Below, piece after piece: positions 1 to 64,000 of a DNA stretch of 64,000 nucleotides. The notes below the pieces were generated by a model, which did no database searches, was not told the origin of the DNA, and saw nothing but the letters and a program-made list of their open reading frames with translations. The position numbers were made by a program, and so were the translations under genes. Numbering within the stretch: position 1 is the stretch's first letter; each line of letters opens with the position of its first letter. Source of the DNA: Pseudosporangium ferrugineum (GTDB lineage Bacteria; Actinomycetota; Actinomycetes; Mycobacteriales; Micromonosporaceae); NCBI RefSeq assembly GCF_003002065.1, contig NZ_PVZG01000011.1, positions 1 through 64,000 of the forward strand. The letters are read 5' to 3'.

Positions 1-165
1 CCGAAACAGCATGTCGGCGGTCGACCCGCTCTGCCACTCGACGCCGTCGACGCGAAACGACAGGGTCAGGTCGCGGGCATCGCCGGCCTCATCCGCGGTG
101 ACGAGCCACGGCCCGAGCGGCGTGGTCCGCCGGCGAAACTTCCGGTTGTCGGCGGCGCTGCCCAG
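1..165 (-). pseudogene. C-terminal fragment of a fumarylacetoacetate hydrolase (FAH) family gene, running off the left edge
   Basis: On the minus strand the frame ending at base 1 reads PLGPWLVTADE, then a short acidic stretch, then FRVDGVEWQSGSTADMLF. These match the conserved FAH-family signatures PLGPWLVTxDE and xVNGExxQxGxTxDMIF. The frame stays open upstream to about base 291, but the residues before the RKFRRRTTPLGP segment do not look like the family's N-terminal and central parts (no NDVSxRD segment). I therefore read this as a truncated or decayed gene rather than an intact one. The true C-terminus lies outside the window. Family members cleave or hydrate acylpyruvate-type substrates. 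Whether this copy is functional cannot be judged from this window. Confidence 0.5.
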
Positions 166-299
166 TCGGTTTGCGGCACAGGATCGGGCCGGCGTATCCG
201 TAGAGCGCGCAGGAATCTGTCCCAGAAGCGCAGCCAGCGGGAACGGCTCTCGGCGGGTGACGGGTAAGCCATGATGACGCCTCGGGTCGATCTACTTCA

Positions 300-680
300 C
301 GTGGCCGTTGACCAGCCCGGCATCTCCACATGGGCGACAGCCGCTGACGTCACGTGCCGCCACGTACGCAGACATCTGCAGGTTCACGGGGGAGCGCTGC
401 GACCTTGGTGGATCGAGTGCTCGACATGGCGCGGGGCGCGGATGGCCTCCTGCATGATCGTGGCCCTGCGAGACGGAGCTGCACATAGTTACGGAAGCCT
501 GCAGAATAACGCTCAGCGATCAGGCAATGACGAGGATCCCTTCGAGGACCACCTCCTGCGCCACCGAGAGCAGCACCCACATCGCCCACCGCACCGGTTT
601 GCGTTTCCCACATCGGCGAGCCGACCTACCGCGACGCCGCCCACCACCTTCTACGAATTGTTGTACTGACTGGAGGGCGC
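300..680. other. gene-poor stretch
   Basis: Open frames on both strands here lack actinobacterial codon bias and recognisable motifs. The best candidate is a 69-codon minus-strand frame (520-729) ending in a hydrophobic segment, but its start codon region is the palindrome at 681-714 and nothing supports it as a gene. Together with the FAH fragment to the left, this looks like a degraded accessory edge. Confidence 0.4.
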
Positions 681-714
681 GAACGATGGGTATCAATAAA
701 GATACCCATCGTTC
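681..714. repeat. perfect 34-bp palindrome (14-bp arms, 6-bp spacer)
   Basis: Left arm GAACGATGGGTATC (681-694), spacer AATAAA, right arm GATACCCATCGTTC (701-714). All 14 arm positions pair. It lies about 40 bp past the stop of the frameshifted minus-strand gene at 754-1256, so it may be its terminator. However, the arms are only half GC and no T-run follows. The size and symmetry also resemble a recombinase site or a dimeric-repressor operator. Function is undetermined. Confidence 0.7.
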
Positions 715-753
715 AACTTCATTGGTCACCCACGGCGTACCTTTATAGCGTCG

Positions 754-1256
754 TCAACCGCGGGTGCCCTTGCGCTTCTGCCCGCTGGACTTCCTGGGCC
801 GCGCTGGATCGTGACGCCGCATGTGTTGATTGACTGCCTGACCGAGGTTGGTTCTCGTCTGGGCGGAGGATACCCCGGCTGCAGCCGCCCGTCGAGAAGC
901 TGAATCATGCAGAGCGATGTTGAAATCTAGCTGCTCCTCCGGGACATCGGCACCTTCCTCCCATGCCTGGGCGCTTGCGTAGGTCTGCTGCCAGGCATAG
1001 AGATTGGTGCTCGCATAATCGCGGGTGTCGGCGTACGCCTGATACTGGTTGACGTCCGCGACCGGGGGCGGCCCAGCAGACGCTCCTGCTCCGTCGGATC
1101 GGATGTCATCATCTGAACAGCAGCATCCTCGGCCCGGTCCTGCATTGTTCCGAACCTGTCCTCTGCCGCTTTCATGAAGTTCTTAGAGGTCTGTAGTGGC
1201 TGCTGCACCAGGTACGGCGACGGTTCGGCTTGAGGATATTGGTACCCATCCGGCAT
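754..1256 (-). pseudogene. unknown small protein gene split by a -1 frameshift
   Basis: An ATG at 1256 is preceded at good spacing by AGGAGG (about 1262-1268, minus strand). The first frame codes about 64 residues (MPDGYQYPQAEPSP onward, through EQERLLGRP). A second frame then continues with VADVNQYQAYADTRDYASTN through HMRRHDPARP to the basic end SSGQKRKGTRG and stops at 754. The switch lies at a run of five G on the plus strand (1064-1068). One extra base there restores a single 167-aa reading frame with consistent composition on both sides. I do not recognise the protein: it is hydrophilic, Gln/Tyr/Ala-rich, with a basic tail. Either the gene is broken or the run was miscounted in sequencing. 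Confidence 0.55.
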
Positions 1257-1604
1257 GCTGTGCCTCCTGTACGAGACGATCGACGGACGTATCCGCGCTC
1301 CGCCGCATCGAGTTGGTAGGACTTGTGTGGTAGACGGCTCCGGCCGCCCTAAGGTTCACTGCCGAGTCACTCAACGGGATGGTGCCCTTCAGCCTTCTTA
1401 AGCCCGAATGCCCCACGACGGAGCATCGACGGCAAGAGTGAGGCTGCGATCGCACCGGAAATCGCCCGGCCCATCGGCCGCAGGACCTCGTCGGGCGGTG
1501 TGCACCTTGATCACAACCCTTGGCTACCGGGCGGAAATCGTGTTGCCCGCCGGCTGACCGATTTGACCGGCGTCTGAGTTGCCGGCGATCGGGAGGGGCG
1601 CGTC
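1257..1604. other. intergenic region between divergent genes
   Basis: This 348-bp stretch separates the minus-strand unknown gene and the plus-strand SGNH hydrolase gene. It must contain both promoters. I see the ribosome binding sites at each end (AGGAGG near 1262-1268, GGGAGGGG at 1591-1598) but no convincing RNA gene or long inverted repeat. Confidence 0.4.
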
Positions 1605-2708
1605 GTGGGGGTTGCGGGGCAGGGTTGGACCAGCGGGCGCCGGTTGGCTGTCAAGATCGGGACGGGGGTGGCCGCCGCCGGGCTGGTGGTGGGGCTCGGG
1701 GCTCCCGTCATCGCCGCCAGTGATGTGTCCGCGGCTTCCGGCATGCCTGTTCCCGTCGGTGCGCGGAGCACCGAGCCCTTCATGATCACCAATGCGCGGC
1801 CGACGCCGGCGGCGGAGGTGAGCGGGGACGACTTCCAGGCCACTCGGGTCATGCCGCTCGGGGATTCGATCACCCGGGGAGCCGGGTCGCCTACCCGGTC
1901 GTCGTACCGGATGGCGTTGGCGGAGCGGCTGCTCAAGGGTGGCCTTGAGATCAACTATGTGGGGTCGCAGACCGATGGCACCGGGTCCGACGTCAACCAC
2001 GAGGGTCACGGCGGCTGGACCATCGATGATCTGTCCGCCGAGCTTGACGGGTGGCTGGACATGTACCGGCCCGATGTCGTGCTCGTGCATGCCGGCACGA
2101 ACAACATCACGCAGGGCGACGGGCCCTATGTCACGGCCCGGAAGCTCTCCGCGATGATCGACCAGATTCGGGTCGCGCGGCCGGGGGCGTACATCTTCGT
2201 CTCCAAGATCGTGCGGTCCCGGGTTCCTCGGGAGGCGGCCCAGGATCGCGTCTACAACAGCCTGATTCCGCAGCTCGTCGCTAAGAAGCGGGATGCGCGG
2301 CTGAGCGTCGTCGACCAGTCGTCCGTCGGGGGCATCGACCTGCACGATCTGCACCATCCGAACGACTTCGGATACTCGAAGATGGCCTGGAACTGGTACC
2401 GGGCCATGGCGCCGGTGTTCGGGACCTCCGGCGACACCGGGCCGAACCCGTACCTGATGCGGGACACGGTGCGGTGCCTGGCGGCGAAGGTCGTCGAGGA
2501 CGGTGAGGTGCATCACCGCACCGAGTGCCGCACCTGGACGCTCCGGACGATCACCAAGACGGTCAACGGCGTCAATCGTCGGGTACGCGCCTGGCAGACG
2601 CTCCGCGAGTTCCGGCAGACCTACCGCGTACGCGTGGACGGCAAGCTCGTGGAACGCACCCGCCTGGTCCGGCGCTGGACCGGCCCCGGAAACCTGTCGG
2701 AGTTCTAG
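1605..2708 (+). CDS. secreted SGNH/GDSL-type hydrolase
   Basis: A 367-aa exported esterase/lipase-like hydrolase. A GTG start follows GGGAGGGG at 6-13 nt. Residues 13-45 form a signal peptide (basic start, Ala/Gly/Val core). SGNH blocks are clear: GDSIT at 86-90 with the nucleophile Ser88, HEGHGGW at 132-138, the oxyanion block VHAGTNN at 161-167, and DLHHPND at 248-254 supplying the Asp/His of the triad. After the catalytic domain (to about 275), roughly 90 residues form a basic, Arg/Thr-rich tail with repeated short strands that I do not recognise; it may bind a surface polymer. Likely substrates are acetylated or acylated extracellular polysaccharides or esters, but the exact one cannot be read from sequence. 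Confidence 0.9.
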   Translation: MGVAGQGWTSGRRLAVKIGTGVAAAGLVVGLGAPVIAASDVSAASGMPVPVGARSTEPFMITNARPTPAAEVSGDDFQATRVMPLGDSITRGAGSPTRSSYRMALAERLLKGGLEINYVGSQTDGTGSDVNHEGHGGWTIDDLSAELDGWLDMYRPDVVLVHAGTNNITQGDGPYVTARKLSAMIDQIRVARPGAYIFVSKIVRSRVPREAAQDRVYNSLIPQLVAKKRDARLSVVDQSSVGGIDLHDLHHPNDFGYSKMAWNWYRAMAPVFGTSGDTGPNPYLMRDTVRCLAAKVVEDGEVHHRTECRTWTLRTITKTVNGVNRRVRAWQTLREFRQTYRVRVDGKLVERTRLVRRWTGPGNLSEF

Positions 2709-2729
2709 CCCCGGCAGCCAAGGAGCTCC

Positions 2730-2750
2730 GGCCCCGGCTCCCCAGGGGCC
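2730..2750. terminator. short GC hairpin between convergent genes
   Basis: GGCCCC (2730-2735) pairs with GGGGCC (2745-2750) across a 9-nt loop. It sits between the convergent SGNH gene (stop 2708) and the STAS gene (stop at 2750). The stem is only 6 bp and lacks a U-tract, so this is a weak candidate. Confidence 0.3.
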
Positions 2751-3058
2751 TAGCCGTTCTCGAACATCTCGAGGACGCCGGACACGTCGAGCACCCGGTG
2801 GACGAGGCCGTGGGCGTTGACGATCGACAGCTTCACCCCGGCCGCGCGCCCGGTGAGGTAGCCGTCGATCAGGGCGCTCATGGCCTCGCTGTCGAGGAAC
2901 GTGACCCGGTCCAGGTCGACGACGATGCCGCCGGCGCCGTCCTCCTCGATGGCGCGGGCCAGCACCGCCTGCAGCTCTTCCCGGGCGTTGATGTCGAACT
3001 CGCCGGACAGCCGGACGACGCCCGCTTCCCGGGTGAGCTGGTAGTCGGCGTCCGTCAC
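2750..3058 (-). CDS. STAS-domain anti-sigma factor antagonist
   Basis: A 102-aa single STAS domain protein of the SpoIIAA/RsbV type. Such proteins, when unphosphorylated, bind an anti-sigma kinase and free the sigma factor. The characteristic VDLDRVTFLDSEAM segment ends at residue 60, with Ser57 at the expected phosphorylation position. The GTG start at 3058 lies 6 nt after a near-consensus -10 box (TATGAT, plus-strand 3065-3070), so the transcript is probably leaderless and can be expressed apart from the HATPase gene just upstream. The kinase gene ends only about 15 bp away, which suggests the two are a cognate partner-switch pair. No sigma factor gene is present nearby. Confidence 0.9.
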   Translation of the reverse strand: MTDADYQLTREAGVVRLSGEFDINAREELQAVLARAIEEDGAGGIVVDLDRVTFLDSEAMSALIDGYLTGRAAGVKLSIVNAHGLVHRVLDVSGVLEMFENG

Positions 3059-3072
3059 GCCGCGATCATAGG

Positions 3073-3501
3073 TCAGCCGGAGATCGGGAACTCGGCCCAG
3101 ACGTGCTTGACCTCGGCCTCGACGTACCAGCCGATCTCGAGGGCGAACTTCTTCGCGAGTTGGAGGCCGAGGCCGCCCTGGCCGAGCGGCCGGCCCTCGC
3201 TGAACTGCGGTGCCGCCTCGGGTGAGTGGTCGAGGACGTCGAGGACGAAGCGGTCGCCGGCCCGGCCCAGCCGGACGATCGTGGGCGGCAGCCCGTGCCG
3301 GAGCGCGTTGGTGGCCAGCTCGGTGGCGACCAGCACCATCTTCTCCGGCACCTCGTCGAGGGGCGCGTTCTCGGCGAGCACCTCACCGGTGATCGCCTTG
3401 TGCAGCGACGCGCGCAGGATCCTCAGCTGACCTGGGCTGTCCAGGACCCATTGCTGCAGCTCGATCATGCTGGGCGGGCTCTGCGCGCTGATGAAAGCCA
3501 T
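3073..3501 (-). CDS. HATPase_c anti-sigma regulatory kinase (RsbW/SpoIIAB type)
   Basis: A GHKL-fold serine kinase-like protein of about 142 aa. The N box is VATELATNALRHG (residues 58-70, Glu61 and Asn65), the G1 box Asp is in DVLDHSPE (about 88-95), and the G2 loop is GQGGLGLQ at 107-114. This is the fold that phosphorylates and inactivates STAS antagonists and sequesters sigma factors. The neighbouring STAS gene supports that role. The frame is open to a GTG at 3591, adding 30 residues. I prefer the ATG at 3501 because the extension looks unconserved, but neither start has a strong ribosome site and ATG 3534 is also possible. Confidence 0.85.
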   Translation of the reverse strand: MAFISAQSPPSMIELQQWVLDSPGQLRILRASLHKAITGEVLAENAPLDEVPEKMVLVATELATNALRHGLPPTIVRLGRAGDRFVLDVLDHSPEAAPQFSEGRPLGQGGLGLQLAKKFALEIGWYVEAEVKHVWAEFPISG

Positions 3502-3653
3502 GCCCCGGTTATGCCCGCCCGCGCCGTGAATCATGTCTCTGACCGGCGCGATGAGCTGGGCGTCAGCCTTTTTGACCTTTCTTGCATGCACCTAGCGCAA
3601 CCGGCACCTGTTACGTACTGCTATCCGGGAACCAGATTCGCGGGAGGTACGAC

Positions 3654-3971
3654 GTGCTGAAATTCAAGAACGCCCAGGAGCAGGCTGCGTGGGCGCTCGC
3701 CGAAGCACTCAGCGAGAAGGGCATGGCGTGCATGCGCGAGGCGGAACAGGCCGCCGAGAATTTCCGGGTGGGCAAGATGCAGATGCGCCGCAACTTCAAG
3801 GCGCGGGGTCTCTCCGAGGTGGACGCCGACATCCGCTGGTCCGGCATGACCCAGGCGAAGAAGGCCCTGGCGGACAACGGCTGGTACATGTCACAGGCGT
3901 CGATGTACAACCAGGCCGCGGCCGCGCAGTATGCGAAGGCGCTCTATCTCAAGAATGGTGAAGGCCTCTAG
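3654..3971 (+). CDS. small helical protein of unknown function
   Basis: A 105-aa protein beginning MLKFKNAQEQAAWALAEAL. The GTG at 3654 is chosen because GGGAGG (3642-3647) lies 6 nt upstream; a longer frame from 3582 has no such site. The sequence is Ala/Glu/Lys/Met-rich, predicted mostly alpha-helical, without signal peptide or membrane segment. It contains WSGM and NGWYMSQASMYNQAAAAQYAKAL segments spaced like helical hairpins. I do not recognise a family. Its 3' end overlaps the convergent DUF2786 gene by 23 bp (3949-3971), so the two transcripts can pair at their ends. Confidence 0.65.
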   Translation: MLKFKNAQEQAAWALAEALSEKGMACMREAEQAAENFRVGKMQMRRNFKARGLSEVDADIRWSGMTQAKKALADNGWYMSQASMYNQAAAAQYAKALYLKNGEGL

Positions 3972-4629
3972 CGCCACCCAGGTCCGCCGTGCGGCCCGCC
4001 GAGTAGCCGTCGCGGTGCCCGGTGCCGGCCAGGCGTCGCGGGCCCAGCCGGGTGAGCCGGGGGTACGTCTCGTCGCGCCGGCGCTCGACCAGCTCGGTGC
4101 GGTCGACCAGAACCAGTTCGGCGCCGGGTGCCGAGGCGGCCGCTTCCCGTTCGGCGGTGGTGAGCCGGGCCCGGACCGCTTCCGTGAACCCCGCCAGCCA
4201 GGAGCGCCGGAAGGCCGCCGGGTGGTCGTACGCGGGCACCTCGGCCGCGGCCAGGCCGTGCGCCGCCTGGATCAGCAACGAGGTGAAGAGCAGTTCCACG
4301 CGTTCCAGGTCGGCGGCGTGCCCGAAGAGATGCACCCGCGCGGTGCCGCTGCGTTCGAGGTGCACGACCTTGCAGCGCAGGGCGATGGCGACGGCACCGA
4401 GCAACGCGGCCTTGTCCCGGGAGTACGGCGGCTCCACCGTCACCACCCGATCGCCCACCGGGTCGAGGGCGGGGTCCGCGCCGGCGAGCAGCGCCTGGTC
4501 GATGCCGTACTTGGCGATCAGCTCGGTGGCCTTGGTCAGGAACGCCTCCGCCTCGGGCGGCGTACACGCGGGATCTTCGGCCTTGGCCAGGAGCTTGCGC
4601 ACCCGGGCGAGCAGCGGATCCTCGGCCAC
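3949..4629 (-). CDS. DUF2786 domain protein
   Basis: A 226-aa protein. The first 45 residues (LLARVRKLLAKAEDP followed by EAEAFLTKATELIAKYGI) match the DUF2786 helical pattern as I remember it. The rest is a hydrophilic alpha/beta region without a motif I can name. The GTG start at 4629 lies 3 bp after the upstream gene's stop (4633), so translation is probably coupled to that gene. The molecular function of DUF2786 proteins is not established. The end overlaps the convergent small gene at 3949-3971. Confidence 0.75.
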   Translation of the reverse strand: MAEDPLLARVRKLLAKAEDPACTPPEAEAFLTKATELIAKYGIDQALLAGADPALDPVGDRVVTVEPPYSRDKAALLGAVAIALRCKVVHLERSGTARVHLFGHAADLERVELLFTSLLIQAAHGLAAAEVPAYDHPAAFRRSWLAGFTEAVRARLTTAEREAAASAPGAELVLVDRTELVERRRDETYPRLTRLGPRRLAGTGHRDGYSAGRTADLGGARGLHHS

Positions 4630-4632
4630 GGA

Positions 4633-5025
4633 TCAGGCCGCGCGGTGGCGCAGGGTCGCCACGGTGGAGCCGGCCAGGGCCAGGAGGCAGTCGGGGAGCT
4701 GGCCGTCGGCGATGGCCGCGCCGAAGAGCGCCTCGCCGGTCGGGATGTCGCCGTTCACGTACGCGCTGACGAACCGCGCCACCCACCGCTTGTCGTAGCG
4801 CGCGTCGTCGATCCCGGGGAAGTCGAGGGTCCACGCGCCCCCGGTCGGCACGTTCTGTCCCACCATCGTCGCGGCGAGGCACCAGGCCACGTCGTACGCC
4901 CCCACGACACCCGACCGGTCCACGACCGCGTCGAAGGTGCCGACCACAGCGTCGCTGTCACCGCTGAGCGCGCAGTGGAGCACTTCCGCCGCGTCGTCCA
5001 GTGCATGCTGTGGTACGTCGGTCAC
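4633..5025 (-). CDS. conserved hypothetical protein, coupled to the DUF2786 gene
   Basis: A 130-aa protein starting MTDVPQHALDDAAEVLHCAL. I chose GTG 5025 over the TTG at 5052 because a TACCTT hexamer ends 7 nt upstream, the leaderless spacing seen repeatedly in this window. The sequence is helical and acidic, with VGAYDVAWCLAATMVGQ and RYDKRWVARFVSAYVNGD segments. It has no signal peptide and no domain that I recognise. It is followed within 3 bp by the DUF2786 gene, and the two probably act in the same process. Function unknown. Confidence 0.6.
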   Translation of the reverse strand: MTDVPQHALDDAAEVLHCALSGDSDAVVGTFDAVVDRSGVVGAYDVAWCLAATMVGQNVPTGGAWTLDFPGIDDARYDKRWVARFVSAYVNGDIPTGEALFGAAIADGQLPDCLLALAGSTVATLRHRAA

Positions 5026-5062
5026 GTCAAGAAAGGTACGCGGATTCGTCAACCGTCGCCGT

Positions 5063-5482
5063 TCAAGCGCCTCGGAGCAGGCACGTCAGCCTCGCGGTGC
5101 ACACCCGGTCGCCGTCCTCGTCGGTGATGACGATCTCGTAGGTGACCGCCGTACGCCCGCGGTGCACCGGCGTGCCGACCCCCGTGACGACGCCGGAGCG
5201 GACCGCCTTGTGGTGGGTGGCGTTGATGTCGACGCCCACCGCGAACGGGCGGTCGACCGTGTGGCCGTGCAGCACCGCCCCGACCGAGCCGATGGTCTCG
5301 GCGAGCACGCACGAGGCGCCGCCGTGCAGCAGCCCGTACGGCTGGGTGTTGCCCTCGACGGGCATCGTGGCCACCACCCGCTCGACAGCCGCCTCGGTGA
5401 TCCGGATGCCCATCCGCTCGCCGAGGGCGCCCGCGCCCCCGCTGCCGAGGTAGTCCTGCCTGCCGTCCGCCCCTGTACTCAC
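5063..5482 (-). CDS. hotdog-fold thioesterase (PaaI/YdiI-like)
   Basis: A 139-aa acyl-CoA thioesterase of the 4HBT family. The core motif LLHGGASCVLAETIGS (about residues 50-66) supplies the catalytic Glu and the helix-start glycines. GVDINATHHKAVRSG follows as the second conserved strand and loop. Length is typical for this single-domain family, which works as a homotetramer on small aryl- or acyl-CoA esters. The GTG at 5482 lies 8 nt downstream of a TAACGT hexamer (plus-strand 5491-5496), suggesting a leaderless transcript. No phenylacetate or benzoate pathway genes are nearby, so the substrate is open. Confidence 0.9.
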   Translation of the reverse strand: MSTGADGRQDYLGSGGAGALGERMGIRITEAAVERVVATMPVEGNTQPYGLLHGGASCVLAETIGSVGAVLHGHTVDRPFAVGVDINATHHKAVRSGVVTGVGTPVHRGRTAVTYEIVITDEDGDRVCTARLTCLLRGA

Positions 5483-5573
5483 GTCCGCCCACGTTACTTC
5501 TCGGGTCGCGGGGTGTTGACCGGGCCTCTACCTTGATACCGACCGAGTCCGCAGCCGCAGCGAGGAGACAGCC

Positions 5574-5822
5574 ATGAGCGAGCCCCAGGAGATCGTGGAG
5601 ACCCGCGGGGACGACCGCGTCGACCTGCTCGCCACGGACACCAACGGCGACGGCAAGCCGGACGTGTGGGTGGCCGACACCGACGGCGACGGCAAGGCGG
5701 ACCTGTTCCAGTTCGACACGAACAACGACGGCAAGGTCGACATCACCATGGTCGACCTGGACCAGGACGGCAATCCGGACACGATCGTCGACGGCGACGG
5801 CGGGCTGCCGCCGGCCGTCTGA
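5574..5822 (+). CDS. 82-aa protein with four DxNxDGxxD calcium-loop repeats
   Basis: After a 15-residue acidic start, the protein is four near-identical units each centred on a calcium-binding-like loop: DTNGDGKPD, DTDGDGKAD, DTNNDGKVD and DLDQDGNPD, spaced about 14-15 residues apart with hydrophobic strands between (VWVA, LFQF, ITMV). This is the loop of dockerin and thrombospondin-type-3 proteins, but no enzymatic domain, signal peptide or membrane anchor is attached. The ATG has GAGGAG upstream. It is likely a small intracellular Ca2+ binder or buffer. Direct evidence of metal binding is lacking, and the function is inferred only from the loops. Confidence 0.85.
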   Translation: MSEPQEIVETRGDDRVDLLATDTNGDGKPDVWVADTDGDGKADLFQFDTNNDGKVDITMVDLDQDGNPDTIVDGDGGLPPAV

Positions 5823-5830
5823 CCGCCCGC

Positions 5831-7126
5831 TCAGCCGCCGCCGAGCGTGCTGATGGCGGCCCAGAGCACCGCGATGGCGAGGGCCGTGGAGAAGACCGTG
5901 GAAGCCGTACGCCGCCACGGCCCTCGGCCCTCGGGCACGACCGCTTCCGGGTGCCCGAGCTTCGTGAGCGTGCGGCGCTGCCGGCGTACCTCGTGGCACC
6001 AGCGGGTGAGGTCGGGGGTGCCCCGGCTGATCTCGACCGCCAGCCGGGCCTGGGCGCGTTGCAGCCGGCGTACGGCTGCCCTGGCCCGGATTCCGGCCCT
6101 GACCCGCGCGTGCCGGCGGGCGCTCGCCCGGCGCGACCCGAACTTGAGCGCCTCGAGCTCCGCGGGCGTGACCAGTTCCGGGTCGTCGAGCGTCGCGAGC
6201 TGGGTCGTGTAGTAGTCGGCCTCCCGGTCGTGGGCGGCCCGCACGAGCAGCCAGATCAGCAGCAGCGGCGGCAGTCCCTTGAAGACGAGGACGGCCAGCA
6301 GGGCCAGCGCACCGTTGCCGAGGCCGTCCCGCAGCAGCGGCGAATTCCACAGCACGTGCGACGCCCACGCGCCGAGGACGGCGAGCATGGCCACGCCCAT
6401 CCGGGTGCGCAGGTTCCGGTCGCCGCGCACCACGAGGTAGCCGATGCCGGCCCCGGCCAGCGCGCCGAAGAGGGTGTGGCTCCAGACCCCGGACAGGAAG
6501 CCGCGCAGCAGGAACGTCGTGACGACCGGCTCGACGGCGTCGCCACGGCCGGCGAGGGCGACCGCGCCCATGGCGTACACGATGTCCTCGACGATCTGGA
6601 AGCCCAGGCCGACCATGGCGCCGTACACGACGCCGTCGAGGACGCTGTTGACCTGGGCGCGGGCGATCAGCACGACGGCGACCACCCCGAGGGTCTTGGC
6701 GATCTCCTCGACCGTCGGCCCGGCCAACGCGGCACCCCAGTCCGCGGCGAGGTGCGGCGAGCCGAGCTTGGCGATGATGTCGTCGAGCGCCGCGCTGCCC
6801 GGGATCGAGACGGTCGTCGCCACCAGCCCGCCCCAGGCGAACGCCAGGACCAGCAGGGCGGGCGGCTCCCGCTCGAGGAAGTCCAGCTCCGAGACCACGA
6901 ACCAGAACGGCACGGCCAGCAGGGCGAAGAGGGCGGTCGCGGTGAGCAGGGCCCGGGGGTACGCCTCCGCGAACCGCGCCGTGATCAGGCACATCCGTAC
7001 GGCCCCCGCCAGCAGCAGCGCGAGCACGATCCAGAACGCGGGGCTGCGCACGAGGCCGAGGTCGGGGTCGGGTCCGGGCTGCACGGGTGCGGACCGGGCA
7101 CTGCGCAACCGGGGCTCCGCGGTCAT
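5831..7126 (-). CDS. PrsW family intramembrane metalloprotease
   Basis: A 431-aa multi-pass membrane protein. Residues 30-300 hold about eight hydrophobic segments with the PrsW/CAAX-like active-site motifs: GPTVEEIAK (137-144, two Glu), FQIVEDIVY (about 176-184), SHTLFGALAGAGIGY (His217) and WASHVLWN (His257). These residues bind the catalytic metal. In Bacillus, PrsW begins degradation of an anti-sigma factor; the target here is unknown. Residues 310-400 are a basic cytoplasmic Arg-rich stretch, followed by a final membrane segment. The gene overlaps the upstream hypothetical by 4 nt (7123-7126), implying co-translation. Confidence 0.92.
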   Translation of the reverse strand: MTAEPRLRSARSAPVQPGPDPDLGLVRSPAFWIVLALLLAGAVRMCLITARFAEAYPRALLTATALFALLAVPFWFVVSELDFLEREPPALLVLAFAWGGLVATTVSIPGSAALDDIIAKLGSPHLAADWGAALAGPTVEEIAKTLGVVAVVLIARAQVNSVLDGVVYGAMVGLGFQIVEDIVYAMGAVALAGRGDAVEPVVTTFLLRGFLSGVWSHTLFGALAGAGIGYLVVRGDRNLRTRMGVAMLAVLGAWASHVLWNSPLLRDGLGNGALALLAVLVFKGLPPLLLIWLLVRAAHDREADYYTTQLATLDDPELVTPAELEALKFGSRRASARRHARVRAGIRARAAVRRLQRAQARLAVEISRGTPDLTRWCHEVRRQRRTLTKLGHPEAVVPEGRGPWRRTASTVFSTALAIAVLWAAISTLGGG

Positions 7127-7692
7127 CCGGCCTGCTCCGGCGCGTACCGGAGGGTCCGGGTGCTGGCGTCGATGGCCGGCAGCGTCCGGCCCAGATCGAG
7201 GTCGGCGCCGCTGACGGTGACCTCGATGGTGTGACCGTCGGCGACGAAGACCGCGTAGCGCCCGCCGCGTCCGGGCCCGCTGTAGCCGCCCTGGATCCCG
7301 TCAAGGCCGCCGGCCGTGGCGACGGTGAGCTCGGTGCCGGTCACCTGGTAGCCGGCGGTCCCGGTGATGCGCTGGCGCAGCCGGGCGACGGCGGTCTGCA
7401 GGGTGCCGTCGAACGGCTGGACGCTGACCAGGTAGCGCACCGGGCCCAGCCGGAACAGCACGGTCCCGGAGCTCGCGGCCGGCCGGGTCTCGGTCACGTC
7501 GATGCGCGCGCCGGCCGGCGGCACCACCGACACCCCACCCCCGATTTCGTACGGCCGATCCGTCGGCACCGGCCGGTCGGAGGGCAGCATCTGGTTGAGG
7601 GCGGGCAGCCCGAAGGCGATCGCACCGAGGGCCGCGACGAGGCTGATCGCACCGAGGAGATTCGTCCGCTGACGCCCGGTAACCCTCCCCAT
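7123..7692 (-). CDS. membrane-anchored hypothetical protein upstream of PrsW
   Basis: A 189-aa protein with one N-terminal membrane segment (TNLLGAISLVAALGAIAFGL, about 10-29) and an extracytoplasmic beta-rich domain, ending APEQAG. ATG 7692 is preferred over ATG 7698 because the TAGCGT hexamer (plus-strand 7699-7704) then lies 6 nt upstream, fitting a leaderless start; with 7698 it would touch the start codon. The 4-nt overlap with the PrsW protease gene suggests a partner or substrate relationship, for example a membrane-bound regulator cleaved by PrsW. That role is inference from position only. Confidence 0.75.
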   Translation of the reverse strand: MGRVTGRQRTNLLGAISLVAALGAIAFGLPALNQMLPSDRPVPTDRPYEIGGGVSVVPPAGARIDVTETRPAASSGTVLFRLGPVRYLVSVQPFDGTLQTAVARLRQRITGTAGYQVTGTELTVATAGGLDGIQGGYSGPGRGGRYAVFVADGHTIEVTVSGADLDLGRTLPAIDASTRTLRYAPEQAG

Positions 7693-7807
7693 CCCCATAC
7701 GCTAACGGTCCGCGCGGGCAGGCTCCCGATGGAGAGTGTTTTGTCCGTTTACTCGGAACGTTCGTGGAAATGTCCCGACGCCAACGACGTAGAGTTCGGC
7801 GCGGGGC

Positions 7808-8584
7808 TCACGGGGACAACTCCATGACCGCAAGGTAGTAAGGGCGGTCGGCGGTGTCGACGGATTTGAGCCGCCACCGGGTGCCCTCGAGCAGCCCCGT
7901 CAGCTCCTCCACCGAGCAGTTCAGATAGTCGAACCAGTCCGTGGCCAGCAGCCGGTAGCGCAGCCGCAGCCGCAGCTGGCCGCCGAGCCGCCCGCGTTCC
8001 CTGTTCCGCCGGTGGTAGGCCACGTGCACCGGGTCGGTCGTGCCGTACGGGTCGGTGCCCTGCGCGATGATCCGGGCGCCGGGCCGGGCCAGCGCGGCGA
8101 GCGCGGTCAGGAAGGCGGGGGCGCGCTCCGGCCCTTCGAGCAGCCCGAGGTTGTTGCCGAGCAGCAGGAACGTGTCGTAGCGGGCGGTCGCGCGGGCATA
8201 GTCGTCGACCGTGGCGATGACCGTGTCGCGCAGCCCTCGATCGCGGGCGACCTCGACGGCGCCGGCGGAGGTGTCGAGGCCCGTGACGGCCATGCCGCGG
8301 CGCTGCAGTTCGAGCGCCGTACGCCCGGCCCCGCACCCGATGTCCAGCACGGCGCCCCGGCAGAGCCGCAGGGCGCGCACGTCGTGGGGCTGCCACTCGG
8401 CCGGCTCGGCGAGGTAGTGGTCGGCGGGGGCGCCGTTGATCAGGCCGTCGTCGCGCTCGATGATCTCGATGACCGGCCGCGGCACCCGGCCGCCGGCCAG
8501 GGGGCGGGGGCCGATCCCGGTTCGCACGGCGTACGCGTCCCGGATCATCTCTCCGAAGACGTCGCCGATCACAGGCTGATCCAT
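7808..8584 (-). CDS. class I SAM-dependent methyltransferase
   Basis: A 258-aa methyltransferase. Motif I is VLDIGCGAGRT at 79-89, followed by the acidic end of strand 2 (VTGLDTSAGAVEVARDRG) and the motif IV region YDTFLLLGNNLGLLEG. An N-terminal segment with IIERDDG is typical of small-molecule methyltransferases of the UbiE/class XI type. The substrate cannot be read from sequence. The ATG at 8584 is separated by only 18 bp from the divergent oxidoreductase start at 8603, so the two genes appear to share one promoter region. ATG 8548 is a possible alternative start. Confidence 0.88.
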   Translation of the reverse strand: MDQPVIGDVFGEMIRDAYAVRTGIGPRPLAGGRVPRPVIEIIERDDGLINGAPADHYLAEPAEWQPHDVRALRLCRGAVLDIGCGAGRTALELQRRGMAVTGLDTSAGAVEVARDRGLRDTVIATVDDYARATARYDTFLLLGNNLGLLEGPERAPAFLTALAALARPGARIIAQGTDPYGTTDPVHVAYHRRNRERGRLGGQLRLRLRYRLLATDWFDYLNCSVEELTGLLEGTRWRLKSVDTADRPYYLAVMELSP

Positions 8585-8602
8585 TGTCACTACTCTTGAG
8601 GC
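8585..8602. promoter_or_regulatory. 18-bp divergent promoter with overlapping -10 elements
   Basis: The whole gap between two divergent start codons is 18 bp. For the plus gene, TACTCT (8591-8596) lies 6 nt before ATG 8603. For the minus gene, AAGAGT (complement of 8592-8597) lies 7 nt before ATG 8584 and keeps the key A2 and T6. Both genes would be leaderless from one near-symmetric -10. The same geometry recurs at 36291-36308. Confidence 0.55.
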
Positions 8603-8974
8603 ATGGCGACCCTGGAGCAAATCGCTGCCGAGAAGTACGCCCTGCTGACCACGTTCCGCAAGGACGGCCGGGCGGTGGCCACGCCGCTCTGGGTCGTGCC
8701 CGACGGCGCGGGTATGGCCTTCTGGACGGTCAAGGGCACCGGCAAGCTCAAGCGCATCCGCAACAGCGGCCGGGTGACCGTGGCACCGTGCGACGTGCGG
8801 GGCACCCCGAAGGGCGAACCGGTCGAGGCGACCGCGCGCATCGGCGACGAGGCCGACCTGGCCCGGGTCCGCCGGCTGCTCAAGCGGAAGTACGGCGTGA
8901 CCGGCCGCCTGGTCCTGCTGGGCAGCCGCCTCCGCCGCGGGGCGCAGGGCACCACGACGATCCTGGTGTCCTGA
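8603..8974 (+). CDS. PPOX-class F420-dependent oxidoreductase (split beta-barrel)
   Basis: A 123-aa flavin-fold protein of the pyridoxamine-5'-phosphate-oxidase-like family. Typical elements are KYALLTTFRKDGRAVATPLWVV at the start and KLKRIRNSGRVTVAPCDVRG (about 47-66), which forms the cofactor-phosphate binding face; VRRLLKRKYGVTGRL follows near the end. Actinobacterial members usually use coenzyme F420 and act as dimers on quinones, bilins or unknown substrates. The start is fixed by family alignment and by the TACTCT element 6 nt upstream. It is divergent from a methyltransferase across an 18-bp gap, which hints at coordinate expression. The real substrate is unknown. Confidence 0.9.
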   Translation: MATLEQIAAEKYALLTTFRKDGRAVATPLWVVPDGAGMAFWTVKGTGKLKRIRNSGRVTVAPCDVRGTPKGEPVEATARIGDEADLARVRRLLKRKYGVTGRLVLLGSRLRRGAQGTTTILVS

Positions 8975-8997
8975 GCACGCCGCCGCCGGGGACGAAG

Positions 8998-9031
8998 AAG
9001 GGGCGATCGCCTTCCCCGGCGCTCGCCCCTT
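8998..9031. terminator. hairpin between convergent genes
   Basis: AAGGGGCGA (8998-9006) pairs perfectly with TCGCCCCTT (9023-9031) across a 16-nt loop. It is located between the oxidoreductase gene (stop 8974) and the convergent bldC gene (stop 9061), and could end both transcripts. Confidence 0.6.
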
Positions 9032-9060
9032 GCTCGATCTCTCGGTCGACTGCGGTTCGT

Positions 9061-9270
9061 TCAATCGCCCTGACGCTGCGTGGGGATCTGCCCCTGCAGC
9101 AGGGCGCGAACCTCCGACTCCCGGTAGCGTCGGTGCCCGCCCAGGGTGCGAATTGCGCTGAGCTTGCCCGCCTTGGCCCACCGGGTGACGGTCTTCGGGT
9201 CGACACGGAACATCGACGCCACCTCGGCCGGTGTTAGTAGCGGCTCAGGATCGTGCGTACGCGATGCCAT
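9061..9270 (-). CDS. bldC: BldC, MerR-like developmental DNA-binding protein
   Basis: A 69-aa protein consisting of a single winged helix-turn-helix. It contains LLTPAEVASMFRVDPKTVTR, then WAKAGKLSAIRTLGGHRRYRE, nearly identical to Streptomyces BldC as I recall it. BldC binds head-to-tail on direct repeats and delays entry into development while tuning many genes. Unlike true MerR regulators it has no effector or dimerisation domain, and length here matches. GGAGGAG sits upstream of the ATG. The following genes (conserved unknown, valine dehydrogenase, DUF3073, then purM/purF) repeat the bldC neighbourhood of streptomycetes, which supports the assignment. Confidence 0.95.
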   Translation of the reverse strand: MASRTHDPEPLLTPAEVASMFRVDPKTVTRWAKAGKLSAIRTLGGHRRYRESEVRALLQGQIPTQRQGD

Positions 9271-9572
9271 CGGTCACTCCTCCACAGGTACCTAAAGACA
9301 TCGGCCGGGGTCCCGCCGGCCGGTGCGTCTCTCATGGTCCGGCTAGTCCCCGATGTCCGACATGGGCCGAACGGCCGAACGTCCCTAGATAGACGGTTGA
9401 AGCATGCCCGATTTATCCGGGCTTTATACGCCAGAAAGTGTCGCGTTTGGACCGAAAATCACGCTTCGAGCGACGATGGCTACGAAGAGTATTCGCCTTG
9501 GGAGCGTTCCCAGGGGCAGCGATCCGTGCCCCTTCGTACCCTTTTCGCTGGTCAGGGCGTTACCCTCGTCGA
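9271..9572. other. bldC upstream region
   Basis: About 300 bp between bldC and the 3' end of the next minus-strand gene. It includes the bldC promoter, the strong GGAGGAG site and a short imperfect dyad (GCCCGATTTATCCGGGC, near 9404-9420). No RNA gene or clear ORF is visible. Confidence 0.4.
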
Positions 9573-10412
9573 TCAGTTGCAGCGCTCCAGCAACTGCACA
9601 GCGCGCCACCGGGCGACCAGTTTCTCGTACGCCTCGGTCGCCGCGTCCGCGTCGCCCCGCGACAGCGCCGACAGGCCGGCCGCCACCAGCCCGGGTGAAT
9701 CGTCGTCGTGCAGGGCGTCGTTCTTCAGCAGGCCGGTGAGGCCGCCGTAGTCCAGCTCGACGATGGAACGCGGGTGGAACTCCTCCAGCCAGCGCGTACC
9801 CTCCTCGACCGCCTCGGTGATCGGCGCATCGCCCAGGGACTTGCGCAGGACGGAGACGCCCCGGTGCGCGCGCCGGCGGGCCTTGGAGATCTCCGTGCGG
9901 TAACGCAGCGTGCGCTTGCCGCCGGTCAGGTTGATCTCCCGCTCGTCCAGGTCCACGAAGACGAACCAGCGCAGCGGCACGCCCCACGTGGCGATCTGCT
10001 CGTGCACCCGCGGCACGCCGTGCTCGAGCACCTTCGCGCCGCTGCGCCAGTCCTCGACCACGGCCTTCGCCTGACCGGCGAGCACCGGCGGCACGAAGGC
10101 GTCGGCGAGGACGCTGGGCACCCCGTCGCGCGCGTTCAGGGCCGCCTCGGCGACCCGGAGCCGCAGATTCCACGGGCAGACCAGCAGCGTGTCGCCCCAC
10201 TCCATCACGTACGCCTCGTCGGGCAGATCGGGCAGCCGGGTCCAGCCGGCGCCGAGCGCCTCGAGCACGGCGGTCCGCTGCCGGACCGGCCCCTCGACAG
10301 GGCCCAATGCCCGGCCTTCCCGGGCATAACGACGCCAGAAAAGCTGACGGTCCCGGTCGAAGGCGGTCAGCGGTTCGTAAACGCGCAGGTACGACGCGAA
10401 CAGTGACGGCAC
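9573..10412 (-). CDS. conserved hypothetical protein of the bldC-vdh locus
   Basis: A 279-aa soluble protein, MPSLFASYLRVYEPLTAFDR at the start and VARWRAVQLLERCN at the end. There is no signal peptide or membrane segment. The middle contains WGVPLRWFVFVDLDEREINL and a basic patch TEISKARRRAHRGVSVLRKS; the C-terminal part ends in a helical repeat (ALSRGDADAATEAYEKLVARW) resembling a tetratricopeptide unit. I recall homologues at the same place beside bldC in other actinomycetes, but no assigned function. The gene is divergent from the dehydrogenase at 10575. Confidence 0.8.
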   Translation of the reverse strand: MPSLFASYLRVYEPLTAFDRDRQLFWRRYAREGRALGPVEGPVRQRTAVLEALGAGWTRLPDLPDEAYVMEWGDTLLVCPWNLRLRVAEAALNARDGVPSVLADAFVPPVLAGQAKAVVEDWRSGAKVLEHGVPRVHEQIATWGVPLRWFVFVDLDEREINLTGGKRTLRYRTEISKARRRAHRGVSVLRKSLGDAPITEAVEEGTRWLEEFHPRSIVELDYGGLTGLLKNDALHDDDSPGLVAAGLSALSRGDADAATEAYEKLVARWRAVQLLERCN

Positions 10413-10574
10413 GGCGCGATCCTTTCACGAAATCGCCGCCGATTGACTTCCCGCGCGGAGCCAATCAGGTGGCACCGCGCGCGACTAGGCTCGTTGATGT
10501 CCGGCACACCCCGCCGGAGCAGGCAGCGCGTCCCACGAGGGCGTGCACCCACACACCTGTAGGAGAGAGCAGCC

Positions 10575-11657
10575 ATGGGCGTGTTCGTAAGCAGCGACGG
10601 CACCGATGCCGCCGGGCACGAGCAGGTCGTCTTCTGTCAGGACCGGCACACCGGCCTGAAGGCGATCATCGGTATCTACTCGACGGCTCTCGGGCCGGCG
10701 CTGGGCGGGACCCGGTTCTACCCGTACGGGAGCGAGGAGGCGGCCGTCACCGACGTGCTGAACCTCTCGCGCGGCATGGCGTACAAGAACGCGCTGGCCG
10801 GCCTCGACCTCGGCGGGGGCAAGGCGGTCATCTGGGGCGACCCGGCGCTGGACAAGACCGAGGCGCTGCTCCGGGCGTACGGGCGCTTCGTCGAGTCGCT
10901 GCACGGCCGCTACTACACCGCCTGCGACGTCGGCACGTACGTGCCGGACATGGACATCATCGCCCGCGAGACCCGCTACGTGACCGGCCGCAGCGTGCAG
11001 CACGGCGGGGCGGGCGACTCCTCGGTGCTGACCGCCTGGGGCGTCTTCCAGGGCATGCGCGCCGCCGCCGAGCACACCTGGGGCAGCCCCACCCTGGCCG
11101 GCCGCCGGGTCGGCATCGCGGGCCTCGGGAAGGTCGGCAAGTATCTGGCGGGTCACCTGATCGAGGACGGCGCCTCGGTGGTCGCCACCGACGTCAGCCC
11201 GGCCGCGCTCGACTGGGCCCGCACCACGTACCCGCAGATCGATCTCGTCCCGGACACCCGGACCATGATCACGAGCGACATCGACGTGTACGCGCCGTGC
11301 GCGCTCGGCGGCGCCCTCGACGACGACACCGTGCCCGTCCTGCACGCCAAGATCGTGACCGGCGGGGCGAACAACCAGCTCGCCCACCCCGGCATCGAGA
11401 AGCTGCTGGAGGAGCGCGGCATCCTCTACACGCCCGACTACGTGGTCAACGCGGGCGGCGTCATCCAGGTCGCCGACGAGATCGAGGGCTTCAACTTCGA
11501 CCGGGCCAAGCTGCGCGCCACGAGGATCTTCGACACCACGAGCCAGATCCTGCGGCTCGCCGACGACGAGGGGGTGCCGCCGGTGGTGGCCGCGGACCGC
11601 CTCGCGGAGCGCCGGATGGCCGAAGTCGGACGACTCCGCAGTATCTACCTGGGTTGA
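10575..11657 (+). CDS. vdh: Leu/Val/Phe-type amino acid dehydrogenase (valine dehydrogenase)
   Basis: A 360-aa NAD-dependent enzyme that oxidatively deaminates branched-chain amino acids to 2-oxo acids, the first step of valine catabolism and a source of acyl-CoA precursors. The N-terminal domain holds [12 protein letters not shown] and the catalytic lysines in [17 protein letters not shown] (Lys71 and Lys83). The Rossmann domain begins with [10 protein letters not shown] at 179-188. [12 protein letters not shown] and [14 protein letters not shown] complete the family pattern. The ATG at 10575 follows TAGGAGAG. Position next to bldC matches the streptomycete vdh locus. Leucine versus valine preference cannot be settled from sequence. 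Confidence 0.93.
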
Positions 11658-11836
11658 GGCTTTTGTACGCCGTCGCGCGCCGCGTCCCCGACACGCCGCG
11701 ACGCGCGACGGTGGTACACGTAACCCGAGGTGCCGAAGGCGGCATCGTCCATGTACCGTAAGACCCACGAGAGATGCCTGACGTCATCGGGGCCCGCCTT
11801 CGGGCTGCCCCGAATTCTGTGCGAGGGGGTCGAGCC

Positions 11837-12052
11837 ATGGGGCGCGGCCGTGCTAAGGCCAAGCAGACAAAGGTGGCCCGGGAGTTGAAGTATCACTCCC
11901 CGAACACCGACCTCACCGCCTTGCAGCGCGAACTGGCGGGTGCTGGTAAGTCCGACCATCACTTCAACGACGACGACAACGAGTTCGTCGACGATGAAGA
12001 CGATGACGATGCGGACGACGAGCACGACAGCTGGTCGCCTTCGAGGCGCTGA
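11837..12052 (+). CDS. DUF3073 protein
   Basis: A 71-aa actinobacterial protein: basic start MGRGRAKAKQTKVARELKYH, the conserved SPNTDLTALQRELAG segment, then a very acidic Asp-rich end (DDDNEFVDDEDDDDADDE). The charge split between the two halves is typical of DUF3073. I chose ATG 11837 because it gives the family's usual N-terminus; an in-frame start at 11774 adds unconserved residues. Function is unknown. It stands alone between vdh and a terminator. Confidence 0.88.
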   Translation: MGRGRAKAKQTKVARELKYHSPNTDLTALQRELAGAGKSDHHFNDDDNEFVDDEDDDDADDEHDSWSPSRR

Positions 12053-12066
12053 CCCGTATCGCACAG

Positions 12067-12088
12067 AGCACGCGGCTTCCCGCGTGCT
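12067..12088 (+). terminator. terminator hairpin after DUF3073
   Basis: AGCACGCGG (12067-12075) and CCGCGTGCT (12080-12088) form a perfect 9-bp stem with a CTTC loop, 15 bp after the DUF3073 stop. A short T-containing stretch follows. Confidence 0.7.
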
Positions 12089-12325
12089 TCCGTGTGTCGC
12101 GGTCGTTCCGGCAGTTCATGGTGCCCCCGCAGCCTGACCGCGCGGGCATCATGTTCTCGTCGTAGTCGTTCCCTTCCACCGCGCGGCCTGCGCGGCGCTC
12201 CCGCACGTATCTCGGCGTACGGGAGCCGCCGACGCCTGCCGACAGTCGGTGCTGGGCGTTTCCGGGTCCCCCGCAGGGGTGGTCAACGGCGGCTTCGGCA
12301 TGTCCGAAATCGGTCAACGCCGTTC

Positions 12326-12547
12326 TCAGCGCGGCCGGTTGTTCCAGTTGTAGAACGTCGGGATGTTCTCGAAGTGGTTCCAGGCGCAGACCGCCGAGCC
12401 GTCCTTCGTCACGGACTCCGCGCGCCGCTGCCGGGCCTCCTCTGCCTCCTCGATCAGGGCGGCCAGGCCCGTACGGGTGTCGCGCACCCGCGCCGTCACG
12501 GGGTCCGTCTCGGGGTCAGACGGCCGTGGGCTCGTGATCTCGGGCAT
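12326..12547 (-). CDS. amcA: AmcA-like RiPP precursor with multiple cyclophane triads
   Basis: A 73-aa precursor peptide. Residues 1-50 are a charged helical leader (GLAALIEEAEEARQRRAES). The C-terminus from Cys54 reads CAWNHFEN, then IPTFYNWNN, then RPR. It contains four aromatic-X-Asn/His triads: W56-N-H58, F59-E-N61, F65-Y-N67 and W68-N-N70. These are the sites on which three-residue cyclophane-forming radical SAM enzymes link an aromatic ring to a side-chain beta carbon. The gene starts inside the maturase gene's 3' end (32-nt overlap, different frame) with GGAG about 10 nt upstream. The AmcA name is from memory of the family. The product and bioactivity are unknown. Confidence 0.85.
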   Translation of the reverse strand: MPEITSPRPSDPETDPVTARVRDTRTGLAALIEEAEEARQRRAESVTKDGSAVCAWNHFENIPTFYNWNNRPR

Positions 12548-13640
12548 GGTCCAGCACTCCGTCCAGTAGGCGAATCTTGCTGTTGAGACAGTGGTCCGTC
12601 GTCGTCACGTCGAAACGGCCCCGCTCGAAGTAGCGGTTGGCCGCATGCGCGCCGCCGCAGAAGCCGAAATACGGGCACCGGTCACGGCAGGCCTCGACGC
12701 CGTCCAGAAACTCCCGGATCCACGGGGTGCCGGTTGCTCCGGCGAGGATCTCCGCCAGCGGGGTGGTCAGGACGTTGCCGCTGCTGAAGTCGCCGTACCG
12801 GGGATCGGAGAAGCCGGCCAACTCGGGCGAGAGCAGCACCACGCTGCCGTCGTGCGCCACGGTCGGGATCGGGTCGAGGCGCCGGGGCAGCACGGCGTCC
12901 GCCGTACCGTCGAGCACCGCCGCCACGTAGCGCAACGACCACTCGATCTCCCGCAGGTGGATGCGGGGGTCCCGCCGCCAGGCGCCGACGAGCTCGGACC
13001 AGAAGGCCGTCACGTCCTCCTCGGGATGCCGGTTGGCGCGCAGGTTCACGCCCTCCAACTCCTCGACGTTGATGCCAAGGACGTCGCAGCCCAGCTCGAG
13101 GAAGTAGTCGTACAGCTCGGTGGCCAGGCCGGGCACGGGCCGCCCGACCACGCACAGCGCGGAGAACGGGATGCCGTGCCGCTTCAGGGCCTCGATCCCC
13201 CGCACGATCCGCGCATACGCCGGCTTGTCACCGGCCGTGACGCGATCGCCGTTACGCGCCTCGGGCCCGTCGACGCTCACGCTCACCCGGACGCCGTGCT
13301 CGGCGAAGAACTCGCACCACGCATCGTCGATCAGGGTCGCGTTGGTCTGCACGTGGTGCTCGACGCCTTCGGCGAACGGCCGCATCAATTCCGCCAGGTG
13401 CGCCCGTCCCGCCGCGAGGGGCTCACCCCCGTGCCAGACAACCGAGAATCTTCCCGTACGGGCCCAGGGGTTCACAGAAGCAGCGACGGCGCGGGCCACC
13501 TCCACGGGCATCTTCCGGTCCGCCCGCCGCAACGGCAGGTAGCAGTAGGAACAGTCAAGATTGCAGAGTGTGGTGGGCTGCATGACGACATAGGTAGGAA
13601 CCGTGGCGATCCCGCGCATACCGCTCCAGCGATCCCGCAC
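12516..13640 (-). CDS. amcB: AmcB-like radical SAM/SPASM cyclophane-forming maturase
   Basis: A roughly 374-aa radical SAM enzyme. The [4Fe-4S]-SAM motif CNLDCSYC is at about residues 26-33 (CX3CX2C). GGEP-type SAM contact VVWHGGEPLAAG and SVDGP follow. A C-terminal SPASM region carries Cys near 318, 322, 328 and 351 (CRDRCPYFGFCGG, later DHC) for auxiliary clusters. It should install C-C crosslinks on the overlapping precursor encoded immediately downstream. GTG 13640 is preferred over GTG 13646 because GGGGAGG then lies at proper spacing. No exporter, protease or second modifying enzyme is encoded beside it. Confidence 0.9.
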   Translation of the reverse strand: MRDRWSGMRGIATVPTYVVMQPTTLCNLDCSYCYLPLRRADRKMPVEVARAVAASVNPWARTGRFSVVWHGGEPLAAGRAHLAELMRPFAEGVEHHVQTNATLIDDAWCEFFAEHGVRVSVSVDGPEARNGDRVTAGDKPAYARIVRGIEALKRHGIPFSALCVVGRPVPGLATELYDYFLELGCDVLGINVEELEGVNLRANRHPEEDVTAFWSELVGAWRRDPRIHLREIEWSLRYVAAVLDGTADAVLPRRLDPIPTVAHDGSVVLLSPELAGFSDPRYGDFSSGNVLTTPLAEILAGATGTPWIREFLDGVEACRDRCPYFGFCGGAHAANRYFERGRFDVTTTDHCLNSKIRLLDGVLDHARDHEPTAV

Positions 13641-13678
13641 AGCCACCTCCCCGTCCGCGCCGTCGTCGGCTCAGGGCC

Positions 13679-13770
13679 AGGCTAAGCGCCGACGTCCACC
13701 CGAGTGTGCCCCGCCCGGCCCCGCACGACGAAAAGATCCGCGGGTGCCCTCACATCGACACACGCGGATC
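13679..13770 (-). promoter_or_regulatory. candidate promoter/operator region of amcBA
   Basis: A TAGCCT -10 candidate (complement of 13679-13684) lies about 40 bp before the amcB start. Upstream, GATCCGCG (13735-13742) and CGCGGATC (13763-13770) form a perfect 8-bp inverted repeat with a 20-bp spacer. This could be a two-half-site operator. No regulator gene is adjacent, so the binding protein is unknown. Confidence 0.4.
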
Positions 13771-13879
13771 ATTTCACACGAACCCGAGAAAGCCTCACAC
13801 CTCGCCCAGAATGCATCCCACACCCGGACCCGCCGCGGACCGCCGGACCGCCGCTGACCCGAGCGTTCGGGTCCGGCAC

Positions 13880-13990
13880 CCCGCCGGCCCGCCCGCTGCC
13901 CAACCAGCCGCCGGCCGGGGTGTCCGCCTGGCCGCCCGCCTGCTGGACTTCCTGACGCTGCCCTACCTCCCGGCGGGCGGTTCCGCCGGT
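13880..13990. terminator. probable purM terminator region
   Basis: Between purM (stop 13991) and the amcB upstream region, CACCCCGCCGGC (about 13880) can pair with GCCGGCCGGGGTG (about 13910-13922) with one bulge, giving a GC-rich hairpin. The rest of the 340-bp gap is C-rich and has no ORF that I trust. Confidence 0.35.
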
Positions 13991-15142
13991 TCAGCCGCGG
14001 GTGTACTGGCCCATCATCTGCACCTGGCCGGTGCCCTCGATGACCTCGCCGACCTGCCACGCCTCCACGCCGCGGCCGGTCAGGTAGGCCATGGCCCGGT
14101 CGGCGTCGTCGGCCGAGACGATCGTGAACATGCCGACGCCCATGTTGAACGTGGCTTCCATCTCGGTGTCCTCGATGCGGCCCTTGGCCTGGATCAGGTC
14201 GAAGATCGACTGGGGGCGCCAGGACGACCGGTCGACCACCGCGTCGGCGTGCTCGGGCAGGATGCGGACCAGGTTGCCCGGGATGCCGCCGCCGGTGACG
14301 TGCGAGAACGCGCGCACGTCGGTCTCCTCGATCAGGCCGAGGCAGTCCTTGGCGTAGATCTTCGTCGGGGTGAGCAGCTCCTCGCCGAGGGTGCGCTGCT
14401 TGCCGAAGTCCTCGACCACCGTGTCGAGCCGCATCCGTCCCGCGCCCAGCAGCACGTGCCGGACCAGCGAGTAGCCGTTGGAGTGCAGGCCGGACGAGCG
14501 CATCGCGATGACCGCGTCGCCGATCTCGACCCGGTGGGCGCCGAGGATCTCGCTCTCCTCGACCACGCCGACCCCGGTGGCGGAGACGTCGTACTCGTCG
14601 GGACGCAGCACGCCCGGGTGCTCCGCCGTCTCGCCGCCGAGGAGCGCGCAGCCGGCGTACCGGCAACCGTCCGCGATGCCGGCGCCGATCTCGGCGACCT
14701 TGTCCGGCACGACCTCGCCGCAGGCGATGTAGTCCAGCAGGAACAGCGGCTCGGCACCGCAGGCGACCAGGTCGTCCACCACCATGGCGACGAGGTCGAT
14801 GCCGATCGTGTCGTGGATGTCGAGCTGCTGGGCGATGACCAGCTTGGTGCCCACGCCGTCGGTCGACGAGGCCAGGATCGGGCTCGTGTACTTCTGGGTG
14901 TTCAGCTTGAACAGGCCCGCGAAGCCACCCAGGTCACCCATCACCTCGGGGCGGGTGGTCTTCTTGACCTTGCTCTTGAGCAGCTCGACCGCGCGCTCAC
15001 CGGCGTGGATCGAGACGCCGGCGTCCGCGTACGTCACCGTGCGCTTGCGTCCGGGCCGGCCGGCGCCCGCTGACCAGGGCTGGCGGTCGGCGCCCTCGGC
15101 ACCGTTCGATCCGGCACTGCTGCGCTCGGACACGTGCGTCAC
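13991..15142 (-). CDS. purM: phosphoribosylformylglycinamidine cyclo-ligase (AIR synthetase)
   Basis: A 383-aa enzyme that closes FGAM to aminoimidazole ribonucleotide with ATP, the fifth step of de novo purine synthesis. After a poorly conserved 35-residue N-terminus, the canonical start YADAGVSIHAGERAVELLK appears, followed by GGFAGLFKLN, STDGVGTKLVIAQ, GIDLVAMVVDDLV and GGETAEHPGV. The C-terminal ATP-grasp-like half carries SHVTGGGIPGNLVRILP. It is 78 bp downstream of purF on the same strand and is very likely co-transcribed with it. Confidence 0.97.
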   Translation of the reverse strand: MTHVSERSSAGSNGAEGADRQPWSAGAGRPGRKRTVTYADAGVSIHAGERAVELLKSKVKKTTRPEVMGDLGGFAGLFKLNTQKYTSPILASSTDGVGTKLVIAQQLDIHDTIGIDLVAMVVDDLVACGAEPLFLLDYIACGEVVPDKVAEIGAGIADGCRYAGCALLGGETAEHPGVLRPDEYDVSATGVGVVEESEILGAHRVEIGDAVIAMRSSGLHSNGYSLVRHVLLGAGRMRLDTVVEDFGKQRTLGEELLTPTKIYAKDCLGLIEETDVRAFSHVTGGGIPGNLVRILPEHADAVVDRSSWRPQSIFDLIQAKGRIEDTEMEATFNMGVGMFTIVSADDADRAMAYLTGRGVEAWQVGEVIEGTGQVQMMGQYTRG

Positions 15143-15220
15143 GGTTCTCCCCTTTGATGGTGGTGCTGCTCGGCTGGGCCGCTGAGTTCGACGTCGGGTG
15201 CTGGTGGGTGGTACCGCGTA

Positions 15221-16825
15221 CTACGGTCGGTGCAGGGCGTCCACGCCGCCCGGGCTGCCGACCAGCGGCTGTGCCGGCTCGCCGTCGGCGTACTGCTCAT
15301 CCTCGTACTCCTGCTCGAGTCCGGCCACCGCAGCGGTCGCCGCATCCTTCGAGGCGTCGGGCATCGACACGCGCTTGCCGACGCTCTCGAGCAGGTGCTT
15401 GCCGATCAGGTGACCGGCCGGAAGCTCGATCGGATACTGCCCATCGAAGCAGGCCATGCAGAGCCGTGTCTTCGGCTGCTCGGTCGCCTGCACCAGACCG
15501 TCCAGCGAAACGTACCCGAGGGAGTCGGCGCCGATCGAGCGGCGGATCCCGTCGATCTCGAGCCCGTTGGCGATCAGCTCGGCGCGGGTGGCGAAGTCGA
15601 TGCCGTAGAAACACGGCCACTTGACCGGCGGGGACGAGATCCGCACGTGCACCTCGAGCGCCCCGGCCTCCCGCAGCATGCGGATCTGCGCGCGCTGGGT
15701 GTTGCCCCGGACGATCGAGTCGTCGATGACCACGATGCGCTTGCCGCGTACGACCTCGCGCAGGGGGTTGAGCTTCAGGCGGATGCCCAGCTGGCGGATC
15801 GTCTGCGAGGGCTGGATGAAGGTGCGGCCCACGTACGCGTTCTTCATGAAGCCCGCGCTGTACGGAATGCCGGATTCCTCCGCGTAACCGATCGCGGCCG
15901 GAATGCCCGATTCCGGAACGCCGATGACCAGGTCCGCCTCGACCGGGTGCTCCTTGGCCAGCCGGCGGCCGACCCCCACCCGGGCGGCGTAGATGTTGCG
16001 GCCGGCGATGGTGGTGTCGGGACGGGCAAGATAGACGTACTCGAAGAGGCAACCTTTCGGCTCCGGCGTCGCGAACCGGCTCGAACGCAGGCCGTGCTCG
16101 TCGATCGCGAGGATCTCGCCGGGTTCCACCTCGCGCACGAAGCTCGCGCCGACGATGTCGAGGGCCGCCGTCTCGCTGGCCACGGCCCAGCCGCGCTCCA
16201 TCCGGCCGAGCACGAGCGGGCGTACGCCCTGGGCGTCGCGGGCCGCGTACAGGGTGCCCTCGTCCATGAAGACGAAGCTGAAGGCGCCCCGCAGGCTCGG
16301 GAGGACCTCCATGGCCGCGGCCTCGACCGACAGGTCGGGACGGCTGGCCAGCAGGGCCGTCACGAGGGCGGTGTCCGAGGTCGCCATGTCGGCCTCGAGG
16401 CCGCGCTCGGCGACCTCCCGGGCCAGCTCGGCGGTGTTGACCAGGTTGCCGTTGTGGGCCAGGGCGATCGTCGTGCCCGCCGTGGTGGCGCGGATCGTGG
16501 GCTGGGCGTTCTCCCAGTTAGAACCGCCGGTGGTGGAGTAACGGGTGTGGCCGATGGCGAGATGACCGCGCAGGCTCGCCAGCGTCGGCTCGTCGAAGAC
16601 CTGGGAGACCAGGCCGAGATCCTTGTAGACCACGACACCGGAGCCGTCACTGACGGCGATGCCGGCAGCTTCCTGGCCGCGGTGCTGCAGTGCGAAGAGG
16701 CCGAAATAGGTAAGTTTCGCGACCTCTTCCTCCGGGGCCCAGACGCCGAAGACGCCGCAGGCATCCTGGGGTCCGCGGTCCTGGGGGTCGAGATCGTCGG
16801 TCAACCGGCCGTCGCCTCGGGGCAC
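15221..16825 (-). CDS. purF: amidophosphoribosyltransferase
   Basis: A 534-aa enzyme catalysing the committed step of purine synthesis, converting PRPP and glutamine to phosphoribosylamine. A 22-residue propeptide precedes Cys23 (QDACGVFGVW), the Ntn glutaminase nucleophile, so autocatalytic removal is expected. Glutaminase residues GHTRYSTTG and HNGNL follow. The PRPP loop is VVIDDSIVRGNT, and Cys residues of a possible Fe-S cluster are in the C-terminal half (PCFYGIDF, LCMACFDG). The GTG at 16825 has GGGAG 8 nt upstream. purM follows at 78 bp. Confidence 0.97.
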   Translation of the reverse strand: MPRGDGRLTDDLDPQDRGPQDACGVFGVWAPEEEVAKLTYFGLFALQHRGQEAAGIAVSDGSGVVVYKDLGLVSQVFDEPTLASLRGHLAIGHTRYSTTGGSNWENAQPTIRATTAGTTIALAHNGNLVNTAELAREVAERGLEADMATSDTALVTALLASRPDLSVEAAAMEVLPSLRGAFSFVFMDEGTLYAARDAQGVRPLVLGRMERGWAVASETAALDIVGASFVREVEPGEILAIDEHGLRSSRFATPEPKGCLFEYVYLARPDTTIAGRNIYAARVGVGRRLAKEHPVEADLVIGVPESGIPAAIGYAEESGIPYSAGFMKNAYVGRTFIQPSQTIRQLGIRLKLNPLREVVRGKRIVVIDDSIVRGNTQRAQIRMLREAGALEVHVRISSPPVKWPCFYGIDFATRAELIANGLEIDGIRRSIGADSLGYVSLDGLVQATEQPKTRLCMACFDGQYPIELPAGHLIGKHLLESVGKRVSMPDASKDAATAAVAGLEQEYEDEQYADGEPAQPLVGSPGGVDALHRP

Positions 16826-16903
16826 GCGCTTGCTCCCTCATGCTGATCTGCTCGGACTTGCTCGTCTGTACCGACCGACCAGTGTACGCGAGGCCAGGGG
16901 CCT

Positions 16904-17266
16904 TCAGCTCGGGTGCACAGGGAGGTACGGAGTGAGATCTGTGCGTATTCCACTGGCCCGGATCCGGTCGGAGGACACCGCATCGGACCAGCTCAGGCGG
17001 CCGGTGGCGACGAGGAGCCAGGTCATCGGATCGGTCTCGACCACATTGGGCGGAGTGCCGCGGGTGTGCCGGGGACCGGCCACGCACTGAATAGCACCGA
17101 AAGGTGGAATACGGACCTCCACCGATCGGCCCGGAGCGGTTCGCGCGAGCTCGGCCAGCAGCGCTCGCACAGCGTCACGAAGCACCGGACGCTCGGGTTC
17201 GCCACCGGCGTCCAGCGCGTCCAACGCCACGCCGACGGCTTCGGATTTATTGTGCGCAGGAGACAC
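16904..17266 (-). CDS. SCP_3-type sterol-carrier-like protein
   Basis: A 120-aa protein whose C-terminal part (VRIPPFGAIQCVAGPRHTRG, PPNVVETDPMTWLLVATGRL, WSDAV, then RASGIRTDLTPYLPV) matches the small sterol-carrier-type domain conserved next to purF in actinomycetes, as I recall. I chose GTG 17266 because TATTGT (plus-strand 17273-17278) lies 6 nt upstream, fitting a leaderless start; the longer frame to 17584 runs through the divergent gene's promoter. Ligand and role are unknown. It directly precedes purF with a 78-bp gap and may share its regulation. Confidence 0.82.
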   Translation of the reverse strand: MSPAHNKSEAVGVALDALDAGGEPERPVLRDAVRALLAELARTAPGRSVEVRIPPFGAIQCVAGPRHTRGTPPNVVETDPMTWLLVATGRLSWSDAVSSDRIRASGIRTDLTPYLPVHPS

Positions 17267-17426
17267 GTCGGGACAATACGACCCGGCGAATGGCCACAAC
17301 CCGGCGGCCCTGACTCGCGCTGAAGTCGTCCGACAGGGCATAGTGGCCGACGGTGTGTACTCGTCGCGGGATCCAGAGGGCAAATCCAAGGCACCCCGGG
17401 GACCGCGCGACCGGAAGGCGGTGGAC

Positions 17427-19577
17427 GTGACAACGCACCTGAGAGCCCGGGCAGTCCTGGCCGGTGCGTTCCTGGCGGTGATCGGTGGCGTGTTCGTCGC
17501 ACCCACCGCGGCGCTGGCGGCGGGCCCCACGGTGGCCATCACCGGCTTGTCGTCGGGAGACATCCCGTCCGGCGGCAAGACCACGCTGAACTACTCCATC
17601 ACCAACTCGAACCCCGCCCTGGCCGCGAACGTCACGGTCGTCATCAGCGCCGACGGCATGAGCTGCGACCGGTGCAACTTCGACGACAGCATCCCGGCGG
17701 GCGGCAAGAAGGACTACACGGCCAACCTGACCGCCGGCACCGTCGAGCCTGGAGAGAAGGACGACATCCAGCTGCGGATCGTGGCGACCGTCTCCGGTCC
17801 CGGCGGCGGAAGTGGCAGCGCCACCCGCGGGATCACGGTCCGCGGTCCGGACAAGCCGCAGGCGGTGCGCCAGGTCAGCGGCAAGGTCAAGGACCAGGAC
17901 GGCAAGTCCGTGTCCGGCGCGTCGGTCGCGATGCGGGACAGCGCCGGCCGCAACTTCAACAGCGTCTCCGGCAACGACGGCGGCTATTCCTTCCGCTCGA
18001 CGGAGGGCAACCCGATCGCCGTCGGCTCGCTGCTGGTGATCGCCGGCAAGCAGGGCTACAAGGGTGATCCCGTCACCGCGCAGGGCCGTGCGGACAAGTC
18101 CGTCAACGTCCCGCTGACGATCAAGCTGATCGCCGCCACGACCTCGCCGACGGCGACGCCCTCGTCCTCCCCGAGCGCCACCCCGACCGAGGAGGTGACC
18201 GACGAGGAATCGGAGGCTGCCACCGACGAGGAGAGCGCCGCCGCCGGGCCGCCCACGGACAAGGCGTCGGGCGAGGACAAGGGCTCCGGCTCGATGCTGT
18301 TCATCCTGCTCGGTGGCCTCCTGGTCGCCGCGGGCATCGGCGCCATCGTGCTCATGTTCATGCGCCGCAAGAACAACCCCGACGACGACCCGGACGCCGC
18401 CGGCGCCGGCGGCACCGTCCCGCCCACGCCCGGCCGCTACGGCGGGGGCGGCGTCGACGAGACCCGGCTGGCAGCCCCGGTCGGCGGGCGCGGCGGGGAC
18501 GCCACGATGATCGCTCCGCGATCCGGTGCACCGTCCATGGCGGACGCTCCGACGATGATCCAGCGTGCGCCCGTGGTCGACCCGGTGGACGAGTTCCCGG
18601 ACCCGTACGGCGCTCCCATGCCGCAGAGCGGGGCGTACAACGCACCCGGTGGCTGGGGCTCCGCTCCGGCGGCGGGCGCTGCCGGGGCCGCGGGAGCGTA
18701 CGGTGCTGCCGCCGGAGCCGCGGGCACGTACGGCGGGGCCACTCAGTACGGCGGCGCGCCGGTGCCGGCCCAGGGCGGTGGCTACGACGACGCCGACGCC
18801 AACGGCTACGGCGCGTACGACGACCGTGGCGGGTACGCCGAGCAGGCGCCGTACGAGGACCCGACCGGGTTCGCGCCGGCCGCCGCGGCGCCGCAGCGCT
18901 ACGACGAGCCGACCGGCATGTACCGGCCCGGCCAGGAGGCGTTCGACGACCAGGCGGGCTACCAGGCGCCGGGCTACGACAACGGTTACGCCGGCGCGCC
19001 GGCCGACGACTTCGCCGCGCCCGCTCAGGGTCACGCGTACGGCGCCGGCGGGTACAACGACCAGCCCGAGGGCGACTACGGCTCCTGGGACGGCCCGGGC
19101 GGCGGTCTCGACAACGGCAACGGGTACGGGCCGCAGCCGGGCGCGGGCACCTACGGCGGTGCCGCGCAGTCCGGTGGCACGTACGGCGGCGGCCAGAGCG
19201 GCGGCACCTACGGCGGCGGAGCGGCACCGGCCGCCGGCACGTACGGTGGCGGCGCCGCGAGCGGTGGCACCTACGGCGGCGCGGGCACGTACGGCGCGGC
19301 GGCCGACGACGGCTACGGCAACGACCCGGGCTACGGCGATCAGGGCGGCTACGACCAGGGCGGCGGCTACGGCGGTGCTCCGCAGGGCGGCGGCACGTAC
19401 GGTGGCGGCGGCTACGGCGGCGAGCAGCCCGGCTATGGCGACCAGGGCGGCTACGACCAGCGCGGTGGCACGTACGGCGGCGACCAGCAGGGCGGCGGCC
19501 GGCGGGCCGCCCGTCCCCAGCCGCCGGAGGGTTCGCAGCCGGGTCAGCGCCGGTCCCTGGACTGGCTGGACGACTGA
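17427..19577 (+). CDS. membrane-anchored surface protein with Gly/Tyr-rich cytoplasmic repeat tail
   Basis: A 716-aa protein. GTG 17427 follows GGAAGG at 9 nt and gives a clean signal peptide (AVLAGAFLAVIGGVFVAPTA). Residues 35-145 are an immunoglobulin-like beta domain with a Cys pair (MSCDRCNF). Residues 149-210 form a carboxypeptidase-regulatory-like domain (VSGKVKDQDGKSVSGASVAM). A Ser/Thr/Pro/Glu linker precedes one membrane helix (about 288-311, LFILLGGLLVAAGIGAIVL). The remaining 400 residues are cytoplasmic by topology and low-complexity, with many GGTYGGG, QGGYDQ and GYGD units, ending RRSLDWLDD. It resembles no enzyme. A scaffold or condensate-forming role is inference. Confidence 0.85.
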   Translation: MTTHLRARAVLAGAFLAVIGGVFVAPTAALAAGPTVAITGLSSGDIPSGGKTTLNYSITNSNPALAANVTVVISADGMSCDRCNFDDSIPAGGKKDYTANLTAGTVEPGEKDDIQLRIVATVSGPGGGSGSATRGITVRGPDKPQAVRQVSGKVKDQDGKSVSGASVAMRDSAGRNFNSVSGNDGGYSFRSTEGNPIAVGSLLVIAGKQGYKGDPVTAQGRADKSVNVPLTIKLIAATTSPTATPSSSPSATPTEEVTDEESEAATDEESAAAGPPTDKASGEDKGSGSMLFILLGGLLVAAGIGAIVLMFMRRKNNPDDDPDAAGAGGTVPPTPGRYGGGGVDETRLAAPVGGRGGDATMIAPRSGAPSMADAPTMIQRAPVVDPVDEFPDPYGAPMPQSGAYNAPGGWGSAPAAGAAGAAGAYGAAAGAAGTYGGATQYGGAPVPAQGGGYDDADANGYGAYDDRGGYAEQAPYEDPTGFAPAAAAPQRYDEPTGMYRPGQEAFDDQAGYQAPGYDNGYAGAPADDFAAPAQGHAYGAGGYNDQPEGDYGSWDGPGGGLDNGNGYGPQPGAGTYGGAAQSGGTYGGGQSGGTYGGGAAPAAGTYGGGAASGGTYGGAGTYGAAADDGYGNDPGYGDQGGYDQGGGYGGAPQGGGTYGGGGYGGEQPGYGDQGGYDQRGGTYGGDQQGGGRRAARPQPPEGSQPGQRRSLDWLDD

Positions 19578-19605
19578 TCCGCCGCTAGCGCGCCTTACCC
19601 ACGAA

Positions 19606-19642
19606 GAAGGCCGGCCCCGTCATTGCGACAGGGCCGGCCTTC
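19606..19642. terminator. bidirectional terminator between convergent genes
   Basis: GAAGGCCGGCCC (19606-19617) and GGGCCGGCCTTC (19631-19642) form a perfect 12-bp stem with a 13-nt loop. It is located between the Gly/Tyr-rich protein gene (stop 19577) and purL (stop 19665) and can serve both strands. Confidence 0.85.
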
Positions 19643-19664
19643 TCGTCATGCCGTGCGGTGGAGG

Positions 19665-22636
<2,972 letters not shown>

Positions 22637-22640
<4 letters not shown>

Positions 22641-23350
22641 CGCTGGGCTCCCCCTGTGAGCTGCCCGCCCGCGGCCGTCCCGGCCAGGTGCCGAAGGGCG
22701 GAGGTGAAGAAGCCGAGGCCGTCGAGCGACGGGCCGGTCAGCGCCTCCACCGCGTGTTCCGGATGCGGCATGATGCCGACCACGTTGCCGGCAGCGTTGG
22801 TGATGGCCGCGATGTCGCGCTGCGAGCCGTTCGGGTTGCCGCGGACGTAGCGCGCGACGACCCGGCCCTCCCCCTCGAGCTCGTCGAGCGTCCGCTGGTC
22901 GGCGACGTAGCAGCCCTCGCCGTTCTTCACCGGGATCAGGATCTCCTGTCCGTCGGTGAAGCTGGTCGTCCAGGCCGTCGAGGTGCTCTCGAGGCGCAGG
23001 TACTGATCGCGGTTGCGGAAGTGCAGGTGCTGGTTGCGGGTGAGGGCGCCGGGCAGCAGGTGGGCCTCGCAGAGGATCTGGAAGCCGTTGCAGATGCCGA
23101 GCACCGGCAGGCCGCCGCGGGCGGCGTCCGCGATGGTCTCCATCACCGGGGCGAACCGGGCGATGGCGCCGCAGCGCAGGGCATCGCCGTACGAGAAGCC
23201 GCCGGGCAGAACCACGGCGTCGACACCGTGCAGGTCCGCGTCGCCGTGCCAGAGGCGCACGGCCTCACCGCCGGCGATGCGGACCGCGCGGGCCGCGTCG
23301 CCGTCGTCCAGCGAACCGGGGAAGGTGACGACGCCGATCCGCATGGTCAC
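22637..23350 (-). CDS. purQ: phosphoribosylformylglycinamidine synthase subunit PurQ (glutaminase)
   Basis: A 237-aa class I glutamine amidotransferase that supplies ammonia to PurL. The nucleophile is in [13 protein letters not shown] and the His/Glu pair in [30 protein letters not shown] is the family N-terminus. Its GTG start overlaps the purS stop (GTGA), and its end overlaps purL by 4 nt, so purS, purQ and purL form one tightly coupled translation unit. An ATG at 23344 is an alternative start that gives nearly the same protein. Confidence 0.97.
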
Positions 23351-23613
23351 GCGCTCATCCGCGCGGCGTCACCGGCCGGCTCGTCGACCCGGATCGAGAA
23401 GTCCTCGATGACCGGGTTGGCGAGCAGCTTGTCGGCGATCTCGCGGGCGGTGTCGAGATCCGGTTCTCCGGCGAACTCGATCTCGATGCGGCGTCCGATG
23501 CGTACGGAGGAGACGTCGCTGACGCCGAGCCTCGGCAGCGCGTTGGCGACCGCCTGGCCCTGCGGATCGAGGATCTCCGGCTTGAGCATGACGTCGACGA
23601 CGACGCGAGCCAC
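23347..23613 (-). CDS. purS: phosphoribosylformylglycinamidine synthase subunit PurS
   Basis: An 88-aa protein that dimerises and bridges PurL and PurQ in the FGAM synthase complex. [19 protein letters not shown] is the family signature, and [14 protein letters not shown]-like ending is present as [19 protein letters not shown] 23613 is chosen because AGGAG lies 5 nt upstream; the GTG at 23619 would overlap that site. A TAGGCT hexamer upstream is a candidate -10 for the purSQL operon. Confidence 0.95.
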
Positions 23614-23619
23614 GGGCAC

Positions 23620-23937
23620 TCCTGACTGTGTAGGTGCGCAGTTGGGTGGCCCTCTAAGGGGCGAGCGGGCAAAGCCTACCTTGTACGGCCGCCGATCGAC
23701 CCATCGGCCGGTGTCGGCAGGCTGACGGGGAACGCGCTGAGCAGGGAATCTCGGCCGTGATCTCCACCACGGGGGTGGCCACGCGCCGCGATCGGGCGAT
23801 GACCAGCGGCGACATCGTTGCCATCACACCGTGATAGGTGTCAATTGGAGTCTTGCCGCCGGCGGTGGGCGACCTTACGTTCGGTCGACCAAGTTCGATG
23901 TCACCCCCAGCATCGACGAAATCGGAAGGAGCCCGGC
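23620..23937. other. divergent regulatory region between purS and the S1 protease gene
   Basis: About 320 bp containing the purSQL promoter on the minus strand and the protease promoter on the plus strand. Short dyads (CCGAT-6-ATCGG near 23691) are visible. In many actinomycetes purC lies near purS, but no purC-like frame is present here. No RNA gene was recognised. Confidence 0.4.
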
Positions 23938-24621
23938 GTGCGCATCCGCATCGCTGTCGCCTCTCTGGCCGCCGCCCTGACCGGCGTGCTGGCCGTCCCC
24001 GCCGCCGCCGACGCCGCCGACGACGGTCCCCAGCAGATCATCGGCGGCAGCACCGTCTCGTCGGCGCCCTGGGCCGCCGCGGTCCTGAGCAACGGCAGCT
24101 TCACCTGCTCCGGCACGATCATCTCGGCCAACTACGTGCTCACCGCGCGCCACTGCATCAGCGGCACGATGTCGGTCCGGGTCGGCAGCGTGAACCGCAC
24201 GTCGGGCGGCGTCACCCGTACGGTCAGCTCCACGACGACCCGCAACGACCTCGCGCTGATGCGGCTGAGCAGCTCCGTCTCGACCTCGTACATGCCGCTC
24301 TCCAGCGCCTATCCGCCGGTGGGTTCGACGAACTCGATCTACGGCTGGGGCCAGACCTGCTACAGCGGCTGCGGCGCGTCGACCACGCTGAAGACCGCGA
24401 CCGTCCAGGTCACTTCGACCAACCAGACCGACGCGTACGGGGGCCGCGCGATCGGCAGCACCGCGGTCAACGGCAACGCGTGGCGCGGCGACTCGGGCGG
24501 CCCGCAGGTCTACAACGGCGCCCAGGTGGGTGTCGCCTCGACCGCGGACGGCACGAGCCGCCAGTACTACGGCAGCGTCGCCTACAACCGGTCGTGGATC
24601 ACCTCGGTGGCCGGCGTCTGA
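23938..24621 (+). CDS. secreted S1 (chymotrypsin-fold) serine protease
   Basis: A 227-aa exported protease with a 26-residue signal peptide (RIAVASLAAALTGVLAVPAAADA), a very short propeptide and mature start IIGGSTV at 34-40. The triad is His72 (TARHC), Asp104 (RNDLALMRL) and Ser186 (GDSGGP). The Cys57-Cys73 pair matches the conserved disulfide beside His. In trypsin the S1-pocket residue six before Ser is Asp and residue four before is Cys; here these are Asn180 and Trp182, so classical Arg/Lys specificity is unlikely. GGAAGGAG precedes GTG 23938. It sits between purS and purB. Confidence 0.92.
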   Translation: MRIRIAVASLAAALTGVLAVPAAADAADDGPQQIIGGSTVSSAPWAAAVLSNGSFTCSGTIISANYVLTARHCISGTMSVRVGSVNRTSGGVTRTVSSTTTRNDLALMRLSSSVSTSYMPLSSAYPPVGSTNSIYGWGQTCYSGCGASTTLKTATVQVTSTNQTDAYGGRAIGSTAVNGNAWRGDSGGPQVYNGAQVGVASTADGTSRQYYGSVAYNRSWITSVAGV

Positions 24622-24675
24622 CGGAGATTCCCTCGGGGGTGGCGCGAGGCTGACTCCGCCGCCCCCGACGGGCGT

Positions 24676-26097
24676 TCAGAGGATCGGGGCGGGCGCGTAG
24701 CCGGCCGCTTCCGGATGCGCGGCGACGATGTCCGCAACCCGGGCGGCAACCGCCTCGACCTGGGCGGGCGCCGCACCCACGAAGGCCGCCCGGTCGGCGA
24801 CCAGCGCGTCGATCTCGGCCCGGGACAGGCTCAGCCGGCCGTCGGCGGCGAGCCGGTCGAAGAGGTCGTTCTCGGCGATGCCCTTCTCGCGCATGGCGAG
24901 CGCCACGCCCACCGCGTGCTCCTTGATCACCTCGTGCGCCACCTCGCGGCCGACGCCCTTGCGCACCGCGGCGACCAGGATCTTCGTGGTTGCCAGGAAC
25001 GGCAGGAAGCGGTCCAGCTCGCGGCCGATCACCGCCGGGTACGCCCCGAACTCGTCGAGCACCGTCAGGAACGTCTGGAACAGCCCATCGGTGGCGAAGA
25101 ACGCGTCCGGCAGGGCCACCCGGCGGACCACCGAGCAGGAGACGTCGCCCTCGTTCCACTGGTCGCCGGCCAGCTCCCCGACCATCGACAGGTAGCCGCG
25201 GACGATGACGGCGAGGCCGTTGACCCGTTCCGACGAGCGCGTGTTCATCTTGTGGGGCATCGCCGACGAGCCCACCTGGCCCGGCTTGAAGCCCTCGGTC
25301 ACCAGCTCCTGGCCGACCATGAGCCGGATCGTGGTGGCGAGCGACGACGGCGCCGCGACGACCTGCGCCAGGGCGGAGACCACGTCGAAGTCCAGCGAGC
25401 GCGGGTAGACCTGGCCGACGCTGGTCAGCACCCGTTCGAAGCCGAGGTGCCCGGCGACCTTGCGCTCCAGCTCGGCGAGCTTCGCCGCGTCGCCGTCGAG
25501 CAGGTCGAGCTGGTCGGCCGCCGTGCCGACCGGGCCCTTGATGCCGCGCAGGGGGTAGCGGCCGATGAGGTCGTCGAGCCGCTCGTACGCGATCAGCAGC
25601 TCCTCGGCCGCGCTCGCGAACCGCTTGCCCAGCGTCGTGGCCTGCGCCGCGACGTTGTGCGAGCGACCGGTCATGACCAGCTCACTGTGCTCGACGGCCC
25701 GCTCGGTGAGCCGCGCGAGGGCCGCAACGACCCGGCCGCGGATGAGCTCCAGGGACGCCCGGATCTGCAACTGCTCGACGTTCTCGGTGAGATCGCGCGA
25801 CGTCATGCCCTTGTGGATGTGCTCGTGCCCGGCGAGCGCGCTGAACTCCTCGATGCGGGCCTTCACGTCGTGCCGGGTGACGCGCTCGCGCTCGGCGATG
25901 CTCGCCAGGTCGACGTCGTCGACGACCCGCTCGTACGCCTCCACCACGCCGTCCGGCACCGTGACGCCGAGGTCGCGCTGGGCGCGCAGGACCGCGAGCC
26001 ACAGCCGGCGCTCCATCCGGATCTTCTCCTCGGGCGACCACAGGTCGACGAGGTCGGCGGACGCGTAGCGGCTGGCGAGGACGTTCGGGATGCTCAC
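24676..26097 (-). CDS. purB: adenylosuccinate lyase
   Basis: A 473-aa fumarase/aspartase-superfamily enzyme that releases fumarate from SAICAR and from adenylosuccinate, serving both IMP and AMP synthesis. YASADLVDLWSPEEKI opens the protein. ERVTRHDVKARIEEF, HKGMTSRDLTENVEQLQ and the flexible signature GSSAMPHKMNTRSSERV, with the catalytic Ser, are all present. The GTG start at 26097 overlaps the MFS gene's stop by 4 nt, so purB is translated as the last gene of an ArsR-MFS-purB operon rather than with the other pur genes. Confidence 0.97.
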   Translation of the reverse strand: MSIPNVLASRYASADLVDLWSPEEKIRMERRLWLAVLRAQRDLGVTVPDGVVEAYERVVDDVDLASIAERERVTRHDVKARIEEFSALAGHEHIHKGMTSRDLTENVEQLQIRASLELIRGRVVAALARLTERAVEHSELVMTGRSHNVAAQATTLGKRFASAAEELLIAYERLDDLIGRYPLRGIKGPVGTAADQLDLLDGDAAKLAELERKVAGHLGFERVLTSVGQVYPRSLDFDVVSALAQVVAAPSSLATTIRLMVGQELVTEGFKPGQVGSSAMPHKMNTRSSERVNGLAVIVRGYLSMVGELAGDQWNEGDVSCSVVRRVALPDAFFATDGLFQTFLTVLDEFGAYPAVIGRELDRFLPFLATTKILVAAVRKGVGREVAHEVIKEHAVGVALAMREKGIAENDLFDRLAADGRLSLSRAEIDALVADRAAFVGAAPAQVEAVAARVADIVAAHPEAAGYAPAPIL

Positions 26098-27353
26098 GCC
26101 GGCAATTCTTCCATGGGCTCCGGCGCGGTCCGTCCGCGCTCGGGCGGGCGGTGGCTCAGGTTACGCACGTCGCGGCTGCTCAGCATGCCGAGCACGGCGA
26201 GCGCGATCAGGCCGGCCGCGCCGACCAGCGTCGGCTCGACGCCGACGGCCTCCGCGATGGGTCCCGCGACGACCTGACCGATCGGGATCGCGATGAAGGA
26301 GCCGACCATGTCGTACGAGTAGACGCGCGCAAGCATGTCGGCGGGCACGTGCTCCTGCATGGTCGTCTCCCAGGCGACGACGAACTGCTCGATGGCGAGC
26401 CCGGTCACGAAGGTCGCGCCCATCAGCAGGCCGAGGTGCGGGGCGAGGCCGAGGGTGAGCAGGGGCAGCGCCAGGAAGGACGTGCACAGGACGCCGACGA
26501 ACAGCAGCCTGCGCACCTTGATCCGCATGGCGATGAAGGCGCCGAGCACCATCCCGGCGGTCTCCGCCGCCAGCACGAAGCCCCACGCCCGGCGGCCCAC
26601 GGAGGCGTCGGCGACGAGCGGGCCGAGCACGCCCAGGCCGCCGCTGAGGCACGCGTTGATCAGCCCGAACGCCGCGACGATGACCCACAACCAGGTCCGC
26701 GAGCGGAACTCGGTCCAGCCGGCCCGGAGGTCGGCCACGATGCCGCTCCGGCCCGATTCCTCGCCCTGCGCCGCGCCCGGGATCCGGAGGGCGGCGAAGC
26801 AGAGGCCGCCGATCAGGAAGGCAATCGCGTCGATCCCGATGCCCCAGCCCGGGCCGACGGTCGCCACCAGGACGCCGCCGAGGGGCGCGCCGACGATGAA
26901 CGCGCCGTTGAACACCATGCGGTTGAGGCCGTTCGCCTGCTGGCGCAAGTCGGCGGGGATCAGCTGGGGCAGGATCGCCGACGACGCGGGCATCGCGAGG
27001 GCGGACACCATGCCGTTGACCGCGGAGAGGGCGATCAGCAGCGGGACTGTGGCCGTACCCGTCAGCACGAGGGCCGCCACCGCGCCCTGGGTGACCGCCG
27101 CCGCGGCGCTCGACCCGACCATCAGCAGGTGTTTCGGCAGGCGGTCGGCGAGCGCGCCGCCGAAGAGCAGGAACAGCACGTTGGCCAGCACCCGCGCGCC
27201 GACGACGAGGCCGAGATCGCTCGCCGATCCGGTGAGGTCGAGGACGGCGAAGGCCAGCGCGACGGGGGCGACGGCGTTGCCGAGCGCGGTGACGGTCCGG
27301 CCCGCGAGCAGATAGCGGAACGCCACGTGACGCAGCGGCGCGAACGCACTCAT
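26094..27353 (-). CDS. MFS transporter (drug-efflux type)
   Basis: A 419-aa twelve-helix major facilitator. The start MSAFAPLRHVAFRYLLAGRTVTALG and the loop LFLLFGGALADRLPKHLLMVGS (motif A-like GGxLADRxxK) are typical of the enterobactin/macrolide exporter-like branch (MFS_3). ATG 27353 overlaps the ArsR gene's stop by 4 nt, and the end overlaps purB by 4 nt. Pairing with an ArsR-family repressor suggests ligand-induced efflux. The transported compound is unknown. Confidence 0.9.
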   Translation of the reverse strand: MSAFAPLRHVAFRYLLAGRTVTALGNAVAPVALAFAVLDLTGSASDLGLVVGARVLANVLFLLFGGALADRLPKHLLMVGSSAAAAVTQGAVAALVLTGTATVPLLIALSAVNGMVSALAMPASSAILPQLIPADLRQQANGLNRMVFNGAFIVGAPLGGVLVATVGPGWGIGIDAIAFLIGGLCFAALRIPGAAQGEESGRSGIVADLRAGWTEFRSRTWLWVIVAAFGLINACLSGGLGVLGPLVADASVGRRAWGFVLAAETAGMVLGAFIAMRIKVRRLLFVGVLCTSFLALPLLTLGLAPHLGLLMGATFVTGLAIEQFVVAWETTMQEHVPADMLARVYSYDMVGSFIAIPIGQVVAGPIAEAVGVEPTLVGAAGLIALAVLGMLSSRDVRNLSHRPPERGRTAPEPMEELPA

Positions 27354-27895
27354 GAGTCCCCCATGCGGAACATCGCGATGGTGGTGCTGGTCCGGACGGT
27401 TCCCGGCGTCCGCGGGGCCTGCGCGGCGTCGTGCAGTTCGCGACTGGCCCGAAGGATGCGGTCGCGGATCTCCCGGAAGACGACGGGGTCGACCCACAGC
27501 TCGGCGTCGGTCATCGAGGCGCCGACCGACCAGTCCGCTTCCGCCGTACGCCTGATCAACTCGTTCCCGAGAGCCGCGAACAACGCCCGTTGCGAGTCGG
27601 CGTCGGCGGGCCGGAACGTCTCCTGATCGCGCTCCCGGTCCCGCACGCTGTCGTAGCGGTAGCGCTTGGCCACACCGCCGCGGATGCGCTCCTCGCCGTC
27701 CTGCACGATCAGCCCGCCGGACAGCAGGTTGCGCAGGTGGTAGCTCGCGTTGGCGTGGGTCAGGCCCAGCTCCCGGGCGATGTCGGCGGCGGTCAGCGAG
27801 GCCCCGGTGAGCAGCGACATGATCCGCAGCCGTACGGGATGGGCAAGCGCACGCAGGGCGGCCTGGCGCTGGTCCGGAGCATCTCCCAAAGACAT
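27350..27895 (-). CDS. ArsR/HTH_20-type transcriptional regulator
   Basis: A 181-aa regulator. The winged helix occupies residues 10-85: RALAHPVRLRIMSLLTGA, then AADIARELGLTHANASYHLRNL and a wing leading to KRYRYD. The C-terminal 95 residues resemble the effector/dimerisation part of such repressors; no metal-binding Cys pair is present, so a small organic ligand is more likely than a metal. ATG 27895 is chosen because the -10 TAGACT ends 7 nt upstream (leaderless) and the frame upstream is unconserved. It probably represses its own operon, including the MFS gene and purB. Confidence 0.87.
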   Translation of the reverse strand: MSLGDAPDQRQAALRALAHPVRLRIMSLLTGASLTAADIARELGLTHANASYHLRNLLSGGLIVQDGEERIRGGVAKRYRYDSVRDRERDQETFRPADADSQRALFAALGNELIRRTAEADWSVGASMTDAELWVDPVVFREIRDRILRASRELHDAAQAPRTPGTVRTSTTIAMFRMGDS

Positions 27896-27902
27896 GTTGG
27901 GG

Positions 27903-27932
27903 AGTCTAGGAGAGACGGGGCTCACTGTCCAA
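27903..27932 (-). promoter_or_regulatory. promoter of the ArsR-MFS-purB operon
   Basis: On the minus strand, -35 TTGGAC (27927-27932) and -10 TAGACT (27903-27908) are separated by 18 bp. The -10 ends 7 nt before ATG 27895. A CAAC-12-GTTG dyad just upstream of and overlapping the -35 side could be the repressor site. Confidence 0.6.
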
Positions 27933-28025
27933 CACTTCTTGGGAGGTTGAGACACTGCGATCCGACGCGGCAATCGCTAGGGTTACTCGTGAGTAGGTCT
28001 AGCGCTCATCCCGAAAGGTCCACCG

Positions 28026-28478
28026 ATGACTGATTTCAGCCCCGAGTCGCTCGCCACCATCGGTCCGAAGGAGTTCGCCGCGCTGGTGAAGTCCACCCCG
28101 GATTCGAAGATCGCCGAGGTCATGGGCTCCGACAGCCGCAGCAAGATCCTGGACGAGGTCTTCGGCCGGATGCCGACGCTGTTCCGCGCGGACCGGGCCG
28201 GCTCGACCCAGGCGGTCATCCACTGGAACATCACCGGTGGCCCGGCCGGCAGCACCGACACCTACGAGACGGTGATCGAGAACGGCGCCTGCACGGTGAC
28301 CAACCAGCCGGTCCGCGAGCCCAAGCTCGCCATGACCATGGACCCGGTCACGTTCCTCAAGGTCGTCTCCGGCGACGGCAACCCGATGATGATGTTCATG
28401 ACCGGCAAGATCAAGGCCAAGGGCGACCTCGGGCTCGCCGCCCAGGTGGCCAAGCTCTTCGACATCCCCAAGGGCTGA
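28026..28478 (+). CDS. SCP2 sterol-binding domain protein
   Basis: A 150-aa protein with one SCP2-like lipid-binding fold. The N-terminus MTDFSPESLATIGPKEFAAL is followed by IHWNITGGPAGSTDTYETVI and the hallmark MTMDPVTFLKVVSGDGNPMMMFMTGKIKAKGDLGLA. This last hydrophobic Met/Phe-rich stretch lines the ligand tunnel in the family. There is no signal peptide, so it acts in the cytoplasm, perhaps as a fatty-acyl or isoprenoid carrier. GAAAGG precedes the ATG. A strong terminator follows at 28496-28526. Physiological ligand unknown. Confidence 0.9.
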   Translation: MTDFSPESLATIGPKEFAALVKSTPDSKIAEVMGSDSRSKILDEVFGRMPTLFRADRAGSTQAVIHWNITGGPAGSTDTYETVIENGACTVTNQPVREPKLAMTMDPVTFLKVVSGDGNPMMMFMTGKIKAKGDLGLAAQVAKLFDIPKG

Positions 28479-28495
28479 CCGCCCCCACGACCGCC

Positions 28496-28526
28496 CGCCG
28501 GCCCGGACCATCGGTCCGGGCCGGCG
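28496..28526. terminator. strong hairpin terminator
   Basis: A 14-bp perfect stem (CGCCGGCCCGGACC at 28496-28509 with its complement at 28513-28526) and a 3-nt loop ATC. It lies 18 bp after the SCP2 gene and 54 bp past the convergent purD end, so it may serve both. Confidence 0.8.
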
Positions 28527-28579
28527 CCGTTCGCCGCCCGACCCGAGCCGACCCGAGCCGGGCGGCGGCGCCGGCGCTG

Positions 28580-29821
28580 TCAGAGCGTGACGCGTCCCTC
28601 GACCGCGGCGAGGGCGATGTCGGTGCGGTGGTGCGAGCCGTCCAGGCGCACGCTCTCCACCAGCTCGTAGGCCGCCGCCCGCGCCGCCGCCAGATCGGGG
28701 CCCGTGGCGGTCACGCTGAGAACCCGGCCGCCCGAGGACACCAGGGCGCCGTCCTCGCGGCGTGCCGTCCCGGCGTGGATCACGCCGGGCCGTTCGCCGC
28801 CCTCGATCACGTCGCCCGTGCGCGGGGTGCCCGGATAGTTGTGGCTGGCCACGACCACGGTCACCGCGGCGCCGTCGTGCCAGCGCAGCGGCGGGAAGCC
28901 GGCCAGCGCGCCCGTGGCGGCCGCGCGCAGCAGCTCGCCCAGCGGCGAGGCGAGCAGCGCCAGCACCACCTGGGTCTCCGGGTCGCCGAAACGCGCGTTG
29001 AACTCGATGACCTTCGGGCCCTTCGAGGTCAACGCCAGCCCCACGTAGAGCAGGCCGGCGAACGGTGTGCCGCGGCCCCGCATCTCGGCGAGTGTCGGCA
29101 CCACCGTCTCGGCCATCACCCGGTCGACCAGATCCGCCGGCGCCCAGGTCAGCGGCGCATAGGCCCCCATGCCGCCCGTGTTGGGTCCCGCGTCCCCGTC
29201 GCCCACCCGCTTGAAGTCCTGCGCGGGCATCAGCGGCACGGCGGCGGTGCCGTCGGTGACCACGAAGAGCGACACCTCGGGCCCGTCCAGGAACTCCTCG
29301 ATGACGACCCGGCCGCAATCCCGCGCGTGCTGCACGGCGGCGTCGATCGAGTCGGTGACCACCACGCCCTTCCCCGCGGCCAGCCCGTCGTTCTTCACCA
29401 CGTACGGCGGGCCGAACTGCTCCAGGGCGGCGGTCGCCTCGGCTTCCGACGCACAGGTGAAGGAGCGGGCGGTCGGCACCCCGGCGGCCGTCATGATCTC
29501 TTTGGCGAAGGTCTTGGACCCTTCCAGCTGTGCCGCCGCCGCGCTCGGGCCGAAGCAGGCGATGCCCTTGGCCCGCACGGCGTCGGCGACGCCCGCCACC
29601 AGGGGCGCCTCGGGGCCCACCACGACGAGGTCGGCGGCCACCTCGACGGCGAGGGCGGCGACCGCGTCCGGATCGGTCGCGTCGACGTCACGCAGCGTCG
29701 CGACCGAGGCGATGCCCGGGTTGCCGGGAGCCGCGGTCAGCCGCTCCACCGAGGGGTCCGCGGCGAGGCCGACGGCGAGGGCGTGCTCGCGCCCACCGGA
29801 TCCGATCAGAAGTACATGCAC
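28580..29821 (-). CDS. purD: phosphoribosylamine-glycine ligase (GAR synthetase)
   Basis: A 413-aa ATP-grasp ligase joining phosphoribosylamine and glycine. VLLIGSGGREHALA opens the N-domain, with GPEAPLVAGV after it. The ATP-grasp part has PYVVKNDGLAAGKGVVV and GPNTGGMGAYAP, and the catalytic metal site is VIEFNARFGDPETQVVL. The GTG start at 29821 lies 7 nt after a TAGGAT hexamer (plus-strand 29829-29834), so the transcript is probably leaderless. It is divergent from purA, and a DnaA-box cluster lies between the two. Confidence 0.97.
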   Translation of the reverse strand: MHVLLIGSGGREHALAVGLAADPSVERLTAAPGNPGIASVATLRDVDATDPDAVAALAVEVAADLVVVGPEAPLVAGVADAVRAKGIACFGPSAAAAQLEGSKTFAKEIMTAAGVPTARSFTCASEAEATAALEQFGPPYVVKNDGLAAGKGVVVTDSIDAAVQHARDCGRVVIEEFLDGPEVSLFVVTDGTAAVPLMPAQDFKRVGDGDAGPNTGGMGAYAPLTWAPADLVDRVMAETVVPTLAEMRGRGTPFAGLLYVGLALTSKGPKVIEFNARFGDPETQVVLALLASPLGELLRAAATGALAGFPPLRWHDGAAVTVVVASHNYPGTPRTGDVIEGGERPGVIHAGTARREDGALVSSGGRVLSVTATGPDLAAARAAAYELVESVRLDGSHHRTDIALAAVEGRVTL

Positions 29822-29860
29822 GCCGCAGATCCTACGGGCCGCCGGGGATCTCCCTCACGG

Positions 29861-31342
<1,482 letters not shown>

Positions 31343-31345
31343 GCC

Positions 31346-32413
31346 GTGTACGACGTGATCCTGCTCAGCCTCGCGGAGGGCGGCGGCGGGTCGGGCCCGG
31401 GTGCCTGCGGCGGCGCGTGCGGCAGCTGCGACTCCCCCGCCGCGCCCGCCGGCTCCGCAGCCGCGACCGCCGGCGCGAGCTCCGCGACCGGCGGCGTGAG
31501 CTCCGCGGCCGCGCCCGGCGGTGATTCCGTCGAGACGGCTGAGGCGTGCGGGACGCCGCGGGTGCCGGTGCTGAAATGTGCCGAGGCTCTCACTCGGGCC
31601 GGGGCGCGGGTCGAGACGGTCGTCGCTTCCTCGGATGCCGACATCGACGCCGTCATCGCGCGCTTCGACGCGGCGCCGCGGGCCGACGGGCTCACCTGGC
31701 CCGACCCCGACAGCAAGGTGCGGCTGGTCGTCGCCACGGCCACCGACGGCCAGCTGCGGGCCGTCATGCGCCGGCTGGTCCGCCGGTACGCGCCACCGCC
31801 CAGCAAACGCCCCGGCGACCTGGCGGAGAACCGTACGGTGCCGGATCTGCCGCCCGTGGCGATCCTCCCGCTGGACGCCGGCAACCGGAACGACCTGGCC
31901 GCCCAGCTGGGGCTGCCCCGCGATCCCGCCGCCGTGGCCGCCGCGGTGCTCGGCAGCAGCGTGCGCCGCCTCGACCTGCTGCGCAACGACGGCGGATCGG
32001 TCACTGTGGACGGTGCGCTGGTCGGCGGCGTCGACGACGACGGGCGCGCGGTGCCGTGGCGGGGCCGCATCGAGGTCGACGACACCGTCCTCTCCGACGG
32101 CACCGAGGGCATCCTGGCCTGCGCGATCGGCAACGGCGGCGGCTACGCGGAGTTCGACGGCCTGCGGCTGCTCCCGGCCGGCGATCCGACCGACGGCCGG
32201 GTCGAGGTCGCGGTGGCGGTCCCGGTCGCGGTCAAGCAGCGCTTCAGGAAGACGACGGTACGCGTGGAAGTGCGCCGGGCCCGGGGCCGCGCGGTGTCCG
32301 TCCTCCCCCGCGACGGCGAACTCCAGTTCCTCGACGACGGCGTGGCGGGCAGCACCAACCGCAAACGCTCGTGGTGGACCGAGCCCGGGGCCTGGGCGGT
32401 GTACGCAGCATGA
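31346..32413 (+). CDS. diacylglycerol-kinase-like protein with a Cys/Gly/Ala-rich insertion
   Basis: A 355-aa protein. Residues about 125-330 match the DAGK/lipid-kinase-like fold: VAILPLDAGNRNDLAAQLGLP stands where the family has GTGNDFAxxLGLP, and ILACAIGNGGGYAEF follows. The usual GGDGT loop is replaced by VVATATDGQLRAV, so nucleotide binding may be altered. After the first ten residues (MYDVILLSLA), a roughly 60-residue insertion rich in Gly, Ala, Ser and Cys (GACGGACGSCDSP) interrupts what is normally a compact start. GTG 31346 lies 4 bp after purA, so the gene is coupled to it. Substrate unknown. Confidence 0.75.
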   Translation: MYDVILLSLAEGGGGSGPGACGGACGSCDSPAAPAGSAAATAGASSATGGVSSAAAPGGDSVETAEACGTPRVPVLKCAEALTRAGARVETVVASSDADIDAVIARFDAAPRADGLTWPDPDSKVRLVVATATDGQLRAVMRRLVRRYAPPPSKRPGDLAENRTVPDLPPVAILPLDAGNRNDLAAQLGLPRDPAAVAAAVLGSSVRRLDLLRNDGGSVTVDGALVGGVDDDGRAVPWRGRIEVDDTVLSDGTEGILACAIGNGGGYAEFDGLRLLPAGDPTDGRVEVAVAVPVAVKQRFRKTTVRVEVRRARGRAVSVLPRDGELQFLDDGVAGSTNRKRSWWTEPGAWAVYAA

Positions 32414-32476
32414 CCGTTTGTGCGAGTCTGAAGTAGCACGCAGGTACGAGAGAACGCATTACGGGAGGTCGCATCC

Positions 32477-34693
32477 GTGGAGGACGAGAACGCCGACCGC
32501 GTCTACGTCCCGGGCACCAACGGCTCACCACCCGACCGGGATGTCGAGCCGTTCTGGCCGCCGGAGGAGCTGAGCCCTCCCGTACACGGTGGCAAGCCGG
32601 TGCCGCACGACGCCTCGCCGGCCTTCCCGCTCCCGCCGGTGACGGCTCCGACGCCCCACCCCGGCGTTCCCGCACCTCACCAGGCCGGCCCGGGCATCCC
32701 CGCAGCTCAGCACGGTGGCCCCGCAGCGCAGCACGGTGCCCCGGCGGTCCAGCAAGGTGGGCCGGGTCTATCGGCGCCGCAGCAGGGTGACGCGGGGCTG
32801 TATCGGCCGGTGGACAGGGCCACCGCGCTGGCGCCTAACTATCAGCCACCCGGCCCGCAGTTCGGGGCGCCCGATCCGGCGGTCGCGGCTCGGCGGCTGG
32901 CCGGGCAGCCGCCGAGCCGCGACAGTTCGGGCAGGCCATGGGCGGGCACGCCGGCCGACAGCGTCAACAAAGCGGGCACGGGCTCGGAGACCGAAGAAAG
33001 CAGTGCGGAACAGTCGCACACCGCCGATTCTCCGTGGGCCCAACCGCTGCAGCGCCCGACTACCGCCGGCACGCCGGTGACCAGCGCAAGCGCGCCCGCG
33101 TCCCGGCCGGCGGCCCCGGTCTCCGGCACGGCCGCCGCGCCGAATTCCGGCACGCCGGGTCCCGCGCCCGTCTCCGGCGCCGCCGCAGCACCGGGTCCCA
33201 CGCCTGTTGTCGGCACGGCTGCTACACCAGGTCTCGCGCCTACTTCCGGCCCTGCCGCGACATCGGTCCCGGGCACGGCCGGCTCCGGCACGCCCGCGAC
33301 GCCGAGCTCCGGTGCCGTCGTGACGCCTGCGTCCGGTAAGGCGGCGGAGCCCGTGTCCGGCGGAGCCGAGCCGAACAGCACAGGCGCGGTGTACCGCCCG
33401 GGTCCCGTGACCCCCGGCCCGCGCCAGGCACCGACGGCACAACCGACTCCGAACCCGGCAGTCCTGCCTCAACCCGGCCCGCACCAGCCGGCCCCGCCGG
33501 CCCCGCCGGCCCCGCACCAGGCAGGCCCACACCAGAGCACTCCGCCGGGCCCCCACCAGGCAGGCCCGCAACAGGCAGGCTCGCAACAGGCCGCCCCGGC
33601 CCAGCCCGGACCACCCGCGGCCTGGGTCGCCAACGGCCGCCAGGCGCCGCCGGTTCCCGGCCCGTACCCGCCTGCCGTCGCGCCCCCGAACCAGGGGCAG
33701 CAGCCCGGTCCGAATCCGCCGCCTGTCGACCCGTACCAGCAGCTGCCGTGGGTTTCGGACGGGACGCCGACCGCCGAGGAGTTCGCGCGGCGGCGGTTGG
33801 CGAAGCCGGCCGAGCCGGTGGCCACCATGGGGGCCCGGGCGATGCTGCAGAAGGGCACGATGGGCCTGGTCCGGCTCGCGCCGGGCAAGCGGGAGCAGGA
33901 ATACAAGCAGGACGTCGAGATGGTGCGGCGCAACTTCGGCGGGCTGCGGCAGGTGACCGTGGTCAACCCGAAGGGCGGTGCCGGCAAGACCGTCGCCGTG
34001 CTGCTGCTCGCCATGACGTTCGGGCAGAAGCGCGGCGGCTACGTGCTGGCCTGGGACAACAACGAGACCCAGGGCACCCTCGGCATGCGGGCGCAGCAGG
34101 ACTTCCACGCTCGTACGGTGCGCGACATGATGCGGGATCTGCACCTGTTCCGTGGTTCGCACGGGCGGGTGGGCGACCTGTCGCAGTACGTCCGCGCGCA
34201 GGGCGAGGGCATGTTCGACGTGCTGGCGTCGGACGAGTCGGCGACCGCCGGCGAGATGCTCACGGCCAGCGCGTTCGCCGAGATCCGGGAGATCGTCAGC
34301 CGGTTCTACAAGCTGATCTTCGTGGACACCGGCAACAACGTGCGCGCCCAGAACTGGCAGGCGGCGATGGATGCCACCGACCAGCTGGTGATCACGATGT
34401 CGGCGCGCAACGACTCGGCGGAGACGGCCGCGCGGATGCTCGACCATCTCGAGCAGAGCGGGCGGCAACGGCTGGTGCGGCAGGCGGTCAGCGTGGTGAC
34501 GATGCCACCGACGCGCAAGGACATCGACCTGCCGGCGATCCAGCGGCACTTCGCGGCCCGGACCCGGGCGGTGCTGCTGGCGCCGTACGAGAAGCTCATC
34601 GACTCGGGCGAGCCGCTCCGCTACGGGCACCTCTCGAACGGCACTCGCGACTCCTGGCTCAAGATCGCCGCCGCGGTCGCCGAGGGCCTGTAG
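32477..34693 (+). CDS. ParA/MinD-like ATPase with long Pro-rich N-terminus (EspI-like)
   Basis: A 738-aa protein. Residues 1-420 are disordered, rich in Pro/Ala/Gly/Gln with units such as APHQAGP, SGTAAAP and HQAGPQ. A linker with TAEEFARRRLAKP leads into the ATPase domain: Walker A VVNPKGGAGKT at about 496-506, then AWDNNETQG and the Walker-B-like LIFVDTGNNVRAQ. This layout is that of mycobacterial EspI and related type VII secretion or chromosome-partitioning ATPases. No ESX genes are in the window. GTG 32477 follows GGGAGG. Its 3' end is repeated downstream. Confidence 0.82.
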   Translation: MEDENADRVYVPGTNGSPPDRDVEPFWPPEELSPPVHGGKPVPHDASPAFPLPPVTAPTPHPGVPAPHQAGPGIPAAQHGGPAAQHGAPAVQQGGPGLSAPQQGDAGLYRPVDRATALAPNYQPPGPQFGAPDPAVAARRLAGQPPSRDSSGRPWAGTPADSVNKAGTGSETEESSAEQSHTADSPWAQPLQRPTTAGTPVTSASAPASRPAAPVSGTAAAPNSGTPGPAPVSGAAAAPGPTPVVGTAATPGLAPTSGPAATSVPGTAGSGTPATPSSGAVVTPASGKAAEPVSGGAEPNSTGAVYRPGPVTPGPRQAPTAQPTPNPAVLPQPGPHQPAPPAPPAPHQAGPHQSTPPGPHQAGPQQAGSQQAAPAQPGPPAAWVANGRQAPPVPGPYPPAVAPPNQGQQPGPNPPPVDPYQQLPWVSDGTPTAEEFARRRLAKPAEPVATMGARAMLQKGTMGLVRLAPGKREQEYKQDVEMVRRNFGGLRQVTVVNPKGGAGKTVAVLLLAMTFGQKRGGYVLAWDNNETQGTLGMRAQQDFHARTVRDMMRDLHLFRGSHGRVGDLSQYVRAQGEGMFDVLASDESATAGEMLTASAFAEIREIVSRFYKLIFVDTGNNVRAQNWQAAMDATDQLVITMSARNDSAETAARMLDHLEQSGRQRLVRQAVSVVTMPPTRKDIDLPAIQRHFAARTRAVLLAPYEKLIDSGEPLRYGHLSNGTRDSWLKIAAAVAEGL

Positions 34694-34766
34694 AGGGAGC
34701 CGAGGGCTTGAGGAGCCGAGGGGCTGTAAGGGAGCCGAGGGCTTGTAAAGGAGCCGAGGCCTGTAA
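34682..34766 (+). repeat. degenerate tandem repeat spanning the gene's stop codon
   Basis: About five copies of a 16-20-bp unit resembling GAGGGCTTGTAAGGGAGCC. The first copy contains the last codons and stop of the ATPase gene, and the others lie behind it. Copies differ by small substitutions and indels. The array ends just before the terminator at 34770-34803. Confidence 0.75.
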
Positions 34767-34769
34767 CAG

Positions 34770-34803
34770 GAAACGCCAGGCCGGGGAACCGGCCTGGCGT
34801 TTC
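34770..34803. terminator. bidirectional terminator
   Basis: GAAACGCCAGGCCGG (34770-34784) and its complement (34789-34803) form a perfect 15-bp stem with a GGAA loop. It lies between the convergent ATPase gene and the DUF3151 gene. Confidence 0.85.
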
Positions 34804-34814
34804 GCGGTGGTGGG

Positions 34815-35237
34815 TCAGGTGAGGGCGTCGGCAGCCGCCGGGTCGCTGTCACGGAGGAACTGGGCGCAGCGGGCCGCCTCGTCCGCCTCGCCGATCTGCG
34901 CCGCGGCCTGGGACAGGCTGTGCAGGCAGCGCAGGAAGCCCTGGTTGGGCGCGTGCGACCACGGCACCGGGCCGTGGCCCTTCCAGCCGTTGCGGCGCAG
35001 CGCGTCGAGGCCGCGGTGGTAGCCGGTGCGGGCGTACGCGTACGCGGTGACCGGCTGCTTCTCGGCCAGCGCGTTCTCGGCGAGCGCCGCCCAGCCGCCG
35101 CTGTACGCCGGGAAGCGCGCCGCCACCTCCTTGTACGCCTCGTCGGTGCCGGACTTCGCCGCCTCGGTCAGGGCCGCGTCGGCAGCCTCGTCGGCGGGCA
35201 GGCGCGTCGCCGGAGGCTCGGGAAGGAGATTCTGCAT
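34815..35237 (-). CDS. DUF3151 protein
   Basis: A 140-aa actinobacterial protein starting MQNLLPEPPATRLP, the usual DUF3151 opening as I remember it. AYKEVAARFPAYSGGWAALAE and AYAYARTGYHRGLDALRRNGWKG form a tetratricopeptide-like helical body, and GPVPWSHAPNQGFLRCLHSL is the most conserved stretch. ATG 35237 is preferred to a TTG four codons earlier. There is no signal peptide or membrane segment. Function is unknown; it is conserved near fba and purA in related genomes. Confidence 0.85.
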   Translation of the reverse strand: MQNLLPEPPATRLPADEAADAALTEAAKSGTDEAYKEVAARFPAYSGGWAALAENALAEKQPVTAYAYARTGYHRGLDALRRNGWKGHGPVPWSHAPNQGFLRCLHSLSQAAAQIGEADEAARCAQFLRDSDPAAADALT

Positions 35238-35300
35238 GCACCCATTCAACCCGCCGGGACGGGCCGCATTCCGGACGCCCCACTGAGAGGTGCGGCACGA

Positions 35301-36290
35301 TCAGTCCCAGGCGTCGCCGAGCGCTCGCAGCCGGTCCGCGTACTCGATCCGGTTCTGCCATCCGGCCGGCCAGGCCGCCATGCCCAGCGCCGCCCCCGCG
35401 AACGCCCCCGCCAGGCACGCGATGGAGTCCGAGTCGCCCGACGAGGCCGCCCCGCGGCCGAGGACCGCCACCGGCTCCTCGGGCGAGATCAGGTAGCAGT
35501 AGAGGGCCGTGGCCAGCGCCTCCTCGGCGATCCAGCCCTCGCCGGTGGCCAGGCACGGATCGCCGGAATGATCTCCGCGGCGCAGCGCCTCCTCGACCCG
35601 GGCCAGTGCCGCGGCCGTTTCGTCCCATCCGGCCGCGATGAACTCCGACGGGCTGTCCACCCCGGGCCGCTGCCACAGATCGCCGAGCCATTCTTCCCGG
35701 TAGATCCGCCGCTGGGTGGCGCAGCGGTCCCGCAGAGCGGACAACAGCTCCCGAGGATCAAGACCGTCGGCGAGCCACCGTACGCCGAGAGCGGTCAACT
35801 CACTCGCCGCCAGCCCGGTCGCGTGCCCATGCGTCAACCCGGCCTGCAACTGCGCCCCGCCGGCCCGCTGGTCCTCGGTCAACCCCGGCGCCAGGCCCAG
35901 CGGCGTGACCCGCATGTTCGCGCCGCACCCCTTCGAGTGAAGCTGCGAGGCGCGCTGCCAGGGCCGGCCGTCGGAGAGGTCGGCGCACGCCCGCAGGCAG
36001 GTCATGCCCGGTGCCCGGTTGTTGTCCGGGCTGGCCGCCCAGTCGAGGAACGCTCGCCGGAGCACCGGTTCGTAGCCCTGTGGCGTGACTGCCGGGGCGG
36101 TGACCAGCGCCTCGCCGACCGCCAGCATCATCTGCGTGTCGTCGGTCACCAGGGCCGGGTCGCCGTCGAGTTCGCGCGGGCCGCCGGGGCCGTACCGGGC
36201 GACGATGGTGGCGTAGTCCTGGAATTCCGTCGGCTTGCCGAGCGAGTCCCCGTAGGCCAGCCCGTACAACGATCCTGAGGCGTTTCGCAC
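35301..36290 (-). CDS. ADP-ribosylglycohydrolase family protein
   Basis: A 329-aa protein of the DraG/ARH fold, which removes ADP-ribose from proteins or small molecules using two Mg ions. The metal-binding residues are in VTDDTQMML (Thr49, Asp50, Asp51) and in the C-terminal SGDSDSIACLAGAFAGA. The N-terminal GLAYGDSLGKPTEF is also typical. GTG 36290 is placed by this alignment and by TAGGGT 7 nt upstream (complement of 36298-36303). It faces a LOG-family gene across an 18-bp shared promoter. Substrate unknown; no ADP-ribosyltransferase gene is visible nearby. Confidence 0.92.
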   Translation of the reverse strand: MRNASGSLYGLAYGDSLGKPTEFQDYATIVARYGPGGPRELDGDPALVTDDTQMMLAVGEALVTAPAVTPQGYEPVLRRAFLDWAASPDNNRAPGMTCLRACADLSDGRPWQRASQLHSKGCGANMRVTPLGLAPGLTEDQRAGGAQLQAGLTHGHATGLAASELTALGVRWLADGLDPRELLSALRDRCATQRRIYREEWLGDLWQRPGVDSPSEFIAAGWDETAAALARVEEALRRGDHSGDPCLATGEGWIAEEALATALYCYLISPEEPVAVLGRGAASSGDSDSIACLAGAFAGAALGMAAWPAGWQNRIEYADRLRALGDAWD

Positions 36291-36308
36291 GGTGGCTACC
36301 CTACGGGC
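36291..36308. promoter_or_regulatory. 18-bp symmetric bidirectional promoter
   Basis: The entire gap between GTG 36290 (minus) and ATG 36309 (plus) is 18 bp and centres on TACCCTA (36297-36303). Read forward it gives TACCCT, 6 nt before the ATG. Read backward it gives TAGGGT, 7 nt before the GTG. Both transcripts would be leaderless. The geometry is identical to 8585-8602. Confidence 0.7.
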
Positions 36309-37490
36309 ATGTTCGGGGACCTCTCTCACCCTTTCGACGCCACCGAGTTCGAGGTGGAGTCGCGCGCCGAGTTCGACGTCCACCTCGCCAAGCGGTCGCT
36401 GGCCGGGCTCATCGTGCTCGGTCTGCGCCTCGACCGGGACCCGCCCGACTTCGCCGGCGTCGACGTCTCGGACACCCTCTTCGTGGGCTGCAAGCTGGCG
36501 TCCGCCGAGGTGGAGGTCGACCTGATCCGGCGCGGCGCGCATCTGGTGCCGCCGTTCGACGCGCGGCCGTACCCGACGCATCCGGCGCAGCTCTACACGC
36601 CGGAGGATCTGGCGTTCGGGTTCGCCGCCGAGGGCTTCGCCGGGATGTACGACACCCGTGTCTACCAGCACTTTCTCGAGCACGGCGGCGCGGCGCCCGA
36701 CCTGCGGGAGGCGATCGCGCAGCGGCTGCACGACGCCGGCATCGACAACGCGCTGGGCAAGGCGCTGGCCGCGTGGGTCGGGGCGCACGGCCCCCGGGGT
36801 GCGGTCGGGATCATGGGCGGGCACGCCGAACCGCGCGGCTCCGACCCGTACCGGATGGCGGCGACCCTGGCCCACCGCCTGGCCGCGGCGGGCCGGCTGA
36901 TCGTGACCGGCGGCGGTCCGGGGGTGATGGAGGCGGCCAACCTCGGCGCCTCTTTCGCCACCCGGACCGAGGCCGAGCTGTCCCGGGCCATCGACACGCT
37001 CGCGCCGACGCCGGACTTCCTGGACCACGACCCCTACACCGCGGCCGCCCTGGCCGTCCGCGAGAGGTTCCCGGTGCCGGAGACCGTCGCGGCGGACGTG
37101 GTGGGCCGGCTCACGCACGGCGGTCTCGCCCTCCCGACCTGGCTGTACGGCCACGAGCCGGCGAACCTCTTCGCGGGCCAGATCGGCAAGTACTTCTCCA
37201 ACGCGGTCCGCGAGGATTCCATTTTGCGGCTGTCCCGGGGCGGGATCGTGTTCGCCCCGGGCTGGGCAGGCACGGTGCAGGAGGTCTTCCAGGCGGCGAC
37301 GAAGACCTTCTACCGTACGGACGGCCCGTCGGGCGCCTTCGTCTTCCTCGGCGTCGCCCACTGGGCGCAGCTGCCGGTGGAGGAGCTGCTCAGGCCGCTG
37401 CTCGCCAAGTCACCCCACGGCGACCAGTCGGACCTGATCGTCGTCACGGACTCGCTGGACGAGGCGATGGCGGCCCTCGGCGCGGAGTGA
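36309..37490 (+). CDS. LOG-family Rossmann-fold nucleotide-binding protein
   Basis: A 393-aa protein. The C-terminal two thirds form the LOG/lysine-decarboxylase-like Rossmann fold, with VGIMGGHAEPRG, the phosphate loop IVTGGGPGVMEAANLGA (about 198-214), and the second motif as FAPGWAGTVQEVFQA, a variant of PGGxGTxxE. LOG enzymes hydrolyse nucleoside monophosphates such as cytokinin ribotides, but this long form with a 150-residue N-terminal domain (FVGCKLASAEVEVDLIRRGA) is a separate branch of unknown substrate. Divergent pairing with an ADP-ribosylglycohydrolase suggests nucleotide or ADP-ribose metabolism, by inference. Confidence 0.85.
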   Translation: MFGDLSHPFDATEFEVESRAEFDVHLAKRSLAGLIVLGLRLDRDPPDFAGVDVSDTLFVGCKLASAEVEVDLIRRGAHLVPPFDARPYPTHPAQLYTPEDLAFGFAAEGFAGMYDTRVYQHFLEHGGAAPDLREAIAQRLHDAGIDNALGKALAAWVGAHGPRGAVGIMGGHAEPRGSDPYRMAATLAHRLAAAGRLIVTGGGPGVMEAANLGASFATRTEAELSRAIDTLAPTPDFLDHDPYTAAALAVRERFPVPETVAADVVGRLTHGGLALPTWLYGHEPANLFAGQIGKYFSNAVREDSILRLSRGGIVFAPGWAGTVQEVFQAATKTFYRTDGPSGAFVFLGVAHWAQLPVEELLRPLLAKSPHGDQSDLIVVTDSLDEAMAALGAE

Positions 37491-37491
37491 C

Positions 37492-38082
37492 TCAGGCGAC
37501 GTGGACGCGGCGCCAATTGATCACGGGCAGGTCCGTTTCGGGTACGTCGGTGAGCCCGTTCTCGTCCATCGCGTTGTAGACGGCGAGTCGCGCCCCCTCG
37601 AAGAGGAACTCGACCGCGTGCAGGACGCGGGGCCGCCATTCCGCCACCGTGGTCCGCTCGATGATGTTGACCTCGCGCAGCGTGCGCCCGCGGGCGTTGC
37701 GCAGCGCGGCGTGCGGATCCGCGCGCCAGTCCAGCTGGATGCCGGTCGCGTACCAGTCGATCGCGGCGCTCATGTCCACCTGGTTCCAGGTGATGGCGCA
37801 TTCGTCGAACTTGCGGTGGGTGACCTCGACGTTGGTGCCTCCGAAGCCGAGGATCACCGGACCGTCGGCGAACCAGCCGCGCTCGGAGAGGTCCCACATG
37901 AGCCAGCCGTGCAGCAGTTTGCGCCCGATGAGCCGAGCGAACCGTGCTCTGTGGACGGCGGCGAGAGCGTGGGCGTCGTAGTGCCACTCCGGTTCGTAAC
38001 CTTCGATCCCGAGCAAGATCACCGCCTCCCGGGCCTCGGTCCTGGCCAGCAGACGACGATCGTACCCACGGCCGAGCGGCAC
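37492..38082 (-). CDS. hypothetical protein
   Basis: A 196-aa frame ending 1 bp from the convergent LOG gene's stop. The core begins around VILLGIEGYEPEWHYDAHAL and contains HGWLMWDLSERGWFADGPVILGFGGTNVEV and HRKFDECAITWNQVDMSAAIDWYATGIQLDW. It is rich in Trp and aromatic residues, soluble and without motifs I know. The start is uncertain: GTG 38082 has no ribosome site, while GGGAGG favours GTG 38022 or TTG 38016, giving about 175 residues. Function unknown. Confidence 0.65.
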   Translation of the reverse strand: MPLGRGYDRRLLARTEAREAVILLGIEGYEPEWHYDAHALAAVHRARFARLIGRKLLHGWLMWDLSERGWFADGPVILGFGGTNVEVTHRKFDECAITWNQVDMSAAIDWYATGIQLDWRADPHAALRNARGRTLREVNIIERTTVAEWRPRVLHAVEFLFEGARLAVYNAMDENGLTDVPETDLPVINWRRVHVA

Positions 38083-38095
38083 CCCGCAACACGAG

Positions 38096-38130
38096 AGCGG
38101 CCGGCCCCCGCGGAGGGGGGACCGGCCGCT
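38096..38130. terminator. terminator after fba
   Basis: AGCGGCCGG (38096-38104) pairs with CCGGCCGCT (38122-38130), with an inner C5/G5 stem, forming a very stable hairpin 10 bp after the fba stop on the minus strand. Confidence 0.85.
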
Positions 38131-38139
38131 ACCGGTTGG

Positions 38140-39165
<1,026 letters not shown>

Positions 39166-39354
39166 CGGTAGCGCTCCTTGATCTTTCTGACGGAAGGCAG
39201 AGGGCAGGACCGCGCTGTCCTCCAGCAGGCAGTATTCCGCAGCCGGGGACGGTGACGGAAATCGCCCCGCGACCGGCGCACCGGTTTGCCCGGCGGGACG
39301 GTTGGGGACCGGGCACCATTGACGGTGCCCGCAACGGCGAGAGGGAGTCGGCTG

Positions 39355-39546
39355 ATGACGTACCCGAGCAACGACCACGACCTGGAGACACCCGAGGTGG
39401 ACGCGGCGGAGCAGGCGGTCGAGGCGGCCCCGGGCTGGCTGGACGAGAGCCGGGAGGACGTGGAGGCGCCCACGGCGATCGAGGTCTCGGAGTGGGACGC
39501 CCAGGAGCAGAGCCGGATCGTCGAGATGGAGGACGACTACCGGTAA
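39355..39546 (+). CDS. small acidic hypothetical protein
   Basis: A 63-aa very acidic protein: MTYPSNDHDLETPEVDAAEQ, then WLDESREDVEAP and SEWDAQEQSRIVEMEDDYR. The ATG follows GAGAGGGAG. It has no hydrophobic segment or Cys. Similar short acidic ORFs are common beside fba in relatives, as I recall, but the role is unknown. Confidence 0.65.
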   Translation: MTYPSNDHDLETPEVDAAEQAVEAAPGWLDESREDVEAPTAIEVSEWDAQEQSRIVEMEDDYR

Positions 39547-39592
39547 GGCAAATCGTTCGCCCGGTCCGGGCGCCCGCTGAGATCATCGGTCG

Positions 39593-41017
39593 GTGCTGCT
39601 CACCGTGACGACCACCCACCGGCCGGCGACCGATCTCGGTTATCTGCTGGTCAAGCACCCGGACCGGGTGCACTCCTTCGACGTGCCCACCGGCACGGCG
39701 CACGTGCTGTTCCCGGACGCGACGGGCGACCGGTGCACGGCGGCGCTGCTGCTCGACGTCGACCCGCAGAAGCTGGGCGCCGCCCGCGGCGGTCGCCGGC
39801 AGCAGGCGGCGCCGGAGTCGTTCACGCTCGGCCAGTACGTCAACGACCGCCCGTACGCGGCCTCCAGCCTCCTGGCGAGCGCGCTGGCCAAGGTGTTCCG
39901 CAGCGCCCTGCGCGGGGAGTCGAAGGACCGCCCGGAGCTCACCGGCGAGGCGCTGCCGCTGGAGATCCGCGTGCCGGTTCTGCGCTGCAAGGGCGATCCG
40001 GTCGCGCTCTTCGCGCCGCTGGGCTGGGAGGTCACCGCGAGGCCGATCCCGCTCGACGACGTGCCGCAGGGTCACCCGCTGGCCGGTGACAGCCCGTACG
40101 CGGACCTCACCCTCACCGGCACCCTCCGGTTGTCCGACGCGCTGAACCACCTGTACGTCCTGCTGCCCGTGCTGGACGACGCCAAGCACTACTGGGTGGC
40201 GCCGGACGAGATCGACAAGCTGCTGCGCGCGGGCGACGGCTGGCTGGCCGGCCATCCGGAGAAGGTGCTGATCACGCGGCGCTACCTGGCGCACCGCCGG
40301 TCCCTGGCCGCGACCGCCCTCGAGCAGCTCGACCGTGACGAAGCCGACACCGTCGACGCGCCGGTGGACACGGCCGCCGACGAGGAGGCCGAGCTGCCGG
40401 TGGCGCGCAAGCAGTCGCTGGCCGAGCAGCGGCGGGAGGCGGTGCTGGCCGCGCTCGCCGAGTCGGGCGCCACCCGGGTGCTCGACCTCGGCTGCGGCGG
40501 CGGCGCGCTGCTCGGGGCCCTGATCAAGGACAAGCGTTACACCGAGATCGTCGGTACGGACGTGTCCTCGCGTGCCCTCGACCTGGCCCATCGCCGCCTG
40601 CGCCTGGACCGGGTGCCGGAACGGCAGCGCGGTCGCGTGACGCTGTGGCAGTCGGCGCTCACCTACCGGGACGACCGGCTGAAGGGCTACGACGCCGCGG
40701 TGCTGATGGAGGTCGTGGAGCACGTCGACCCGCCGCGCCTGCCCGCGCTGGAGGCGTCGGTCTTCGGCCACGCGCGCCCGGCCACCGTCGTCGTGACCAC
40801 GCCGAACGCCGAGTACAACGTCCTCTACCCGGGCCTGACCGGCATGCGGCACAGCGACCACCGCTTCGAGTGGAACCGCGCGGAGTTCGCCGGCTGGACC
40901 GCGAGGACGGCGTCCGCGCACGGCTACGACGTCACGGTCCGCGGCGTCGGCGAAACGGACGAACGGCACGGAAGTCCCACCCAGATGGCGATCTTCACGC
41001 GGAAGGAGGCGGCATGA
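39593..41017 (+). CDS. hen1: Hen1 3'-terminal RNA ribose 2'-O-methyltransferase
   Basis: A 474-aa bacterial Hen1, which methylates the 2'-OH at the 3' end of cleaved RNA before ligation by Pnkp so the repaired site resists re-cleavage. The N-terminal 250 residues are the bacteria-specific domain (LLTVTTTHRPATDLGYLLVKHP, QYVNDRPYAASSLLASALAK). The C-terminal methyltransferase has VLDLGCGGGALL (about 296-307) and the metal-binding EVVEHVD (about 372-378) plus RHSDHRFEW. The stop overlaps the pnkp start by 4 nt. GTG 39593 has a weak GATCAT -10-like hexamer 6 nt upstream. Confidence 0.94.
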   Translation: MLLTVTTTHRPATDLGYLLVKHPDRVHSFDVPTGTAHVLFPDATGDRCTAALLLDVDPQKLGAARGGRRQQAAPESFTLGQYVNDRPYAASSLLASALAKVFRSALRGESKDRPELTGEALPLEIRVPVLRCKGDPVALFAPLGWEVTARPIPLDDVPQGHPLAGDSPYADLTLTGTLRLSDALNHLYVLLPVLDDAKHYWVAPDEIDKLLRAGDGWLAGHPEKVLITRRYLAHRRSLAATALEQLDRDEADTVDAPVDTAADEEAELPVARKQSLAEQRREAVLAALAESGATRVLDLGCGGGALLGALIKDKRYTEIVGTDVSSRALDLAHRRLRLDRVPERQRGRVTLWQSALTYRDDRLKGYDAAVLMEVVEHVDPPRLPALEASVFGHARPATVVVTTPNAEYNVLYPGLTGMRHSDHRFEWNRAEFAGWTARTASAHGYDVTVRGVGETDERHGSPTQMAIFTRKEAA

Positions 41018-43491
41018 GCGAGCTCGACATCCCGGAACTGGCGCTGGTCGCGCTCGTCGGCATCTCCGGATCCGGCAAGTCGACCTTCGCCCGGGAGCAC
41101 TTCGCGCCCACCCAGGTGCTGTCCTCCGACTACTTCCGCGGCCTGGTGGCCGACGACGAGAACGACCAGTCCGCGTCCGGCGACGCGTTCGACGTGCTGC
41201 ACTACGTGGCCGGCAAGCGGCTCAAGGCCGGCCGGCTGACCGTCGTGGACGCCACCAACCTCCAGCCGCACGCCCGCGCCGGGTTGATCAAGGTAGCGCG
41301 CGAGCACGACGTGCTGCCGGTCGCCGTGGTGCTGGACGTACCGGAGGCCCTGGCCTGGGAACGCACCCAGGCCCGCGCCGACCGCACGTTCGGCCGCCAG
41401 GTCCTCACCCGGATGCACCGTGACCTGCGGCGATCCCTCGGGCAGCTGGCCCGGGAGGGCTTCCGCAAGGTGCACGTGCTGCGCGGCCCGGAGGAGATCG
41501 CCGGCGCTACGATCCGCTACGAGAAGCTGTTCAACGACAAGCGGGAGCTCACCGGCCCCTTCGACATCATCGGTGACGTGCACGGCTGCCATGCCGAGCT
41601 GGAAACCCTGCTCACCACGCTCGGCTACGCCGTGAGCCGCGACAACGCGGTGCATCCGGAGGGGCGTACGGCGGTCTTCGTCGGCGACCTGGTCGACCGC
41701 GGGCCGGACTCACCGGGGGTGTTGCGCCTGGTCATGGGCATGGTGCGCAACGGTACGGCGATCTGCGTACCGGGAAACCACGAGCAGAAGCTGGCGCGCA
41801 AGCTCAACGGCCGCAACGTGCAGCTCACCCACGGCCTGCCCGAGACCCTGGCCCAGCTCGACGCCGAGCCGCCGGAGTTCGTGCAGGAGGTCCGGACCTT
41901 CATCGACGGCCTGGTCAGCCACTACGTGCTAGACGGGGGCAACCTCGTGGTCGCGCACGCCGGCCTGAAGGAGGCGTACCAGGGCCGGGCGTCGGGCCGG
42001 GTGCGCTCGTTCGCGCTCTACGGCGAGACCACCGGCGAGACCGACGAGTACGGCCTGCCGGTCCGCTACCCGTGGGCGCGTGATTACCGGGGCTCGGCCG
42101 CGGTCGTGTACGGCCACACCCCGACGCCCGAGCCCGAGTGGATCAACAACACGATCTGCCTCGACACCGGTTGCGTGTTCGGCGGCAAGCTCACCGCCCT
42201 GCGCTGGCCGTCGCGCGAGCTGGTCTCGGTGCCGGCCCAGCGGGAGTACTACGCCCCGGCCCGGCCGCTGGTCGCCGAGACGGCCCGGCCGGACGAGGGC
42301 CTGGACCTGGCGGACGTGACCGGGCGCCGGCATCTGGACTACGGGTACGGCCGCACGACCGTGGCCGCCGAGAACGCCGCCGCCGCGCTGGAGGTGATGA
42401 GCCGCTTCGCCCTGGCGCCGGAGACGCTGATCTGGCTGCCGCCGACGATGGCGCCCTGCTCGACGGCGACCGTGGACGGCTACCTCGAACACCCGTCGAC
42501 CGCGTTCGCCGACCTGCGATCCGCCGGCGTGGACAAGGTCGTGTGCGAGGAGAAACACATGGGCTCGCGGGCGGTCGTACGCATCTCCCGCGACGGTGTG
42601 GGCGACGCGATCTGGACGCGTACCGGACGGCCGTTCTTCGACGCCGGCCGCAACGCCGCCCTGCTGGCGAAGGTCCGCACGGCCGCGATCGCCGCGGGCG
42701 TGCTCGAGGACGGCTGGCTGCTCCTCGACACCGAGCTGCTGCCCTGGTCCGCCAAGGCCGGCGGCCTGATCCGCGACCGGTACGCGGGCGTCGGTGCCGC
42801 CGGCCGGGCCGCGCTGCCGGCCGCCCTGGAGGTGCTGGACCGGGTGGCCGCCCGGGGTCTCGACGTCGGCATGCTCCGGGAGCGGATCGAGCTGCGGGCC
42901 GCGGAGATCGCCGGATACTCGGACGCCTACCGCGCGTACGTGCGGCCGACCGACGGCCTGACCGGCGTGACCGTGGCACCCTTCGCCGTGCTCGCCGGGC
43001 CGGGGGTCAGCCACAAGGACCGGGACCACGGCTGGCACCTGGACCTCGCGGACCGGCTGGTCGCGGCCGATCCGGTGCTGTTCACGCCGACCCGGCGGCG
43101 GGTGGTGGACCTCGCGGACGCGGAGGCGGAGCGGGCGGCCACCGACTGGTGGCTCGAGCTCACCGCGGCCGGCGGCGAGGGCATGGTCGTCAAGCCGTAC
43201 GCCGGACTGGGCGCGACCGACGCCAAGGGCCGATTGGTGCAGCCGGGGGTCAAATGCCGTGGAAGGGAGTATTTGCGGATCATCTACGGCCCCGAGTACA
43301 CCCGGCCGGAGCAGCTCGAACGGCTGCGGCAGCGGCACCTCGGCCGCAAGCGTGGCCTGGCCCTGCGCGAGCACGGCCTGGGCCTCGCCGCGCTCGACCG
43401 GCACGCCCAGGGTGCCCCGCTGTGGCGGGTGCACGAGCTGGTCTTCGCCATCCTGGCCGCGGAGTCCGAACCGGTGGACCCCCGGCTGTAA
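41014..43491 (+). CDS. pnkp: bacterial polynucleotide kinase-phosphatase-ligase Pnkp
   Basis: An 825-aa three-module RNA-repair enzyme. The kinase domain has GISGSGKST at 16-24. The metallophosphatase domain starts near 184 with IIGDVHGC, then GDLVDRGP and VPGNHEQK. The C-terminal adenylyltransferase/ligase domain has the nucleotidyl Lys in CEEKHMGSRAVV (about 511-522), with EGMVVKPYAG near 710-720. It heals 2',3'-cyclic phosphate and 5'-OH ends of cut tRNA, then ligates them together with Hen1 as a heterotetramer. ATG 41014 overlaps the hen1 stop (ATGA), with GGAAGGAGG upstream. Confidence 0.96.
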   Translation: MSELDIPELALVALVGISGSGKSTFAREHFAPTQVLSSDYFRGLVADDENDQSASGDAFDVLHYVAGKRLKAGRLTVVDATNLQPHARAGLIKVAREHDVLPVAVVLDVPEALAWERTQARADRTFGRQVLTRMHRDLRRSLGQLAREGFRKVHVLRGPEEIAGATIRYEKLFNDKRELTGPFDIIGDVHGCHAELETLLTTLGYAVSRDNAVHPEGRTAVFVGDLVDRGPDSPGVLRLVMGMVRNGTAICVPGNHEQKLARKLNGRNVQLTHGLPETLAQLDAEPPEFVQEVRTFIDGLVSHYVLDGGNLVVAHAGLKEAYQGRASGRVRSFALYGETTGETDEYGLPVRYPWARDYRGSAAVVYGHTPTPEPEWINNTICLDTGCVFGGKLTALRWPSRELVSVPAQREYYAPARPLVAETARPDEGLDLADVTGRRHLDYGYGRTTVAAENAAAALEVMSRFALAPETLIWLPPTMAPCSTATVDGYLEHPSTAFADLRSAGVDKVVCEEKHMGSRAVVRISRDGVGDAIWTRTGRPFFDAGRNAALLAKVRTAAIAAGVLEDGWLLLDTELLPWSAKAGGLIRDRYAGVGAAGRAALPAALEVLDRVAARGLDVGMLRERIELRAAEIAGYSDAYRAYVRPTDGLTGVTVAPFAVLAGPGVSHKDRDHGWHLDLADRLVAADPVLFTPTRRRVVDLADAEAERAATDWWLELTAAGGEGMVVKPYAGLGATDAKGRLVQPGVKCRGREYLRIIYGPEYTRPEQLERLRQRHLGRKRGLALREHGLGLAALDRHAQGAPLWRVHELVFAILAAESEPVDPRL

Positions 43492-43545
43492 TCCACAGCA
43501 TCCGTACAGGCGCCGGCGGGGCAGCGGCCGGTACCCTTCCTTCTC

Positions 43546-44370
43546 GTGACTTACCGTGCGCTGACCGAGCAGCTCGCTCTCAACCCGATGGACCCGAAGG
43601 ACCTGCTGCAGACCTTCGGGTTGATCGGCGTCTGGGCGATCCTCTTCGCGGAGACCGGCCTGCTGGTCGGGTTCTTCTTCCCCGGGGATTCCCTGCTGTT
43701 CCTGGCCGGCGTCGCGGCGTCACCGGTGGCCGACTCGATCTTCGGCGACGGCACCCGGATGTCGCTGGCGGGCCTGCTGATCGGCGCGCCGCTGTGCGCG
43801 ATCGTCGGCGCCCAGCTGGGGCACGTCCTCGGCGCCAAGTACGGCCGCCGCATGTTCGAACGCCCGGACAGCAAGCTCTTCAAGCGCGAGTACGTGGAGA
43901 AGGCCGAGTACTACTTCCAGAAGTTCGGCCCGGCGAAGGCGGTGGTCCTGGCCCGGTTCATCCCGATCGTCCGGACCTTCCTCAACCCGGTCGCCGGCAC
44001 CCTGGGCATGCCGGCCCGCCAGTTCTTCCTCTGGAACGTGGTTGGCGCGATCCTCTGGTGCGACGGCGTGCTCCTGGTCGGCTACCTGCTCGCCCAGCAG
44101 ATCTACGACGCCATCGGCGACAAGATCGACCACTACATCCTGCCGGTGGTGGCCCTGATCGTGCTGATCTCGGTGCTGCCGATCCTCATCGAGATGCTGC
44201 GCGAGCGGAAGGCCAAGAAGCGGGCCGCCGAGCTCGGCGTGCAGGAGGAGGCCGGTCCGGCGACCGCGATCGGCGTCGTGGCCGCCGCCACGGTGGCCGG
44301 CATCGCGGAGGAGTTCGCCGACCACGACGAGGACGACCACCGGCACCACCGGCCCCGGCACTCCGCCTGA
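43546..44370 (+). CDS. DedA-family membrane protein with His/Asp-rich tail
   Basis: A 274-aa membrane protein of the DedA/SNARE-associated (VTT) family, linked to phospholipid flipping and envelope homeostasis. Signatures are VGFFFPGDSLLFLAG in the first half and VLARFIPIVRTFLNPVAGTLGM with its conserved Arg in the second; about six hydrophobic segments are present. The last 20 residues (EEFADHDEDDHRH, then HRPRHSA) are rich in His and Asp and could bind a metal. GTG 43546 lies 8 nt after TACCCT (43532-43537), suggesting a leaderless transcript. It follows pnkp by 54 bp. Confidence 0.92.
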   Translation: MTYRALTEQLALNPMDPKDLLQTFGLIGVWAILFAETGLLVGFFFPGDSLLFLAGVAASPVADSIFGDGTRMSLAGLLIGAPLCAIVGAQLGHVLGAKYGRRMFERPDSKLFKREYVEKAEYYFQKFGPAKAVVLARFIPIVRTFLNPVAGTLGMPARQFFLWNVVGAILWCDGVLLVGYLLAQQIYDAIGDKIDHYILPVVALIVLISVLPILIEMLRERKAKKRAAELGVQEEAGPATAIGVVAAATVAGIAEEFADHDEDDHRHHRPRHSA

Positions 44371-44373
44371 TCG

Positions 44374-45054
44374 TCAGATGCTCACCGGCGCCGGGCCGGA
44401 CAGCCGGCTGAGGAATTCCTCCGGCACCTCGCGCAGATTGTCGAGCCGGCCCAGGGTCAGCGCCCGGTAGGTGAGCTGGGCGGCCTCTTCGAGGTTGCGC
44501 GCCCGCTTGTGGGCCAGCTCCACGCTGTCGGCGACGACGACGCACCCGTGCTGGCTCAGCACCAGGCAGTTGGTGCCGTCGGCGGCCATCGCCGCGGTCA
44601 GGGCGGCCACCTCGATGCTGCCCGGCAGCCGGAACGGCACCGTGGAGACCCGGCCCAGGTAGTAGGCGTGGTCGGTGGTCACGATCCGGATGTGCTCGCC
44701 GAGGGCGTCCAGCAGCAGGGCCGTCTGCGGGTGCAGGTGGACGATCGCGTTGACGTCCGGCCGGGCGCGGTAGAGCGCCAGGTGCAGGGCGAGTTCGCTG
44801 GTGGGCTCGAGCCGGGGGGCCGGGACCGCGCCCGTACCGATCATGGCCGGGGCGCCGTCGCTGATGCGTACCGGCGCGAACGTCGAGCGGCCCAGCCGCT
44901 CCAGCCAGGAGCCGCCGGCACTGACCCAGCAGGCGTCCTCGTCGGGGATGCGGGCCGACAGGTTCCCGCCCGAACCGCAGACGAGGCCGGCCTGGACGAC
45001 GTCGTATCCCACGTGCGCGAGCTGGTCGCGCAGATCTCCGGGCACGTAGTTCAC
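44374..45054 (-). CDS. class II aldolase/adducin-family protein
   Basis: A 226-aa zinc enzyme of the L-fuculose-phosphate aldolase family. GLVCGSGGNLSARIPDEDACW supplies the phosphate-binding loop. Zn ligands are in NAIVHLHPQTALLLD and LSQHGCVVV, with the catalytic acid expected near SELALHLALY. GTG 45054 has AAGGAG 7 nt upstream. Related proteins act on sugar phosphates or in methylthioribose salvage; the substrate here is not evident and no kinase or isomerase gene is next to it. Confidence 0.9.
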   Translation of the reverse strand: MNYVPGDLRDQLAHVGYDVVQAGLVCGSGGNLSARIPDEDACWVSAGGSWLERLGRSTFAPVRISDGAPAMIGTGAVPAPRLEPTSELALHLALYRARPDVNAIVHLHPQTALLLDALGEHIRIVTTDHAYYLGRVSTVPFRLPGSIEVAALTAAMAADGTNCLVLSQHGCVVVADSVELAHKRARNLEEAAQLTYRALTLGRLDNLREVPEEFLSRLSGPAPVSI

Positions 45055-45103
45055 CCGTCAACTCCTTCGGGTCCTGGGGGTGGAGCCTGATGGAGGGTGT
45101 CCC

Positions 45104-45139
45104 GCCTGGCGTCACGCTCGTCCTTCGGTGACGCCAGGC
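45104..45139. repeat. 12-bp perfect inverted repeat upstream of the aldolase gene
   Basis: GCCTGGCGTCAC (45104-45115) and GTGACGCCAGGC (45128-45139) pair perfectly across 12 nt. It lies about 50 bp upstream of the class II aldolase start, within a 350-bp GC-rich stretch (45055-45401) that also carries near-repeats of CCCGTGCGGCCGTT but no credible gene. Operator or terminator are both possible. Confidence 0.55.
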
Positions 45140-45401
45140 ACCTTCCCGCCGAAGCTCGGCGGCCTTGCCATGTCTGCCCGCTCACGCGGGTCTTCGTGCC
45201 TGTCCGTCCGGCCCGTGCGGCCGTTCCGACCCACCTGCCCGGCGCGGATCCCGCCCTCGGGTCAGCGGCCCGCCCACCCGTGCGGGCCGTTGCGGCGGAC
45301 GTCCGGTCGCACCCCGGCCGTTCCACCGCCCGCTCGTCGCTGAGCGGGCCTGCCCGTGGCCCGCCCGGTCGGAGCGGGCTCCGCTCGACGTCGGCCCGCT
45401 G

Positions 45402-45749
45402 TCAGCGAGCCTTCTTCGTGGCCCGCTTGCGCGGCGGGGTGAGCAGATCCGCGATGGTCGCGATCGCGGTCGGCACCAGGCGGTAGTACGCCCACACGCC
45501 ACGCTTCTCCCGCTCGAGCAGTCCCGCCTCGGTCAAGATCCGCAGATGGTGACTCACGGTCGGCTGCGACAGCCCGAGCGGCGCGGTGAGGTCGCAGACG
45601 CAGGCCTCACCGTCCGTAGCGGACTGAATGAGGCTGAGCAGCCGGAGCCGGGCGGGGTCCGCGAGTGCCTTGAGCACCCCGGCCAACCGCTCCGCATCCG
45701 CACGTTCAATAGGCTCGCCGGCCAGCGGCGAGATCTGAGGCATTGTCAT
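45402..45749 (-). CDS. ArsR/SmtB-family metal-type regulator
   Basis: A 115-aa winged-helix repressor. LKALADPARLRLLSLIQSA, CVCDLTAPLGLSQPTVSHHLRIL and EREKRGVWAYYRLVP define the fold. The CVCDL pair on the third helix is the thiol metal or metalloid site of ArsR/CmtR-like sensors, and a Cys-free variant would be inactive. ATG 45749 gives MTMPQISPLAGEPIE, which I recall as the typical start; ATG 45779 is possible. The C-terminus is Lys/Arg-rich. No arsenite pump or metal transporter is adjacent, so its target is elsewhere or autoregulatory. Confidence 0.88.
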   Translation of the reverse strand: MTMPQISPLAGEPIERADAERLAGVLKALADPARLRLLSLIQSATDGEACVCDLTAPLGLSQPTVSHHLRILTEAGLLEREKRGVWAYYRLVPTAIATIADLLTPPRKRATKKAR

Positions 45750-45836
45750 TTCCGCCAACGCAGTTCCCACGATCTCCATCCTTCCACCAACTGCATCGAT
45801 TCTCCTGCATGTGCGCAGGAACGAACCGGCTGACTT

Positions 45837-45995
45837 TCAGGCCGTAAGGCCGAAGTCGATCGAACGGTAGGCCGATCGGTACGTCTGTCCGGCACCCCGC
45901 ACGGCAGCGTCCGCACCCCGATCGACCATTCCCCCGACACCGACTTCGGTCTCTGCCTCCTGCAACGCCTCAGCCGCCGTCTGGTCGCTGCCCAT
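45837..45995 (-). CDS. small hypothetical protein (doubtful)
   Basis: A 52-aa frame starting MGSDQTAAEALQEAETEVGV and ending RSIDFGLTA, with GAGGAG about 10 nt upstream of ATG 45995. It is Ala/Glu/Gly-rich with no recognisable motif. The frame continues open upstream to 46373, but that part looks non-coding. It is listed because codon use in this short segment resembles real genes. Confidence 0.35.
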   Translation of the reverse strand: MGSDQTAAEALQEAETEVGVGGMVDRGADAAVRGAGQTYRSAYRSIDFGLTA

Positions 45996-46582
45996 CGTCG
46001 TCGAGCTCCTCGATCCCCGCCCCCGGAGTGAGCCGCCCCACATTTCGATGTCGCGATCAGTACGGCCGCCGCCCGGCCCCCGCCCGTTCGCCGGGACCGC
46101 CGTGTACTGCACCGTCACACGGCGGGGTCGCCCACCGCAGTCGTCTTCACGACCCGATGAAAGCACGGCACAACGCTGCGCGACGGGCAATTCAGTGATG
46201 AATTTACGCAGGTCGTGATGGGCTTCCATGACATCGAGCGTACTGGCTGCACGAAAACTGGAACGTTCTGCCCTGGCGGGGCGGAAAGGAACTATTGACC
46301 CTCGGCTAAACCTCGTCGTAACAGGAAATATTGTTAACTGAACCACCGGCCACGACCCCTTTGCTGCAGGCATAGATGCAGCTCAAAGCACATATGCCCA
46401 CCTCGGTTCCCAAGGCCCGAGACAACGACGGTCATCAACTGAGTACGCACTGACACCGATGTCATACCGGCAGTTCTGCCCGTCCTCGGGGAAAGCCCGT
46501 CCGGACAGCGCCGTCGAACGGACCCTCGTCGCTCAACGGTACCCGTTCGGGTGACGCACATCCGTCGATGTCGTCTACCCCG
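45996..46582. other. gene-poor, comparatively AT-rich stretch
   Basis: Nearly 600 bp without a gene I trust. Around 46300-46345 the sequence is unusually A/T-rich for this chromosome and includes GTTAAC and the dyad AACA-8-TGTT (46320-46335). This could hold a promoter or operator, but no transcript direction can be assigned. Confidence 0.35.
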
Positions 46583-47677
46583 TCAGCTGGACGGACGCGT
46601 CCCGGAACCCTCGTCGGGAGGCTGCGGGGCGGGGGTGGCGCCGGCGGCGTCGGGCGTGGCCGGGAAGTCACCCGCGGGCGGCGCCGTCCACGGCGAACCC
46701 GAGGCGGGCTCCGCAACGGACGGTGAGGCGGCCGGGGCGGCAGGGGAAACCGGAGGCGTCGGTTCGGCGGCCGGCTCGGCAACGGAGGGTGAAGATTCGG
46801 GGGCGACGGGCGCGGCCCACGGGCTCGGCTCGCCCGGGTTCTCCACCGGGGGCGTCACGGCGGGGGCGGACGGGTAGGGGGCTCCGTACATCGGCTGGGG
46901 CGGGTAGCCACCCTGAGGCGGCCCGTACGCGCCGGGCGGGCCGTACTGGGCGGGCGGGTAGGAGCCGGGCGCACCGTAGCCCTGAGGAGCTCCGTAACCG
47001 GGCGGAGGCCCATAGCCCGGCGGAGGCCCATAGCCGGGCGGGGGCGCGTAGCCCGGCGGAGGCGCGTAGCCCGGGGGAGGTGCTTGACCGGGGGTCGCCG
47101 ACCGGCCCTGCTCGGTCGCCCTGCCGAAGAAGGCTCGCGGGGCCGTCAGCAGGAGCAGGGCCACCACCGCGTACCCGATCATCTGGGCCACGCTCAGGCC
47201 GACGTTCAACCCGATCCACGGCCCCGGGTACGCGTCCGACAGCGCCGCCCCCACCGAACCGGGCAGGGAATTCCAGCCCTCCTGCGCCACCATCGTCAGG
47301 GTCGCCGCACCACCGGCCAGGAGACCCAGCACACACACGACCAGGGTGGCGATGCGTACGCCGTTGCTGCCGCGGCGCAGCCCCAGGGCGAGCACGACGT
47401 ACAGGGCGAAGAGGAGCACCGCCAGGACGGCGCCGACGGCCGCGCTGATCCACACCACGGTCACGTACCCGTCGACGTCGGGACGGTCGCCCGCCGCCTG
47501 CCGGAACCGGTCGACCGTGCCGGGCGCGACGGCGAGCGTGGCCACCGCGTACCCGAGTCCCACCACCGCCATGACCAGCAGCAGGACGGACGCGAACGCG
47601 ACCGGGACCGGCCGGCGTGGCGTCGCGGCGGGCGCGGGACCGGCCGCGGCGGCCGGGTGCTGCACTGCGTACGACAT
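46583..47677 (-). CDS. membrane protein with PPPGY-repeat tail
   Basis: A 364-aa protein. After a short Pro/Ala N-terminus, four hydrophobic segments lie between about residues 25 and 185 (PVAFASVLLLVMAVVGLGYA, VWISAAVGAVLAVLLFALYV, ATLVVCVLGLLAGGAATLTM, MIGYAVVALLLLTAPRAFF). From 190 the chain is a Pro/Gly/Tyr tail with seven PPPGY-type units, then a Pro/Ala/Ser/Glu tail. No enzymatic motif is visible. The neighbour at 47769 has the same four-helix-plus-tail plan, so the two may be paralogues. Function unknown. Confidence 0.8.
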   Translation of the reverse strand: MSYAVQHPAAAAGPAPAATPRRPVPVAFASVLLLVMAVVGLGYAVATLAVAPGTVDRFRQAAGDRPDVDGYVTVVWISAAVGAVLAVLLFALYVVLALGLRRGSNGVRIATLVVCVLGLLAGGAATLTMVAQEGWNSLPGSVGAALSDAYPGPWIGLNVGLSVAQMIGYAVVALLLLTAPRAFFGRATEQGRSATPGQAPPPGYAPPPGYAPPPGYGPPPGYGPPPGYGAPQGYGAPGSYPPAQYGPPGAYGPPQGGYPPQPMYGAPYPSAPAVTPPVENPGEPSPWAAPVAPESSPSVAEPAAEPTPPVSPAAPAASPSVAEPASGSPWTAPPAGDFPATPDAAGATPAPQPPDEGSGTRPSS

Positions 47678-47768
47678 TCAGGTCTCCCGGGTGATCCGTT
47701 GCGGACGAACCTACCTGGACGCGCGACGCGCCGCCGGGCTTACCCGGCGGCGCGCGAGAGCACTGCTG

Positions 47769-48764
47769 TCAGGACGGATCGGTGGGCTGCTGGCCGGGCT
47801 GCTCAGGCGGCGAGTCCGGCCCGGCCTCCGGCGCCGGCGGCGCATCCCGCTCGGATGCCGGCGGCGCATCCCGATCGGGCCCGGACGCCGGCGGCGCATC
47901 CCGATCGGCGGGCGCGTCCGGCGAGGAGGACGGTGAGGGGGACGGCGACGGTGGGGCCTGCGGTGTCGGCACGCTCCACGGATCGGTCGCCGGCACGCTC
48001 CCGGTGTGCGGCGCCTGATCGGACGGCCCCGGCGGCGGCGTGACCGGCGGTGGCGTCGACGGCTCCGCGGTCCCCGGGTACGGCGGGTACGACGCCGGCG
48101 CCGGATACGGCGGCTGACCCGGCTGCGGATACCCGACCGGCGGGTAGCCCGGCGCCGGATAGCCGGGCTGCCCCGGGTACGGGTACGGCATCGACGGGTC
48201 CCAGGTCGCCTGCGGCTTGCGGAAATACGCGTTCGCCGCGGGCAGCACGAGCAGGATCAGCGCCGCCAGCATGGCGAGCACCAGGACAACCGTCAGCGTC
48301 GTCGTGATCGGTGTGTACCACGACGGGAGGGCGTCGGAGAGTCGCTGCTCGATCTCGCGCGCGCTCGGCCCGGTGGTGCTGCCCGTGTCGAGGTTCATGC
48401 CGCTGGTCGCCGCGTTGCCGATCAGGCCGAAGCCGTTGCAGCACAGGAAGATGCCGCCGATCACCCACGTGGTGATCCGGGAACCCTGGCGGCCCCGGCC
48501 GTTGAACAGGCCGAGGATCACCAGCCCGACCGCGAACAGGACGTTGATCGCCACGCCGACCACGCTGACGCCGACGATGATGTTCTCCAGCCCGCTGTCC
48601 GCGGTGTCCGCGTAGAGGTCGCGGTAGACGTCGGAGATCGTGCTGATGGTGGTGAGCGACAACAGCGCGCTGACGACCGACGCGGCGGCGCTGAAATACA
48701 GCAGGTACGACGACACGGTGACGACCGTGGGGCGTGAACTCGGTGCCGGTGCTCCCGGATACAT
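47769..48764 (-). CDS. membrane protein with PYPxP and DRDAPPAS repeats
   Basis: A 331-aa protein with four hydrophobic segments in residues 12-180 (LLYFSAAASVVSALLSLTTI, VSVVGVAINVLFAVGLVILG, VIGGIFLCCNGFGLIGNAAT, TLTVVLVLAMLAALILLVLP). It then has a Tyr/Pro tail (PYPYPGQPGYPAPGYPPVGY) and a charged repeat (DRDAPPASGP, DRDAPPASER, DAPPAPEA). It is on the same strand as the PPPGY protein, 91 bp upstream of it. The shared plan suggests a duplicated gene family acting at the membrane. No function is known. Confidence 0.8.
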   Translation of the reverse strand: MYPGAPAPSSRPTVVTVSSYLLYFSAAASVVSALLSLTTISTISDVYRDLYADTADSGLENIIVGVSVVGVAINVLFAVGLVILGLFNGRGRQGSRITTWVIGGIFLCCNGFGLIGNAATSGMNLDTGSTTGPSAREIEQRLSDALPSWYTPITTTLTVVLVLAMLAALILLVLPAANAYFRKPQATWDPSMPYPYPGQPGYPAPGYPPVGYPQPGQPPYPAPASYPPYPGTAEPSTPPPVTPPPGPSDQAPHTGSVPATDPWSVPTPQAPPSPSPSPSSSPDAPADRDAPPASGPDRDAPPASERDAPPAPEAGPDSPPEQPGQQPTDPS

Positions 48765-49114
48765 CGGCGCTCCCTCCTAGATCCACACACGGTAACGGGC
48801 GGCTGCCAGAATCGACGATCCGCCGGTACAAGATCCGCAACTGTGGCAATATCGCCCGACATAGGACGAAATCGGATGAAACAGGTCGCTCGTTCGAGGG
48901 GGCGACAGGAGTCGATCCCGACCCATACACTTCCATCCCGTGGCGCGCCGCAGGCAACTGAGTCCCTCGGCGCCGCCCTGTGCCCGACCGGGTCGCCGCC
49001 CCCGCTCCTTCCTCGCCGGGGCCCAGGCAGACCGGATCAGGGCGCCTTCCCGATTGCGCAGGCCGCGTGTCCACACCGCGGCCGCCCCAGACCCCGTAAG
49101 GACCGGTGAGTCCC

Positions 49115-49294
49115 ATGCCGCACGCAGACACCCTGACCGTCGTTCACCATGACGACACCCGTACCCGTTACACCGACGTCCGGTACCAGCTCCACCGCGA
49201 CGGGATCAGGATCTGGTCCGACGAGGGCGAGCACGCCCTCACGGACATCCTCATGACCCACGCCTACCGCCAGCGGGAGGCCCGGGCCAGCTGA
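49115..49294 (+). CDS. small conserved protein
   Basis: A 59-aa protein, MPHADTLTVVHHDDTRTRYT through DVRYQLHRDGIRIWSDEGEHALTDILMTHAYRQREARAS. It is compact, mixed alpha/beta and His/Asp-rich, without a membrane segment. ATG 49115 has GGTGAG just upstream; a GTG at 49106 is an alternative. A strong terminator follows directly. I do not recognise a family. Confidence 0.65.
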   Translation: MPHADTLTVVHHDDTRTRYTDVRYQLHRDGIRIWSDEGEHALTDILMTHAYRQREARAS

Positions 49295-49298
49295 CAGC

Positions 49299-49328
49299 GA
49301 AGGGCCCCGAGGAAACTCGGGGCCCTTC
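49299..49328. terminator. bidirectional terminator
   Basis: GAAGGGCCCCGAG (49299-49311) pairs with CTCGGGGCCCTTC (49316-49328) across a GAAA tetraloop. It is located between the small plus-strand gene and the 3' end of clpB (49343). Confidence 0.88.
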
Positions 49329-49342
49329 GTCATGAGCGGGCG

Positions 49343-51931
<2,589 letters not shown>

Positions 51932-51991
51932 GAGCTCCCCTGATCGGATCTTCCAAGAGATGCAGCATCCGCGTGGATCAGCGATCTGAGA

Positions 51992-52012
51992 CTTGAGTCT
52001 ATTCCGCTCAAC
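51992..52012 (-). promoter_or_regulatory. HAIR operator (HspR site) upstream of clpB
   Basis: CTTGAGT (51992-51998), 7-nt spacer, GCTCAAC (52006-52012). The HspR-associated inverted repeat consensus is CTTGAGT-N7-ACTCAAG; the left half is perfect and the right half matches five of seven. It lies about 60 bp upstream of the clpB start. Confidence 0.75.
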
Positions 52013-52102
52013 TCTAGGTCGGCGAGTCCATACCCGGAAAGAGACGTCCGTTACCGCGATATCCGGCGGCGGACGCCCGCCGCGGCCCGTAACGTCCGAC
52101 GT

Positions 52103-53362
52103 ATGGCCCCCGGAACCGTGCGGCATACGCCGCGGCTCACTCGCGCGCTCTTCCCCCTGGGCCTGCTCTTCCTCGCGGTCGGCATCTCCACCGCGCTGGT
52201 CATGCCCTTCCTCTCGCTCTTCCTGAGCACCGACGTCGAGGCCGGCCCGCTGAAGGTGACCGTCTTCCTGATCGTCGCGCCGCTCTCCGGGGTGCTCGGC
52301 TCGACCGTGGTCGGGCGGCTGTCCGACCGCGGCCCGGTGCGGCGCCTGCTGCTCATCGGCGGAGCGCTGGCCGGGATGGCCGGCTGCGCTCTGACGGCGG
52401 TCGTGCGCGACTACTGGATCCTGCTCGGCCTGACCGTCACCGCCCTCGCCGTCGCCAACTCACTCTTCCCGCAATCCTTCGCGTACGCCCGGCAGGTGCT
52501 CGAACGCGACGCCCCCGACCGGGCCGCCATGGGCATCAGCGGGCTGCGGACGGTCTTCTCGCTGGCCTGGGTCGCCGGGCCGCCGCTGGCCGCGTTCCTG
52601 CTCGCGACGGGCGGCTTCACCTGGGTCTACGGCGGCGCCGCGATCATGTACGGGCTCGCCGCGGTGGTCGGCATCTGCTGGCTGGACGAGGTCGGGGCGC
52701 CCGCGGCGGCGCCGGCCACGGACGATGCCGGGGCCGTCGACGCGCCCGATGCCGCCCGCTGGACGCTGCTGCTCACGGCCGCCGCGTTCACCCTGATGCA
52801 GACCCCGCTCACCCTGGCCGTGCAAGCTCTGCCGCTGTTCATCCGTACGGACCTGGGCGGCGAGGTCTCCGACGCGGGACTGGTGCTGGGTCTCTGCGCG
52901 GCGCTGGAGATTCCCCTGATGCTCGGGCTGGGCGTGCTCTCCACCCGGCTGCCGCTGCGGTTGCTGCTGTTCGCGGGGGCCGGGTGCGGGGCCGCGTACT
53001 ACGCGCTGACCGCGGTCGCCACGAGCGTGTGGGTGCTGGTCGGGGCGCAGGTCCTCAACGCGTTGTTCATCGCGGCCGTGTCCGGGCTGGGCATCACCTA
53101 CATGCAGGACATGCTGCCGCGGCATCCCGGGCGGGCCACCACGCTCTTCACCAACTCGTTCCCGCTGGGCGCGATGCTCGCCGGGCCGCTGTTCGGGGTC
53201 GCGCAGCACTTCGGTTACCGGCTCGCGTACGTGATCTGCACCGCTCTCTGCCTCGCCGGTCTGGCACTGCTGACCGTGGTTCGCCCCGGCACCGGTTACC
53301 GTGGATCGCGTGCGCGTACGGGTAGAACAGACTCCACTTCCGGGTATCGGCGTCCGTCATGA
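52103..53362 (+). CDS. MFS transporter (sugar-efflux/SET-like)
   Basis: A 419-aa twelve-helix transporter. LGLLFLAVGISTALVMPFLS and STVVGRLSDRGPVRRLLLIG, with the cytoplasmic-loop Arg/Asp motif, place it in the DHA1-like sugar-efflux branch. Two six-helix halves are separated by a soluble loop near residues 195-215. ATG 52103 lies 7 nt after TAACGT (52090-52095), suggesting a leaderless transcript. Its last 50 bp overlap the next gene, whose promoter hexamer is inside this coding region. Substrate unknown. Confidence 0.88.
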   Translation: MAPGTVRHTPRLTRALFPLGLLFLAVGISTALVMPFLSLFLSTDVEAGPLKVTVFLIVAPLSGVLGSTVVGRLSDRGPVRRLLLIGGALAGMAGCALTAVVRDYWILLGLTVTALAVANSLFPQSFAYARQVLERDAPDRAAMGISGLRTVFSLAWVAGPPLAAFLLATGGFTWVYGGAAIMYGLAAVVGICWLDEVGAPAAAPATDDAGAVDAPDAARWTLLLTAAAFTLMQTPLTLAVQALPLFIRTDLGGEVSDAGLVLGLCAALEIPLMLGLGVLSTRLPLRLLLFAGAGCGAAYYALTAVATSVWVLVGAQVLNALFIAAVSGLGITYMQDMLPRHPGRATTLFTNSFPLGAMLAGPLFGVAQHFGYRLAYVICTALCLAGLALLTVVRPGTGYRGSRARTGRTDSTSGYRRPS

Positions 53363-53807
53363 CCTGGTGACGTCCTCCGGGCGTACGGTCGGCGTGGTCT
53401 CGCACCGCAACGGCCGTCGCGACCTGGTGCTGTACGACGTGGACGACCCCGACGCGTGCCTCGCCGCGATACCGCTCACCGACGACGAGGCGGAGGCCCT
53501 GGCCGACGTCCTCGGCGCGTCCCTCATGCTCGGCCAGCTCTCCGGCCTGCGTCAGCAGGCGGCCGGACTGCTCACCGAGCAGATCGCCCTGCCCGCCGGC
53601 TCCCCGTTCGTGGGCCGGCAGCTCGGCGACACCCGGGCCCGCACCCGGACGAGCGCGTCGATCGTGGCCGTGCTGCGCGACCGGGAGGTCATCGCCTCCC
53701 CCGGCCCGTCCTTCGTCTTCGAGGCGAACGACGTGGTGGTCGCGGTCGGCACCCGGCACGGCCTGGACGGCGTCACCGCCATCCTCGCCGGCGATACCCG
53801 CGACTGA
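53310..53807 (+). CDS. K+/H+ antiporter regulatory subunit (KhtT-like, TrkA-C domain)
   Basis: A 165-aa cytoplasmic protein. MRVRVEQTPLPGIGVRHDLV is the KhtT start; after a central helix pair comes the TrkA-C domain (about 80-160, LPAGSPFVGRQLGDTRARTR, then VFEANDVVVAVGTRHGLDGV), which binds nucleotides such as c-di-AMP in homologues. GTG 53310 is chosen over GTG 53301 because TACCGT (53297-53302) lies exactly 7 nt before it. It overlaps the MFS gene by 53 bp. The antiporter gene follows 7 bp downstream, so the two form a regulated K+ efflux module. Confidence 0.86.
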   Translation: MRVRVEQTPLPGIGVRHDLVTSSGRTVGVVSHRNGRRDLVLYDVDDPDACLAAIPLTDDEAEALADVLGASLMLGQLSGLRQQAAGLLTEQIALPAGSPFVGRQLGDTRARTRTSASIVAVLRDREVIASPGPSFVFEANDVVVAVGTRHGLDGVTAILAGDTRD

Positions 53808-53814
53808 GGCGCCG

Positions 53815-55020
53815 GTGCACAGCACGACGATCCTTCTGATCGAGGTCGGCGCGCTTCTCTTCGCGCTCGGCATGCTGGGCCGGCTCGGCCGCCGCATCGG
53901 GCTCTCGCCCATCCCGCTCTACCTGCTCGCCGGGCTCGCGTTCGGGCACGGCGGTCTCCTCCCGCTCCAGGCGAGCGAGGAGTTCATCGAGATCGGCGCC
54001 GAGATCGGCGTCATCCTGCTGCTGGTGATGCTCGGGCTGGAGTATTCGGCGACCGAGCTCGTCGGCAACCTGCGCTCGGCCGCCCCCGCCGGGCTGATCG
54101 ACGCCCTGTTCAACGCCCTGCCCGGGGCCGGCTTCGCGCTGCTGCTCGGCTGGGGCTGGGAGGCGGCGCTGGTGCTGGCGGGCATCACCTGGGTCTCGTC
54201 GTCCGGCGTGATCGCGAAGGTCCTCGGCGACCTCGGCCGGCTCGGTAACCGCGAGACGCCGGTGATCCTGTCCGTGCTCGTCATCGAGGACCTCGCGATG
54301 GCGTTCTACCTGCCGCTGGTCACCGCGGTGCTGGCCGGCGTCGGGCTGATCGGCGGGGCGAAGGCGCTGGCCGTCGCGGTGCTCACCGTGGTCGCCGTCC
54401 TCGTCGTGGCGATCCGGTACGGCCACGCCATCTCCAGCTTCGTGTCGGTCAAGGACGCCGAGGCGCTGCTGCTGAGCGTCCTGGGCCTGACCCTGTTCGT
54501 CGCCGGGGTGGCCGCCGAGCTCAAGGTCTCCGCCGCGGTCGGCGCGTTCCTGGTCGGCATCGCCCTGTCCGGGCAGGTGGCGCACAGCGCGGTGCAGATG
54601 CTGTCGCCGCTGCGGGACCTGTTCGCCGCGGTCTTCTTCGTGTTCTTCGGCCTCTCCACCGATCCGGCCGCGATGCCGGGGGTGCTGCTGCCGGCGCTGG
54701 GCCTGGCCGTGCTGACGATGCTCACCAAGGTGCTGACCGGCGTCCTCGCCGCGCGACGGGCCGGCATCGCGCTGCCCGGTCAGATCCGTACCGGCCTCGC
54801 CCTGATGCCCCGCGGTGAGTTCTCGATCGTCATCGCCGGGCTCGCCGTGGCCTCCGGCGTCGAGCCGGAACTGGCCCCCGTGGCGACCGCGTACGTGCTG
54901 ATCACCGTGGTCAGCGGGCCCCTGCTGGCGCGCCTGCCCGATTACGCCTGGTTCAAGACTTTGGTACGCCGGCGGATGGCGCTGCGCCATCCGGCCGGTC
55001 CGCTGCCCGCAACCGACTGA
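53815..55020 (+). CDS. CPA2 cation:proton antiporter (KhtU/KefB-like)
   Basis: A 401-aa integral membrane antiporter with about twelve helices. GLSPIPLYLLAGLAFGHGGL and IGVILLLVMLGLEYS are the conserved N-terminal segments; VSSSGVIAKVLGDL and VLVIEDLAMAF contain the transport-site polar residues. ALMPRGEFSIVIAGLAV lies in the C-terminal half. There is no cytoplasmic Rossmann (TrkA-N) domain; the partner TrkA-C protein encoded 7 bp upstream supplies regulation, as in KhtTU. It should export K+ in exchange for protons. Confidence 0.9.
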   Translation: MHSTTILLIEVGALLFALGMLGRLGRRIGLSPIPLYLLAGLAFGHGGLLPLQASEEFIEIGAEIGVILLLVMLGLEYSATELVGNLRSAAPAGLIDALFNALPGAGFALLLGWGWEAALVLAGITWVSSSGVIAKVLGDLGRLGNRETPVILSVLVIEDLAMAFYLPLVTAVLAGVGLIGGAKALAVAVLTVVAVLVVAIRYGHAISSFVSVKDAEALLLSVLGLTLFVAGVAAELKVSAAVGAFLVGIALSGQVAHSAVQMLSPLRDLFAAVFFVFFGLSTDPAAMPGVLLPALGLAVLTMLTKVLTGVLAARRAGIALPGQIRTGLALMPRGEFSIVIAGLAVASGVEPELAPVATAYVLITVVSGPLLARLPDYAWFKTLVRRRMALRHPAGPLPATD

Positions 55021-55065
55021 CCTGCACCGGGGCCAGGCAGCTCAAAGCTACCGGCCAGTATCCGA

Positions 55066-55084
55066 AAGTGATACTTCATCACTT
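55066..55084. repeat. short inverted repeat in an intergenic region
   Basis: AAGTGAT (55066-55072), 5-nt spacer, ATCACTT (55078-55084). It lies in the 220-bp region upstream of the unknown gene at 55242, about 160 bp before its start. It is a possible operator; the binding protein is unknown. Confidence 0.4.
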
Positions 55085-55215
55085 CCGCCGGAGTGTTCCC
55101 ACGCGCTACCGTGTCGCCGCGACAACATCGAGTTACAGGGTGACCAGCGACACGCCGGACTTGAGGGGGCTCTCCGGCGCAGGCGCGGGCCCTCTGCCGG
55201 AGGAGGACGGCGGAA

Positions 55216-55245
55216 ATGACCCATCGTGACGAGGCGGCATCGTGA
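55216..55245 (+). CDS. nine-codon upstream ORF
   Basis: ATG 55216, preceded by a strong AGGAGG and GCGGAA, codes MTHRDEAAS and stops at TGA 55243-55245. That TGA overlaps the GTG start (55242-55244) of the next gene in another frame. It is likely a leader peptide that couples translation, and the next gene has no other ribosome site. Confidence 0.5.
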   Translation: MTHRDEAAS

Positions 55246-55688
55246 GCGTGCGCGAGTCGACGTTCTTCGGATTCGCCAACCCGGTCGACCCGAGGCCGGA
55301 GGAGTTGCAGGCGTGGGCCTACCACCCGGAGGCCGTGCCGCTCGACGCCATGCCGTCGGACTGGGACCTGCTGATCTCCGGTGACGTGCTGGCACCGACC
55401 CTCTTCGAGCTGGCCATGGACCGGCAGTGCCCGGCCCGGCGGTTCGCGCAGCACTGCATGTACATCTACGCCGCCGACGGCGTACGCCCCAACGCGTCGT
55501 CGCAGCGCAAGCGCCGGCTGAAGAAGTACGTGGAACGCGCGGAGGAGGTCGGCGACGAGCCGATGTCCATCTGGGCGCACAACTGCCGGGTGCTGATGAC
55601 CCGCCCCGAGCTCTTCGACTACGAGGACTGGATCGAGGGCGGCCTGGTCCGCCACCCCCGCCGCCTCGCCATGTTCGGCCGCCGCTGA
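55242..55688 (+). CDS. hypothetical protein
   Basis: A 148-aa protein, VSVRESTFFGFANPVDPRPE at the start and LVRHPRRLAMFGRR at the end. It contains CPARRFAQHCMYIYAADGVR and a basic helix SSQRKRRLKKYVERAEEV, and several Trp residues (WAYHPE, WDLLISGD, WIEGG). It is soluble with no signal peptide. I do not know the family. The GTG start overlaps the stop of a 9-codon upstream ORF that carries the ribosome site, so expression is probably coupled. Its 3'-terminal sequence is repeated in the terminator downstream. Confidence 0.7.
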   Translation: MSVRESTFFGFANPVDPRPEELQAWAYHPEAVPLDAMPSDWDLLISGDVLAPTLFELAMDRQCPARRFAQHCMYIYAADGVRPNASSQRKRRLKKYVERAEEVGDEPMSIWAHNCRVLMTRPELFDYEDWIEGGLVRHPRRLAMFGRR

Positions 55689-55759
55689 CACTCCGCCCGC
55701 CGGCTCACCGCACGCCGCCGGCGCTCCGCCCGCCGGCTTCCCGCAAGCCGCCGCATTTC

Positions 55760-55788
55760 CGGCCGCCGCTGACGCTCAGCGGCGGCCG
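55760..55788. terminator. bidirectional terminator
   Basis: CGGCCGCCGCTGA (55760-55772) and TCAGCGGCGGCCG (55776-55788) form a perfect 13-bp stem with a CGC loop, between the unknown gene (stop 55688) and the convergent hspR gene (stop 55795). The left arm repeats the last codons and stop of the unknown gene. Confidence 0.85.
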
Positions 55789-55794
55789 TCCTCG

Positions 55795-56235
55795 TCATCG
55801 CTCGCCGGAACGCCGCGGGCGCCACACCACCAGCGCGGTCGAGGCCGGCTCCCGGCGCACCAGGTCGCGCCCCGGGTACGGCCCCACCGACTCGAGCTGG
55901 GCGATCCGCTGGTACGCGGCCTCCAACTGCGCCTCCAGCTCGGCGACCCGCTCCTGGAGCTCGCCCGCCAGCTGCTCGAGCCCGATGATCCGCTTGATGC
56001 CGGCCAGGTTGACGCCCTCCTCCTGGCTCAGCTTCTGCACCTCGCGCAGCAGGGCGACGTCACGCTCGCTGTAGCGGCGCCCGCCACCACCGGCCCGGCC
56101 GGGCTGCACCAGGCCGAGCCGGTCGTACTGGCGCAGCGTCTGCGGGTGCATCCCGGCCAGCTTCGCCGCGACGGAGATGATCAGTACCTTCGCGTCGGAG
56201 GCCTGCTCCATCGAGATGCTGATCTCTTCATACAT
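55795..56235 (-). CDS. hspR: heat-shock repressor HspR (MerR family)
   Basis: A 146-aa MerR-type repressor. IISVAAKLAGMHPQTLRQYD, then RLGLVQPGRAGGGGRRYSERDV is the HspR helix-turn-helix and wing. A coiled coil (EQLAGELQERVAELEAQLEA) gives dimerisation, and a basic tail ends the protein. With DnaK as corepressor, HspR binds HAIR elements and shuts off dnaK, clpB and its own operon. It is the last gene of the dnaK-grpE-dnaJ-hspR operon, 24 bp after dnaJ. GGGAGG precedes ATG 56235. Confidence 0.95.
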   Translation of the reverse strand: MYEEISISMEQASDAKVLIISVAAKLAGMHPQTLRQYDRLGLVQPGRAGGGGRRYSERDVALLREVQKLSQEEGVNLAGIKRIIGLEQLAGELQERVAELEAQLEAAYQRIAQLESVGPYPGRDLVRREPASTALVVWRPRRSGER

Positions 56236-56259
56236 GCGCCACCTCCCGAAGGTTCACCG

Positions 56260-57453
56260 TCATCCCCGGCGCAGCCGGGCCTCGATCCGGCCGCGTTCCG
56301 GCGTCGGCGTCAGCTTCGCGAAGCGCTCGAGCGCCTCCCTGGCCTCGTCCGACACCCCGGCCGGGACCTGCACCTCGATGGTGACGAGCAGATCCCCCGC
56401 CTGTCCATCGCGACGTTGCACGCCCTTGCCCCGGGCCCGCAACGTCCGGCCGCTGGGGGTGCCCGGCGGCACCCGCAGGGTCACCGGCGTGTCCAGGGTC
56501 GGCACGCGCAGGTCGGTCCCGAGCACCGCCTCCGCGAAACTGATCGGCACGGTGAGCGTGATGTCGTCGCCGGTGCGGCCGAACAGCTCGTCCGGGCGTA
56601 CCCGGACCTGGACGTAGAGGTCGCCCGCGGGCCCGCCCTTCTCGCCGGGCTCGCCGCGGCCGCTCAGCCGGATCCGCTGACCGTCGGCGACGCCGGCGGG
56701 AAAGCGGACGTTGATCGTGCGGTTCTTGGTGACCCCGCCGGTGCCGCGGCACTCCGGGCACTTCTCGTCCACGATGCTGCCGGCACCCTGGCACTCCCGG
56801 CACGGCTCGGAGAAGCTGAACGACCCCTGGTTGCGAGAGATCAGTCCGGAGCCGTGGCACTGCGGGCAGGTCCGCGGCACGGTGCCCGGCTTGGCGCCGT
56901 TGCCGTGGCACGTGTCGCACACCCCGGGCGAGCGCAGGGTCAGGGGCAGCGTCGTGCCCTTCACCGCGTGCGCGAAGTCGAGCGTCACCTCGGCCTCGAC
57001 GTCCCGGCCGCGCTGCGGGCCCCGGCGTCCTCCGGTGCCCGCACCCCCGCCCGAGAAGATCGAGCTGAAGATGTCCGAGAAGCCGGCACCGCCGAACCGC
57101 CGGTCGCCGGCACCGCCGCCGGCGCCCGCGCCGGCCCCGGAGAACCCGCCGAACAGGTCCGACGGGTCGAACTGACCGCTGCCGCCGGCCCGGGCACCAC
57201 GACGGAACGCGCCCGAGCCGAACAGGGAGCGCATCTCGTCGTACTCTTTGCGCTTCCGGTCGTCGGAGAGCACGTCGTACGCCTCGGACGCGGCCTTGAA
57301 CCGGTCCTCGGCGTCCTTGTTCCCGGGGTTGTGGTCGGGGTGGTTCTCCCGGGCCAGCTTCCGGTACGCCTTCTTGATCTCGTCGGCGGTGGCGGACTTG
57401 CCCACCCCGAGAACGGCGTAGAAGTCCTTCTCCAGCCAGTCCTTCGAACTCAT
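56260..57453 (-). CDS. dnaJ: DnaJ co-chaperone (type A)
   Basis: A 397-aa Hsp40. The J domain ([20 protein letters not shown], then HPDHNPGN with HPD) is followed by a long Gly-rich region (about 75-140). The zinc-finger domain has four CXXCXGXG-type repeats: [24 protein letters not shown] and CPECRGTG. The C-terminal substrate-binding domain starts at [19 protein letters not shown] 57453 is preferred to GTG 57462 because GGAGG then lies 8 nt upstream. It stimulates DnaK ATPase and delivers substrates. Confidence 0.96.
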
Positions 57454-57520
57454 CCTGCCCACCTCCTCCAGCGGGTGCGACGACTCCCGCCCACCGGCCG
57501 GTGGGCGGGACGGGACATCG

Positions 57521-58143
57521 TCACTCCGGATCGGCGACCGCGACCATGGCCGGCCGCAGCAACCGTTCGCCGAGCGTGTAGCCGCGGCGCATGACCTCGA
57601 CGCAGCTCGGCTCGGTGACGTCGGCCGACGTCAGGTGGGCCACCGCCTCGTGGCGGGTGGGGTCGAACGGGTCGCCCTTCTCGCCGAACGCGACGAGCCC
57701 GAGCTTGCCGACCACCGCGCCGAGCGATTCGGCCACCGCGGCGAACGGGCCGACCAGGTCGCCGTGCTCGCGGGCCCGGTCGATGTCGTCGAGCACCGGC
57801 AGCAGCGCGGTGAGCACCGCGCCGGTCGTCTGCTCGGCGGCCGCGCTGCGGTCCCGGTCGACGCGCTTGCGGTAGTTCGCGTACTCGGCGGTCACCCGCT
57901 GCAGGTCGCGCGTGCGCTCCTCCAGCTCGGTCCGCAGGGCCTCGAGCTCCGCACCGAGACCCGGCGTGGGGATCGTCTCGTCCTCGGGTTCCTCGGCGGC
58001 GCGGTGCGCGCCACCCCTGGTCTCCTGGGACTCCTCGGCCTCCTTGGTCACCGTGGTGTCCTTACCCTTCACGTCGATCTTGCGGCGATCGCGGATGACG
58101 ACGCGCTCGGTCGCCTGACCGTCGTTCTCGTCGTCCGCGCGGC

Positions 58144-58147
<4 letters not shown>
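57521..58147 (-). CDS. grpE: nucleotide exchange factor GrpE
   Basis: A 208-aa GrpE. A charged disordered N-terminus (about 1-70) precedes the long coiled coil ([20 protein letters not shown] and [13 protein letters not shown]), then the beta-wing region [13 protein letters not shown] and the conserved end [21 protein letters not shown]. It releases ADP from DnaK. GTG 58147 overlaps the dnaK stop by 4 nt, indicating coupled translation. The N-terminus is unusually rich in Arg/Lys followed by Glu. Confidence 0.95.
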
Positions 58148-60018
<1,871 letters not shown>

Positions 60019-60060
60019 GTTGCTTCCTCGCTTCTGACCAGGCTTGTAAAGCTGTGCGGT

Positions 60061-60146
60061 ACTCAAGTTGAGTGGACCGGACTCAATGATGCCACGGGAT
60101 CACCAGACTGCAAGTCGAAGTTGAGTCAACCCGGCGCAAGTTGAGT
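60061..60146 (-). promoter_or_regulatory. HAIR-type HspR operator array upstream of dnaK
   Basis: GTTGAGT (60067-60073), 7-nt GGACCGG spacer, ACTCAAT (60081-60087) is a near-consensus HAIR. The overlapping ACTCAAGTTGAGT (60061-60073) is itself a palindrome. Two further half-sites, AAGTTGAGT at 60118-60126 and 60138-60146, lie 20 bp apart upstream. Several HspR dimers could bind here. Confidence 0.8.
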
Positions 60147-60221
60147 GCCGAAGGTTCCCGTCCGGTCACGACGGGTGGGGTACCTGTTGTCTGCGATGGA
60201 TAGATCGGGCACGCTTTACCC

Positions 60222-62711
60222 GTGACGACGCACGGTGACGCGGTCGGTCCGTCGGCCACGCCCGCCGTAGCCGACGGACCGCCCGAAAAAGCCAAGGCCA
60301 ACGGTGGTCCGGCCAGGTCCTCCGGATTTTCCGGTACGCCCACAGCCTCCCCGAACGCAGCACCCCACGAGCCGGAATCGATGGCAGACAAAGGCGAACC
60401 CGAGGAACGAGGCACTACCGCGCCCTCCGAGCCCCCGGAGGCGCCGGCGGCTCCCACCGACGCGCCCGACACCGTGACCACCGACACCGTGCCACCCGAG
60501 CCCGAGCCCGCCTCGCCCTCATCCCCAGCCTCCGAATCGCCCGACGTCGAGGAGCCGGAGCCGGAAGCGAAACCCGAGGCCGAGCCCGACGCCGAGCCCG
60601 CCGAGCCCGAGACCGAGCCCGTTGCCGCCGCCGAGCCGGACACCGAGCCCGTTGCCGCCGAGCCGGACACCGAGCCCACCACCGAGCCGGTCGCCGTCGC
60701 TGAGCCCGACATCGAGCCCGTCACGGAACCCGTCGCCATCGACGAGGAGCCCGAGACCGAGGCTGTTGCTGCCGCTGAACCCGAGCCCGAGCCCGAGCCC
60801 GAGCCCGCTGGACCGCCTGCCACGCCGCAGTGGCCGCCGGCCAGCGCCTCCACCACCGGCAACATCGTCACCACCCAGAGCCGCCCCGCCACGCTCGACG
60901 ACCTGTCCGCGCGTCCCACGGCCGAGCCGAGGCCGGAGAGCGCTCCCGCCCGGCCGGTGCGGCTGGCGGCCCAGCCCGGGCCGCCCACCGAACCACCCGC
61001 CGCCCTCGGCCGGCTCGCCACGGCCCTGTCGCAGCTCCGCGCGGCGATCGGCGGCACCACGTACCCGCTCGTCATGCCGTCGGCCGACGAGGCCGGGCGG
61101 GTCGGCGCCGCGCTCGTCTCGCAGCTGGACGACTACCTGCTGCCCCGGCTGGCCCGGCTCGACGCCCCGCTGCTGGTGGTCGTCGGCGGTTCCACCGGCG
61201 CGGGCAAGTCCACGCTGGTCAACAGCCTGGTGCGGGCCCCCGTCAGCACCGCGGGCGTACTGCGCCCCACGACCCGCTCGCCGGTGCTGGTCAGCCACCC
61301 CGCCGACGCCTCCTGGTTCCGCCAGGGCGAACTGCTGCCGGGGCTGACGCGTACGGCGGAGTCCAGTGCCGACCCGAAGACGCTGCAGCTCGTCTCGGCC
61401 CCCGCGCTCGGCCCGGGCCTGGCGTTCCTCGACGCGCCCGACATCGACTCGGTCGTCGACCGCAACCGGCAACTGGCGGCGCAACTGCTGGCCGCGGCGG
61501 ATCTGTGGCTGTTCGTCACCACCGCCGCGCGCTATGCGGACGCCGTACCGTGGGAACTTCTGACGACGGCCCGGCTGCGCGGCACCGTGATCGCGCTGGT
61601 GCTGGACCGCGTGCCCGCGGAGGCCGCCGGCGAGATCTCCGCGCACCTGGCGGAGATGCTCACCGAGCACGACATGGGCGCGGCCCCGCTGTTCGTGCTG
61701 CCGGAGACCACCCTGGACGGTCAGGGCCTGCTCCCCGAGGACGCGACCCGGCAGCTGCACGACTGGTTCGCGCAGCTCGCGGCGGACGCCGACGCCCGCG
61801 CCACCGTGGTGCGGCAGACGCTGGACGGCGCGCTCGCCGCCCTCGGACCGGCCGTGGAGGGGCTCGCCGCCGCCGCGGACGAGCAGGCCACCGCGGCGAA
61901 GGCGCTCGACGAGCGGGTCGTCGCCGCCTACCGCAACGCCCGGCGGACCATGGAGCAGGGCCTCCAGGACGGCCGGCTGCTGCGCGGCGAGGTGCTCGCC
62001 CGCTGGCAGGAGTTCATCGGCACCGGCGAGTTCCTGCGCACCCTCGAGTCGCGGATCGGTCAGCTGCGCGACAAGGTCGTCGCCGCGGTCACCGGCCGGC
62101 CGGCCCCGGGCCGCAACCTGCAGGTCGCCCTCGAGTCGCAGCTGGTCACGCTGCTGCGCGGGGTCGCCACGGACGCCGCGGAGAGCGCGTACGCGTCGTG
62201 GCAGGCGCATCCGGCGGGCGCCGGGCTGCTGGAGCCGTCGCTGCAGAAGCCGTCACCCGACCTGCCGCAGCGGGCCGAGCGCGTGGTCCGCGACTGGCAG
62301 CAGTGGGTGCTCGAACTGGTCCGCACCGAGGCCGGCGACAAGCGCTTCGTGGCCCGCGGTGCGGCGTACGCGGTCAACGGCGTCGGGCTGGCGGTCATGA
62401 TCGCGGTCTTCACCTCCACCGCGTTCATCCCGACGGGCGCGGAGGTGGCGGTGGGCGCCGGCACCACCGTGGCGGCCCAGAAGGTGCTCGAGGCGATCTT
62501 CGGCGATCAGGCCATCCGTACGCTGGCGGCCCGGGCGCGCGAGGAACTCGTGTCCCGGGTTAACGTGCTGCTCGACGCGGAGGCGGCCCGCTTCACGGAC
62601 CGCACCGCCGCGGTGGGGCTCGAGCTCGAACCGGGTACCACCCTGCGGCGGGCCGCGGCCGACGTGGAGCAGGCCAGGGAGGAACTCGCGTTGACCGGTA
62701 CGCCGTCATGA
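60222..62711 (+). CDS. dynamin-like GTPase with acidic Pro-Glu N-terminus
   Basis: An 829-aa protein. Residues 1-260 are disordered, rich in Pro/Glu/Ala with EPD-TEP and PEPEPEPE units. The GTPase domain has the P-loop GGSTGAGKST (about 323-332) and FLDAPDIDSVVDRN as the switch-2/G3 motif. Long helical bundles follow (residues 500-690). A hydrophobic segment near 715-740 (VNGVGLAVMIAVFTSTAFIP) would insert in membrane. This plan is that of bacterial dynamins such as DynA/DynB, which remodel septal or stressed membranes. Its stop overlaps the next GTPase's start by 4 nt. GTG 60222. Confidence 0.82.
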   Translation: MTTHGDAVGPSATPAVADGPPEKAKANGGPARSSGFSGTPTASPNAAPHEPESMADKGEPEERGTTAPSEPPEAPAAPTDAPDTVTTDTVPPEPEPASPSSPASESPDVEEPEPEAKPEAEPDAEPAEPETEPVAAAEPDTEPVAAEPDTEPTTEPVAVAEPDIEPVTEPVAIDEEPETEAVAAAEPEPEPEPEPAGPPATPQWPPASASTTGNIVTTQSRPATLDDLSARPTAEPRPESAPARPVRLAAQPGPPTEPPAALGRLATALSQLRAAIGGTTYPLVMPSADEAGRVGAALVSQLDDYLLPRLARLDAPLLVVVGGSTGAGKSTLVNSLVRAPVSTAGVLRPTTRSPVLVSHPADASWFRQGELLPGLTRTAESSADPKTLQLVSAPALGPGLAFLDAPDIDSVVDRNRQLAAQLLAAADLWLFVTTAARYADAVPWELLTTARLRGTVIALVLDRVPAEAAGEISAHLAEMLTEHDMGAAPLFVLPETTLDGQGLLPEDATRQLHDWFAQLAADADARATVVRQTLDGALAALGPAVEGLAAAADEQATAAKALDERVVAAYRNARRTMEQGLQDGRLLRGEVLARWQEFIGTGEFLRTLESRIGQLRDKVVAAVTGRPAPGRNLQVALESQLVTLLRGVATDAAESAYASWQAHPAGAGLLEPSLQKPSPDLPQRAERVVRDWQQWVLELVRTEAGDKRFVARGAAYAVNGVGLAVMIAVFTSTAFIPTGAEVAVGAGTTVAAQKVLEAIFGDQAIRTLAARAREELVSRVNVLLDAEAARFTDRTAAVGLELEPGTTLRRAAADVEQAREELALTGTPS

Positions 62712-64000
62712 ACCTCGCCGAGAAGGTCAAGCGCGCCTTGACCGGCGACGATCGCATCGACGCCGAGCAGCTCACCGAGCGGCTGGACGCGTTGCAGCGG
62801 TTCCTGCGCGTCACCGACCCGTACCTTCCGGACAACGACCTGGTCGCCGCGCACACGCTGGTCGAGCGCGCGGGCAGCCGGCTCGCCCTGTCCCAGGATC
62901 ACACCGTGGTCGCCCTGGCCGGCAGCACCGGCAGCGGCAAGTCCAGCCTGTTCAACGCGCTGGCCCGGCTGAAACTGTCGCCGGTCGGCGTGCGCCGGCC
63001 CACCACCGGGGTGGCCCACGCCTGCGTGTGGGGGCCGCTCGAGCCCGCCAACCGCCTGCTCGACTGGGTCGGTGTGCTGCCACGCCAGCGCTTCATCCGG
63101 GAGAGCGCGCTCGACGGCGAGGACGAGGCCGCCCTGCGCGGGCTGGTCCTGCTCGACCTGCCCGACTTCGACTCGGTCGAACGCGGCCACCGGCTCGAGG
63201 TGGACCGCCTGCTCGGCCTCGTCGACCAGGTCGTGTGGGTGGTCGACCCGCAGAAGTACGGCGACCGCATCCTGCACAACGCGTACCTGCGCCAGTTCCG
63301 GTCGCACGGCGACGTCACCATCGTGGTCCTCAACCAGGCCGACCGGCTGTCACCCACCGACACCGAGCTCGTGCTGACCGACCTCAAGCGGCTGCTCGAG
63401 GAGGACGGGCTCACCGGCGTGCCGGCGATGGCCACTTCGGCGAAGCAGCCGGGCATGCTCAACGAGCTGCGCTCGGCCCTGGAGAAGACGGTCGCGGACC
63501 GGCAGGCGGCGCTGCGCCGGCTCGCCGGTGACCTCGACACGGTGGCCGAGCAGCTCGCCGCCGCCATCGGGCCGCCGGCCGCCGAGGACGAGGTCGACCG
63601 CGCCACCGTACGCCAGCTCAGCGACGCCCTCGCCGCCTCCGCGGGGGTGCCGGCGGTGGCCGAGGCCGCCGAGGGGGCGTACCGGCACCGGGCGATCGCG
63701 AGCACCGGATGGCCGCTGCTGCGCGGCGTACGGAAGCTTCGTCCTGATCCTTTGAAGCGGTTGCACATCGGCTCGGACAAGCCCACCGAGGAGACGCCGT
63801 CGCAGGAGCTCGTGCCGGTGTCCCGGACCTCCCTGCCGGAGGCCGACGCCGCGCAGAAGTCCGCGGTCGGTCTCTCGGTGCGGGCGGTGGCCGCGCGGGC
63901 CGCCGCGCCGATCCCGGACGTGTGGGCGCCGGCGCTGAACGCGGCCGCCCGCTCCAAGCTCGGCGACCTGCCCGACGCGCTCGACCGCGCGGTCGCGAAA
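62708..64000 (+). CDS. second dynamin-like GTPase, cut by the window end
   Basis: The first 431 codons of a GTPase starting MNLAEKVKRALTGDDRIDAE. The P-loop AGSTGSGKSS is at about 71-80, the G3 motif is LLDLPDFDSVERGH, and NQADRLSP is the guanine-specificity motif. A helical region begins near residue 260 and includes KLRPDPLKRLHIG. It starts within the previous gene's stop (ATGA), so the two are translated together and probably form a heteromeric membrane-fission or fusion pair, as proposed for tandem bacterial dynamins. The C-terminus lies beyond base 64000. Confidence 0.88.
   Translation, partial: MNLAEKVKRALTGDDRIDAEQLTERLDALQRFLRVTDPYLPDNDLVAAHTLVERAGSRLALSQDHTVVALAGSTGSGKSSLFNALARLKLSPVGVRRPTTGVAHACVWGPLEPANRLLDWVGVLPRQRFIRESALDGEDEAALRGLVLLDLPDFDSVERGHRLEVDRLLGLVDQVVWVVDPQKYGDRILHNAYLRQFRSHGDVTIVVLNQADRLSPTDTELVLTDLKRLLEEDGLTGVPAMATSAKQPGMLNELRSALEKTVADRQAALRRLAGDLDTVAEQLAAAIGPPAAEDEVDRATVRQLSDALAASAGVPAVAEAAEGAYRHRAIASTGWPLLRGVRKLRPDPLKRLHIGSDKPTEETPSQELVPVSRTSLPEADAAQKSAVGLSVRAVAARAAAPIPDVWAPALNAAARSKLGDLPDALDRAVAK

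Follow-up and report, generated by a model that had tools for sequence, protein, structure and literature searches.

The two-gene amcBA locus of Pseudosporangium ferrugineum encodes a radical SAM maturase and a peptide precursor, and the explanation that we favour, with a probability of about 0.6, is that they produce a triceptide with three, perhaps four, rings that performs a standing, non-antibiotic role. Sequence comparisons support the placement of the pair, as a member, in the already catalogued AmcB/AmcA kind. Newly described here are the near-invariant core of the precursor, the fixed chromosomal address of the pair, the occurrence of other cores at the same site, and in-frame fusions of enzyme and core. 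Antibiotics are a frequent aim of work on radical SAM peptide products. In many related soil bacteria, the end of this peptide that is expected to carry carbon-carbon rings hardly changes at one chromosomal address with no adjacent export genes, which points to a standing role.

Organization of the amcBA locus

In the window (the whole 64,000-nt stretch analysed), both genes are located on the minus strand. The maturase gene amcB (12516..13646) encodes 376 aa if translation begins at GTG, or 367 aa if the ATG at 13619-13617 is the start, and amcA (12326..12547) encodes a 73-aa precursor of the AmcA_3a type. The initial annotation placed the maturase gene directly before the peptide gene. This order is correct, but the genes do not merely adjoin: they overlap by 32 nt, and the same overlap was found in 70 of 81 loci. 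The window genome has single matches to AmcA_3a and, at E 1e-90 or better, to AmcB.

Upstream of amcB, after a gap of 344 nt, lies purM (13991..15142, minus strand), recognized by PF02769/PF00586 and gene order. Downstream of amcA, after 273 nt, is a DUF3073 gene (11774..12052, plus strand), recognized by PF11273 and gene order. A Pfam scan of six genes flanking the pair in the window revealed purM and purF on one side, and on the other DUF3073, a Glu/Leu/Phe/Val-type dehydrogenase (vdh), an ORF without Pfam domains, and a MerR-type HTH (bldC-like) protein. Genes for an exporter, protease, immunity protein, or tailoring enzyme were not found among these six, in line with the earlier statement that transporter, protease, and tailoring genes are missing next to the pair. 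The ORF between vdh and the bldC-like gene (9573-10412, 279 aa) had no Pfam match at E 0.001 and is kept in this neighbourhood.

The comparison set comprised 80 named loci, the best 80 of at least 443 relatives; these are the nearest ones, so the sample leans to likeness. Conservation of the peptide beside the maturase in related genomes had been set beforehand as a check on the initial annotation, and a peptide followed amcB in all 80 named relatives kept.

The AmcB maturase

AmcB scored 523 bits against the NCBIfam equivalog model NF041718 (cut-off 425). The next best maturase model among the matches listed (best 25 of 66 NCBIfam families) was GrrM/OscB (TIGR04261), but the score of 234.3 bits is under its cut-off of 310, and membership of the window AmcB in that family was rejected. 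The sole Pfam model over its cut-off was PF04055; DUF4224 remained under cut-off (E 0.17), and no SPASM model was listed by Pfam at E <= 1. The motif CNLDCSYC (CX3CX2C; C28, C32, and C35) is invariant in all 31 aligned AmcBs, which take in partners of 3a, 3b, third-type, and FDN/WDN cores, and the same is true of the pattern C320-X3-C324-X5-C330-X22-C353. These data bear out the initial description of a radical SAM enzyme with CX3CX2C and C-terminal auxiliary cysteines. The four C-terminal cysteines presumably hold one auxiliary cluster. Because conservation begins at G9-M10, the ATG at 13619 is more likely to be the start of amcB than the GTG at 13646.

The AlphaFold2 model of AmcB, built from 35 sequences, had a mean pLDDT of 76.5 and a pTM of 0.81, with weak parts under pLDDT 50 at residues 26-41, 136-142, and 196-204. 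The nearest PDB folds were the anaerobic sulfatase-maturating enzyme (anSME) and ChlB, with query-normalised TM scores of 0.65-0.69 and an rmsd of about 5 angstrom. For ChlB (PDB 9gm3/9gmc, solved as a chain called 'ChlB radical SAM domain'), the TM score was 0.65-0.67 at 20-21% identity, and the sequence match had an E of 2.4e-12; a cited title terms this protein a multiple cyclophane synthase. Among the matches listed, Couchioplanes caeruleus subsp. azureus has the closest AmcB (91%), and the named relatives place the host in the Actinoplanes group of the Micromonosporaceae. Two viperin models also matched AmcB (E 7.8e-10 and 3.8e-5); this was taken as general radical SAM likeness, and a defence function was rejected.

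The AmcA precursor and its core

AmcA matched the NCBIfam equivalog model AmcA_3a (NF041722) with 111.9 bits at a cut-off of 65. Its score against AmcA_3b (NF041723) was 41.5 bits, under the cut-off of 65, and membership in this family was therefore rejected. With both proteins over the curated cut-offs of NF041718 and NF041722 and with the adjacent two-gene layout, no feature separating the pair from the AmcA_3a/AmcB families was found, and its earlier assignment to the AmcB/AmcA kind stands. We take Phan and Morinaka 2022 (ACS Chem Biol 17:3284) to be the source of these families. Among the papers listed in a literature search, the names AmcA and AmcB appeared only in uses that, judging by the titles, are apparently unrelated.

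The leader (residues 1-51; 12395..12547, minus strand) is variable with some conserved positions, namely R20, G27-L28, L31, E34-A35, A38-R39, R42, and E44. The 22-residue C-terminal core AVCAWNHFENIPTFYNWNNRPR (residues 52-73; 12329..12394, minus strand) carries four aromatic-X-Asn/His triads, W56-N-H58, F59-E-N61, F65-Y-N67, and W68-N-N70; these are the four triads that had been noticed in the last 20 residues of the peptide, now located at positions 56, 59, 65, and 68. Shuffling the whole AmcA 100,000 times never put four triads in the last 20 residues, and shuffling these 20 residues alone did so in 1,107 of 100,000 cases.

The core is identical in 80 of 81 copies (the 80 named relatives and the window), which are encoded by 64 distinct DNA sequences. 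The exception is L118 (Catellatospora), with F for Y; one other locus (L048) has one residue more behind the core. Over 81 AmcA rows, the mean deviation was 0.31 for the leader versus 0.0005 for the core. No 22-aa window deviating as little as the core was found in PurM (80 rows), AmcB (81 rows), or Vdh (80 rows), where the best windows deviated by 0.0017, 0.041, and 0.0068, respectively; the margin of the core is small over the best PurM windows and larger over AmcB and Vdh.

Other cores at the purM site and enzyme-core fusions

In other genera, the purM site is occupied by precursors of a different type: all five that were scanned (L126, L127, L130, L133, and L136) were over the AmcA_3b cut-off. 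A third core type, RWTDVFTTQFTEFSNRPR, was found at the purM site in genus g24 (L132:2564-2788 and L135:2558-2746); one of these two precursors had no match, and the other scored 21.5 bits to AmcA_3b at a cut-off of 65. This type stays below the cut-offs of the NCBIfam AmcA models.

To compare the core types, 12 precursors were aligned with MAFFT. The triads F-x-N/D, F-x-N/Q/E, and W/F-x-N are common to 3a, 3b, and the third type, with the W-T-D of the third type matched to F-E-N/D by eye (MAFFT aligns the W of that triad to W56, introducing a gap). AmcA_3b resembles the window AmcA in F-x-[ND], F-x-[NQE], [WF]-x-N, and the NRP-like end, but is without W-N-H and Cys and has one residue more (FEDAFPTFYQF type). 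Among the 12 aligned precursors, the whole W-N-H and Cys are present in 3a alone, and some 3b cores retain W, with P or A replacing H. The alignment suggests that three rings are the kept set and that a fourth is possible in 3a. Since W-N-H is absent from the other cores at the purM site, four crosslinks are uncertain, and even the three are uncertain outside 3a because Q or E can occupy the third position of the middle triad. The other cores at this site offer a natural experiment for judging which rings are important.

The AmcA_1 family (NF041721) has the same maturase equivalog as partner and the same two-gene layout, but its core consists of FDN/WDN repeats, and purM is not adjacent in the loci read. 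Two such loci (L010 and L184) were scanned with the AmcA_1 model, both being over cut-off, and the other FDN/WDN loci were assigned by eye. Micromonospora-like and other family genomes (L010-L031 and L033) carry an additional AMC locus of this kind, located away from purM and bearing FDN/WDN cores; no clear core was seen at the AMC locus of L012. In L012, L131, L140, and L192, a precursor was not found.

Two loci encode the maturase and the core in one chain. The L138 fusion (1462-2733; 423 aa) scored 451.9 bits to AmcB, ends with TYYNWNNRSR, and retains just two triads. The L191 fusion (1447-2757; 436 aa) scored 419.4 bits, just under the AmcB cut-off, and has an FDN/WDN core at its end. Both are single open frames in draft genomes and represent two separate cases. 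They tie the enzyme to its substrate independently of gene order, with assembly error being possible.

Distribution of the pair

Of 300 evenly drawn Micromonosporaceae genomes, 243 contained AmcA_3a over cut-off. At E 0.001 AmcA_3a was detected in 249 genomes from 29 of 44 genera, six of these matches lying under the cut-off (read as six rows at E 1e-6 to 1e-9). AmcB was over cut-off in 258 of the 300 genomes, a count that includes loci of the AmcA_1 (FDN/WDN) kind. Some genera of the family are without AmcB over cut-off. In 17 of 17 stretches from such family genomes, there was no AmcB match near DUF3073, and purM was present within the same stretch in 5 of these 17 pair-less neighbourhoods. 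The amcBA pair is therefore dispensable to the family.

Among 394 genomes of the class, AmcA_3a was found in three, the window genome and two others of its family. AmcB matches at E 1e-90 or better were found in 10 of the 394 genomes; seven were outside the family, five of them over cut-off. Six of the seven extra-family loci have FDN/WDN-type cores, judged by eye, and in one a precursor beside AmcB was not found. AmcA_3b was over cut-off in none of the 394 genomes; three matches fell under it, and these were 3a loci, one in the window genome and the others in two genomes of the same family. A search of 72,556 plasmid records at E 1e-5 found nothing matching AmcA. AmcB matched only three phage records at E 1e-20, with 32-35% identity over 45-46% of the query. 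A mobile origin of the pair was considered, and no sign of it was seen in the records covered, plasmids for AmcA and phages for AmcB.

Chromosomal position and descent

The gene order purF-purM-amcB-amcA-DUF3073-vdh was found in 79 of the 80 named loci; 78 of these contained all eight genes sought, and one (L097) is cut by a contig end. In L118 (Catellatospora sichuanensis), the purM/purF pair is inverted in orientation. AmcB and PurM distances over 80 rows were correlated (Spearman 0.857; none of 199 permutations was as high). The correlation between PurM and Vdh distances was 0.789, so that of AmcB with PurM is no worse.

A PurM tree was constructed for 47 of 105 PurM rows, namely 30 of type I plus every row of another type; L137 and L198 have long branches in it, and L131 was labelled 3b by genus alone. 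The core types required 5 changes on this tree (minimum 4) versus 16.0 with shuffled labels. The five rows without the pair make up one side of a branch (99/91). Type 3a is not a single group, as L118 (3a) was placed with five 3b rows (96/94), and given the starred branches the 3a label must have changed at least twice.

The AmcB tree was built from 36 chosen rows, and long branches in it may meet, according to the tool warning. It placed L118 with the 3a group at weak support (91/76), and the third core type formed one group (100/100). The purM-site AmcBs were apart from 11 of the 12 labelled AMC1; L192 has a very long branch and is placed within the purM-site AmcBs, and L191 lies at their base. 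For the most part, the pattern is one of descent at a single site, and replacement of amcBA in the L118 lineage is possible. The conflict between the PurM and AmcB trees over L118 speaks against strict descent and lowers confidence in the best explanation.

Proposed mechanism, role of the product, and alternatives

In the proposed mechanism, AmcB would bind the AmcA leader, and the radical SAM step would join the ring of the first aromatic residue to the beta carbon two residues on (i, i+2), giving strained three-residue cyclophanes. The rings would most likely form at F59-E-N61, F65-Y-N67, and W68-N-N70, and perhaps at W56-N-H58. By analogy with known maturases, AmcB very probably makes such aryl-to-beta-carbon i/i+2 crosslinks in AmcA. 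The triceptide chemistry of OscB, XncB, and MscB is described in passages of PMC11002830. Cleavage or export, if any, could be performed by general cell machinery, and the product may act in the producing cell as a signal, an effector, or another ligand of a conserved partner.

A standing non-antibiotic role of the product is likely. The nearly fixed core and the fixed address speak against a diversifying weapon, as does the scan of six flanking genes, which turned up no exporter, protease, or immunity gene. A more far-reaching proposal, which we regard as tentative, is that of a lineage-wide housekeeping triceptide with a conserved target or a sensory role in most Micromonosporaceae. With the same reserve, the 3a, 3b, and third-type cores might then be versions of one ancestral effector at one address.

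The notion that amcA is a chance reading frame and that AmcB acts on another substrate might be prompted by a short overlapping ORF in GC-rich DNA; it was ruled out, and its probability is negligible, given the lack of the triads in 100,000 shuffles, the conservation of the core in protein and not in DNA, and the match to a curated family. It is also quite unlikely that AmcA yields a secreted antibiotic or bacteriocin resembling darobactin or dynobactin. Among peptides with three-residue rings, PMC12026744 names these two as having well-understood activities; one abstract calls darobactin, and a figure legend dynobactin, active against bacteria. Against this reading, the window locus has no exporter, protease, or immunity gene among the six flanking genes scanned, and its core is almost invariant in 81 copies.

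Two other possibilities are special cases of the standing role and overlap with the probability given to it and the rings jointly. One is that the peptide is a feedstock for a small excised redox cofactor, like PQQ and mycofactocin, which are redox cofactors cut out of a peptide. Two genes, hardly changing residues, and no adjacent exporter would fit this, but all 22 residues are conserved in 3a rather than a few, and no tailoring gene occurs among the six flanking genes scanned, making the cofactor an unlikely product. The other is that the leader is never removed from the modified peptide, which would act either as a small intracellular protein or on AmcB itself. No protease among the flanking genes scanned, the conserved leader positions, and the two natural fusions with the core in the enzyme chain are consistent with this; however, the rest of the leader is variable (mean deviation 0.31), and the fusions are two cases from draft genomes, so we consider it improbable as well.

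Putative control elements

A -10-like box, TAGCCT, is located upstream of amcB at 13679..13684 (minus strand). Of 81 loci, 68 carry this hexamer within the 130 nt preceding amcB, versus 1.92 expected from shuffling, which suggests that amcB has its own promoter and may be transcribed separately from purM. Between purM and amcB, the window contains an inverted repeat (13735..13770, minus strand) followed by a short T run, a putative terminator-like element or operator. A like hairpin between purM and amcB, with GATCCG/CGGATC-type arms, was picked in 24 of 81 loci, of Actinoplanes type; the scan made one best pick per locus with no shuffled control, and picks outside the 24 mean little. In an 18-row alignment, the upstream region could not be aligned family-wide. 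In L084, L087, L090, L094, and similar Micromonospora loci, an inverted repeat upstream of amcB contains the TAGCCT box, and AGGAGG comes after this repeat.
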